From the IMG/VR virus record IMGVR_UViG_3300017773_000037, positions 1 to 37,862 of that record: 37,862 nucleotides of DNA. One strand, given 5' to 3'. The position numbers and the translations under genes are program-made. Source of the DNA: a virus. This document shows, one piece after another, positions 1-37,862 of this stretch. The notes beneath the pieces were generated by a model. That model did not search any database. It was not told the DNA's origin and saw nothing but the letters and a program-made list of their open reading frames with translations. The stretch's first letter is position 1, and each line of letters starts with the position of its first letter.

Positions 1-1
1 C

Positions 2-172
2 CCTACCTTCGATGAATTGGTCCATATTTGGGAATCTCTCGGCGAAAGCACTCAAGTGGGCTTTTTGGGATTCGGACCCAAGAGTGAAGATGTCCTCCGC
101 GTCGGAGCCCCTTCCATTAGTCGTGACCAAGCATACGCTGCCTGGAAGCGATATCGCACAGCTGCAAGATGA
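2..172 (+). CDS. Partial gene, 3' end only, unknown function
   Basis: The last 56 codons of a gene that begins left of the window, ending at TGA 170-172. The translation contains LGESTQVGFLGFGPKSED and ends DQAYAAWKRYRTAAR, with no low-complexity or stop-rich character, so it looks like real coding sequence. It overlaps the N-terminal part of the following MazG-like gene in another frame, which argues that the MazG-like gene does not start at its first in-frame ATG (position 12). No family is recognised. Confidence 0.55.
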   Translation, partial: PTFDELVHIWESLGESTQVGFLGFGPKSEDVLRVGAPSISRDQAYAAWKRYRTAAR

Positions 173-431
173 AATCGCCGAGTGGGCTAACTTCACAATT
201 CCCGACCGCACGGCCTACTCGACTGTTGCCAAGCTACTAGAAGAAATTGGAGAGCTTATCGCGTCTGAACGCATGAGTGATCCTCAAGAACTGGCCGATG
301 TCGCCATATTGGTGCTCGATCTGTTCTACCTTCAAGAGGTAGACATGGTAGATGCAGTGCGTTCCAAAATGATGGTGAACGTACGGAGGAATTGGAGAAT
401 CGCTGACAACGGGAGCGCCAAACATGTCTGA
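90..431 (+). CDS. MazG-like / DUF550-type nucleoside triphosphate pyrophosphohydrolase
   Basis: Predicted all-alpha NTP pyrophosphohydrolase that would hydrolyse (d)NTPs to monophosphates in the cytoplasm. Numbered from ATG 90, the sequence has LLEEIGEL (E51, E52, E55) followed by PQELADVAIL (E67, D70), the ExxE...ExxD metal-binding signature of the MazG superfamily. The upstream DEIAEWANFTIPDR segment resembles the DUF550 dATP/dGTP pyrophosphohydrolase branch. The start is uncertain: ATG 12 lies inside the preceding gene, ATG 90 has only a weak purine stretch before it, and GTG 123 is also possible. Its 3' end overlaps the HD-domain gene by 8 nt, consistent with an operon for nucleotide-pool control. 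About 113 aa, normal for compact phage MazG proteins. Confidence 0.75.
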   Translation: MSSASEPLPLVVTKHTLPGSDIAQLQDEIAEWANFTIPDRTAYSTVAKLLEEIGELIASERMSDPQELADVAILVLDLFYLQEVDMVDAVRSKMMVNVRRNWRIADNGSAKHV

Positions 432-975
432 ACCAATGGATTTTGCACCACCTGCCACCAAGAAACACACCGGCCCACTGAATGGAGCTGCAGACTACCT
501 CAAGGCTCAGTACATCAACCGTTGGGGTATCGTGTGCACCGCCAAACAGCAATCAATTGCAGAACATTCCTACAACGTCTGGGTACTTGTATCCCATTGG
601 GGGCCGGAAGTGCTCAATCTGCACGAGTTGCAATGTGCCCAGGAGTATGCCCTAACGCATGATCTGGCAGAGATCCGCACAGGCGACTGCCCAACACCAT
701 TCAAAGACCCAATGGTCAAACAGGCCTTAGGCGAGCTGGAGATGGAAATCTGCCCGCAGATCCCTGTGACTCCTAAGATCAAACAGTTGGTGAAGTACTG
801 TGACACTGCGGAATCAGTGCTGTTCCTTAAACTGTACGGGTTGGGCAAACATGCTGACGACGTCCGCGAGTTGCTTGCCGTGCAGATGTGGGCTCGGCTA
901 AAAGACAGCCTGTTTTCCACAAACCAACGTCAGAAGCTACATGACCTTTTTAATGAGACCTTCCATGACATTTGA
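424..975 (+). CDS. YfbR-like HD-domain 5'-deoxynucleotidase
   Basis: 183-aa HD phosphohydrolase expected to dephosphorylate deoxynucleoside monophosphates. Visible signature: INRWGIV (R33/W34, the Arg-Trp pair that contributes to substrate selection in E. coli YfbR), SIAEHSYNVW (H48), ALTHDLAEI (H79, D80) and KYCDTAES (D127), giving the H...HD...D metal site. The ATG at 424 has GGGAG eight bases upstream and overlaps the MazG-like gene, so the two are probably translated together. MazG products (dNMPs) are the substrates of this enzyme class, so the pair forms a short dNTP to deoxynucleoside route; that coupling is inference. Confidence 0.85.
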   Translation: MSEPMDFAPPATKKHTGPLNGAADYLKAQYINRWGIVCTAKQQSIAEHSYNVWVLVSHWGPEVLNLHELQCAQEYALTHDLAEIRTGDCPTPFKDPMVKQALGELEMEICPQIPVTPKIKQLVKYCDTAESVLFLKLYGLGKHADDVRELLAVQMWARLKDSLFSTNQRQKLHDLFNETFHDI

Positions 976-1234
976 CCAGATGCAGCAGGCAACAGCGATG
1001 CATTCTAGGGGACATAGTGCGCTGTCAATCGCCAGATGCTTAACCGGTGTCAGCTACCGCGAAATTGAGCAGCACTTTGACTTTCCAAAGCATCCTGAGC
1101 ATTTTGGATTCACCCAAGGTTTTGCCAAATGGTTGATGGAAGACTGCAAGTACACTTGGCGCCCTAACAATCAGAACGCTCCAGACGCTCCATGGTCACG
1201 CGTACCCGGACTGGCTGAATATGAACAAGGCTGA
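965..1234 (+). CDS. Small putative helix-turn-helix protein
   Basis: 89-aa protein of unrecognised family. ATG 965 overlaps the HD gene end (TGA 973-975); an ATG at 953 is also in frame. Residues about 4-36 (DQMQQATAMHSRGHSALSIA followed by RCLTGVSYREIEQHF) have the spacing of a helix-turn-helix of the 'G-x-S-xx-x-IA-xx-L-x-G-V-S' type. The rest is rich in aromatic residues and proline. The position just upstream of a sigma factor fits a regulatory or DNA-binding role, but nothing more specific can be said. Confidence 0.55.
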   Translation: MTFDQMQQATAMHSRGHSALSIARCLTGVSYREIEQHFDFPKHPEHFGFTQGFAKWLMEDCKYTWRPNNQNAPDAPWSRVPGLAEYEQG

Positions 1235-1523
1235 TTTTCAGAGAGTGTTGCACGAGACCAGCGACACCCTCCAAGTGCTGACAGATTCCAAAGGTCGGGA
1301 ATACGCCAACAGCTGTGACCAGCTAGCCAACTTTAAACGGTTGTCGGCCCAGCTGGGGCTCACTAAAGAGCAGGTAGTCATGGTCTATCTCTCCAAGCAC
1401 TTGGATTCAATCCATAGCTACGTGCGGAATCCAGATCAGGATCTGTCGGAGCCGATTCAAGGGCGCATCCATGACGCCATCCTCTATCTCGTTCTCCTCA
1501 AAGCCTGCATCGATGAAGACTAA
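1221..1523 (+). CDS. DUF1599 / nucleotide-modification-associated-like small phage protein
   Basis: 100-aa protein with the layout I know from DUF1599 (named 'nucleotide modification associated domain 1' in Pfam): a Tyr/Asn-Phe block (GREYANSCDQLANFKRL, residues about 25-41), a KHLDSI segment (59-64) and a C-terminal EPIQGRIHDAILYLVLL helix (77-93). The conserved Glu, Arg, Asp and His positions suggest a metal or nucleotide-binding helical protein, but the biochemical role of this family is not established. It overlaps the preceding gene by 14 nt and the sigma factor by 11 nt, so it belongs to the nucleotide-metabolism/sigma operon. Confidence 0.6.
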   Translation: MNKADFQRVLHETSDTLQVLTDSKGREYANSCDQLANFKRLSAQLGLTKEQVVMVYLSKHLDSIHSYVRNPDQDLSEPIQGRIHDAILYLVLLKACIDED

Positions 1524-2394
1524 GAGCTACAACGTTTGCGACAGATTCCCACCTCTGCTAACCGCGGCAGAGGAGATTGAAATGGGGCGCCGCATTCAAA
1601 CGATGCAGAAGCTTAAGCAAAAGCCCAAGCAAGAATTAACAAAATCGGAGCTCATCCAGATTAAGCGGGGACAACGGGCGTTGAACCGTATGATTTCGGG
1701 CAATCTTCGGATGGTCGCTGGGATCGCCCGTAAGTATACCGGCATCGTCAATCATCTGTCATTCGACGACATCATCCAGGAGGGAAATGTCGGGCTCTGC
1801 CGTGCTGCGGAGAAGTATGATCCCACTCGTGGCTACAAATTCAGCACTTATGCATACTGGTGGATACGGCAGTCAATCAATCGAGCCATCAGTGACAAAG
1901 AGCGCGTAGTGCGCATTCCGTGCAACGCTTTTGAATCGATTGGCAGAGCTTTATCTTGGCAGCAAGAATTTGAGCAAAAACACGGGCATCAGCCAACAGT
2001 CAATCAAGTAGCGGCTCACATCCGGATCTCACCAGAAGTTTTAGTGTCAGCACTACGTGCCTACTGGCGAGGCCCAAGCCTTGATGCTTCAGCAAAAGAC
2101 AAAAACGGTCAGACAGGCGGGGCTGCACTAGTAGATCTTTTTTCTAATCCATCAGACGCGGATCCATTAGACGAAATCGAGCATGGTATGCAGCGAGAGA
2201 AGCTGTATAGCATAGTCGGCACTCTGCCTGACGTACAAAAAGAGCTGTTGGGAGAGTATTACGGACTGTTCGGGCAAGACCCTGTCAGTTTTACCGTCAT
2301 GGGAAAAAAGCGCGGCGTTTCGCGTGAAGCGATCAGCCAGAAATGCCACCGTGCTATCAATGCACTGTCCATGAAAGCTCGCATGCTGCAGTAG
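1513..2394 (+). CDS. Phage-encoded sigma-70 family factor (RpoD-like, regions 1.2-4)
   Basis: 293-aa sigma factor expected to bind host core RNA polymerase. Region 1.2: LLTAAEEIEMGRRIQ (15-29). Region 2: NLRMVAGIARKY (64-75), FDDIIQEGNVGLCRAAEKYD (84-103) and FSTYAYWWIRQSINRAI (110-126). Region 3: KHGHQPTVNQVAAHIRIS (156-173). Region 4: RGVSREAISQKCHRAINAL (267-285), the -35-reading HTH. Regions 2.3-2.4 closely match primary/group 2 cyanobacterial sigma factors. The chosen ATG 1513 overlaps the stop of the preceding gene; an upstream in-frame ATG at 1471 would add 14 residues lying inside that gene. Sigma factors of this complete type are uncommon in siphoviruses. A second, shorter sigma gene lies at 32359. 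Confidence 0.93.
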   Translation: MKTKSYNVCDRFPPLLTAAEEIEMGRRIQTMQKLKQKPKQELTKSELIQIKRGQRALNRMISGNLRMVAGIARKYTGIVNHLSFDDIIQEGNVGLCRAAEKYDPTRGYKFSTYAYWWIRQSINRAISDKERVVRIPCNAFESIGRALSWQQEFEQKHGHQPTVNQVAAHIRISPEVLVSALRAYWRGPSLDASAKDKNGQTGGAALVDLFSNPSDADPLDEIEHGMQREKLYSIVGTLPDVQKELLGEYYGLFGQDPVSFTVMGKKRGVSREAISQKCHRAINALSMKARMLQ

Positions 2395-2419
2395 TCAGAA
2401 TGGTGCAGGTGATGCGCTT

Positions 2420-2635
2420 CTATTCAAGACAAACAAGTTGAGCATCCATTTCGGAAATCCGGCTAATCGCCTGGCACAGCAATCTGCGCTGGTGCCAATT
2501 TTGGCGTACCAATGCAACACATAACCCTTGGACTTCTTCGATGTCTTCGGTGTTATAAATGGAGCGTACCGACCGCTCCATTGCGAGCTCGTCATGGAGG
2601 GTTTGTTCTGCGACCATCCACTTCATGTCGTCCAT
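2420..2635 (-). CDS. Small conserved-looking protein of unknown function
   Basis: 71-aa protein starting at ATG 2635, preceded by GGAG seven bases upstream; a TTG immediately before the ATG would add one residue. The sequence is helical and charged (ELAMERSVRSIYNTEDIEE, then ALVRQNWHQRRLLCQAISRI), with no membrane segment. It is the last gene of the leftward operon that contains the cysteine peptidase and overlaps the gene before it by 44 nt. Its stop is 25 bp from the converging sigma gene stop, with no clear terminator between them. Function unknown. Confidence 0.6.
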   Translation of the reverse strand: MDDMKWMVAEQTLHDELAMERSVRSIYNTEDIEEVQGLCVALVRQNWHQRRLLCQAISRISEMDAQLVCLE

Positions 2636-2819
2636 CAATCATCTCCAAGATTTTGCGTTCCTCAGAATAGGGACGCCTAGCCCGAATATAGTCATGGACT
2701 GCAGGGGCTAACCACTCATGCGGCGGCCAACAGTTATTCCAATTCACAGGCTGCACACAGCCGACCACCACGGTGCTCCAGAAGGCAATTGTATAGCTCC
2801 ATAGCCAGTATAGGCCCAT
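2592..2819 (-). CDS. Small membrane-anchored protein of unknown function
   Basis: 75-aa protein with a hydrophobic N-terminus (LWSYTIAFWSTVVVGC, residues 6-21) ending in a Cys that could be a lipobox-like or plain anchor site. A Trp/Pro-rich stretch (WNNCWPPHEWLAP) and a charged tail follow. It lies 6 bp after the cysteine peptidase and overlaps the next gene. In a lysis operon such a protein could be a spanin-like or inhibitor component, but no diagnostic motif supports this. Confidence 0.5.
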   Translation of the reverse strand: MGLYWLWSYTIAFWSTVVVGCVQPVNWNNCWPPHEWLAPAVHDYIRARRPYSEERKILEMIDGRHEVDGRRTNPP

Positions 2820-2825
2820 TACAGC

Positions 2826-3536
2826 CTACTCATCATCGATCAGGATTACCCAGCCCGTTCCAGCACCCTCAACTTCCCAACGCTGCTTAAACGCTTGACG
2901 TGATACTTTGGCGTTTTTTCCGCCATATCGACCTACATGATTTCCACGTTCGATATCTGGCAAACCTCTTGGATCGTGCATGACCCAATCATCCTTGTCA
3001 AAACCAACGATAAGGCTCCAATGACCGCAGCCGTAACTGTCACACATTGGCGGTTCGCCTCTACTCATGTCACCATGATGGAGCCATCCAACCATGACTG
3101 GACGGCCAGCTGCTAGCTCAGCTTCAATCAAGCTCCCATCGCCGTCCTGCCTAAATTCTGCATATAAGCCCAAACTTCTCAGCGCATGAATCTGAGCATC
3201 AATACTTGTTGTATCGCCAAACCGTTCTCTGATCTTGTTGTATCCATCGTCAGTTTTCACTTTTCCATAGAAGGCTGCGGCCATCGCGGCGGAAGAGCTG
3301 AAACATTCTCTGTAACCCCTGCCGCTTTTATTGTCCAGCTGATGGAAATAGGGCACCAGAATCTGCTGTGCTATTCCGCTGGCCTTCCAAGCTTCAAACC
3401 AAGCAGCATCTTCTCTCAGCAGTTCTTCAGGCAAAGCATCTTCTAGCTCTGAGATTGCTGCTAGCTGGTGTGGAGTTCCGCGAAAGTGACTGAAAAAAGG
3501 GAGAAGACTAATCACCAAAAAAGAGAAACGGTTCAT
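2826..3536 (-). CDS. C39-like papain-fold cysteine peptidase, candidate endolysin
   Basis: 236-aa protein with a hydrophobic N-terminal segment (FSFLVISLLPFFSHF, residues 4-18) that could be a signal-anchor, followed by a peptidase C39-like domain. Expected catalytic residues are visible: Q66 in VPYFHQLDNK (oxyanion), C78 in GYRECFSSSAAMA, H172 in GCGHWSLIVGFD and D188 in WVMHDP. Bacteriocin-type C39 peptidases cleave double-Gly leaders, but the stand-alone C39_2-like form in phages is often placed as a peptidoglycan hydrolase. The neighbouring small membrane proteins and the absence of any other lysis enzyme in the window make an endolysin role the best inference. The ATG shares an ATGA with the upstream 52-aa gene. 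Confidence 0.75.
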   Translation of the reverse strand: MNRFSFLVISLLPFFSHFRGTPHQLAAISELEDALPEELLREDAAWFEAWKASGIAQQILVPYFHQLDNKSGRGYRECFSSSAAMAAAFYGKVKTDDGYNKIRERFGDTTSIDAQIHALRSLGLYAEFRQDGDGSLIEAELAAGRPVMVGWLHHGDMSRGEPPMCDSYGCGHWSLIVGFDKDDWVMHDPRGLPDIERGNHVGRYGGKNAKVSRQAFKQRWEVEGAGTGWVILIDDE

Positions 3537-3691
3537 TTGCTCAACGCTGGTCTAGGGCATTCCGGGCGCTGAGACAAGCCTGCATGGTAACCACTTAGAA
3601 AGAAAAATCCAGCTGCACCAATGATCGCAGTGGCTAGCGTTCCCAAGACAAAAAACCCGCCAACTAAGACCCAAGTTGGGTCAGCCTTCAT
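3533..3691 (-). CDS. 52-aa single-TM protein, candidate holin or holin accessory
   Basis: Short gene starting at ATG 3691 and ending TGA 3533-3535, where it shares ATGA with the cysteine peptidase start. The product has a 5-residue charged N-terminus, one long hydrophobic segment (WVLVGGFFVLGTLATAIIGA and on to FFFL, residues 7-32) and a short Pro/Cys-containing tail (RPECPRPALSK). Coupling to the candidate endolysin and the membrane topology suggest a lysis role. It could equally be a spanin-like partner. Confidence 0.7.
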   Translation of the reverse strand: MKADPTWVLVGGFFVLGTLATAIIGAAGFFFLSGYHAGLSQRPECPRPALSK

Positions 3692-3861
3692 TTCTCGACT
3701 CTTGCTTCAGGGAACAGGTTCTTGCTCACATACTCACAGACTTGGTCGTCGATAGTATTGTCTGTGGTCTTGACGTAAGCCTGAAGCAAATCAAGGACCA
3801 GAACTTTGACCGCTTTGCTCTTAAGGAATGAGAACAGAATCGGACGGATTAAGAACAGCAT
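3688..3861 (-). CDS. 57-aa small protein, possible holin-like component
   Basis: Starts at ATG 3861 and ends TGA 3688-3690, sharing ATGA with the following 52-aa gene. The N-terminal third is hydrophobic with interspersed basic residues (MLFLIRPILFSFLKSKAVKV), followed by LVLDLLQAYVKTTDNTIDDQ. The TDNTIDD pattern occurs, from memory, in small phage proteins next to holins. Two consecutive ATGA overlaps mean the three genes 3861 to 2826 are very likely translated as one coupled unit. Confidence 0.65.
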   Translation of the reverse strand: MLFLIRPILFSFLKSKAVKVLVLDLLQAYVKTTDNTIDDQVCEYVSKNLFPEARVEK

Positions 3862-3885
3862 AAGAGTTTGATCATTGATAAGAGT

Positions 3886-4137
3886 CTAATTCCGATCACT
3901 GTGACCCTCCAGTCTTGCAAGTGATCGTTCCAGCTCACCGATTCTGGCGAAAATCTCTCTGTCCCTAGCCATCAAGTCGTTATGAAGCACATTCATACGG
4001 GTAGCTAGATTATCGACAGCTGAAGTTAACCTTACGAGTGAATCACGCCCAGCCTGACTCTGGCTATTAGCGCGGGCAATCCCAAGACCAGCCACCCCAA
4101 CGGATGCTCCTGCTATGGCCGCTAAGATTTCGATCAC
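3886..4137 (-). CDS. Small membrane protein with C-terminal coiled coil
   Basis: 83-aa protein starting at GTG 4137. Residues 3-21 are a hydrophobic Gly/Ala-rich segment (EILAAIAGASVGVAGLGIA), followed by a long heptad-like helix (SLVRLTSAVDNLATRMNVLH then REIFARIGELERSLARLEGH). One TM plus a periplasmic-length coiled coil is compatible with an inner-membrane spanin or a holin-class protein. It is the first gene of the leftward operon and lies 26 bp from the divergent gene at 4164. Confidence 0.65.
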   Translation of the reverse strand: MIEILAAIAGASVGVAGLGIARANSQSQAGRDSLVRLTSAVDNLATRMNVLHNDLMARDREIFARIGELERSLARLEGHSDRN

Positions 4138-4163
4138 CGCTTAGCTCAACTCTTCTATTGACA

Positions 4164-4430
4164 ATGGTAGACCCACAAGAGAATCAAGACCATAAAGAAG
4201 GAGTCCCAATCGCAGATCTTGTCAAATGTGCTGTTTTGATTTGGAGCGCAACACTGTTGACTGTTTCTTATCTGGGTTTCTTTCCACAGATGAAGATGGA
4301 CAATACCTTCGTAGCCAGTCTGCTCACCGGGGCGATGGCCTCTTTTGGTATTGAGCGTAAATCCGCCAATCAGCAAAAAAAAGTGCCACCTAAAGTTGAA
4401 ACACCTACTAACACGCCTACTCCGCAATGA
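4164..4430 (+). CDS. Two-TM small membrane protein, candidate holin
   Basis: 88-aa protein starting at ATG 4164; upstream in-frame codons overlap the divergent gene, so the longer reading is unlikely. It has two hydrophobic segments (DLVKCAVLIWSATLLTVSYL, residues about 18-37, and FVASLLTGAMASFGI, about 48-62), then a Lys/Pro/Thr-rich cytoplasmic-type tail. Size, two helices and a charged tail resemble class II holins, but it heads an operon of secreted proteins rather than lysis enzymes. Its stop overlaps the next start (ATGA, 4427). Confidence 0.6.
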   Translation: MVDPQENQDHKEGVPIADLVKCAVLIWSATLLTVSYLGFFPQMKMDNTFVASLLTGAMASFGIERKSANQQKKVPPKVETPTNTPTPQ

Positions 4431-4915
4431 AACGGTTTGCTCTCTTAGCGATTGCGCTGTTCCTAGCCCCAGCAGCTCAAGCAGATCTGACACACAAAAT
4501 CCAATCAAGTATTCAATTGCAGGTGGGAGGCGCGATGACCACTGCAAATCGCATTGGGTCAACTTTTTCGGTCAGCGGTTCAGGCGTTGATACGACAGAC
4601 GGCACCACGGCCAATACTATCAGCACAGGTGCTATTACATCAGGTGTCTATGCCCCAGGAACCATTGCTGCAACTCAAGACAACCCTGGTTCGGCCTTCA
4701 GCTTTAGTCAGTCCTACACCCAGGCCGATGCCGTCCCAACATCAGCAGCCGCAACCGGAGCAGTCCAAAACTTTGGCAGCTTGCAATCTACGGCTTCAGG
4801 CACTGCTTCCACACTGGCAGGCACAATCTCAAGTGCGGGAGCCATGACTGTGACAGCTGGTGGAGCGAACACTCTTGGTATTGGACAATTTGTTACTGAG
4901 TTGAGCATCGATTGA
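4427..4915 (+). CDS. Secreted Ser/Thr/Gly/Ala-rich protein of unknown function
   Basis: 162-aa protein with a clear Sec signal peptide (MKRFALLAIALFLAPAAQA, likely cleavage after AQA at residue 19). The mature part is low in charge and rich in Ser, Thr, Gly and Ala. A segment NPGSAFSFSQSYT recurs in the next protein as NPGGAFQFVETYS, so the two are probably paralogues. The ATGA overlap with the upstream gene and the TGATG overlap with the downstream one indicate one operon. Export from the host cell, or periplasmic residence, is expected. Role unknown; from memory, similar proteins occur in cyanomyoviruses. Confidence 0.65.
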   Translation: MKRFALLAIALFLAPAAQADLTHKIQSSIQLQVGGAMTTANRIGSTFSVSGSGVDTTDGTTANTISTGAITSGVYAPGTIAATQDNPGSAFSFSQSYTQADAVPTSAAATGAVQNFGSLQSTASGTASTLAGTISSAGAMTVTAGGANTLGIGQFVTELSID

Positions 4916-5316
4916 TGCGGTTTCTGTTGCTGCTCCTGTTGTTTGCTCCAGCTGCAAACGCTGTGCCAGTTGTGCCCAATTTTTCAACTGGCTCAATGAC
5001 GACACATTCAGAAACAACCAGTAACGTCACAGAAACAATTGTGAGCGAGTCCTACGAAACTGGCTGGCAATATTCTGTTAGTGGCACCAACATAAGTCCA
5101 GTAAACGGAGCCAGCCTCACACCAGGCACAACAACGGTTAACGGATGGTCAGCTCTCGACGTAAACAACAAGCCAAGTTGGAACATTGTCAACCCTGGTG
5201 GAGCGTTTCAGTTCGTAGAAACTTACTCCGGTCCAGGTCTGTCAAACGTGACAACAATCCAGCGCGTCACCGAAATCAATCAAATCACCGACACTATCTC
5301 TACCTTCTCGCAATAG
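4915..5316 (+). CDS. Secreted protein, paralogue of its upstream neighbour
   Basis: 133-aa protein starting at ATG 4915 in a TGATG overlap (a TTG one codon earlier is also in frame). The signal peptide MRFLLLLLLFAPAANA is followed by a Thr/Ser/Asn-rich mature chain. The NPGGAFQFVETYSGPGL segment parallels NPGSAFSFSQSYT in the gene before. It ends at TAG 5314-5316, inside the region that encodes the signal-peptide-like sequence of the next gene in another frame. Function unknown. Confidence 0.65.
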   Translation: MRFLLLLLLFAPAANAVPVVPNFSTGSMTTHSETTSNVTETIVSESYETGWQYSVSGTNISPVNGASLTPGTTTVNGWSALDVNNKPSWNIVNPGGAFQFVETYSGPGLSNVTTIQRVTEINQITDTISTFSQ

Positions 5317-5999
5317 TCCTAGCTGCTCCAGCCAACGCAGAAACGATTGGTGGTGTCTCCGCCACTGCCGCGCCAACTGCTACGAGTTCGGGAAGCGTAA
5401 CCAACCAAGCGGTAATGATTGCGCCATCTCAGCATCTGACGAATTCGTATGGTAATGGCATTCAATGTCAAGGCCCAATTCTTACGGTCACTCCCTATGT
5501 CAATCGATCCAAATCTTGGCAGCTTCCGTTTGAGAGTTATTATGACGACCCTGTATATGATCTCAGTGATCGGGATGATAACGGGATACTCGATAATCCT
5601 GGATCCGTCCTATATGAGATGCCAACGAGAACGGGCCAACGCGATTCGCACAACTGGAGTGGCGGACTTTCGATGCAAGTAACAATCCCGCTTGATGGTG
5701 GCCTACAAGCACGATGCAAAGCGATGGCTGATGCCAACATCAGACTGCATGAACAGCTTCTGGCTACAAAACGTTTAGAGTTTGAGCTCGCGCGACTTCG
5801 CGCCTGCGCCGATCAAAAATTACGTGGCGTTGAATTTCATCCCAAAAGCCCCATATTTAGAATTTGCGCTGACATAGTCATCAAGCCCAAGCCCGGACAG
5901 GTATTGCAGCACAAACATGCTATCCCTTCTGCTTTGCCCGTTGAGTTTTCCGGCGCTCAAACACCGATACAGGTGGTGCCTTTTTCCCAAAAGCCTTAG
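5145..5999 (+). CDS. Secreted or membrane-anchored protein with C-terminal helix; start codon unresolved
   Basis: Reading frame encoding up to 284 aa. A perfect-looking signal peptide core (YLYLLAIVLAAPANA, about 5295-5339) sits 50 codons inside, but no ATG, GTG or TTG lies near it; the only in-frame start codons are ATG 5145 and TTG 5178. Downstream are Ser/Thr-rich sequence, an acidic block DLSDRDDNGILDNPG, and a helix ELARLRACADQK followed by Cys-containing GVEFHPKSPIFRICADIV. From memory, this C-terminal half resembles proteins in T4-like cyanophages. Either translation begins at ATG 5145 with an unusually long basic n-region, a non-standard start is used, or ribosomes shift from the preceding gene. 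The 3' end overlaps the convergent gene by 80 bp. Confidence 0.6.
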   Translation: MVSSRRKQQAKLEHCQPWWSVSVRRNLLRSRSVKRDNNPARHRNQSNHRHYLYLLAIVLAAPANAETIGGVSATAAPTATSSGSVTNQAVMIAPSQHLTNSYGNGIQCQGPILTVTPYVNRSKSWQLPFESYYDDPVYDLSDRDDNGILDNPGSVLYEMPTRTGQRDSHNWSGGLSMQVTIPLDGGLQARCKAMADANIRLHEQLLATKRLEFELARLRACADQKLRGVEFHPKSPIFRICADIVIKPKPGQVLQHKHAIPSALPVEFSGAQTPIQVVPFSQKP

Positions 6000-6540
6000 A
6001 GATTTTGGTCAGCGCCTTTTTGACTGCAGGCTTGATCAGTTTCAACAAAAACGGAGTGGCAAGACCTGCCGCAACACCCACTGAGGCCGTAAGAGCAACA
6101 GTCGTTGCTGCCGGCAAAGACGGGACAGCATTTAGCATCTGTTCAGGCAGCTTGATCTCTTCGTACAAGACGACACATTTGCCGTCCTGTAACTCGTAGC
6201 CTGAAATTCTTTTGTTACCACCTTGAATAACCGTACCAATCCCCTTGGCCCTCAAGGGAGGGCACCTAGGATCCTCATCAATCTTCGCTTTCGGCTTGGG
6301 AAGATTCGGCGTAGCTGGCGCTGGCGCTTGTGGTGTCTCAGGCGTCGAAGTTTTTGGCAACGGAGCAACTGGGTCAAAAACTAGCTTCGTTGGCCTGTAG
6401 TCCATTGGGTTGAACTCAGGCAAATCAATGATTGGAGTACCAATGTTGACCGTAACCGGTGGTGCAGTTGGAATCGATAACGGCGCTAAGCCATTCCAGC
6501 TCCGAATCTCGCTGATCCCAATCGTGCGAATCTCGGGCAT
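5920..6540 (-). CDS. Pro-rich membrane protein, cyanophage-type, unknown role
   Basis: 206-aa protein. Residues 1-60 are rich in Pro/Ile/Thr (PTAPPVTVNIGTPIIDLPEF). A Pro/Ala/Lys linker follows (PKTSTPETPQAPAPATPNLP), then a Cys-containing domain (DPRCPPLRAKGIG...DGKCVVLYEE), a hydrophobic segment (TTVALTASVGVAAGLATPFL, about 146-165) and a basic Lys/Arg-rich tail. From memory this architecture, including PPVTVNIG and KPAVKK, matches a family in T4-like cyanomyoviruses; not verified. It shares TAATG with the upstream 78-aa gene. Its last 80 bp lie opposite the 3' end of the + strand secreted protein. Confidence 0.65.
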   Translation of the reverse strand: MPEIRTIGISEIRSWNGLAPLSIPTAPPVTVNIGTPIIDLPEFNPMDYRPTKLVFDPVAPLPKTSTPETPQAPAPATPNLPKPKAKIDEDPRCPPLRAKGIGTVIQGGNKRISGYELQDGKCVVLYEEIKLPEQMLNAVPSLPAATTVALTASVGVAAGLATPFLLKLIKPAVKKALTKISKAFGKKAPPVSVFERRKTQRAKQKG

Positions 6541-6776
6541 TAAAACGGCAACGCCGGACCAGTCTGAGTTGGCAATGCAGGCATCATTTCCTTGACCTGG
6601 CTTGGCATCGCATCTGTCACCGCTCCAGAGACTAGCTCACCGACAAGAGCTTTAGCCTCATCGATTGCTTTTTCCTTTATTTCTGGCAGTTTGCTGAAAG
6701 CATAGAAGCTTGTGCCGACCAACGCTCCAGACATCGCGAACGATAAGACAGCAAGCGTGTTAATGATCTTTTGCAT
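6540..6776 (-). CDS. Small membrane protein
   Basis: 78-aa protein with an N-terminal hydrophobic segment (IINTLAVLSFAMSGALVGTS, residues 4-23). An amphipathic helix follows (LPEIKEKAIDEAKALVGELV), then a Pro-rich end. It is translationally coupled to the next gene by a TAATG overlap at 6540. An intrinsic terminator lies just upstream, so these two genes need their own promoter, or depend on read-through; no convincing promoter was found. Confidence 0.6.
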   Translation of the reverse strand: MQKIINTLAVLSFAMSGALVGTSFYAFSKLPEIKEKAIDEAKALVGELVSGAVTDAMPSQVKEMMPALPTQTGPALPF

Positions 6777-6782
6777 GTGTAT

Positions 6783-6816
6783 AAAAAAACCCCTAGCAGT
6801 GTGAGGCTACTAGGGG
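6783..6816 (-). terminator. Intrinsic terminator after the outer-membrane protein gene
   Basis: Read on the - strand: stem CCCCTAG (6816-6810) with CTAGGGG (6796-6790), extended by two more pairs past one mismatch, loop of seven, followed at once by seven T (6789-6783). It lies 28 bp downstream of the stop at 6844, the correct place to end transcription of that gene. Confidence 0.85.
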
Positions 6817-6817
6817 C

Positions 6818-6838
6818 AATCCTGAGTTTAACAGGATT
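6818..6838. repeat. Perfect 7-bp inverted repeat next to the terminator
   Basis: AATCCTG (6818-6824) and CAGGATT (6832-6838) with a 7-nt loop. It sits between the gene stop at 6844 and the terminator stem, so the - strand transcript would end in two consecutive hairpins. There is no T run of its own; an mRNA 3'-end protection role is possible. Confidence 0.6.
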
Positions 6839-6843
6839 CTAGC

Positions 6844-7203
6844 TTAGAAATTGTACTTAGCACCAAGCTTGCCGCCGTAGCTGTTGTTCAAGTCGCCAGT
6901 GATTCCAGCAAGCTCTGCATAGACAGAAACCTTGTCAGAAGCAGCAACTGAACCGCCGATTTTACCGGAGAATTCCATCTCCGAATCCATGCCGTCAACG
7001 GATACGAGGGCAGGCCCTCCCTGCGCGTAGATACTATAGGGACCTTCACTATGCTCAAAGCCCATATGCAGGTCAGTGACGTTGCCTGAATAGTCAGAAC
7101 CGACCCAACCCGCATTAGCCTCTATGTTGACATAGGGGCCTGCAACAGCAGCAGACGCTCCAAATGCAAGAGCACCCGCAGCGCAAGAAAAAGATTTGAT
7201 CAT
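6844..7203 (-). CDS. Small outer-membrane beta-barrel-like protein
   Basis: 119-aa protein. The start is ATG 7203 because the signal peptide begins there (MIKSFSCAAGALAFGASAAVAG, cleavage near residue 22); the upstream in-frame ATG at 7287 lies within a hairpin and gives an implausible leader. The mature chain alternates hydrophobic and polar residues (YVNIEANAGWVGSDY, PYSIYAQGGPALVSV, KVSVYAELAGI) and ends in LGAKYNF, a C-terminal Phe as in outer-membrane proteins recognised by the BAM complex. From memory, close relatives exist in T4-like cyanophages. It is a likely single-gene unit, with its own terminator downstream. Possible roles are altering the host surface or permeability. Confidence 0.75.
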   Translation of the reverse strand: MIKSFSCAAGALAFGASAAVAGPYVNIEANAGWVGSDYSGNVTDLHMGFEHSEGPYSIYAQGGPALVSVDGMDSEMEFSGKIGGSVAASDKVSVYAELAGITGDLNNSYGGKLGAKYNF

Positions 7204-7262
7204 GAAACTAAGCAAAACCAACCTGAGTCTACTTGCCCTGACCCCTAGGCAGCTTCCTTCTA

Positions 7263-7307
7263 TGGGACGGTTTAGAATGCGTCCCATTGCCCTGGCGGGT
7301 TTTTTTT
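7263..7307. repeat. 7-bp stem hairpin upstream of the OM protein, plus T8 run
   Basis: TGGGACG (7263-7269) pairs perfectly with CGTCCCA (7280-7286), loop of ten. On the + strand it is followed after 13 bases by eight T (7300-7307), itself preceded by a weak CCC/GGG mini-hairpin. It could be a + strand terminator, but there is no + strand gene to the left that needs one. On the - strand the hairpin would lie in the 5' region of the OM protein mRNA. Function undecided. Confidence 0.45.
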
Positions 7308-7350
7308 GGCTGGCTCTTAACGAATTCAGTTTCAGACGATGAGTTTTTCA

Positions 7351-7659
7351 CTATACGATTGTCCAAGTGCTTGTAGCACCAACCGTGACTGTAACGCCAG
7401 AATTGACTGTAATGGGGCCTGCACTCATGGCGTTTTTATTGGACGTCACTGTGTAATTGTTTGAAATTGTCTGCGAGTTTTCGTAGATGCAATCGTCAGC
7501 AACAGTACCCCCGCCGCCTGCAATTTCAGCTACAGAATTGTCGTCTTTTTTAGTAAAAACAACGCCTGTGTCTGTTCTGATGGCAAGTTCGCCAACAACT
7601 AAATCTGAGGCGCTTGGGTCTGAACCGCTTGCGCGTTTGTGCTTAATTGTGTTTGCCAT
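7351..7659 (-). CDS. Tail-fibre-like protein, last gene of the virion operon
   Basis: 102-aa protein. The N-terminal block (residues 1-40: MANTIKHKRASGSDPSASDL, GELAIRTDTGVVF) is of the type found at the start of phage fibre proteins and recurs in modified form in the 502-aa fibre upstream. The C-terminal block GPITVNSGVTVTVGATSTW closely resembles GPITVNTGVSLTIPANTR in the fibre gene at 12446, so a shared terminal module is present. The short length suggests a small fibre or collar-decoration subunit. Confidence 0.65.
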   Translation of the reverse strand: MANTIKHKRASGSDPSASDLVVGELAIRTDTGVVFTKKDDNSVAEIAGGGGTVADDCIYENSQTISNNYTVTSNKNAMSAGPITVNSGVTVTVGATSTWTIV

Positions 7660-7671
7660 CAGTCGCTCCGA

Positions 7672-9180
7672 TCAATACGTTCCGCCATCGACAACGTAAG
7701 AACTAGCGGTCCCGTTGGCGATGAACGTGATCAGATCAGATAACGCAACCTGTTTCATAGTGCCTGCATCGTTCATCACCATGCGATCAGCAGTTGCAAG
7801 CGTCGTTGAAGTCGCAGCCGTTCCACCGTCAATAATGTTTAGCTCGGTGGTGGTAACTGTTGCTCCATCAAGAATGTTCAGCTCAGCAGCGGTAGATGTA
7901 ACCCCGTCAAGGATATTTAGCTCAGCGGTTGTAACCGTTGCGCCATCAAGGATTGCAACCTCTGTGGAAGCAAGCGCGGCAAGAGCGGCTGACGCTCCAG
8001 ATTGGCAACTTGAGAGGTTTGTTAGATCAGCTGCAAGCGTTTGAGCCCCGATACTGGTCCGAGCAGTTGCACCAGTCTCAAGAACGAAGTTGCTGCCATC
8101 GCCAACAATAAAACCGCCATTTGTTACGGCAAGGCCGGCAACATCAGCGAGCTGTTGGTCGTAAGCCTGAACATTTGTACCGATGGCCAACCCGAGAGCA
8201 GTTCGAGCGGCGGATGCAGAAGTTGCACCCGTACCACCATCACCAACCGCAAGCGTTCCTGTAATGCTTGAAGCATCCAGCTTTAGCGCAAGCTCGGCTG
8301 ACTCAATAACGAGGCCGCCGTTTGATTTCAGGTCAGCAGATATTGTGCTTCCAGATTTCTGTAGGCCATCGCCTGTTGTGATTGCACCTGCGCCAGAGAA
8401 TTGAGTGAAACTCAGAGCGGTTGTACCAACCGTGATTGTTCCGTCAGTGGTCAGGACAAAGCCCTGATCCGCTCCAACAGTGCCCTGTTCAACAAAGACA
8501 AACGCACCAGAAGTTACTTCGCTATCGGCGTCAAAATCACTGGAGCGTGCCCAAGTGCCGGACTTGCAGTCGTAAATGCCGTTTTGTGATCCAGTGGACT
8601 GGTTTTTAACCAGAACACGCTCATCAGCAGAAACAGCAATGCCGTCAATGGTTTGCGTACCAGACAGCGTAATGTTTGCCGTGGTGGCAACTTTGACCGA
8701 GTCTTTAACGTCGAGTCCCGTCTTGAGCGCATCCGTATATGCTTTGGTCGCTACATCCTGCGCGGAAACCGGGTCGGCAACATTGGTAAGCCTGTTCGAG
8801 TTAATGTCGATGTTGGCCGTTGGGGCCGCCATCTGATCCAGACGGTTAACCCGAACACCAGTGTCGAAATCACTGATTTTTGTATGGGCAATGCTTGGTA
8901 TATCAGCAGCAACTAACGACCTAAATGTTGGGTTTGCATCAGACCCTGTTGTTGGCCCAGCCAAAACAAGGTTTGCACCTTTGGCGTCGGTCTTGGAGAT
9001 GAACGCACCACTTCCGCCCAAAGTGATGATACTGGTGCTGACCCCCGAGCCATTGTCACCGAAGCCGTAATAGAGTTTTAGGTCTGACTCATTAAAAGCT
9101 AGTTCCGAACTAGCGAGCGAAGAAGGAGCCCCATCTGCGCCCGAGGCGGCCCTTTTCTTGATGCGTAGGGTGTTTGCCAT
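7672..9180 (-). CDS. Large tail fibre protein
   Basis: 502-aa fibre subunit, the second largest tip/fibre protein after J. The N-terminus MANTLRIKKRAASGADGAPS is related to that of the 102-aa neighbour. It contains segments typical of marine phage fibres (FISKTDAKGANLVLAGPTTG; DERVLVKNQSTGSQNGIYDC) and near the C-terminus a 13-residue tandem repeat of the ILDGATVTTAELN type (about three and a half copies). A beta-rich, trimeric shaft is the likely structure, with host recognition at the distal end. Repeat number is a plausible source of host-range variation. Confidence 0.8.
   Translation of the reverse strand: MANTLRIKKRAASGADGAPSSLASSELAFNESDLKLYYGFGDNGSGVSTSIITLGGSGAFISKTDAKGANLVLAGPTTGSDANPTFRSLVAADIPSIAHTKISDFDTGVRVNRLDQMAAPTANIDINSNRLTNVADPVSAQDVATKAYTDALKTGLDVKDSVKVATTANITLSGTQTIDGIAVSADERVLVKNQSTGSQNGIYDCKSGTWARSSDFDADSEVTSGAFVFVEQGTVGADQGFVLTTDGTITVGTTALSFTQFSGAGAITTGDGLQKSGSTISADLKSNGGLVIESAELALKLDASSITGTLAVGDGGTGATSASAARTALGLAIGTNVQAYDQQLADVAGLAVTNGGFIVGDGSNFVLETGATARTSIGAQTLAADLTNLSSCQSGASAALAALASTEVAILDGATVTTAELNILDGVTSTAAELNILDGATVTTTELNIIDGGTAATSTTLATADRMVMNDAGTMKQVALSDLITFIANGTASSYVVDGGTY
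7823..7967 (-). repeat. 39-bp (13-aa) tandem repeat in the tail fibre gene
   Basis: Three full and one partial copies of a 39-bp unit encoding ILDG(A/V)T(V/S)T(T/A)(A/T)ELN. Copies differ at several third positions, so the duplication is not recent. Coordinates are approximate at both ends. Confidence 0.75.
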
Positions 9181-9183
9181 GGC

Positions 9184-9417
9184 TTAGAAGTTTCCGCCCT
9201 CTACTAGGGACAGTTTAGTGGTGGTCGTGTCCGCCTTAAACTCCCCAGCTGATGAGTCGTAATAGACGATACTACTCTCTACCTTAGCGTCCCCATTGAA
9301 AACAAAACCAGCTGAAGCTGGGCCTTGCGGACCTGTGGTTGTGATCGAAACGGTGTTTGTCGTCGTGTCTTCGACAACTGTGGTCTTACCGTCTGTAGTG
9401 ACGTTGACTGCTGTCAT
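9184..9417 (-). CDS. Small fibre-associated protein
   Basis: 77-aa Thr/Val-rich protein. The short collagen-like start TTTGPQGPASAGFVFNGDAK and the TNTVSITTTGP strand pattern resemble the neck or attachment part of fibre proteins. It lies 3 bp upstream of the 502-aa fibre and shares ATGA with the gene before, so it may be an attachment adaptor for that fibre. No family is firmly recognised. Confidence 0.6.
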   Translation of the reverse strand: MTAVNVTTDGKTTVVEDTTTNTVSITTTGPQGPASAGFVFNGDAKVESSIVYYDSSAGEFKADTTTTKLSLVEGGNF

Positions 9418-9755
9418 GGTTCCGTATAGCCCTCAGACACAAAAATAATACCCTCTAGGTAATACTCGCGCAATTCGCTTCCGTTTTCGAGGAGCACGTC
9501 GTAATACAGCTCATCTATGAACGTTGCCGTCTGAGCGTCCGTCAGGCTGATTGTGATCTTGCCGTTGGCTCGGTCTGTGTAAGCGACTGTGAAATCCGCG
9601 TATTTAGTAGCTCGCGCCTTGTCCCATGCTTGCGCGTAGGCCGTAAAGCCGGTGAGGTTTATAGCTGCGTCGCTGCTGTCCTTAAATTGCAGGATCACGC
9701 TCCAGTCAGCTCGCCGCTGAAGCACAAAATTATACGTCCCAGGGTTGACAGCCAT
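9414..9755 (-). CDS. Beta-rich tail accessory protein (BppU-like N-terminal domain type)
   Basis: 113-aa protein. NFVLQRRADWSVILQFKDSS followed by LTGFTAYAQAW...KITISLTDAQTATF and YYDVLLENGSELREYYLEG is the pattern of the small immunoglobulin-like domain seen in baseplate/fibre upper proteins. It is coupled by ATGA to the 77-aa gene. A structural role in joining fibres to the tail tip is the likely function; identity is uncertain. Confidence 0.55.
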   Translation of the reverse strand: MAVNPGTYNFVLQRRADWSVILQFKDSSDAAINLTGFTAYAQAWDKARATKYADFTVAYTDRANGKITISLTDAQTATFIDELYYDVLLENGSELREYYLEGIIFVSEGYTEP

Positions 9756-9810
9756 AAAACATCTCCTGAGCCCAAACTACTTAAAAACAGTCTAGCTGGA
9801 ACAGATCGCT

Positions 9811-10218
9811 CTAGCCCAATGCAGTTTTGATCTCAGCCGTTGTTGTTGCGGCATCAATGCTCGTCTGCATCGTGGCGTATTTGGTGCGGATGGTTGCTCT
9901 GGCCGCTTCAGCAGCGTCAGTATCCGAACCAGGGATCTGTTTGGAAATCAGCTCATCATGCGGAGCAAATTCAGCTGTCCGCTTGGTGCGACGTAAATCG
10001 TGGCCAACAGCTTTTGATTTGGTGAGATCTTCGACCACTGTTGCCCCGGTTTTTACCCAAGCATTGCGGAATGTGCGATCTGTTGGGATCACCTCATCTT
10101 CGACAATCTCGTAATCAGTGAGACCAAGCTGTGCAGGAAGGTCTTCAACAGGAACCTCGCCTGTGGGGATGACGACTGAAACAATGCCGTCGGAATTGGT
10201 GTAGATAATTTTGCTCAT
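9811..10218 (-). CDS. Fibre partner protein, third of three
   Basis: 135-aa protein: beta-strand N-terminus (SKIIYTNSDGIVSVVIPTGE) and helical C-terminus (AEAARATIRTKYATMQTSID). DRTFRNAWVKTG in the middle is a motif common in phage tail accessory proteins. It follows the fibre gene at 10222 by 3 bp, repeating the fibre-then-partner order of the two preceding pairs. It is likely a fibre-assembly chaperone or fibre-bound subunit. Confidence 0.6.
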   Translation of the reverse strand: MSKIIYTNSDGIVSVVIPTGEVPVEDLPAQLGLTDYEIVEDEVIPTDRTFRNAWVKTGATVVEDLTKSKAVGHDLRRTKRTAEFAPHDELISKQIPGSDTDAAEAARATIRTKYATMQTSIDAATTTAEIKTALG

Positions 10219-10221
10219 GGA

Positions 10222-10668
10222 TCAATCTCCGAAAACAGCAACATGATTATATGGTCGGTCTTGGACATTTGCCGAATTTGTTGTTTGGATTCTCATAGCA
10301 GAAGTTGTTGGTGCAGCTACGTCAAAATTTGGGCAAATTGATTGATTTGCCGTATTGCTTAAACCGCTTGTTCCAGTGCAAATATAGTTTGCATCACTCA
10401 TTGCCGCAGTAAAGGTAATTGTGTAGTCGCCCGTTCCGTTGTCAGTAAGTGAAGCAACGTTATAGCTGGCCCTAATCGCAACCGTTCCAGTGCCGTTGAA
10501 GTTGATCCAAGCCTTAGCGCGACCTGAAGCAATCTCTGCTGGGGTGCTGTTGCTATTGCCTGAGCTATCTGCCAGCGTGGTGATTCTTACTTTGCCGGAA
10601 GTGTCAACATCAAGGCCGCCAGATGCGGTGCTTGTGTTCTCAATGCGATTGCATTTCAGCGTACTCAT
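10222..10668 (-). CDS. Tail fibre / receptor-binding-type protein C
   Basis: 148-aa protein: short N-terminal attachment segment (MSTLKCNRIENTSTASGGLD), linker, then a compact beta domain (AWINFNGTGTVAIRASYNVA, GTGDYTITFTAAMSDANYIC) of a type frequent at the tips of cyanophage and marine phage fibres. The start shares ATGA with the preceding partner gene. Expected to be displayed on the tail and to contact the host surface. Confidence 0.7.
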   Translation of the reverse strand: MSTLKCNRIENTSTASGGLDVDTSGKVRITTLADSSGNSNSTPAEIASGRAKAWINFNGTGTVAIRASYNVASLTDNGTGDYTITFTAAMSDANYICTGTSGLSNTANQSICPNFDVAAPTTSAMRIQTTNSANVQDRPYNHVAVFGD

Positions 10669-10991
10669 GATGCACCTCCGGGCTTAGTAGGCCAGACAGG
10701 ATTGGCTGGGTCAGATGTGTTCGCAGGTAGATCCCGCAAGGCTTGACGCCATAATTTCATGTCGTCAGTAAGTGTTGCGTCAGACAACGCTAGATAGTCA
10801 GTCTCGGCAAGTAACTGATTCCGTTTGGTGCGTAGGTTCGCCAGTGCTTGTTCAGCTGCAACCTCAACAGCAGCAGCATCAACAGCCGACTGATCAAGAG
10901 TTACCTGATTGCCGTCAGCATCAAACGCTCCAGTGCCATCATCGATAGTGACAACGTTTGAATAAGCCCGATAAATAGCAGAATGGTTCAT
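10665..10991 (-). CDS. Tail fibre assembly / chaperone-like protein B
   Basis: 108-aa protein. The C-terminal half RTKRNQLLAETDYLALSDAT followed by WRQALRDLPANTSDPANPVW and PTKPGG is the hallmark of phage tail-assembly-chaperone (Phage_tail_APC / DUF4376-like) proteins encoded next to fibres. ATGA overlaps on both sides couple it to fibre B (upstream) and fibre C (downstream). Confidence 0.75.
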   Translation of the reverse strand: MNHSAIYRAYSNVVTIDDGTGAFDADGNQVTLDQSAVDAAAVEVAAEQALANLRTKRNQLLAETDYLALSDATLTDDMKLWRQALRDLPANTSDPANPVWPTKPGGAS

Positions 10992-11572
10992 GCCGCCACC
11001 TCCATCACAGTAATAGACGATAAAGCTCTAGAGTAAAGATCGTTATCTGTGTCCGTACCGGATCGATTAATGTAGGAAGTAAAACTGCTTTGAGCTTTAA
11101 GTTGCAACTTATAAGTGACTTGAGACGTAGTAGCGGGTGAATCTAAAAACTCAAATCCAAAAGAGTGTAATTGGATTGTTGGCACTGAGTAATTAGAAAC
11201 AGTTGACCTAACCCTGCTTCCAGCAGTATCGCCAATTGCCACATTGGTGCTGTCTCTGACCAAATTGACATACCAACCGCTACCAGCACTTGTTCCTCCT
11301 ATGACGGAAAACAAAGCCAAAACTTTGCTTGATGCACTGCTCGGCGTAATGTTTACGCTAAGACCTGTTATGTCTACAAAACTTGCTGACGACGACGTGC
11401 TGAACGCATCGGTCTTAACTGCCTGAAGAACCTGTAAAATGTTGCCAGCACGCTCCAACCGATCAACCGTGCCAGCACCCGGCAAACTTAGGTTTACGTC
11501 ACCGCCTGTAACGGCTGCTGGAACATCCAGTTCAACCGATCCAGATGTGGCCCCGTTCAGCTTAATACTCAT
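10988..11572 (-). CDS. Tail fibre protein B
   Basis: 194-aa protein: N-terminal segment MSIKLNGATSGSVELDVPAA...VNLSLPGAGTVDRL, common in marine phage fibres, then a beta-sandwich-like C-terminus (VDITGLSVNITPSSASSKVL, SRALSSITVMEV). ATGA overlaps with both neighbours. It is likely trimeric and surface-exposed, one of several alternative or co-displayed fibres. Confidence 0.7.
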   Translation of the reverse strand: MSIKLNGATSGSVELDVPAAVTGGDVNLSLPGAGTVDRLERAGNILQVLQAVKTDAFSTSSSASFVDITGLSVNITPSSASSKVLALFSVIGGTSAGSGWYVNLVRDSTNVAIGDTAGSRVRSTVSNYSVPTIQLHSFGFEFLDSPATTSQVTYKLQLKAQSSFTSYINRSGTDTDNDLYSRALSSITVMEVAA

Positions 11573-11886
11573 GCTGCACCTCCGGTTTTAGGATATTTAG
11601 CCTTCACGGCGTCACAAGCTGCGTAATACTCATCAAGTTTAGCTGAATCACCTTTGCTGGCCCAATAGAGGCCATCGGCAAGATCAGCGACTGATGGATA
11701 CTCAGGTGCGCGTTTAGCCTTGTATTTCTGTTCCTGGCATAAAACCCAAGCAGCTTCAAGCTCTGCATCTGTTGGCTGGGCATCAGGCCCGCTCCACTCA
11801 GTGATGGTATGTGGTGGTACGGACTGGGTGAGCTTGTAGGCATTGGCATTTAAGCCAAGTTGATTGATAGCAGCGTTAATGTCCAT
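11569..11886 (-). CDS. Fibre partner protein A (XkdW-like)
   Basis: 105-aa protein starting at ATG 11886, which has AAGGAGG correctly spaced upstream; a TTG two codons earlier is also in frame. The N-terminal part INQLGLNANAYKLTQSVPPH and TITEWSGPDAQPTDAELEAAW resemble the small XkdW-type proteins found with fibres. The C-terminus ends PKTGGAA, similar to PTKPGGAS of partner B. It follows fibre A directly. Confidence 0.65.
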   Translation of the reverse strand: MDINAAINQLGLNANAYKLTQSVPPHTITEWSGPDAQPTDAELEAAWVLCQEQKYKAKRAPEYPSVADLADGLYWASKGDSAKLDEYYAACDAVKAKYPKTGGAA

Positions 11887-11888
11887 GA

Positions 11889-12443
11889 TCAAGCCTCCTT
11901 GTAGATTTCAACGGTGGTGTAAATAGAGTTATACCCAGAGACGCCAGCAGAATTTCCAAAGCTTTCGCTACCGCCACTATTGGTACATTGATGCTGTATT
12001 TCAAACGCTTTGGTTCCTGTAATAGAAATCCGTACTGATCCGAATGATTTGGTTGACCCTTGGTAAGAAACAGCTGAGAATTGAGAAGAACCTGTCCCAA
12101 CTGTTGTGCCATCAGTAGCGTTTTGCAAAACCGAAATATGGCCGCCACAATTGTAAGCAGGAGCAAACCACCTAATTAGATAATTACCCGCGCCTAAAGT
12201 GAATTGATTGGAACTAATTGAGACAATACCGTCAGCATCAGTAATTTCAGTGTTTAGATCTCGTATCCGCCAAGCTCCACTACTAAACGTTCCTCCAGCC
12301 GCATTGTATGCCTTTTGATCGCAAATCACTGCATAGCTGACAAATGTTTTGGTGCCCAGCTCTGCTGCAGTAATGCTGTCATCGGGTAAGCCACCAGCCG
12401 AGACGCCAGTAATTGTTCCTGAACCGTTGATCGTGATTGCCAT
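11889..12443 (-). CDS. Tail fibre protein A
   Basis: 184-aa protein: N-terminus MAITINGSGTITGVSAGG-LPDDSITAAELG is a standard fibre attachment segment in cyanophages and pelagic phages. A C1q-like jelly-roll candidate follows (FTLGAGNYLIRWFAPAYNCG, SVRISITGTKAFEIQHQC, YTTVEIYKEA). A receptor-binding role is likely. Confidence 0.7.
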   Translation of the reverse strand: MAITINGSGTITGVSAGGLPDDSITAAELGTKTFVSYAVICDQKAYNAAGGTFSSGAWRIRDLNTEITDADGIVSISSNQFTLGAGNYLIRWFAPAYNCGGHISVLQNATDGTTVGTGSSQFSAVSYQGSTKSFGSVRISITGTKAFEIQHQCTNSGGSESFGNSAGVSGYNSIYTTVEIYKEA

Positions 12444-12445
12444 AA

Positions 12446-13015
12446 CTAGGAGATGACGAGGCGTGTATTAGCGGGAATCGTCAACGACACCCCTGTGTTC
12501 ACTGTAATTGGCCCCACAGCATGGAAGCCACGGCTTGCAGTCAGTGTAGTGTTGCTTGAAACGATGAGCTTGTTTTCATAAAATACCTCATCAAAAGACG
12601 CACCACCAAGGCTGCCCCAAGCGCCACCGGCATATCCTTCAAATCCTGCGGCGTCGCTGTTATACCGGATGTCTCCATTGGTAGGCGACCCAGGCCGCTG
12701 GGCTACCGTTCCAACCGGCAGCTGTAATGCCGTTGTGGTATTCAGAACCACGTCACCCGTAAAGGTCGCCCCAGCCAGCAGAGCTGAACCGAAATTTGTC
12801 AGGCTGTAATCACCAACCGTGATCCAAGCGTTATTGGCTGCATTCCGAATCTTGAGCAGCGTTGCATTCGTGTCAGCCCACCACTGGTACGCATAAGTCG
12901 TACTGGGTTCAGAAGCTGAGCTGTTGTTGCTGACAATTGCTGCCAGCGCATTATTCAAATCACTACGAACCGCACTGCCCGTGGCATTTGCAATTACATA
13001 GTCGTGCGTTGCCAC
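12446..13015 (-). CDS. Tail fibre-like protein following J
   Basis: 189-aa protein. PTTYAYQWWAD-type start (EPSTTYAYQWWADTNATLLK, IRNAANNAWITVGDY) followed by TVAQRPGSPTNGDIRYNSDA, a motif widespread in phage fibres. The C-terminal GPITVNTGVSLTIPANTRLV module is shared with the 102-aa protein at 7351. It lies 24 bp after J and probably attaches to it. Confidence 0.7.
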   Translation of the reverse strand: MATHDYVIANATGSAVRSDLNNALAAIVSNNSSASEPSTTYAYQWWADTNATLLKIRNAANNAWITVGDYSLTNFGSALLAGATFTGDVVLNTTTALQLPVGTVAQRPGSPTNGDIRYNSDAAGFEGYAGGAWGSLGGASFDEVFYENKLIVSSNTTLTASRGFHAVGPITVNTGVSLTIPANTRLVIS

Positions 13016-13039
13016 AAACTCAGGTCAACTGTTTCGATT

Positions 13040-16000
13040 TTAGCCTAACTTGCCGAACCCCACCGCGCTGTAGTTGAAGTTTCGGTCAACACCACTATTG
13101 GACGAATTGAAAAACGCCACGCTGAACCCAGTTGCAGAAACACTCGACAGCGTGAAATAATCACCGCTTTGCATGTTTTGGGCCGTAATACCTACCGCTG
13201 GCAGCTTGGTGTTGCTGCCCAGGATGCTTGACGTTCCAACAAAAAACGGGTTGGTAAACGTCACTGCCTTGGTTCCTGTTCCGCTAGCGATGACAGCCTC
13301 GCTTTGCTCAGTGCGTCGATCAAGTTGAGCGACATACCCAAGCTCATCAACCAAGATGTTTTGAGACGTGTTGCTTGACTCAAGCTCGGCCTTGAATTGA
13401 AAACCACGGCCTTTAAAACTACCGTTAGCAAACTCGTTCCAGATCCCATAAGTTGGGGAACTTGACGGGTTGTCGTTGGTCTTTCGCACGTAAAGCTTGG
13501 CGTTAACTTGATCAACCTCGCTCCCGTCAAACTCATCCCATGAATCGATGTTTGCTGTTCGAGAATCGATCAGATCGGTGGGGTAAATGCCACGAGTGAT
13601 GAAACGCCTAGTCAGCTCAAGAGCAAACACACCTCCTAGATCAAGCGTGTTTGCAAATTGATATTCAGCACTGGTCAACACGTTCCCGCTGCCGTCCGAA
13701 TTAATAATCAGTGCGTCATAGGTTGCGTCATAAGCGCAATCAGTCTTGGTTCCTCCAAACGGTGGTGAATCCTGATCTTCTCTCCGCGCCTCTAGTACCA
13801 GTTTTCCTTGTGGGTCAGGCAGATCAATGATGACGCTTGTTGCTGCTGAACTTTGACGCCCGCCGTCATCCGCAAACTTAACCAGAACCTCGCCTTCAAC
13901 CAGTGGGATCTTTGCGCTAGTCGAACTGCCAGCTACGGCCTTGATCAGATCGACAGAATTTGACCACGTTCCAGAGCCATCAGTCTTGCTCGAATGCTTG
14001 ATATGAACGGTGCCGCCGTGTCTCACGTCAACATCAACAGTTTCAGTCCAACGCAACGTGCCTTCTTTGTCGCTGGTGGCCTCAAACGTTAGCTCTTGCA
14101 CATTGGCTGGAACAGCAGTCTTTCCGACAGCCGTGAAGCTCAATGAGGCGAAATCGTTTGATTGCCGTCCCAATGAGCCAATAGCAAAAATCTGAATTGC
14201 ATAAGTTGCGGCTCTTGCATCCAAGATCTCGTAATCAGTTGAAGTGACGACAGTGTCAACAAAGTTGTCGCTATCCGCTCGATAACGAACTTTGTATTGG
14301 GGCGCTCCCTTAACAGCTGACCAAGAAACAATAATCTTGACTTTTGCTTGGTCGTTGTTGACATAAAACTTTTCAACTGCTTGTAGGTTAAGCGGTGGCT
14401 CAGGGATTGGACTAAGCGTTGTAATTGATCGATCTGAAAGCGTTTCCCCGCGCTCAATATGTGCGTACTTGCTTGCGTTGTACTTCAGACCCGTAATTGC
14501 ATATACGTTGCCTTCGCTTTCAGCAACTGACAACACCCGGTATTGCTGCGTTTCGACCGCATCGGTTTGAATAATCCAAACACTGTTGACGTTTGGTGTT
14601 GTCGTCCAATCGCCATTGACAGTAATCACAGCACCATCGCGTGAACTTATTGTCTTGGCCTCTAACGTTCCATCCGGCAGCATCACGCTCAACGTTGCAT
14701 CACTGCTAGGTAAGTTTGTTTCATCATCAACCGTGACTGTATTGGTCCCAGATGCAGCAATCCTTCCGCCGTAGCGAACACCAGCTCTAACAGGATCTTG
14801 AACATCAATCACCGCCCCAGGGCGCACCAGAACGCCTGCATCAATAGACGCAGCAAAGCTGATCACCTCAGTTTCGTTTTGCTCAGAAAACAAGATCCAC
14901 GAACCAAGCCGGTGAGCCTGGCCGCGTGACGTACAAGCAAACGCCTTTACCTGCGTTGCCACCCAGCCATATTTAGCAATGGCATCACGGTCTTCAACTA
15001 GCTCGTAATTCTGCTCTCTTGTCTCAAGATCTAAATAGCTAACGATTGCAACCGTGTGGCGTGTCTTTATGTCAGACCCTGCGTAGCTAAAGCCATCTTC
15101 TGTTACGTTGGCGCGGTTAAATAGATACGTTGAATCAGTTGGTCGATCCTGCGAAATCGTTAACGATCCAACTGACCAGAACGGCTGCGAGCGCATAACG
15201 CTGCATAGATCGTTCACTAATTTATAGGCTTCATATTGATTTTGGATCAGGACGTTACAAGAGAAACGCGCTTCTTGTCCGCCTTCCCCGTCATCAACCA
15301 GCTCGTTTGCGTGTGCACTAGCGGCAAGAAACGCAAACTTATCTAGCTGTGCTTCCGCAACGTGATCACCAAATCCATACCGCTTGTTGATCAAGAGGTC
15401 ATACAAAATCCAAGCAGGGCAGGTTGTCCATTGCGCCGCTCCAAATGTCCCGGTCCAAACCCCGCTATAAGTCAGCCTGCCTGTTTCACCGTCAACAGTT
15501 GCATTATTTGGGATCTTGATTTTAATTCCACGGATTCGATAGGACCGAGGAGGAATGTTGGAAAACTGTTCAGCAGAAAAACGGACAGCAGATAACGCGC
15601 TGTTTGGATAGCGTAGTTTTTTGCGAATAATTTCTGAATACGAGGACCAGAAAGAAGAGCGCACGTTTTGGTCTGTGCTGTCTGCGGTTGTTCTGACAAC
15701 GCGAATATCAACAGGAAAATCTCCGTCTAAATCAATTAAATAATCACGTTCGTATTTATCTGCTGTTCGTCCAGAAATGGTGCGGTCTCCGCCAATCGTT
15801 GTAAAGCCACCACCGTTGTATTGAACTTGAAGTTGATGGTTTACGCTGCTGCCAAGAATATCGCCTTGATCATTACTGCTTTCAAGTCGTGGAACTGAGA
15901 TCGTAAAGCGTACAGAATCAACGTTTGTATTAGTAATTTGCCGAGTTACTGTATTTGTGTCTTCAAGATCAACATTAACGCTAACAATGTTTTCCGCATC

Positions 16001-16411
16001 GCCAAACCCTTTGGAGCTGATATGCGTCTGGGCATTGGTTCCATATCGATTAGTAATATCAACAGCTTCAAAATTGTAATCAGAACTTTGCAGATCAGTA
16101 ACGTCTGCTTCGGACCGCAAGATTGGGGTGTTGCTTAAGAAAATGTCTTTAAGTTTGGCCAGGTTGTAATTTGTTGTATCGCGAGTATATGCACGAGCAG
16201 ACGGGAACCCTTCGATTTCGCCTTCTGAAATTAAATCCAATAACGTTGCAAACTGACTAGAAGCTAAATTGTCTGGCGTTCGTGTTGGCCGCCTAGCTGG
16301 TGGCGCAACAACTTGTCGAGTGACATAGGTGTTGTTAACTGTTTGTCTACTACCACCACCGCCGCCGCCGCCGCCAGCACCAATGATCTGCTTGGATTGC
16401 TTGTCAGTCAT
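13040..16411 (-). CDS. J: Tail tip / host-specificity protein (lambda J family)
   Basis: 1123-aa central tail-tip protein. The N-terminus carries a run of Gly (GAGGGGGGGG, residues 12-21) and SRQTVNNTYVTRQVVAPPAR before the J core (DNLASSQFATLLDLISEGEI; ILYDLLINKRYGFGDH; DVQDPVRAGVRYGGRI). Fibronectin type III-like domains follow around residues 670-860 (SWSAVKGAPQYKVRYRADSD), then a variable C-terminal part likely to bind the receptor. In lambda, gpJ forms the tip of the tube. Same order here as in lambda: K, I, J. Confidence 0.92.
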   Translation of the reverse strand: MTDKQSKQIIGAGGGGGGGGSRQTVNNTYVTRQVVAPPARRPTRTPDNLASSQFATLLDLISEGEIEGFPSARAYTRDTTNYNLAKLKDIFLSNTPILRSEADVTDLQSSDYNFEAVDITNRYGTNAQTHISSKGFGDAENIVSVNVDLEDTNTVTRQITNTNVDSVRFTISVPRLESSNDQGDILGSSVNHQLQVQYNGGGFTTIGGDRTISGRTADKYERDYLIDLDGDFPVDIRVVRTTADSTDQNVRSSFWSSYSEIIRKKLRYPNSALSAVRFSAEQFSNIPPRSYRIRGIKIKIPNNATVDGETGRLTYSGVWTGTFGAAQWTTCPAWILYDLLINKRYGFGDHVAEAQLDKFAFLAASAHANELVDDGEGGQEARFSCNVLIQNQYEAYKLVNDLCSVMRSQPFWSVGSLTISQDRPTDSTYLFNRANVTEDGFSYAGSDIKTRHTVAIVSYLDLETREQNYELVEDRDAIAKYGWVATQVKAFACTSRGQAHRLGSWILFSEQNETEVISFAASIDAGVLVRPGAVIDVQDPVRAGVRYGGRIAASGTNTVTVDDETNLPSSDATLSVMLPDGTLEAKTISSRDGAVITVNGDWTTTPNVNSVWIIQTDAVETQQYRVLSVAESEGNVYAITGLKYNASKYAHIERGETLSDRSITTLSPIPEPPLNLQAVEKFYVNNDQAKVKIIVSWSAVKGAPQYKVRYRADSDNFVDTVVTSTDYEILDARAATYAIQIFAIGSLGRQSNDFASLSFTAVGKTAVPANVQELTFEATSDKEGTLRWTETVDVDVRHGGTVHIKHSSKTDGSGTWSNSVDLIKAVAGSSTSAKIPLVEGEVLVKFADDGGRQSSAATSVIIDLPDPQGKLVLEARREDQDSPPFGGTKTDCAYDATYDALIINSDGSGNVLTSAEYQFANTLDLGGVFALELTRRFITRGIYPTDLIDSRTANIDSWDEFDGSEVDQVNAKLYVRKTNDNPSSSPTYGIWNEFANGSFKGRGFQFKAELESSNTSQNILVDELGYVAQLDRRTEQSEAVIASGTGTKAVTFTNPFFVGTSSILGSNTKLPAVGITAQNMQSGDYFTLSSVSATGFSVAFFNSSNSGVDRNFNYSAVGFGKLG

Positions 16412-16413
16412 GA

Positions 16414-17052
16414 CTAAATAGTATCGGTGTCAAGGCCAGCGGAAAGGACAATAGAGCCAACAACGGTTTCGCCATAAACAAGCGGGACTGGAGTTCCTAC
16501 ATTGCTGGTGTTTTGAATGCCACTGAAGCTGTAAGACTCTTGTGGGTCTAACTCTGATCTCTCTGTTGTGGTTTGACGCCTATTGCCGCCGCCCATTGAA
16601 ACAGGGCCAAATTCTCCAATCTGAGGCGTTGGCGATAAAAGCTGCGATACCCCGCCAAGTATTAGGCTTGCACCGACTGCGCCAATTGAAACAGCAGTAC
16701 TTAGTCCAAATCCCAGACCAACACCAGCAATCAGTCCTGCGCCAGCGGTTACAACTGCAAACGCAATTATCGCGACACCAGCAATAATTTTGCCGATACC
16801 ACCACCACCCGCGCCACCAATGACAGGCACAAACTTGATCGTTTGACTGGCTGGGCTGTGCAGCTCTTCTAAATTTGATTCATAACCATCAACAATCACT
16901 TTGTAATGCTGATCAGCCATATGCTGCTCAAGCCCTGGAAACTGATAAATCAACATCCTTAAAGCTTCGGCAGCATTGCTTACCTCAGCCATAAAGCTTC
17001 GCTGGCCAATAAATTTGGCAAGTGAACCGTAGAGCCTAACTTCTCGTTCCAT
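16414..17052 (-). CDS. I: Tail tip assembly protein (lambda I-like)
   Basis: 212-aa protein: N-terminal ubiquitin-like fold candidate ([36 protein letters not shown]), a Gly-rich hinge ([17 protein letters not shown]), a long hydrophobic Gly/Ala-rich segment (about 85-135), and a C-terminal part with [20 protein letters not shown]. This is the typical arrangement of lambda gpI, which is needed for tip assembly. It overlaps K by 17 nt and ends 2 bp before J. Confidence 0.85.
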
Positions 17053-17743
17053 GCCTTAACACCCGTCCTGTGCATTTTAGTAGCCATTCGCCCAATAAGT
17101 CACGGCTTGACAGGCGTCCCCTCAAGTGATGCAACACGGTTTGATCGCCAATGTAAACAGCAACATGATTGAGCTTGTTTGAATCAATAGCCATCAGCAT
17201 TGAGTCACCAGCCTGCATCTCAGCAATGTCCACCTCGTAGAAGCCTGCATTCTTCCAGCAGTCATCAAACATTGGATTTTCGTTGAACTCGTCTGGTGTT
17301 GTGGGACGGTCCCAATCAGGTAACGCCAAGCCCTGTTCTGCATACCAATCGCGAACCAGCGTCCAGCAGTCGCTAACGCCCCAAACCCAAGACCTACCAA
17401 TCAACGGCGCAACATAGCCATCAGGCTGGCATTCGCCCCAGGTCTCAAGCTTTGGGTTGACAATATACCAAGGCAAACCAGATTTTTCGCACGCAACACG
17501 ATCCGCTTCGCTTGGTACTGGAGGTGTCACAGGATGGCTGTGGATTACTGCTGCAATCTCGCCTTTGTCTTCTGCGTTTGCGTAGTCAGCAGGATCAAGG
17601 ATGAAAAACTCGTTTGTCTCTGCAAGGTTTTTACAAGGCCAATACTTCTCACGACCTTTGATGATGACCAGCAAGCCACACGCTTCACATGGATCTTCAG
17701 CCTTTGCGTGCTCCAGTGCCTTAGCTCTTGCGGTTGCCTTCAT
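17036..17743 (-). CDS. K: Tail tip peptidase: JAMM domain plus NlpC/P60 domain (lambda K-like)
   Basis: 235-aa two-domain protein. The N-terminal MPN/JAB domain has E20 (CEACGLL) and the complete JAMM signature H68-x-H70-x10-D81. The C-terminal NlpC/P60 domain has C126 in [14 protein letters not shown]193 in [10 protein letters not shown] and HH at 205-206. In lambda-like phages K acts in tail tip assembly, with the NlpC/P60 domain able to cut cell-wall peptides. All expected catalytic residues are present, so both domains may be active. Confidence 0.92.
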
Positions 17744-18486
17744 ACAACAAACGTTCCTAAACCAGGGTAACCGCCAAAAGGTAACTCATTGTCAGCACCA
17801 AAACGAATCTCACAGCTACTTAGCTTTTTGCCGCATACGTCTTCCGAAGATTGATCGACCGGATTATTGTTTTCATCAAATTTTGCCGACCCGGAATACG
17901 TGCATTCTGAGCCTCTATAAATCCATGGGCAAAGGTTTTGACTGCAATGCCTTTTTGGAGCCCGAACACCGGCTAAATCAAATACAGCTGCAAGCTCAAA
18001 CTGAACAACATCTCTAGTCTCAGAAACCTTTCGCGCAACGTAGTAAATCTCTTGAGGGAACTCTTGGCTAGGGTCTGGCGTTCCAAACGGATTGCTTCCT
18101 CCTTCAAAGTTTGCAGCGTCGATATACCGTGCCAACGTGCGGATGCGTGTAAATTTTGCACCCGTCAAATCGTTGCCTGGTGTTGTCGTGTTCACCTCAA
18201 GCAAAATTGCCGTAATACTTCCGAGCAGGTTTGCCACCGTCAAAGTAGGTCGGGGCAAGCTGCTACTTTCTGCGCTGTACTCAAACCCGTCAGCCTCTAT
18301 TGGCAGAATTGAATACTCGTTGCTATTCCAAATTACTTTTTGAGCGCCCGTTCCGACATCATTGATACCGGCGTGAAACCTATAAGTAAAATCTGTGCCA
18401 TGTAATGCCGCAGTCGTCTCAAGCTCAAACAGCTCGATAACGCTGCCGGGATTAATCTTCTGAAGCTCAGATACTGGAATAGCCAT
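17740..18486 (-). CDS. L: Minor tail protein with Fe-S cysteine set (lambda L-like)
   Basis: 248-aa protein. The C-terminal region carries C181, C186, C195, C218 and C225. The set C186/C195/C218/C225 has spacings of 9, 23 and 7, which match (from memory) the four cysteines that hold the 4Fe-4S cluster in lambda gpL. N-terminal part: [20 protein letters not shown], common to the family. It shares ATGA with K and touches M. It likely forms part of the tail tip between tube and J. Confidence 0.92.
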
Positions 18487-18830
18487 CAGGGCTCAAAGAC
18501 CTCACGGAACGTAGCGTTGATCGTGGCGCGGTTAGCGTAGGGAATGCTTTTAACCCACGATTCACAGACCCATTTATAAGCTGTTGAAGAGCCTGGAGGC
18601 GTCCAATCAAACGACGCGTTGTCTAATGCGCGTGCATCTAGGAATGTCTCAATCTCGTCTGATTGTGTCTCAGTAATGTTTGAGAAGGCCAAGGTCCAAA
18701 TCTTTGCGTTTTGGTGTAGCCCATAGGTCAGACGCTGTTCGTAGCCATCACCAAATTGGACTTTGCGAACCTTAGGTTCACTAGCTTTTTGCGCTCCGTA
18801 GTCAGGACTGATGCTGGGGAAAGTAGCCAT
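18486..18830 (-). CDS. M: Minor tail protein (lambda M-like)
   Basis: 114-aa protein. KVRKVQFGDGYEQRLTYGLH near residues 20-39 and WTLAFSNITETQSDEIETFL are diagnostic of the Phage_min_tail family, as is FDWTPPGSSTAYKWVCESWV towards the end. Usual length for the family. Its start overlaps the stop of the tape measure gene (TAATG) and its stop touches the L start. Confidence 0.92.
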   Translation of the reverse strand: MATFPSISPDYGAQKASEPKVRKVQFGDGYEQRLTYGLHQNAKIWTLAFSNITETQSDEIETFLDARALDNASFDWTPPGSSTAYKWVCESWVKSIPYANRATINATFREVFEP

Positions 18831-21154
18831 TAACCGAGCAAGCCTCCGGGTCGTTGTTGTTTGATCAGCTCTTGCTGAACAGCAATGCCAATTGCCTTGC
18901 CAAGCTGTTTGGACTGCTCAGCATCGCCTTCAACATTAGAGCCAGAAGCATCGACGTTCACCGTTACGTTAGAGCCACCCAAGCTGTTGTTCGGCGCGAT
19001 GCTGCCACTGCGGCCTGGAGTGAAAAGCTCGGGCCCGCGTTCGCCGACCAGATAAGAGCCGCTACTCATTACGCTGCCGCCATTGGCTTTAGGGAAAAGC
19101 TTGCCAATGAAGCCGCCAATGCCAGTGCCACTGTCATTGCCCAAACCGCTAAAGAAGCTGTTCAAGCCGAATTTCAACATAGTGTTAGCAAGGCTTCTAA
19201 GAGTGTTTGAGGCAACCTCTGCTAGCGACTTGGTGCCCTCTACGGCAGCGGTCAAACTATCAACAACGCCTGTTGTGATTGTGTCGCCAATTGACTCATA
19301 AACTTTGTCTAGCTTTTCTGCAGCTTTTGCCGCTGCCGCTGTGGCATCAGCCTGCGCCTTAGCCAATTCCTCTTGATCCTTAAGGGCTTTTGCATCTTGT
19401 GCCGCAAGATGCTCTTTAATTTCCAACGTCGTGAACAGACCTCTTTCTGCCTGAATTTGCTGATCAGCTAAGTCGTCTCCAATCAAGCTGCGGCTTGCGT
19501 CTATGTCTCTAATTCTTTGCTGCAATGCAACCATTCTTGTTTCTTGATCAGTACGCGTTTGAGCCAGATCCACCTTGTCTCTTATCGCCTGCAACTCAAC
19601 AAGAGCGTTTTTGCGAGCCATGACAGCAGGGTCTTCTTTGGGATTTTTGCTGGTCGGGGGCTTTATGCTGGTCGGGGGCTTAATTGTTAGTTTTTCTTTC
19701 TTCTTAGGCTTAATTGCCGCTCCCGCTGGGCCAAAAAATCCATCCTCAAGCGAAGCAACATCTACGCCAAACGTACTTAGAACAACCTCAATCTCATAGC
19801 GGCCCTTCATTCTATTAAGGGATTCAGTTAATAAATCAATTTTTTTCTGCAGAAAAGCGGCGCTTGGCCCTGCTTTGTCTAGCTGCCCCTTCAGTGTTTC
19901 AATCTTTTCGGCAGTTTCCTGCATCTTTGTTTTTAATTCTTCCCCGGTGCCAGAGGTGTCCTTAAGGCTTGCCTCTAGCCTGTCGATCTTTGTTTTGGCG
20001 TCGATTGCGCCCTTGGCTACGAATGCAAGCCCAGCGACTAACGCCACCCAAGGAGCTGCTGCCATTGCGGCGTTAAGTGCTATCACCCCTCCGGCCAAGA
20101 ATTTGGCCCCGCCTCCAGCAGCTACTGCCGCAGGCGCCAAAGCTGCGATTCCGGTTGCAAGCGGACCAACAAGAGGAGCAAGCACCGTCACTGACGCCGT
20201 TATACCGAGTAAGGCCGCGCCTATCGTTTTAATCGGCCCCGGCAAATCGCCAACAACCCTAAGGATTGCCGTAAGCCCCTTAACCATTGGCACCACGACC
20301 GGAAGTAATTCTGTGCCAACCGCATTGCTTAGCTCGCTCGTGGCATTGCTAAATTTTTTGAATTGCTGAGCGGGCGATTCATCCAACAGCTGCTGAATTT
20401 TGTCTTTATTTAAATCAAAGCCTTTTGCTAGAGCATTTATAAGAATATCTGACGTAATTTTGCCGTCACTGCCAAGCTTCTTAAGCTCTCCAACAGTAAC
20501 GCCCATTTCATCTGAAACTAGCCTCAAGATGCCGGGCACTTGCTCAGCGATTGACCTGAACTCATCCCCTTGTAATCTTCCGCTTCCTAATGCTTGGCTC
20601 AGCTGCAAGAATGCACCAGAAGCAGCCGCTGCTGATGTGCCGCTAGCCAATGCTGTTGCGTTAAAACCTTTATAAACCGTTTGGATCTCTTCTAGCGAAG
20701 TTCCGAGTGGTCTTAATCTTGCGAAAACGTCTGCAAAATTACTAGCCGACTCAGCCTGAGATTGATTGAATGTCTTAGCGTTTTGCGCAACAAGCTGCTG
20801 GATCTTACCGTACTCTCCATACTCAGCAGACAGTGCTTTAAGCCTGACTTGTGTTTCAGCGAAGCTTGCCGCTTGCCCAATCACCCTTTTAGTGAGAGCC
20901 GCAGTACCAAGACTTAAAATTGCGCCCTTCAGTCCGCCAAGTTTGGCTCGAAATTTTTCTGCTGCTTTTTGGGCCTTAGCAAAGGCCGCTTTCATTTTGC
21001 CGCCTACTTGCACCGCACGCTTTGCAAGACCATTTAGCTCGGTCTGTGCTCGCTTGACGGTTTGTGACAGCTTTTTGGTTGCATTATCAACCTGCCTGAG
21101 CGGGTTGAGCGCCTTTACGGCACTAACAATTAACTCAATGTTGGTTGCTGCCAC
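18830..21154 (-). CDS. H: Tail tape measure protein (lambda H-like)
   Basis: 774-aa tape measure, starting at GTG 21154. The N-terminal coiled coil (about 20-80) is followed by the tape-measure N-terminal domain (TIGR02675-like: AETQVRLKALSAEYGEYGKI, LSQALGSGRLQGDEFRSIAE). A hydrophobic Ala/Gly/Val region follows (about 290-375), then coiled coils and a basic Pro-rich insert with an IKPPTS duplication. At the C-terminus lies GGSVMSSGSYLVGERGPELF, typical of H. By the usual 0.15 nm per residue rule the tail would be roughly 115 nm long (inference). Confidence 0.95.
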   Translation of the reverse strand: MAATNIELIVSAVKALNPLRQVDNATKKLSQTVKRAQTELNGLAKRAVQVGGKMKAAFAKAQKAAEKFRAKLGGLKGAILSLGTAALTKRVIGQAASFAETQVRLKALSAEYGEYGKIQQLVAQNAKTFNQSQAESASNFADVFARLRPLGTSLEEIQTVYKGFNATALASGTSAAAASGAFLQLSQALGSGRLQGDEFRSIAEQVPGILRLVSDEMGVTVGELKKLGSDGKITSDILINALAKGFDLNKDKIQQLLDESPAQQFKKFSNATSELSNAVGTELLPVVVPMVKGLTAILRVVGDLPGPIKTIGAALLGITASVTVLAPLVGPLATGIAALAPAAVAAGGGAKFLAGGVIALNAAMAAAPWVALVAGLAFVAKGAIDAKTKIDRLEASLKDTSGTGEELKTKMQETAEKIETLKGQLDKAGPSAAFLQKKIDLLTESLNRMKGRYEIEVVLSTFGVDVASLEDGFFGPAGAAIKPKKKEKLTIKPPTSIKPPTSKNPKEDPAVMARKNALVELQAIRDKVDLAQTRTDQETRMVALQQRIRDIDASRSLIGDDLADQQIQAERGLFTTLEIKEHLAAQDAKALKDQEELAKAQADATAAAAKAAEKLDKVYESIGDTITTGVVDSLTAAVEGTKSLAEVASNTLRSLANTMLKFGLNSFFSGLGNDSGTGIGGFIGKLFPKANGGSVMSSGSYLVGERGPELFTPGRSGSIAPNNSLGGSNVTVNVDASGSNVEGDAEQSKQLGKAIGIAVQQELIKQQRPGGLLG
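19649..19684 (-). repeat. 18-bp tandem duplication in the tape measure gene
   Basis: Two adjacent 18-bp units (19649-19666 and 19667-19684) differing at two bases near the end; they encode IKPPTS twice. Near-identity suggests a recent slippage duplication in a linker between coiled coils. Confidence 0.85.
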
Positions 21155-21178
21155 GACCGCCCTTGCACTGCTCCAATC

Positions 21179-21714
21179 TTACCGCCGACTTGATTTGGCG
21201 TGATCCATTACCTCCTTTTCCTTTTCGCCCTTCAATTCGTGGTAAGCAGCAAAGTAAACAAACTCCGCATCGGTCAATTCCGTGCGAAGTCTGCTCACTG
21301 TCATCCCTAGCTCGCAGGCCAGATGAAACTCAAAAAAGAGCCAACTATCCTGCGCTAGTCGTTTTTTGCTTCTTTGAGATCCTCGTCGCCCCCAAGACCA
21401 AATAAGAACAGCTCAAGTTCATTTAACACTGACTCGGGCAGCTGACGTTGCAACTTTGGAGCATCAGCAGAGGCAAACGCTTTGGTTCCATCCTCAAGCT
21501 CTGCCTTTTGGCAAAGCATGTAGGTGCTGATGTCTAGGGCTTCATCGCTTTGCGCCATTGACTGGGCGATCTTGCGATCCGCTCTTGTGATTGGAGTGAA
21601 ATACAAGTCAACGACAGAATCACCTGCCGCATTTTTCAAAACAAACTTACGGCGTTGGTTGAGGTCAAATGCCCCAACCAATAAATCAACCGTGCGAGTC
21701 TTTGACGCTGACAT
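21179..21714 (-). CDS. GT: Tail assembly chaperone GT, product of -1 frameshifting
   Basis: Full-length fusion: the first 118 codons of G, then a -1 shift at the slippery heptamer 21367-21361, then 60 more codons to TAA 21181-21179, giving 178 aa. The T part reads KRLAQDSWLFFEFHLACELG then MTVSRLRTELTDAEFVYFAA, a DUF4035-like sequence as in lambda T, and has no usable start of its own. The fusion ends 24 bp before the tape measure start. In lambda, GT binds the tape measure through G and recruits tube subunits through T; the same role is expected. Confidence 0.88.
21307..21367 (-). promoter_or_regulatory. -1 ribosomal frameshift signal: slippery heptamer and downstream stem
   Basis: The slippery site A AAA AAC (21367-21361) is in the correct phase of the G frame, five codons counting from GCA before TAG 21357-21355. 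Six bases downstream begins CGCAGG (21354-21349), which pairs with CCTGCG (21318-21313). The stem can be extended by CTAG/CTAG (21358-21355 with 21310-21307) past a 2-nt bulge. A_AAA_AAC with a 5-9 nt spacer and a stem is the classic arrangement. Folding was done by eye only. Confidence 0.85.
21355..21714 (-). CDS. G: Tail assembly chaperone G (0-frame product)
   Basis: 119-aa protein translated without frameshift, ending at TAG 21357-21355. Sequence features: TVDLLVGAFDLNQRRKFVLK, VDLYFTPITRADRKIAQSMA, CQKAELEDGTKAF, and an acidic/amphipathic end (LPESVLNELELFLFGLGGDE). This matches tail-chaperone proteins encoded between tail tube and tape measure. G alone is normally made in excess of GT and coats the tape measure during tail assembly. 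Confidence 0.88.
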   Translation of the reverse strand: MSASKTRTVDLLVGAFDLNQRRKFVLKNAAGDSVVDLYFTPITRADRKIAQSMAQSDEALDISTYMLCQKAELEDGTKAFASADAPKLQRQLPESVLNELELFLFGLGGDEDLKEAKND

Positions 21715-21760
21715 TCAGTGAACAAACATGTATGCCTAAAGCATAATGCAAGCTACTCAA

Positions 21761-22183
21761 TTATTGAAGGTTGCCGGTAATTGTGCCGCTAGTTACAAAG
21801 CTGCAACTGACAACAACAAGATCTCCAACGGTAGAACTGATTTCCATATCCGTAATGATGCCAGCGAAACTGACGGAATCAGTGCCAGCAGCGGTGCCAG
21901 TGGTAAACAGTTCGAAAGTGGCGTCAGCGGGATCAGCAGGCGTCAGCACGTCTTCTAGGAATCCGGCTTGGCCTGTTGCATCTGGATCATAAACCAGCTC
22001 AACGGTGCCAGAGCCTGAAATCATGCTGCCAACAAAGCTGCGGAAAGTGTCACCGTGCTTTGAAGTATCCAGCGTTTCTTTGGTTGTGGTCAGGCTCCAG
22101 CTGCGAGTGCCAACAACAGTAGCTTTAGAGCCGCCTGCTGGTTCAAACTGCACGGCGCCTTGTTCGCCTCGGATTGTTGCCAT
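21761..22183 (-). CDS. V: Major tail tube protein (lambda V-like)
   Basis: 140-aa tube subunit. It starts MATIRGEQGAVQFEPAGG, followed by SWSLTTTKETLDTSKHGDTF, which is characteristic of tail tube proteins of this class, and VELVYDPDATGQAGFLEDVL. The C-terminus DMEISSTVGDLVVVSCSFVT is a beta-hairpin pattern. It lies between the terminator-like gene and the chaperones, as expected. No C-terminal Ig-like extension as in lambda V. Confidence 0.88.
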   Translation of the reverse strand: MATIRGEQGAVQFEPAGGSKATVVGTRSWSLTTTKETLDTSKHGDTFRSFVGSMISGSGTVELVYDPDATGQAGFLEDVLTPADPADATFELFTTGTAAGTDSVSFAGIITDMEISSTVGDLVVVSCSFVTSGTITGNLQ

Positions 22184-22185
22184 GG

Positions 22186-22611
22186 TCAGAGTTCCTCGAT
22201 GAATTCAAAGGTCACACGGACCTGAGTTTGGAAGTAGCCCTCAGGGACTGGTGAAGCCAGAACCGATGGGCCGTTGGCTGCGTCGAAGAAAACCCCCGAC
22301 ACGATGACTCTATTGTAGAGGTCACGGATGCGATTTCCAATGACATAGTTGGCTCCAGGGCCAACCCCTCGCGGCGTAAATATGCTGACAAGCAGCAAAC
22401 CCACGACACGGTTTTGAGAATGGGCCGTGAGGCCCTGACTTAGGTACTCATTAGCACCAAAGCTGACAAGGCATTGCACCCAAGAAGAGTTTGGGGTTGG
22501 TTCATATGCCATGTTGTGAAACACGACGGGAAGAAACGGAGCTTTAGAAAGCTCTGTGGTCAGCCTGCCTTCAATGACGCTTCTGACAGTGTTGAGATCT
22601 ACAGCAGCCAT
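22186..22611 (-). CDS. Tail terminator-like protein (lambda U position)
   Basis: 141-aa protein: NTVRSVIEGRLTTELSKAPF at the N-terminus and QTQVRVTFEFIEEL at the end are typical of the DUF4128/tail-terminator group that caps the tail tube and joins it to the head. Placement between the Z-like and tail tube genes matches lambda U. The stop is 2 bp from the tube gene start. Confidence 0.75.
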   Translation of the reverse strand: MAAVDLNTVRSVIEGRLTTELSKAPFLPVVFHNMAYEPTPNSSWVQCLVSFGANEYLSQGLTAHSQNRVVGLLLVSIFTPRGVGPGANYVIGNRIRDLYNRVIVSGVFFDAANGPSVLASPVPEGYFQTQVRVTFEFIEEL

Positions 22612-23081
22612 TAGCTTCTCCGTTTAATACGTTCATACTGCTGGCTGATCCATGGCTCAAGCTCTTTGCCGATCAGATCAGGAAAACCGGGCCTAGTCCC
22701 AGGGCTTTGGCGAGTCCTGAACTGTCCTTTCCATGATGGCGGCAGGTTTGTGCCGTAGCAAACCGGCTCAGCATATTCCGTGGTGTTGGTTATTCTCCCA
22801 ATGTAGGGTTTTGACACATCGGTTTGCCAAGCCCCTTTCAGTGTGCCTCCAGTAGGGCGCTTCAGCAGTGCTTTTTTAAGAGGAACTGTTTTCCCGTTCA
22901 CCTTGAAGAACATGGGCATGCCTGCCAGTTCTTCTTCAGAATAATTGTCCAGAGAAAAAACGGGCGTTTCCTCTATGACTTGCTTTGTCCATTTAAACGT
23001 CGCGAGTTTAACAAGATCCTGAATCTGCCCGTCCATATGACTGGCGATGCGATCTAACCGGATCTCTCTCTGGCGTGTCAT
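22611..23081 (-). CDS. Tail completion / neck protein (HK97 gp10, lambda Z-like)
   Basis: 156-aa protein with a helical N-terminus (DRIASHMDGQIQDLVKLATF), a middle WQTDVSKPYIGRITNTTEYA motif, and a basic PGTRPGFPDLIGKELEPW end. The 'GxL..SW..., N...YA..VxxG' pattern is that of HK97 gp10-like neck proteins. Start and stop overlap neighbouring genes by one base or are adjacent, so translation is coupled. Confidence 0.75.
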   Translation of the reverse strand: MTRQREIRLDRIASHMDGQIQDLVKLATFKWTKQVIEETPVFSLDNYSEEELAGMPMFFKVNGKTVPLKKALLKRPTGGTLKGAWQTDVSKPYIGRITNTTEYAEPVCYGTNLPPSWKGQFRTRQSPGTRPGFPDLIGKELEPWISQQYERIKRRS

Positions 23082-23083
23082 AG

Positions 23084-23440
23084 TTATGCCCTCAACACCA
23101 ACTCGTAGGTGATCGCCTCATTGTCTTGCTCAATCGTGTTGACGCTAATGATTTGATGGACAACGCTACTGATCACAGCCCGATCTTTTGTCTCGGGGGC
23201 TGATGGCAACTCCTTAGCGGCGACCGTCAAGCGCTTGTCACCAGCTTGGATCAGTTCGTTAACCTCGCGAACGCCTACATTCTCGAGAACTCCACGAGTC
23301 TCTGTATCGCTGACGGTTTCGCCGACAACGCCAGTGGTCGCGTTGTAAGAGCCTGCCGAGACGTAGCGGATGATCACTTCACCGCCAAACTTGGTGATAA
23401 CCTTGTCGGCGACTTTTTGCAGCGAGCTAGCAAGACCCAT
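23084..23440 (-). CDS. Head closure / head-tail connector protein (lambda FII-like)
   Basis: 118-aa protein: GLASSLQKVADKVITKFGGE, VSAGSYNATTGVVGETVSDT, VREVNELIQAGDKRLTVAAK and QDNEAITYELVLRA. This is the pattern of small beta-barrel head-closure proteins (FII/gp16 type), which seal the connector and bind the tail. Placed between the gp6-like adaptor and the Z-like gene as expected. Confidence 0.75.
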   Translation of the reverse strand: MGLASSLQKVADKVITKFGGEVIIRYVSAGSYNATTGVVGETVSDTETRGVLENVGVREVNELIQAGDKRLTVAAKELPSAPETKDRAVISSVVHQIISVNTIEQDNEAITYELVLRA

Positions 23441-23670
23441 CAGATTTTATAAGCCACGCAAGCACCACTGGCCAGAGTGATGCTCGTAAAGACTCCATAG
23501 ATTGTCGAGTCAGCCGGGAAAGTCTCGCCAGCCAATGCGTTGCCCGTGTAGTTATCCGCAGTGATTGCGGTGATTTCAGTCGATTCTTTGAAGTAGATCG
23601 CACTGAAACGGCCTGTATGGGCAGCCGTGTCAGAGACAAATTCAGCCCCAATCCCAAAGTCCATGCCCAT
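23440..23670 (-). CDS. Small virion-operon protein, possibly decoration or connector accessory
   Basis: 76-aa protein (FGIGAEFVSDTAAHTGRFSA, ESTEITAITADNYTGNALAG, STIYGVFTSITLASGACVAY). Beta-rich, with no charge clusters. The form 'GRFxAIxF...TxxNYTG..L.G.TFPAGTxIYGxFT.I.L.SG..IAY' recurs, from memory, in marine phages within the head-connector cluster, without a known function. It touches both neighbours. Confidence 0.6.
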   Translation of the reverse strand: MGMDFGIGAEFVSDTAAHTGRFSAIYFKESTEITAITADNYTGNALAGETFPADSTIYGVFTSITLASGACVAYKI

Positions 23671-23672
23671 GA

Positions 23673-24233
23673 TTAGCTCCGTTTGATAGCAATGTTACCC
23701 GGCCCACTAATTCTAAGTCCAGTCAAGTAACGTTCAACCATTGGCGGGATACGATCAGCACCCACTGCTCCAAACTTGTCAGGCGTGATGCTAAGGCTGC
23801 CAATTGAAACGCTCTTGTAATCCTCAAGACCGCTTAGGCCAATGCCATCAACGTTGTTCTTTAAGTACACCGCCAGTTCAACCTGAGCCCGCTGGATCTG
23901 ATCAGGGATCTCTGTGTCGGTGAAGTAATCGTCAGAAATGCGAAACGGAAAGCCCGTTGAGTAGGTATTGACGTACGTGTCAGGCTTACGGACTCCAGTG
24001 CGCGGCCACTGCATTGCCTGCGTATCTGTTGCCCGTGCACCTAGAAATCTTTCGCGATCAAGTCGCTGCGCTGCTGTGACAAGAGCACGGTTGCGCGTGT
24101 CAGCGGTGCCTGTGGTCCACTTAGCAACATCGGCACTTTCGACCATGCCTTCAACTAAAGCATCAGCTTCCGCCAGCGTTAGATAACTGTTTGCGCTTGC
24201 GCTGCCTGCCGTCGCTGTGATCGTTACTGCCAT
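23673..24233 (-). CDS. Head-tail adaptor (gp6-like, DnaT-like family)
   Basis: 186-aa protein: NSYLTLAEADALVEGMVESA, TAAQRLDRERFLGARATDTQ, MQWPRTGVRKPDTYV and IPDQIQRAQVELAVYLKNNV. This is the hallmark pattern of the phage family annotated as 'DnaT-like ssDNA-binding', which corresponds to gp6/gp15-type connector proteins below the portal. Helical with a C-terminal basic end. Its first 71 bp overlap the small basic gene upstream. Confidence 0.8.
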   Translation of the reverse strand: MAVTITATAGSASANSYLTLAEADALVEGMVESADVAKWTTGTADTRNRALVTAAQRLDRERFLGARATDTQAMQWPRTGVRKPDTYVNTYSTGFPFRISDDYFTDTEIPDQIQRAQVELAVYLKNNVDGIGLSGLEDYKSVSIGSLSITPDKFGAVGADRIPPMVERYLTGLRISGPGNIAIKRS

Positions 24234-24339
24234 CTGCCTTTACGGTTGATTTCTTGATTGCGGGCTTTTTAGAAGAGGAGGCCGCCGCCGTAACAGCAGC
24301 CTCACGTTCTTTTGCTCGCCGGAAAGCGAACAAACCCAT
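24163..24339 (-). CDS. 58-aa Lys/Arg/Ala-rich small protein
   Basis: Starts at ATG 24339 in a TGATG overlap with the decoration gene and ends TGA 24163-24165, 71 bp inside the next gene. The product begins MGLFAFRRAKEREAAVTAAA and then SSSKKPAIKKSTVKAD. The ASSSKKPA segment recurs in the 41-aa protein at 26605 (ASSSKKPAKSK), with similar DNA, so the two are probably related. The last 23 codons coincide with the start of the gp6-like gene, so the functional part may be only the first 35 residues. Likely nucleic-acid-binding or disordered. Confidence 0.55.
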   Translation of the reverse strand: MGLFAFRRAKEREAAVTAAASSSKKPAIKKSTVKADGSNDHSDGRQRKRKQLSNAGGS

Positions 24340-24704
24340 CAGGAGCTAGCGCCCTTCAGAGCCACAAAGCTGAGGACGATTGCCTCAGACAATGAACCTG
24401 CGGACAGGTTTGCAACTGTGATCTTGAAAGTACCAGCAGCAATGTTGGTTGCTTGTGCCAAATAAGCACCAGCAGTTCCAGCAGAACTGTGATTAACAAC
24501 GACCACATCAGCTGCGGCGATTTCGCTGTTAGTAACCTCAAAGGTCACCTCAACGCCTGCGCCTAAAGCAGCGTCATGCAAGGTGATTTGACCTGAAGCA
24601 GTGTTCAGTGTCACACCTGTTGCTTTGCTGGTGGCCTGAGTGACAGTGCCGCCAGTTGTTGGGCCGATAAGTTTGCCCGCTGTTGCCTCAAAAATGGACG
24701 CCAT
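24339..24704 (-). CDS. Head decoration-type protein
   Basis: 121-aa protein: GPTTGGTVTQATSKATGVTL, GQITLHDAALGAGVEVTFEV, GAYLAQATNIAAGTFKITVA, SLSEAIVLSFVALKG. A beta-sandwich-like pattern with no signal peptide, located right after the major capsid gene where lambda-like phages place decoration genes. From memory, the TGVTLN..SGQITxxxAxL signature is common in marine phages. It has a GAGGT Shine-Dalgarno seven bases before ATG. Confidence 0.7.
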   Translation of the reverse strand: MASIFEATAGKLIGPTTGGTVTQATSKATGVTLNTASGQITLHDAALGAGVEVTFEVTNSEIAAADVVVVNHSSAGTAGAYLAQATNIAAGTFKITVANLSAGSLSEAIVLSFVALKGASS

Positions 24705-24719
24705 GGTTAGTTACCTCGA

Positions 24720-25748
24720 TCAATCCATATTGGAAACGTTGGTTGCCCGCACGATTCCAATGTTTTTTAGTTCGTAGACTTTCGACCAGTTGCCTACTAC
24801 TTCAAGTTGGGTCCGGGTTGGGTTCGCAGTGGTGACGCCCCACTTAGTGCCAATCGGGTGATAGACATAGTGAAGGTCGATCGACATTGCGTCCGACTTA
24901 GCTAAGATGTCTCTGTCCACCTCAGTCTGAAGTCCGAGCTGTTCGCCAGATCCAATCGCGCCCTGGGTGAAGAAGTACGTGCTGTACTCAGTAGCACCAG
25001 CCACGCCAACTGTTGGCACGTCATCACTAACGATTACGCGAAGGCCCATGAAGGTTGGGACCGTTGGGCTGCCGAAGGACTCAGCAATCGAACCACCGGA
25101 AGCAGTTGCACCACCACCACTGATATCAGTCGCAAGGACGAAATCAACGGCGCGACGCTCAACGAGATCGTAGTAGACTTTTGAGTGCATACATACGGCT
25201 GCCAGCTTGTCTCCTTGGTCGCCCAGGAGCGCACGAGCTTGAGCAACGTGACGGGGGCTGAGCACGGTTGGCGTATCAGCGGCAGCAGAGTCGATGCAAA
25301 GGCTAAACAACGCCGAAGCATTGGTATTTGCATTGATGCTGCCGAAAACACCAGACAAGCAAGAAAGAAGATCTTTCTGACGCTGATTAGAGATGTAGTC
25401 AGCGATCTTGGCGCCGATGGCGGCCATTGGGTCAGAACCAGCTGCAAGAGCAGCGAGGTCACGAGACTCAAAAGCGCGGCCACGATGCAGGACCACGCCA
25501 ACTTGCTTGTCAGCTGTGATTTTGCCTGGAGTCAGTGAAGAGCTATCAGTAAGAACTTCAAAATCACCAGCAAGGTTTGCTTTGTAGAAAGGTACGTTGA
25601 TGAAATCTCCACCACCCTCTGCTGCATTTAGCTCCGCCATTGGCTGCACCACACCGCTAGCCAAAAAGGCATCACGCTGAGTTGTTTGCTCAATGACGTA
25701 AGGCGTAAATACCTCAGGGATGATGATGTCACTCCTAAGAGTTGCCAT
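24720..25748 (-). CDS. Major capsid protein
   Basis: 342-aa protein, the expected length for a HK97-fold coat protein made with a separate scaffold. DIIIPEVFTPYVIEQTTQRD, GGDFINVPFYKANLAGDFEV, VGVVLHRGRAFESRDLAALA (E-loop/spine region) and AAVCMHSKVYYDLVERRAVD, then TFMGLRVIVSDDVPTVG, match the 'major coat protein' group. It follows the scaffold gene by 75 bp, which holds a small TGGGC/GCCCA hairpin (25776-25788), and the start lacks a Shine-Dalgarno site. Confidence 0.9.
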   Translation of the reverse strand: MATLRSDIIIPEVFTPYVIEQTTQRDAFLASGVVQPMAELNAAEGGGDFINVPFYKANLAGDFEVLTDSSSLTPGKITADKQVGVVLHRGRAFESRDLAALAAGSDPMAAIGAKIADYISNQRQKDLLSCLSGVFGSINANTNASALFSLCIDSAAADTPTVLSPRHVAQARALLGDQGDKLAAVCMHSKVYYDLVERRAVDFVLATDISGGGATASGGSIAESFGSPTVPTFMGLRVIVSDDVPTVGVAGATEYSTYFFTQGAIGSGEQLGLQTEVDRDILAKSDAMSIDLHYVYHPIGTKWGVTTANPTRTQLEVVGNWSKVYELKNIGIVRATNVSNMD

Positions 25749-25823
25749 CTGTCAAAAAAGAGAATGTTTACGGTGTGGGCGTAGCCCAATTGGCTCTGCG
25801 TAGCTTTGCCATTAACTCACATA

Positions 25824-26498
25824 CTAGCGGTTAGCTGCTGCTTTCAACCTGTCATATAGGTCGCGATCAGTTTTGAATAGACGCGACTGCTCCGTCAGAT
25901 TGAATGATTCGGCTATAAATGGATTCTTAATCCCAGCCACTGACTCTCCAGAAGTGCGGCCAGCAGGTGCTCCACTGCCTTGAGGCTTGGGCTGTTTCTG
26001 CATCCACGCGGGCAAAGTCTTGGCCCACTCATTGACGGGCGTGCGCTGATAGCCGTCAACTACGACGACTGTGCCATCTGACTCACGCTCGATTTGATCA
26101 CTGGTGAGTTTAGTCTTCAGTATTAAGTCCGGATCATGAACAACGTCAGCCAAAGCGCTGATCGCAGGTGCAATCAGTTCAAGCTCTCTCACGCGGGCTT
26201 CTAGCTCAGAGATGCGCTTGTCTTTTTCAGCTGTCGCCTCACGGAATTGCAGCTCCAAAGCTTGACGGGCTTCTCCATACTTGCCCTGCTGCTCTAGGTC
26301 TGCTTGAACCGCTTTTTGCTTGAAGTCCAGTAATTCTTGAACGTCAACGCCATCGGGGATGGTTTTGTAGGCCTTTAGCTTTCCAATCAGCTCGTGGTTT
26401 TTGCGCTCTAGCCCTTCAACACTGCTTTTCAGTGAATCGAGTTCGGCGTTGTTTTGAAGCTCAGAAGGCGTAGCCTCCTGAATTTGCTCTTCAGACAT
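25824..26498 (-). CDS. Capsid scaffolding protein
   Basis: 224-aa protein dominated by a coiled coil: SLKSSVEGLERKNHELIGKL and LQFREATAEKDKRISELEAR followed by VRELELIAPAI (about 20-115). A C-terminal part PAGRTSGESVAGIKNPFIAE then LFKTDRDLYDRLKAAANR follows. The helical rod plus small C-terminal domain and the position directly before the major capsid gene identify an internal scaffold. No protease signature is visible, so scaffold removal may be by exit or by an unlinked protease. Confidence 0.85.
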   Translation of the reverse strand: MSEEQIQEATPSELQNNAELDSLKSSVEGLERKNHELIGKLKAYKTIPDGVDVQELLDFKQKAVQADLEQQGKYGEARQALELQFREATAEKDKRISELEARVRELELIAPAISALADVVHDPDLILKTKLTSDQIERESDGTVVVVDGYQRTPVNEWAKTLPAWMQKQPKPQGSGAPAGRTSGESVAGIKNPFIAESFNLTEQSRLFKTDRDLYDRLKAAANR

Positions 26499-26530
26499 GA
26501 ATTACCCGTAGGGCTAATTACTTTACTACT

Positions 26531-26605
26531 TTACTTTTTCTTGCTCCCCTTCTTCTTGCCCATTGGCTTTTGAGGTTTTTTAGGGCCGTAGTGCTTCCCT
26601 GGCAT
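26531..26605 (-). CDS. 24-aa Lys-rich micropeptide
   Basis: Starts at ATG 26605 in a TGATG overlap with the stop of the 41-aa gene and ends TAA 26531-26533. The product MPGKHYGPKKPQKPMGKKKG-SKKK contains 11 lysines. From memory, tiny peptides of the form 'MPxHYGKxxKKKKxxKKK' occur between portal/MuF and scaffold genes in other marine phages, which supports it being real. It probably binds DNA or neutralises charge in the capsid; unproven. Confidence 0.55.
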   Translation of the reverse strand: MPGKHYGPKKPQKPMGKKKGSKKK

Positions 26606-26730
26606 CAGTCTTGCTCCTTAGCTGCCGTTTTCTTGTCGATTTTACTCTTGGCGGGCTTCTTAGAGGAGCTTGCCTCTGGTGCTGCCTTTCCCTGAACCGC
26701 AAGTTTGAATTTACTGTGCAGATTTGACAT
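26605..26730 (-). CDS. 41-aa Lys/Ala-rich small protein
   Basis: Starts at ATG 26730, overlapping the end of the Mu F-like gene by 20 bp, and ends TGA 26605-26607 as TGATG with the 24-aa gene. Sequence MSNLHSKFKLAVQGKAAPEA then SSSKKPAKSKIDKKTAAKEQ. ASSSKKPA is shared with the 58-aa protein at 24163. The product is probably disordered and basic. Tight start/stop coupling on both sides is the main evidence for translation. Confidence 0.6.
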   Translation of the reverse strand: MSNLHSKFKLAVQGKAAPEASSSKKPAKSKIDKKTAAKEQD

Positions 26731-27949
26731 TGGGATAACGACGGCGTAACTGATCCAAGGTTAACTCTGACCCGTCTGCAGAAACGAATTTCCTGATCGC
26801 TTGAGTTGGGCCATACTTCTCAACCAGACTTTCAAAATACGGAACTTTTGAAGCGCCCAACACGTCATCCTTTACAGCCTTGGGTTGAAGCTCAAGCCAT
26901 TGGCCATAGGTTTGGGTGTCTGGGACAGTGCCGCCCCTTACACCTCTTGATGGGCCAAGGGTAGTGCCTGGACGTCTTTGCGAATTTGATGGTGGCGGAT
27001 CAAAGCCCAAGCCTTCATAATCAACAATCGGCACAGTCGTTGATCTACAATTGAAGTGTTGCGGCGGAACTGGTCCTTCGCCATAAAAGAATTCTTGGCC
27101 ATCTAGCGACCGGCAAATAGCCGAAGTTCTGCTATCCAACGTGGCCACATACTTGTATTTCTTGGTCACGTCTTGATTGGCTTCGTAGACTTGCTGGCTT
27201 GAAGCATTGGCTACCTGGTTGATGCTTGTACGGACCAAAGCATTGACTTGATGATTAGCGACGGCTGTCAATTCACCGCCAGCTTGAGCTAATTGTCTTA
27301 CAGACAAGGGGCCAAGATCTCCAAACTGCAAACGACCCTTTAAGCGACGCGCCAGTTTGTCCGTTGATTCGCCGGTCAGCAAGCCATTCCGAACAGTCTT
27401 GGCAAAAAGGTCAGCCTGAGATTCAGCCAAGCCCCGAAACGATTTGTTCAGCACTTTGCCGTTAGGTAGCGTGATGACAGAGCCTTGCGTTGCCGTTAGC
27501 TGAAACCTTGCAGGTGCTCCAGTTACCGCAGCTTGGAGGTCGTCACTTAGCGCAACAACGTTTAAGGCCGTTGGGTCAATAGTTGCTACCGCTTGGGCAA
27601 ACTGCGGGCTGATCTGCACGCTTCTGATCTGATTCGCTAGTTCAGCTGGTAATGCCTTGGCCAACTCACTGGTTACAAATTCGCTTTGCAGTACAGCTAG
27701 CCCTTGTAGCTCTTCAACAGCAAACAACGTGCTGGTTTCTGCCCAGCTATCAAGTGACCCTTTCAGTTGCGCGAGAATGGCCCGAAGCCGTGCAGCTTTG
27801 ACAGGCGCTGCAAGCTCATCAATCCCACGTAGCTGATTAACAGCATCCAGAATAAGATCGTTGTATGTAATGGCAATTCGCTTTGCCACACTGTTGCTAA
27901 AGCGGTTGAGATCGATGGCATTTCGATACAGCTCCGCTGGCGTTGTCAT
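26711..27949 (-). CDS. Minor head protein with Mu F / SPP1 gp7-like domain
   Basis: 412-aa protein starting at ATG 27949 (ATGA with the upstream gene; an upstream in-frame start at 27988 is inside that gene). The N-terminus is helical. The C-terminal Phage_Mu_F domain shows ALVRTSINQVANASSQQVYE, VATLDSRTSAICRSLDGQEF and VPPQHFNCRSTTVPIVDYEG, with the conserved Cys, His and Asn-Cys-Arg. Proteins of this family are ejected or portal-associated and needed for head morphogenesis. Position after portal is as expected. Confidence 0.9.
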   Translation of the reverse strand: MTTPAELYRNAIDLNRFSNSVAKRIAITYNDLILDAVNQLRGIDELAAPVKAARLRAILAQLKGSLDSWAETSTLFAVEELQGLAVLQSEFVTSELAKALPAELANQIRSVQISPQFAQAVATIDPTALNVVALSDDLQAAVTGAPARFQLTATQGSVITLPNGKVLNKSFRGLAESQADLFAKTVRNGLLTGESTDKLARRLKGRLQFGDLGPLSVRQLAQAGGELTAVANHQVNALVRTSINQVANASSQQVYEANQDVTKKYKYVATLDSRTSAICRSLDGQEFFYGEGPVPPQHFNCRSTTVPIVDYEGLGFDPPPSNSQRRPGTTLGPSRGVRGGTVPDTQTYGQWLELQPKAVKDDVLGASKVPYFESLVEKYGPTQAIRKFVSADGSELTLDQLRRRYPNVKSAQ

Positions 27950-28236
27950 GATTGCTTGATCCCTACGGCCTCGGGAGGTGCGCCGCAAATGATCGAGACA
28001 TCTGCGCCACCTCTTAGAGCTTCCCCCACAAGCTGACCAAACTCAGGAATAGCGTCTTCATCGTCTTCTCTTAACTGTGATTCAACCACTCCGATTGGCA
28101 TTCCCTTTTCATGCCAAGTTACGCGGATGACAGCAAACAAGTCACCCTCTAGTGGTGTCTGCGCGTAGTAGAGAACCTGATGCCTTGATTCAGGCTCGGG
28201 CTCTGGCTGCCTCTGTGCGGGTCTGTTCCAAAACAT
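27946..28236 (-). CDS. Small protein between portal and Mu F-like gene
   Basis: 96-aa protein: Pro/Glu-rich start (RPAQRQPEPEPESRHQ), then a beta-rich part (LYYAQTPLEGDLFAVIRVTW, MPIGVVESQLREDDEDAIPE) and ALRGGADVSIICGAP. ATG 28236 touches the portal stop and its end shares ATGA with the Mu F-like gene. No family recognised. Confidence 0.65.
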   Translation of the reverse strand: MFWNRPAQRQPEPEPESRHQVLYYAQTPLEGDLFAVIRVTWHEKGMPIGVVESQLREDDEDAIPEFGQLVGEALRGGADVSIICGAPPEAVGIKQS

Positions 28237-29678
28237 CAGTCAGGGATTTCAGGTTGATCTTCGGACTCGGCTGATTCTTCAGGCACTGCCGGACTAACCG
28301 GTGATGTTGGCTGATTCATCTCAATCAAGCCGCCAGCCTGTGTAGCTTCCAGCTCTTCTTCAACGTCGAATTCATCACCCAAGACCTCTCCAGCTTCTAA
28401 TTGATTTAACAGCGTCTCTTGAGTAATGGTGCCTGCCGTGTAGAGCTGTAACAGTGATTGAATCTCTGCTGGCTCCAGACGCGCAGCCAAGAAATCACGA
28501 TTGACGAAGCTGCTGCCAGCTTGTGGCTCTTGCAGATATTCCGCATGAAACCGCAGGCAGTTGTCGATCATGTCCTGCATTTGCTGGGCGATGACCATCA
28601 TTGTGGAATCGCCCTGACTGCGGTCAATACGCTTGGCCTCAGCTGTTTCTGCCGATAGCTTTTGACCCAGAACAGCGGCAAGGCCTAGCTCGTTGATCTG
28701 CATCGCGATCTGCTCAAGCCGTTGGAATTGTGCGTCGTAGCTTCTACCGCTTGGCTCGATATATTCAGCGCGGCCTTCGGCTGGGAATGCAATCGCTTCC
28801 CCAGGTCCGGCACTTACCTCTTCCGAAGATTGCGGGAACCCGTAGAACGCAAGTAGGGGAACGGCACTCAGGTGCAGCTGATTGTCAAGATCAGACTGGA
28901 CTTGATATGCCTTGAGGTTTAGCTCTGCAATGTCGGCCATTGGTGGCCGCGACTCCATCACGTTGACGCGGTTGGAATAAGCAACGGAGAACGGGATCTC
29001 ATCAAGGCTGGTTATGCCTTCATCAATGACGCGAAAATCACCTTTGTCATCTTTCTGATGAATCTCAAATGCGCCTGGAGTTAAGACGCGAACTTGCTCA
29101 ACTTCTTTTTCGCCGTAGTCACCATCGGGAACCAGGATTTTTTCCATCAAGCGGAGCTGAGTCAGTCTCTGTTCTCCGTCGACTAATTCCTGCCTGAACC
29201 CGAGGATGTCCCGAGGCGTATAAATTGCCCAATAGGGCCGCCCGTTGGATCCGGCTTGAGGAGCGTCAACAAGAACACCAACATGACCATACCTGATACA
29301 CTTTCTGGCCGTGTCATAAGTCCAGACATTGAGGTCATTGCCCTGGAGGTCAACATCAAAAAGCTGCTCTGTGATCAGATCGCTTACGTCTGTTAACCTG
29401 ACGGGCTTACGGGTCAGCATTCCTGCCAACATCCGCTCAAGCCTGACGAAGAAAGGACTGAGGGTTGAACGAGAGAGCCTATTATCGTAAGACTCGTCCA
29501 TCTCCCTCGGTTCTTGCGGCAGATATTTTCGGTGCTTCTTTCTAATGCCGTAGGTGCCCTGCAAAAGCGCCTCTATCAACACCCAATGCGGCTCCTGGTT
29601 TACCCAGGCAATGTTTGGATCGTTGACACGAATAACGCTGCCAACCCGCTGCCTGCCGCCCGTTAAACCTGAATACAT
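28236..29678 (-). CDS. Portal protein (DUF4055 type)
   Basis: 480-aa protein; TYGIRKKHRKYLPQEPREMD, LERMLAGMLTRKPVRLTDVS, KCIRYGHVGVLVDAPQAGSN, YWAIYTPRDILGFRQELVDG and LAAVLGQKLSAETAEAKRID (portal stem/wing) are characteristic of the DUF4055 portal family. The C-terminal tail is strongly acidic (EESAESEDQPEIPD). It forms the dodecameric DNA channel at the capsid vertex. Usual length for the family. Confidence 0.9.
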   Translation of the reverse strand: MYSGLTGGRQRVGSVIRVNDPNIAWVNQEPHWVLIEALLQGTYGIRKKHRKYLPQEPREMDESYDNRLSRSTLSPFFVRLERMLAGMLTRKPVRLTDVSDLITEQLFDVDLQGNDLNVWTYDTARKCIRYGHVGVLVDAPQAGSNGRPYWAIYTPRDILGFRQELVDGEQRLTQLRLMEKILVPDGDYGEKEVEQVRVLTPGAFEIHQKDDKGDFRVIDEGITSLDEIPFSVAYSNRVNVMESRPPMADIAELNLKAYQVQSDLDNQLHLSAVPLLAFYGFPQSSEEVSAGPGEAIAFPAEGRAEYIEPSGRSYDAQFQRLEQIAMQINELGLAAVLGQKLSAETAEAKRIDRSQGDSTMMVIAQQMQDMIDNCLRFHAEYLQEPQAGSSFVNRDFLAARLEPAEIQSLLQLYTAGTITQETLLNQLEAGEVLGDEFDVEEELEATQAGGLIEMNQPTSPVSPAVPEESAESEDQPEIPD

Positions 29679-29718
29679 GCTAAAACCCCACCCAATGCCC
29701 CAATATTAATCGAAGAGA

Positions 29719-30177
29719 CTATGTGCCACCACGTAATGACCCTTTGCGCAACCGGCTTCGGCGCTCACGTTCTAGCTCCTTGATCTGCATGCGGCCAACA
29801 TTTGATTTTTGTTTGCCCCCATAGTCAAACCGTGATGCATTGCTTGCACGTGCGCTGCCATATTTCCTAAGTGTTCCTTTGCTGATCTGTTTCTGTTCGA
29901 ATCTTCGGTTAAACCCTTCTTGACGCTGGCCACTCTTTTTATCCGCTCGTGCGAATGTCATGCGGTCTTTTAGAGGTGCACTCTTGATAGAAGCAGCAGC
30001 AAGATTCGATTTTTGAAGCGTGCCTTCTGCCCGTTCTTTTGCTCGTGTGCGGCTGCGCTTATTCTGCGTGGCCTGGGCACTACGTACTTTTGTCGGTGCT
30101 TTTCCAGCGCTCCCACCCCCACCAGTGCCAGAGAATCGACCGCGACTGTCGCGGCGGTATCTGCGTAACTTAGCCAT
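29719..30177 (-). CDS. Arg/Lys-rich protein 3 with RDxxGRF N-terminal motif
   Basis: 152-aa, very basic protein. N-terminus MAKLRRYRRDSRGRFSGTGG matches the start of the two proteins upstream (RYxRDxxGRFxxxGG). The rest is Arg/Lys/Ser/Ala/Gly-rich with little hydrophobic content (RSRTRAKERAEGTLQK, RFEQKQISKGTLRKYGSARA) and ends KGSLRGGT. It is probably disordered or helical when bound to DNA. It is the last of three tandem paralogous genes 2 bp apart, between terminase and portal. Candidate internal virion or DNA-condensing protein; function unknown. Confidence 0.7.
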   Translation of the reverse strand: MAKLRRYRRDSRGRFSGTGGGGSAGKAPTKVRSAQATQNKRSRTRAKERAEGTLQKSNLAAASIKSAPLKDRMTFARADKKSGQRQEGFNRRFEQKQISKGTLRKYGSARASNASRFDYGGKQKSNVGRMQIKELERERRSRLRKGSLRGGT

Positions 30178-30179
30178 GG

Positions 30180-30587
30180 CTATTTACCTCTACGAGGTGC
30201 ATTGACATTGCTCATCTGCCCCGATGGTAGCGGGAACTTGCGATCTAAGGATTCGTATGCTTTGGCTCGCAGCCTGTTTCTCCTTGTTGCAGCCGCTGTA
30301 AAATTCTTGCCCGTTTTTAGCCATGCCTTTCGATTGGCAGCAGTTGGATTGGACTTGTTGGTTTGAAAGGCCTTACTCATCTTGGCCCCTGCAGCATCAA
30401 AGCGCCGGTCTGCAGAGCGGGTGACACGGTTGACGATTTTGGTGCGACGCTCCGAAGTCAATTTGTTCACAGTATCGTGCCTTCGAGCGCTGGCCACCAT
30501 TGACCGATCAGAGCCTTTGTACGCTTTCAGGCTGCCGCCTGTGCTAGCAAAACGACCGTTTGAATCTCTCACATATCGACGAGCCAT
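30180..30587 (-). CDS. Arg/Lys-rich protein 2 with RDxxGRF N-terminal motif
   Basis: 135-aa basic protein: MARRYVRDSNGRFASTGGSL, then VASARRHDTVNKLTSERRTK, RVTRSADRRFDAAGAKMSKA, and end NVNAPRRGK. It shares the RYxRDxxGRF start and the C-terminal RRGK/RRGGK with the protein before it. It lies 2 bp from each neighbour. Long + strand reading frames opposite these genes are by-products of their biased codons. Confidence 0.7.
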   Translation of the reverse strand: MARRYVRDSNGRFASTGGSLKAYKGSDRSMVASARRHDTVNKLTSERRTKIVNRVTRSADRRFDAAGAKMSKAFQTNKSNPTAANRKAWLKTGKNFTAAATRRNRLRAKAYESLDRKFPLPSGQMSNVNAPRRGK

Positions 30588-30589
30588 GA

Positions 30590-30952
30590 TTATTTGCCTC
30601 CACGGCGTGCACCCTTCCGGGCAAAGCTTTGGCGTTCTTTCTCCATTCTACGCTGTTTGACTTTGCTCTTGTTGGCATCCTTTTTGAACATAGATGCAGC
30701 CCGCCCGACATATTTCGTCTCGGCTGAATTGCTTGTTCGCCGTCGCACGGTTGTGGCTGAACTACGGCCAGCCCTTGATGACATCTGCCCTCCTGCTTTC
30801 TCACCACCTTTGAGGGTCTTGACCATTGCAGCATCTGATCTCGCTGATTTGCCCGAGGCGCTGGCCTTCCTTCCGGACTTAAACGCTCCGCTGGTTTTGC
30901 CCCCTCCGCCAGAGAAACGACCTATTTTGTCGCGGGTGTATCGACGGGCCAT
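30590..30952 (-). CDS. Arg/Lys-rich protein 1 with RDxxGRF N-terminal motif
   Basis: 120-aa basic protein: MARRYTRDKIGRFSGGGGKT, then KSGRKASASGKSARSDAAMV, VRRRTSNSAETKYVGRAASM, and KSKVKQRRMEKERQSFARKG ending ARRGGK. It is the first of the tandem set, starting 17 bp after the terminase stop. Net charge is highly positive. Role unknown. Confidence 0.7.
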   Translation of the reverse strand: MARRYTRDKIGRFSGGGGKTSGAFKSGRKASASGKSARSDAAMVKTLKGGEKAGGQMSSRAGRSSATTVRRRTSNSAETKYVGRAASMFKKDANKSKVKQRRMEKERQSFARKGARRGGK

Positions 30953-30969
30953 AGTGCTGAATTAAATCA

Positions 30970-32307
30970 TCAGTACAGTCTAATGCCTGTACCTCGGCCA
31001 GCACGTGCGTAGAGAGGATTAAACTCGCGCCACACCAGGTATCCCAGGCCGTCATTCATGTGGTCATATCCGGAGTCTTTATCCGGATCGCCTTTTTCCG
31101 TGTAGGACTGAAGCTCTAGGCATTCAATCGTGCGCTTGCAGTTGGCTGCAATCTGCAGCCTTATTTCTCCTTTCCCATTCTCCAACAAAGCCTGAAGAGC
31201 AGCCACCCGATCACGGATGGGAGGATTTGACCTAGGCGATTGATTGGTGAATCCGTATCCCTCCAGGATCTGTATGTCAGTCTGGCTGGCATTCGTGCTG
31301 CGGTTACCGCCTGATGCATCTGGGTAGGCATAAATGCGACGGTCGGGAAAACGTCTTCGTATTTCTTGAGCCAATGCATCCGTGTCATGCGCACCTGCCA
31401 CCTCGTCGATGACTAACAATTGATTGCCAAGGCGCACAGCGATAATGGCAGACATGTTTTGGATGTTGAAATCAACCCCCACGCGTAGAGGCTCGTCTTC
31501 AACATTGGGGATTTCTGCAATAACGTGTTTCGCTCGGTCGAAGCGATCGTAGACCTGCCCTGTGGCAAGATTGACAAATTGCCCATCAAGGTAGGCCTTG
31601 ATCAATCTTTCCGGGTAATTAGCCAAAAGAGAATCAATGAAGCCATCCGGCAAGTAAGGGTTGTCAGCAGTGCGAGCACGGATTAAACGTTTATCCGGTG
31701 CCGGGTTGCGCTCAAACGTTTCCCACGCCCAGCCAAAACCTTCTGGTGTGGTCGCTATGTAGAACTGCTGCATGTTACCTGATCTCAATCGAGCCAATGC
31801 CATGCGGGACGCCTGCTCTGCCGTGCGCTTATTGGTGGTGTCACACTCGTCAAATCCTACGGCACAAAGGTTCTGTCCTCGAATTCGGTTCCATGTCTCC
31901 ATAGTTCTGAGCAGGATAGTGTGATCACCTTCTTTGAATCTGAGCACATATTCTGGCAAAGGTGACACTCTGAAGGTATAGGGCAGACCGATCGCTTCGA
32001 GCATGTCGTCCATAGATCGGACTAAGATGTCCCGTAGCATTGGGGCAACCGGCTCGAATAGAGCCGACACAAAACCAACATTTGAAGCCGCAATATTGAT
32101 AGCCTTGGCACAGAGACCATATGTCTTGCCAGCACCAAATCCTGAGACAAGGCCCAGAATCCTGTGTTCTTGGTCTTCACAGAATGCAGCTTGATGTGGC
32201 AGGAGTGTGGAATTGAGGCGATCCAGCACTTCGCTAGCCGACATACCACCGCATTCCGAATTAGCCAGAATTAAGCCTTTGGGGGCTGCGTCTAAAATGC
32301 TCGGCAT
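30970..32307 (-). CDS. terL: Terminase large subunit
   Basis: 445-aa DNA-packaging motor if started at ATG 32307 (no Shine-Dalgarno); ATG 32244 would give 424 aa and longer in-frame readings run into the divergent sigma gene. Numbered from 32307: Walker A SGFGAGKT (55-62), Walker B LCAVGFDECD (147-156), coupling motif IATTPEG, then the RNase H-fold nuclease with VGVDFN (D279), YPDASGG (D330) and YDHMNDGLGY (D415/D419). ATPase and nuclease motifs are complete. It heads the - strand virion operon. Confidence 0.94.
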   Translation of the reverse strand: MPSILDAAPKGLILANSECGGMSASEVLDRLNSTLLPHQAAFCEDQEHRILGLVSGFGAGKTYGLCAKAINIAASNVGFVSALFEPVAPMLRDILVRSMDDMLEAIGLPYTFRVSPLPEYVLRFKEGDHTILLRTMETWNRIRGQNLCAVGFDECDTTNKRTAEQASRMALARLRSGNMQQFYIATTPEGFGWAWETFERNPAPDKRLIRARTADNPYLPDGFIDSLLANYPERLIKAYLDGQFVNLATGQVYDRFDRAKHVIAEIPNVEDEPLRVGVDFNIQNMSAIIAVRLGNQLLVIDEVAGAHDTDALAQEIRRRFPDRRIYAYPDASGGNRSTNASQTDIQILEGYGFTNQSPRSNPPIRDRVAALQALLENGKGEIRLQIAANCKRTIECLELQSYTEKGDPDKDSGYDHMNDGLGYLVWREFNPLYARAGRGTGIRLY

Positions 32308-32358
32308 TTGACAGAATATCCCATCCCAGGTTAGCTTGTGCGTCAAGGCTAATGACCA

Positions 32359-32928
32359 TTGACCGAAATCAGCAATTTTGTAAAGACTGCGGCGAGATAT
32401 CCACTGCTGACCCAGACACAAGAAATTGAGCTAGGGCGACGGATCCAAGCCTGGTTGCAGCATCCGGACCCACCCCCCGCAATAATCCGATCAGGCCGCA
32501 GGGCTCGAGATCAGTTTGTGTGCAGCAATTTGCGCCTCGTCATATCAGTTGCCAAGAGATACTCGTCAAGGCTGAAGAGCACTAGCCTCACTTTTCAAGA
32601 TCTGCTCCAAGAAGGAACTTTGGGTTTGCAACGCGCAGCTGAAAAATACGATCCTGAATGCGGATACAAGATGTCAACTTATGCGTACTGGTGGATCAGG
32701 CAAGCAATATCCCGCAGCCTTGACATGAAGTCGTTGATGATACACATTCCCTGCGAAGCAAAACGCAAACTTCGGGCCTATGCGAAAGCATCTCAGGAAG
32801 GCGGCAGTCAAGCAGCAATACTCGAAAGAGCCGATCTTAAGCAACGCGATCTAGAGACCATCCAACAAGCAGCCATGTGCCGGAATGTTGGCGCATTAGA
32901 CGATTTGGACATGCACGCTCAATGCTGA
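32359..32928 (+). CDS. Truncated sigma-70 family factor lacking region 4
   Basis: 189-aa protein starting at TTG 32359; no ATG/GTG is available in frame. Region 1.2: ARYPLLTQTQEIELGRRIQ (12-30). Region 2: NLRLVISVAKRYSS (57-70), FQDLLQEGTLGLQRAAEKYD (79-98), MSTYAYWWIRQAISRSL (105-121). Region 3.0 start: SLMIHIPCEAKRKLRAY (125-141). The protein stops soon after NVGALDDLD, so the region 3.2 finger and region 4 (-35 reader, beta-flap binder) are missing; no region 4 sequence follows in any frame before the next promoter at 32933. Clearly different from the sigma at 1513. It could act like T4 gp55 (a sigma2-only late factor) or as a regulator of core polymerase. Confidence 0.88.
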   Translation: MTEISNFVKTAARYPLLTQTQEIELGRRIQAWLQHPDPPPAIIRSGRRARDQFVCSNLRLVISVAKRYSSRLKSTSLTFQDLLQEGTLGLQRAAEKYDPECGYKMSTYAYWWIRQAISRSLDMKSLMIHIPCEAKRKLRAYAKASQEGGSQAAILERADLKQRDLETIQQAAMCRNVGALDDLDMHAQC

Positions 32929-32932
32929 CATA

Positions 32933-32962
32933 TTGACGTTTTGTGAAATTGCATGTTATGAT
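32933..32962 (+). promoter_or_regulatory. Sigma70-type promoter, 18-bp spacer (unit 1)
   Basis: -35 TTGACG (32933-32938), 18-bp spacer, -10 TATGAT (32957-32962). Located directly after the truncated sigma stop and 38 bp before ATG 33001. The same layout occurs at 33623 and 33931. Confidence 0.8.
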
Positions 32963-32971
32963 ATGAATATA

Positions 32972-32988
32972 GAGGGCAACGAGCCCTC
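32972..32988 (+). promoter_or_regulatory. 5' leader hairpin, pentaloop AACGA (unit 1)
   Basis: GAGGGC (32972-32977), loop AACGA, GCCCTC (32983-32988). It starts 9 nt after the -10 box, so near the predicted mRNA 5' end, and ends 12 nt before ATG 33001. No Shine-Dalgarno lies between hairpin and start. Stem bases differ from units 2 and 3 while pairing is kept. Confidence 0.7.
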
Positions 32989-33000
32989 CTTCTTCACACC

Positions 33001-33471
33001 ATGCCCCGCACTTATACAGAGCAAGCACTCCACATCGTAGATAGCCTTCGGAAGATTGCAAAGCGTGACCACACCGTTTGCCGCAGCCGTGGATTCTCAT
33101 TCCATGAAAACGGACATATCTACTTGGACGAAGACCGGATCGGGCATGCTGCAGCAGTGCAAAGCTTGGCTGCAGTAATGGAGAAAGAAGAACTGGCGAT
33201 AGAAGAAGCCAAAAAACCCACTACAACCGCCAAAAAGAGCAAAACCAAAGGGCCAATGACTTGGGACAGCCTGAATGAAAATACCAAAGCGTATTTTTTC
33301 CAGTTAGCCGCTATCATCGGCGATGATGTAGACGTCATAGTAAAAATCGGTCTCAAAAATGCGCCTAGACTGAGCAATCTTAAGAGAGTGGGCTTAATTG
33401 CCAAGACGAAAAACAGTTACCACCAAGGACTAGAGATTACAGAAGCAGGCCGGGTGCTTCGCGATGCCTGA
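33001..33471 (+). CDS. Putative winged-helix DNA-binding protein
   Basis: 156-aa protein. The N-terminal part (1-68) is mixed alpha/beta and unrecognised. A basic linker (KKPTTTAKKSKTKGP, 71-85) leads to a C-terminal segment (86-156) with helices TWDSLNENTKAYFFQLAAII, and then SNLKRVGLIAKTKNSYHQGL-EITEAGRVL. This has the 'recognition helix, GLI, wing, T-x-A-G-R' pattern of winged-helix domains. With its strong upstream promoter and position next to a sigma gene it is a candidate early transcription regulator. It overlaps the next gene by 8 nt. Confidence 0.65.
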   Translation: MPRTYTEQALHIVDSLRKIAKRDHTVCRSRGFSFHENGHIYLDEDRIGHAAAVQSLAAVMEKEELAIEEAKKPTTTAKKSKTKGPMTWDSLNENTKAYFFQLAAIIGDDVDVIVKIGLKNAPRLSNLKRVGLIAKTKNSYHQGLEITEAGRVLRDA

Positions 33472-33607
33472 CGTTCGCTGGTCCACTTCGCCACAAATCA
33501 ACGTGGAGGCCGCCAGGCAGGCGGCCAAAAAATCCAAGGATGGCCGCGGCCTAACGGCTCTTGAGCGTGCCTTTTATGAATCCTACAACAAGAAGCCCAG
33601 GAAATGA
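33464..33607 (+). CDS. 47-aa small protein of unknown function
   Basis: ATG 33464 to TGA 33605-33607, overlapping the preceding stop by 8 nt. The product is MPDVRWSTSPQINVEAARQA followed by a basic stretch (AKKSKDGRGLTALERAFYES and YNKKPRK). No membrane segment; probably helical. It shares the transcript of the winged-helix gene. Confidence 0.6.
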   Translation: MPDVRWSTSPQINVEAARQAAKKSKDGRGLTALERAFYESYNKKPRK

Positions 33608-33622
33608 CCTGAGTGTTAAGCA

Positions 33623-33652
33623 TTGACGAAATGCGCTATTCCGTGATATAGT
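33623..33652 (+). promoter_or_regulatory. Sigma70-type promoter, 18-bp spacer (unit 2)
   Basis: -35 TTGACG (33623-33628), 18-bp spacer, -10 TATAGT (33647-33652). It is 39 bp upstream of ATG 33692. The -35 is identical to that of unit 1. Confidence 0.8.
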
Positions 33653-33660
33653 AGAATCAA

Positions 33661-33677
33661 GGAGGCAAAGAGCTTCC
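33661..33677 (+). promoter_or_regulatory. 5' leader hairpin, pentaloop AAAGA (unit 2)
   Basis: GGAGGC (33661-33666), loop AAAGA, GCTTCC (33672-33677); all six pairs form, one G-U. It starts 8 nt after the -10 box and ends 14 nt before the ATG. The 5' arm with the preceding AA gives a perfect AAGGAGG, but it lies 26 nt from the ATG and is inside the stem, so it cannot act as an ordinary ribosome binding site. Confidence 0.75.
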
Positions 33678-33691
33678 ACTGAACGGATCGA

Positions 33692-33925
33692 ATGACAAGC
33701 ACCGAACTCCGCGCCAAGCTTGAAGCCAATCTTGCTGATATGGCTCAAATTTTGAAAGATTTCGATTCAATGCCCAAGGGCTCGATCGATGAAGAAGACG
33801 ACTGCGACATCCTGGGTCTGCTTACCGATCTGGAATGCCTCAGCAGAGGCAACATCGATGAACAAATGCATGACGTAATTTACGAATCATTTGCCAATAG
33901 CCCACAAGTTACACAGATTTCATGA
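33692..33925 (+). CDS. Small highly acidic early-type protein
   Basis: 77-aa protein with about 17 Asp/Glu and 5 Lys/Arg, net charge near -12. It contains an imperfect internal duplication (PKGSIDEE at 28-35 and SRGNIDEQ at 51-58). Small acidic proteins from strong early phage promoters often bind host polymerase or mimic DNA, but there is no sequence match to a known inhibitor. Single-gene unit with hairpin leader. Confidence 0.65.
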   Translation: MTSTELRAKLEANLADMAQILKDFDSMPKGSIDEEDDCDILGLLTDLECLSRGNIDEQMHDVIYESFANSPQVTQIS

Positions 33926-33930
33926 AATAA

Positions 33931-33960
33931 TTGGCAAGGAGTGATATCTCATGCTACAAT
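33931..33960 (+). promoter_or_regulatory. Sigma70-type promoter, 18-bp spacer (unit 3)
   Basis: -35 TTGGCA (33931-33936), 18-bp spacer, -10 TACAAT (33955-33960), starting 5 bp after the preceding stop. The third member of the repeated promoter-leader architecture. Confidence 0.75.
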
Positions 33961-33968
33961 AAAATCAA

Positions 33969-33985
33969 GGAGGCAGAGAGCTTCC
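33969..33985 (+). promoter_or_regulatory. 5' leader hairpin, pentaloop AGAGA (unit 3)
   Basis: GGAGGC (33969-33974), loop AGAGA, GCTTCC (33980-33985), beginning 8 nt after the -10 box and ending 14 nt before ATG 34000. The block from AATCAAGG through the stem to the ATGACA start is nearly identical to unit 2 (33656 on), so units 2 and 3 arose by duplication or recombination of the leader. Confidence 0.75.
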
Positions 33986-33999
33986 ACCGAGCAAATCAA

Positions 34000-34257
34000 A
34001 TGACAACCGCAACCCACACGCTCACAGACGGCCTCAACAATTTCATTTTTGAAGTATCCACCGACATTTGCTTGATCAAGTTTGTCAACTGCTTCGGTGC
34101 TATCACCGAGACTATGGAATTCACAGTAGAAGAAGGCCGCAAGCAATGGAAGCTTGCTCTTGCTTGTGGCAACAAGCGTGGCTACAGCCTGCCCCGTCGT
34201 CCTGAGCCTTCGCTGTTTGCTATTAAGAAGGGTGAAAAGCCCCTACACGCAGCTTGA
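34000..34257 (+). CDS. 85-aa protein of unknown function
   Basis: Starts at ATG 34000; the longer in-frame reading from TTG 33931 would begin in the -35 box and is rejected. N-terminal beta-rich part (TLTDGLNNFIFEVSTDICLI, FGAITETMEFTVEEGRKQW), then ACGNKRGYSLPRRPEP. The 'T-x-E-E-G-R-K-Q-W' helix resembles small early proteins in other cyanophages, from memory only. The protein sequence is unrelated to that of unit 2 despite the near-identical leader. Its stop abuts the convergent gene with no gap. Confidence 0.65.
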   Translation: MTTATHTLTDGLNNFIFEVSTDICLIKFVNCFGAITETMEFTVEEGRKQWKLALACGNKRGYSLPRRPEPSLFAIKKGEKPLHAA

Positions 34258-34422
34258 TCATCCAGGCCTTCGGGGCTCTAGGCCCTGCCTGGCCCTAGAT
34301 GCGTCCTCCTCGGCTTCCCAGAGCCTGCGGAGGACAGCCTCTTTTCCCTCTACTAGGTGCATGCTGCTCACCCAGGCACGCTTGGTCTTATATGTGACCC
34401 AGATGCCCTCTTCTTCTTGCAT
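34258..34422 (-). CDS. 54-aa small protein convergent to the early genes
   Basis: ATG 34422 (or ATG 34425, ATGA overlap with the preceding gene) to TGA 34260-34258, directly abutting the stop of the + strand gene at 34257. Product: MQEEEGIWVTYKTKRAWVSS, then charged helix LVEGKEAVLRRLWEAEEDAS. The end of the gene lies in a nested GC-rich inverted repeat (34262-34292) that may act as a two-way termination structure. Function unknown. Confidence 0.55.
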   Translation of the reverse strand: MQEEEGIWVTYKTKRAWVSSMHLVEGKEAVLRRLWEAEEDASRARQGLEPRRPG

Positions 34423-34712
34423 CATGCGAAGATTCCTGTGAGTTTGGCCAGTGTGTTGATGGCACTAAGTGCCACCCCGTGGTTGTCTGATTCAAAGGCT
34501 GCACGCTGAACCGCCTTAGTCGACTCGATCAGCTCAGCCAGCATCGCAGTTCTGTCTACACCCTCACAGCCTTCCACCAAGACAAGCGCGGCAGCGTGGA
34601 CCTTGCCCATGCCGCTGCTGAAAGATATGCCTTCATCCTTGGCGATCTCAGTGCCAATCTGAACGCGGCTATACCCTGCCCTGAGCTTGGAAAGAATAAT
34701 GCTTTGGTCCAT
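34422..34712 (-). CDS. Putative terminase small subunit-like / HTH protein
   Basis: 96-aa all-helical protein. The N-terminal segment ILSKLRAGYSRVQIGTEIAK resembles an HTH used by small terminases. The C-terminal AVQRAAFESDNHGVALSAIN and TLAKLTGIF resemble the oligomerisation tail common in small terminase subunits ('A-x-x-A-L-x-x-L-A-K-L-x-G'). No small terminase lies next to terL, so this is the best candidate in the window. An alternative is a transcription factor binding the adjacent GTACC-rich region. Confidence 0.5.
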   Translation of the reverse strand: MDQSIILSKLRAGYSRVQIGTEIAKDEGISFSSGMGKVHAAALVLVEGCEGVDRTAMLAELIESTKAVQRAAFESDNHGVALSAINTLAKLTGIFA

Positions 34713-34738
34713 GCCACGATTTTAGCCAATAAATAGTT

Positions 34739-34870
34739 GTACCGCCCGTACCCGGTTCTTTCTCGCGTGTGGTCTACGGTTTTTTTTTATAATTAACCTT
34801 AAAAAAAAGAGGGTGGTACATACCGGTACGCAACAGGGAACGGGGCTTTCATGCGGTGCAGCATAGGTAC
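34739..34870. other. Intergenic AT-rich tract flanked by inverted GTACC/GGTAC motifs (candidate origin or operator)
   Basis: GTACC at 34739 and 34748 on the left, GGTAC at 34815, 34825 and 34866 on the right, flanking an almost pure A/T stretch at 34780-34808. Left and right pairs are inverted relative to each other, with 4- and 5-bp gaps inside each pair. The region lies between the primase-helicase gene and the terminase-small-like gene. Iterons plus an AT-rich unwinding tract next to a replication initiator gene is the usual look of a phage origin; a transcription operator or packaging site is also possible. Confidence 0.5.
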
Positions 34871-34897
34871 AGACCCAACACCCAACCCCGGTTAGAT

Positions 34898-37018
34898 TCA
34901 TGAGTCTCGGTCTAAGATCTGCCAGTCAGTCTCAGATAACCCCCTGTCCCATACGGTACACTGACACCAGAACCTATACGAACCACGCCTCCGGCGTTCC
35001 TTCCAACCAATCTGAAGCAATGACGATTTGATGTGCTTGTCTGCTATCGCAGCAGGCACAAGCTCCCACTTCATGACTCTACTTTTTAGGGTCGATTTCC
35101 TCACAAAACCACGGCTGAATTCATTGCGGAGCAGCTTCTGCAGCGGCTCAACGAGAATCGACTCCTGACTGTATTCGAGATTGTTCTCAGCGCTTTCTTC
35201 TTCCAGAGCATCGGACAAATAGGGCAGTTCGCCACGCTGCCAGAGCAGCGCAGCTGTGCGCCAAATCGCATCGCGCTGACGAATCAGACTGTCGCGGTCG
35301 AGCTTCTTACGCATTGGAATGACCCAATATCTGCGCTCACCTGTGCTGTCGTTCAAAAAATCGTCGCGATTGCAGCTACCAACCAGGATCGATGGACGCC
35401 TAAATTTCTCAGTTACGCGGCCAAACGGCGGCCTAAAAATGTCAGTCTGCGTAGTTGCAAAATTCTTTAATTTGGCAGACTGCTTGACCGATGTGATGCC
35501 GTCAATCTCGCCGAGCTCAATGCCCCACGAGTCGTGAAGGCCGATATAAGAATCTTTGTCTCCAAGCTCTGCACAAAAGACTTTGAACCAATCGCCGAAC
35601 AGCAGATTCCAGAAGGTGGTCTTGCCCAGTCCCTGTCCACCATGCAATACACATATGTAGTCCATCTTGCAGCCAGGGTCCATAGCCCGCTGCACTGCGC
35701 CAATTAGGCAGCGTTTAAGCATCTCACCATACAGAGTGCCCTCAGCACCCAGGAATTCCCAAGCCAGCATGTCGCACTCGACGGTACCAATCGAATGATC
35801 CTCCAGGAGCCCAGTCAGGTAATCTTGAACCGGATGATACGCATGACGAGAGGCACCAGCGATCAAAGCCTCGGACAGCATCTGATCAGACAGCTTGTAG
35901 CCGCGATTTTGGATCATGCAAAGCAGTTCAACCCTGTTGACATCGCGCAGAGGTTCTCCGTCTAGCTCCACCTTGTACCCAAGCTGATTGAAAGCAAGAC
36001 GATCGCCCAGATAGTTCACAAGCAGCGCAGACAGGGCACCAGAATCAAGCTGCATCTTGCGACCCTTAGGGTCGTGCTGATCAGGCAAGAGCTCAGCTAT
36101 GCCCTCCATCTTCGTAAGAACCCGACCTGAGGCAGGAGCTGCACCAGCACGAGAGACGCTATTGCGACGGTGAGATTGGACATTAAAGGCCCAGCGATCC
36201 TCAAACCCAGCGGTAACCTGTCGCCCCTCGCGGGCGCTACGCAGTGTGGCATCAATCTCGCTACGGGTAAAGCCGGACTTGTCGGTTTTAGCGAGTGCAG
36301 TCTGTATGAGCTCATCCGCGGTGCTAATAATGCGGACATCGACAGACTGGCGGCGCAAAGCCTCATCCTCAGCCGCATAAGCATCTGCCGCTAATTTGAA
36401 CAGGTTGTCATTGCGGCCACCCTCACCACCACAACCGCCATCTACAAGCTTGCTGTGCTCACGCGTCAGCAACGACTGCAGATCGATCTCACGGACGACT
36501 TGAGTTACAGCAGCTAAATCACGGCGTCTGGGCAGGAACTCAATCCAGGCCTCCGGCAGCTGAGCCACAGACTTGGGGGTGCCATCCCAGGTGTAGTAAG
36601 CGCCGCTGGGATGCTCACCAGCTGCAATAAACTGCTGTGATCGCCAAAAGACTTCTAGGTTACCTTTTTTCCATTTACCAGCATCTATGGGTAAGCGGGC
36701 AGACTGCTCGTCGCTCACACAATAGATATGTTTTTGCCTAGTGCTGTCATTGCTACGTCCAATAACCCAGGTGGGCAATAGCGGTAGTCCATGCGCCTGG
36801 CAGAAATCAAACGCATCAGTTCCGTCCAAATCGATGCAGACATACTTGGCCTTAGCCGTATTGATGCCAACAGACCTGACCTTATCGCCCATCTTGGCAA
36901 TTTGTTGCGCTGTGTAGCCTTTCTGCTGCCAGGCTTTTTCGAGTGGAGCTTTATCTGGGCCACAAGGCACCAGGCATTCGCCTGGCATCTGCAGCAGCAT
37001 CTCGGTTTTCCAGTTCAT
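34898..37018 (-). CDS. Bifunctional primase-polymerase / VirE-type helicase
   Basis: 706-aa replication protein. The N-terminal prim-pol-like domain: KYVCIDLDGTDAF (D63, D65 metal site), RQKHIYC (H97), QFIAAGEHPSGAYYTW (H136). The central linker contains a Gly-rich stretch. The C-terminal P-loop domain: VLHGGQGLGKTTFWNLLFGD (Walker A, about 460-468), SWGIELGEIDGI (Walker B, 498-506), TTQTDIFRPPFGRVTEKFRR and VGSCNRDDFLNDSTGERRYW, diagnostic of the VirE superfamily helicase. It probably primes and unwinds phage DNA; no separate DNA polymerase is present in the window. The gene ends next to the candidate origin. Confidence 0.88.
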   Translation of the reverse strand: MNWKTEMLLQMPGECLVPCGPDKAPLEKAWQQKGYTAQQIAKMGDKVRSVGINTAKAKYVCIDLDGTDAFDFCQAHGLPLLPTWVIGRSNDSTRQKHIYCVSDEQSARLPIDAGKWKKGNLEVFWRSQQFIAAGEHPSGAYYTWDGTPKSVAQLPEAWIEFLPRRRDLAAVTQVVREIDLQSLLTREHSKLVDGGCGGEGGRNDNLFKLAADAYAAEDEALRRQSVDVRIISTADELIQTALAKTDKSGFTRSEIDATLRSAREGRQVTAGFEDRWAFNVQSHRRNSVSRAGAAPASGRVLTKMEGIAELLPDQHDPKGRKMQLDSGALSALLVNYLGDRLAFNQLGYKVELDGEPLRDVNRVELLCMIQNRGYKLSDQMLSEALIAGASRHAYHPVQDYLTGLLEDHSIGTVECDMLAWEFLGAEGTLYGEMLKRCLIGAVQRAMDPGCKMDYICVLHGGQGLGKTTFWNLLFGDWFKVFCAELGDKDSYIGLHDSWGIELGEIDGITSVKQSAKLKNFATTQTDIFRPPFGRVTEKFRRPSILVGSCNRDDFLNDSTGERRYWVIPMRKKLDRDSLIRQRDAIWRTAALLWQRGELPYLSDALEEESAENNLEYSQESILVEPLQKLLRNEFSRGFVRKSTLKSRVMKWELVPAAIADKHIKSSLLQIGWKERRRRGSYRFWCQCTVWDRGLSETDWQILDRDS

Positions 37019-37082
37019 GTTAGACTTAGTTCAGAAGCGACGATGTCGAGGTCGTCGTGGACAAAGAGAGTAGGGGATCTTG

Positions 37083-37108
37083 AGGCCTGGATAGAACCAG
37101 GCCTTTTT
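37083..37108 (+). terminator. Terminator-like hairpin on the + strand
   Basis: AGGCCTGG (37083-37090), 6-nt loop, CCAGGCCT (37097-37104), running into T5 (37104-37108). The stem is perfect over 8 bp. It points rightwards although all flanking genes point left, so it either ends a short + strand transcript antisense to the helicase start or serves as a hairpin in the helicase 5' region. Confidence 0.6.
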
Positions 37109-37111
37109 CAT

Positions 37112-37135
37112 GTCCATGTCGAGTGTAGCATGGAC
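37112..37135. repeat. Perfect 7-bp inverted repeat in front of the helicase gene
   Basis: GTCCATG (37112-37118) and CATGGAC (37129-37135) separated by 10 bp. The total 24-bp dyad, about 100 bp upstream of the helicase start, has the size of an operator site. No clear -10/-35 pair was seen around it. Confidence 0.5.
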
Positions 37136-37167
37136 AGGCGGTTCCGATGTTGTACCAGGCGGAACGC

Positions 37168-37500
37168 CTAGGTACGCAGAATGTCAAGCGCTTCATCAAC
37201 CGAAGTCACGACGCCAGAAATACCGCCCAAATCACGAATGCGATTGAGAAAGGCAAGCTGATCTGGTCGTGGTTTTTCACCAGCTAGCTTTACTTCAAGC
37301 GCCACAAAAATGCCTTTGCCAGCGCGGCATTGAATGCCAATTAAGTCTGCAGACCCAGGTGGTAAGCCTGCAGTTACGAAAGCTCCATCCGCTGTCTTGA
37401 ACGTGCCCACACTGTTCCTAAAAATCACGCAGTTTGGCACATTCTCCGAGATCGCAAGTCGGATCTCGTTCTGTAGCCTGGTCTCCTTTTGTACGGCCAA
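37168..37500 (-). CDS. VRR-NUC family nuclease (PD-(D/E)xK fold)
   Basis: 110-aa stand-alone VRR-NUC domain. E12 in RLQNEIRLAI, PGSADLIGI (D52), FVALEVKL (E69, K71), PRPDQLAFLNRIRDLGGISG (Q81). This is the full E...D...ExK...Q catalytic set. Stand-alone phage VRR-NUC proteins are structure-selective (Holliday-junction-like) nucleases and typically sit beside the primase-helicase, as here. The family's usual length is about 100-120 aa. Confidence 0.88.
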   Translation of the reverse strand: MAVQKETRLQNEIRLAISENVPNCVIFRNSVGTFKTADGAFVTAGLPPGSADLIGIQCRAGKGIFVALEVKLAGEKPRPDQLAFLNRIRDLGGISGVVTSVDEALDILRT

Positions 37501-37526
37501 TCATGGAAGGTTGATCAAATTGCATC

Positions 37527-37748
37527 TTAGCCCGTCCTGATGCTTCTGGCATCCCAAACGGCAATAGCACGCTTGCCCAAGCTCACAGTGATGTGATCTG
37601 ATCGGCGTGAAATGACCTTGCCTCTCTCCATGCCGCCGCCCATTTGGATCCTGACGGCATCTCCATTTCGGATGCCGTCAAAATTACCAGGATCTTTTAG
37701 CCAACGATCTATGCTTGGCATGCCAACATCCATTGTTCCGTCATGCAC
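37527..37748 (-). CDS. Small SH3/KOW-like protein
   Basis: Up to 73 aa from GTG 37748; ATG 37733 and ATG 37721 are also in frame and the last lies closest to the upstream stop. C-terminal part IRNGDAVRIQMGGGMERGKV then SRRSDHITVSLGKRAIAVWD is a beta-barrel pattern like KOW/SH3 domains ('GDxVRI...G.V..R..D.ITV'). Function unknown; a nucleic-acid or protein adaptor is possible. Confidence 0.55.
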   Translation of the reverse strand: MHDGTMDVGMPSIDRWLKDPGNFDGIRNGDAVRIQMGGGMERGKVISRRSDHITVSLGKRAIAVWDARSIRTG

Positions 37749-37861
37749 TCCATCGTGGAAGCGTGGCGTTCAGCTATCTTCCAACTACGCATTTTGGCAA
37801 ATTCCCTCCATGCCACAATCTGCCGATGATAGATTCGGGCTTTTTCGAGGCATTCACTGGC
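37709..37861 (-). CDS. Partial gene, C-terminal end, unknown function
   Basis: The last 50 codons of a gene that begins right of the window, ending TAG 37711-37709. The sequence (ASECLEKARIYHRQIVAWRE, FAKMRSWKIAERHASTMECM) is helical and charged. It overlaps the start of the following small gene by about 13-40 bp, depending on that gene's start. No family recognised. Confidence 0.5.
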   Translation of the reverse strand, partial: ASECLEKARIYHRQIVAWREFAKMRSWKIAERHASTMECMTEQWMLACQA

Positions 37862-37862
37862 A

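Follow-up and report, generated by a model that had tools for sequence, protein, structure and literature searches.

A promoter-linked leader hairpin repeated before unrelated cyanophage genes may protect the 5' ends of short messages

Background

A stem-loop in the 5' leader of a message is known from T7 gene 10, and T4-type phages reportedly carry promoter early stem-loops (PeSLs), a description attributed to Arbiol in 2010 and to Comeau in 2014. Where PMC4503421 touches on it, the T4-type PeSL is a promoter paired with a terminator stem-loop. The leaders of ompA and papA appear, in the part of PMC3997798 that cites Emory, Bouvet, Belasco and Bricker, as 5'-terminal stabilising stem-loops, and in E. 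coli, decay that depends on RNase E is slower where a message has a 5' stem-loop (PMC3997798). Cyanobacterial RNase E possesses the 5' sensor and cyanobacteria are without known RppH homologues (PMC10989914), the latter of which makes their 5'-dependent decay route uncertain. Two further phage elements invite comparison: boxB of the lambda and P22 nut sites (PMC12550061), and the SAS of cluster K mycobacteriophages, a 13-nt GGG...CCC element of unknown function that stands in one orientation 3-7 bp before the starts of unrelated non-structural genes and contains within its 13 bp the Shine-Dalgarno core AGGAG (PMC3203893).

Here we describe a leader hairpin found three times in a viral window of 37,862 nucleotides (the whole stretch of DNA analysed, positions 1 to 37,862 of IMG/VR virus record IMGVR_UViG_3300017773_000037), whose portal protein has its closest relatives in the cyanosiphoviruses KBS-S-2A and S-H1. 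Like the ompA-type stem-loops, the hairpin is short, is predicted to lie 2-4 nt from the mRNA 5' end and is followed by an open leader; unlike them, it recurs as a single structure, its GNRA-like loop conserved, ahead of many unrelated phage genes and at a set distance from the -10, and any effect on stability would be exerted in a host without known RppH. As in T4-type PeSLs, a strong sigma70 promoter and a stem-loop recur along a phage genome and unrelated small genes move between the copies (here the breaks fall at the leader or the start codon, and close to the stop). The hairpin departs from the terminator of a PeSL in that it sits within the leader, behind its promoter, and that a U-run follows the stem in only 14 of 69 units. 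SAS is likewise a one-orientation repeat before unrelated genes, and its consensus GGGATAGGAGCCC resembles GGGCAANGAGCCC; the hairpin, in contrast, ends 9-19 nt from the start codon, has no Shine-Dalgarno core in reach, covaries and is linked to a promoter, and so falls outside the definition of SAS. With boxB it has in common a short GC-rich stem, a position in phage leaders and a loop sequence compatible with a GNRA-fold pentaloop with one extruded base.

Results

Three units in the window

The initial annotation had reported that three + strand genes, starting at 33001, 33692 and 34000, each have a -35/-10 promoter with an 18-bp spacer, a 6-bp hairpin 8-9 nt past the -10 and then 12-14 nt to the ATG, and it was correct in coordinates and sequences alike; we find in addition that all three promoters, which are of sigma70 type, carry the TG of an extended -10. 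In unit 1 the promoter TTGACG-18-TATGAT (32933-32962; -35 at 32933-32938, -10 at 32957-32962) is followed after 9 nt by the hairpin GAGGGC-AACGA-GCCCTC (32972-32988), which stands 12 nt before the ATG at 33001, and transcription would start at 32969, 7 nt past the -10. Unit 2 has the promoter TTGACG-18-TATAGT (33623-33652; -35 at 33623-33628, -10 at 33647-33652), a predicted start at 33659 and, 8 nt after the -10, the hairpin GGAGGC-AAAGA-GCTTCC (33661-33677), 14 nt before the ATG at 33692. The same distances of 8 and 14 nt hold in unit 3, where the promoter TTGGCA-18-TACAAT (33931-33960; -35 at 33931-33936, -10 at 33955-33960) precedes a predicted start at 33967, the hairpin GGAGGC-AGAGA-GCTTCC (33969-33985) and the ATG at 34000. 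The stems of units 2 and 3 contain one G.U pair each, and these two units share a 77-nt block at 74% identity.

The three proteins are mutually unrelated, as had been claimed and as BLAST bears out (they belong to families 0, 3 and 10). The unit 1 gene (33001-33471) encodes 156 amino acids and belongs to a family that is conserved in protein alignments and has a probable C-terminal winged helix; its first structural model was poor (pLDDT 65) and its second fair (78), and the fold matches, of MarR/PadR-like winged-helix type, are weak (E 0.02 or worse). The products of unit 2 (33692-33925, 77 amino acids) and unit 3 (34000-34257, 85 amino acids) are without a database match; unit 3 has homologues, 73-86% identical, in a second virus group. 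A 47-codon reading frame at 33464-33607 (+) overlaps the end of the unit 1 gene, which may make this unit bicistronic.

The conserved upstream neighbour of unit 1 is a short sigma70-like gene (32359-32928, +; 189 amino acids) with regions 1.2 and 2 only (Pfam Sigma70_r1_2 and Sigma70_r2; phrog_351). It is of near-constant length in about 50 viral contigs, and its product may be a sigma factor, an anti-host factor or a decoy. A second, longer sigma70-like gene with regions 1.2 to 4 lies at 1471-2394 (+).

Coupling of promoter and hairpin

Promoter-like sites by themselves are not in excess in the window (8 observed, 8.5 expected), so promoters alone prove nothing. The three best promoters, judged by hexamer match plus TG, are those of units 1-3, all of them with the hairpin 8 or 9 nt past the -10. 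Stems of 6 bp that enclose a 5-nt loop are found at 0.12% of positions (about 0.24% for a gap of 8 or 9 nt), which puts three hairpins by chance at about 1e-8 if they are independent. When such a stem is combined with an ANNGA loop, four sites are found in the window on either strand, three of them in units 1-3, and a combined scan for promoter and hairpin returned exactly these three, with none in shuffles. It is the coupling of promoter and hairpin, not the promoters, that is far from chance.

Anatomy of the leader

A family of 69 distinct units was assembled from related contigs; the search for this set prescribed the loop and most of the pairing, so its loop tally is not independent. The gap from -10 to stem is 9 nt in 59 units and 8 nt in 3, counted outside the 7 distant-clade units with a non-canonical -10. 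Such a near-fixed distance would fit a hairpin placed at the mRNA 5' end, the predicted start putting the stem at +3 or +4 with 2-4 transcribed nt ahead of it. The hairpin is the minimum-energy structure of all 50 distinct leaders folded, in some by way of a bulged A that restores pairing, and most leaders are unpaired from the hairpin to the ATG, a stretch of 9-19 nt. None of the 69 spacers contains a Shine-Dalgarno core, whereas many structural genes of the window genome have one. Two candidate roles were rejected on this anatomy: an attenuator or terminator, there being no general U-run, and a Shine-Dalgarno sequence in the 5' arm, which would be too far from the ATG and is not kept in the second group.

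Compensatory change in unit-1 leaders

Eighty related viral loci were found through the short sigma gene upstream of unit 1. The unit-1 leader set comprises 31 loci (L003 to L033; sigma 74-99% identical), selected by script on the promoter only, within 600 nt downstream, and all 31 have the promoter with its 18-bp spacer and the hairpin. In the 22 distinct leaders among them every one of 132 stem cells is paired, as 80 G-C, 23 A-U, 22 C-G and 7 G.U, with no A.C. An alignment of 32 leaders of several unit types shows three pairs in which both partners change (31 cells, compared with 9 in shuffles), but it was pre-filtered for pairing and adds less than the promoter-selected set; the contigs are moreover related and partly near-duplicates, so that counts of sequences are not counts of independent events. 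Throughout the window's group the top two stem pairs, G-C and C-G, are invariant.

The initial annotation had proposed a covariance-model search with these leaders. The model scores the window's unit 1 leader at E 3.6e-8, though this leader is part of its training set, and it recovered units in viruses further removed (sigma 59-67% identical), where most of them lie at another locus; versions with the tetraloop AAGA and with a 5-bp stem are among these units. In the units of L034, L038, L040, L045, L048 and L059 the hairpin stands behind a non-canonical -10 (TTTGAT followed by AT). Since this -10 is conserved among those contigs, a different sigma factor may read the distant-clade units.

Structure kept without sequence in a second group

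The homologues of unit 3 in a second cyanosiphovirus group provide a fair test of pairing, because they were found by gene and not by hairpin. Ten of the 11 have the hairpin in the same place behind a -10-like element. The stems of this type (GGAGGC/GCTTCC in the window, then GCGG/CCGC, GGCG/CGCC and GCCC/GGGC) carry the loop GAGA, where the window has AGAGA, and the flanks TCAA and ACC are mostly retained; a plain energy fold of a longer stretch prefers another or an extended structure in two of the 11 (L157 and L166). Related phages that keep the genes and lack the stem had been named beforehand as the observation that would speak against a conserved structure. Such cases exist and are rare: one unit-3 homologue (L099/L166) has no recognisable hairpin and one G001 unit is degenerate. 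One G001 promoter is without any hairpin.

Further units of group 2 have the stems GGGA/TCCC, GCCG/CGGC and GGGG/CCCC with GAGA, and GGGC/GCCC with GCGA. All 44 stem cells of the group 2 set are paired, in a sample drawn from a scan that required pairing, and covariation is 0.873 compared with 0.215 in shuffles and at most 0.227 when slid. Because the stems vary freely between units of a single contig, structure is kept here rather than a sequence read by one factor. The initial annotation had argued for selection on structure from the stem of unit 1, which differs from those of units 2 and 3 and still pairs, and the compensatory changes in related leaders support that argument strongly. What is conserved, on these alignments, is the pairing and a GNRA-like loop and not the sequence. 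In the window's group the loop is A-A-(N)-G-A, its third base being variable, and has an AAGA variant; it would be a GNRA-like pentaloop with that third base extruded.

Upstream of the group 2 units in L092-L097, the promoters share GGTATGCCATNNT around the -10, for example GGTATGCCATACT. This block appears to go beyond a sigma70 -10 and may contain the site of a regulator.

Genes exchanged behind the leader

The 69 units precede 15 protein families, for which there are almost no Pfam or PHROG matches, and near-identical leaders stand ahead of unrelated proteins. One exchange is seen in the distant clade between L040 and L038. These contigs share 91% identity over a stretch that opens 800 nt ahead of the stem and closes just beyond the start of the ATG, then continue into unrelated genes, and regain 90% identity about 12 nt before the stop codon. 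L034 and L038, and likewise L024 and L028, show the same pattern of replacement, with the break in the latter pair falling where the hairpin ends. Together with the compensatory changes, this replacement of genes after an unaltered leader lends strong support to the earlier proposal that the leader and not the genes is the conserved element. Promoter and hairpin form, in these comparisons, a fixed slot in which the gene is exchanged, and the cargo would consist of accessory genes.

Distribution

The strict promoter-plus-hairpin pattern was found in 40 stretches of viral contigs, nearly all of this virus group, as against six matches in 257 Gb of bacterial and archaeal genomes, which come from unrelated organisms and include none in a record titled cyanobacterium; on this comparison a host-derived element was rejected. 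A scan for the hairpin only (unit 2/3 type) gave 7 stretches, among them one contig nearly identical to the window, and that same contig was the sole match in single-protein searches for relatives of units 1 and 2. Rfam holds no family for the element, its only match lying elsewhere at chance level (E 2.6), and scans of KBS-S-2A, S-H1, MED4-117, P-HS2, S-CBS1, S-CBS3 and S-LBS1 gave nothing convincing. Cyanophage S-2L has one similar leader on its minus strand near 18044, TTGTGG-17-TGTTATAGT-9-GGGGGC-GGGA-GCCCCC, which scores poorly with the covariance model (12.0 bits near 18022-18051); the reading frame behind it, with a GTG start and 51 codons, corresponds to no annotated gene. In a Ruminococcus MAG (L137, minus strand near 1373), TTGACA-17-TGTTATTAT-9-GCGGGC-AAAGA-GCCCGC stands ahead of a gene, probably for a lipoprotein, whose Shine-Dalgarno sequence is normal; coincidence or convergence is the probable reason.

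The left end of the window encodes homologues of two S-2L proteins for 2-aminoadenine (Z) DNA, MazZ (153-428, +; 54%) and DatZ (493-963, +; 46%). In relatives PurZ (about 50%), MazZ and DatZ are adjacent, at 1705-3572 of L139 (G001) and 2167-4034 of L141 (G002), and the window's PurZ would fall just past its left edge. Judging from these homologues, this virus group may have Z-modified DNA.

Discussion

The reading we prefer, at a probability of a little under one half (about 0.48), is that of a cap-like protective hairpin at the 5' terminus of the message, in a plug-in expression slot for small accessory genes. Each unit would be a one-gene module in which a strong host-type sigma70 promoter with extended -10 is fused to the hairpin, and the timing is plausibly early, as such promoters suggest. 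The hairpin, whose GC-rich stem is short and is closed by a loop of GNRA or GNRA-like type (AA(N)GA in the window's group, GAGA or GCGA in the other), would form within the first 2-4 nt of the mRNA, followed by 9-19 nt of mostly open leader without a Shine-Dalgarno sequence and then the ATG. Almost no single-stranded 5' end would be left, and decay that depends on that end (RNase E, RNase J) would be denied a foothold; the short messages might then stay abundant with the rest of the leader open for initiation, while different small accessory genes are recombined into the fixed slot. The near-fixed distance from the -10, the free stems of group 2 and the open leader argue for a structure that acts at the 5' end and not for a sequence read by a binder. 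Against a protective role stand the lack of known RppH homologues in cyanobacteria, the loop, which is conserved beyond what simple protection needs, and the exceptions, that is, the homologue without a hairpin, the degenerate unit and the G001 promoter with none. Unit 2, furthermore, ends 5 nt before the -35 of unit 3, so read-through from it would make the unit 3 hairpin internal. Sequence alone does not separate the roles considered here, among which 5'-end protection appears to fit best.

The main rival to protection is a protein that reads the GNRA-like loop. The hairpin would then be a protein-binding RNA tag, boxB-like or a translational operator, through which a phage or host protein alters elongation, translation or stability, and we regard this as possible though doubtful. 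The loop is indeed conserved beyond the need of pairing (ANNGA in group 1, GAGA or GCGA in group 2), a GNRA-fold pentaloop with its third base extruded has the topology of P22 boxB (PMC12550061), and the two invariant pairs at the top of the stem in the window's group could belong to a binding site. Unlike boxB and unlike a stem that is read, however, the stems of group 2 differ freely within one contig, and a nut site does not require the near-fixed distance from the -10. Nor was a boxA found upstream of the hairpin, where the predicted start leaves only 2-4 transcribed nt, or, in a non-systematic search, an N-like protein identified. A more far-reaching idea, which we hold to be unlikely, makes the hairpin a viral 5' identity tag, an RNA stand-in for a cap, read by a phage or host factor that spares and translates phage messages while host messages decay, with the slot a hotspot for exchangeable takeover or counter-defence genes.

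It is improbable that promoter and hairpin serve above all as a boundary for recombination, a mobile regulatory cassette of the T4-type PeSL kind that is kept similar for gene shuffling. Sharp replacement in which homology stops inside the leader or just beyond the start of the ATG, near-identical leaders before unrelated proteins and the block shared by units 2 and 3 (77 nt at 74%) are what such a boundary would produce; it needs sequence identity, yet the stems diverge fully with pairing kept, and the shuffling probably results from the arrangement no less than it is what the arrangement is for. Less credible still is a leader that serves mainly in translation, the hairpin keeping the start region open or delivering the ribosome without a Shine-Dalgarno sequence. 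The spacers without a Shine-Dalgarno core (0 of 69, against many structural genes with one) and their openness in most folds are in keeping with this, but in group 1 the purine arm that looks like a Shine-Dalgarno sequence is paired and lies some 25-30 nt ahead of the ATG, in group 2 several arms (GCCC, GCCG) have no such likeness, and a role in translation only would not need a fixed distance from the -10. Very unlikely is the reading of the inverted repeat as a DNA operator, spanning about +3 to +20, to which a regulator of the phage, for instance the unit 1 protein, would bind: a 17-bp palindrome does lie at a fixed place, the unit 1 product has its weak MarR/PadR-like matches and a cyanophage MarR-type factor binds downstream of a transcription start in Prochlorococcus (PMC9692554), but the unit-1 leaders show G.U and no A.C exchanges, the loop is always in one orientation and the group 2 stems of one contig are mutually unrelated. 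The complete sigma70 promoter upstream and the G.T mismatches, which weaken a DNA hairpin, led us to set aside a promoter of the kind known as the N4-type DNA hairpin.

Conclusions

Clear compensatory evolution of a 5'-end hairpin that is repeated before unrelated phage genes is unusual, and it bears on how cyanophages keep messages alive in a host whose decay machinery is unlike that of E. coli. Cyanophage S-2L, which is in culture, has a similar leader and could make the element testable. The leader also serves as a search key, since what follows it is probably an exchangeable accessory gene, strongly expressed and of unknown function, and a search for it offers a practical way of listing candidates for host takeover or counter-defence in cyanophages.
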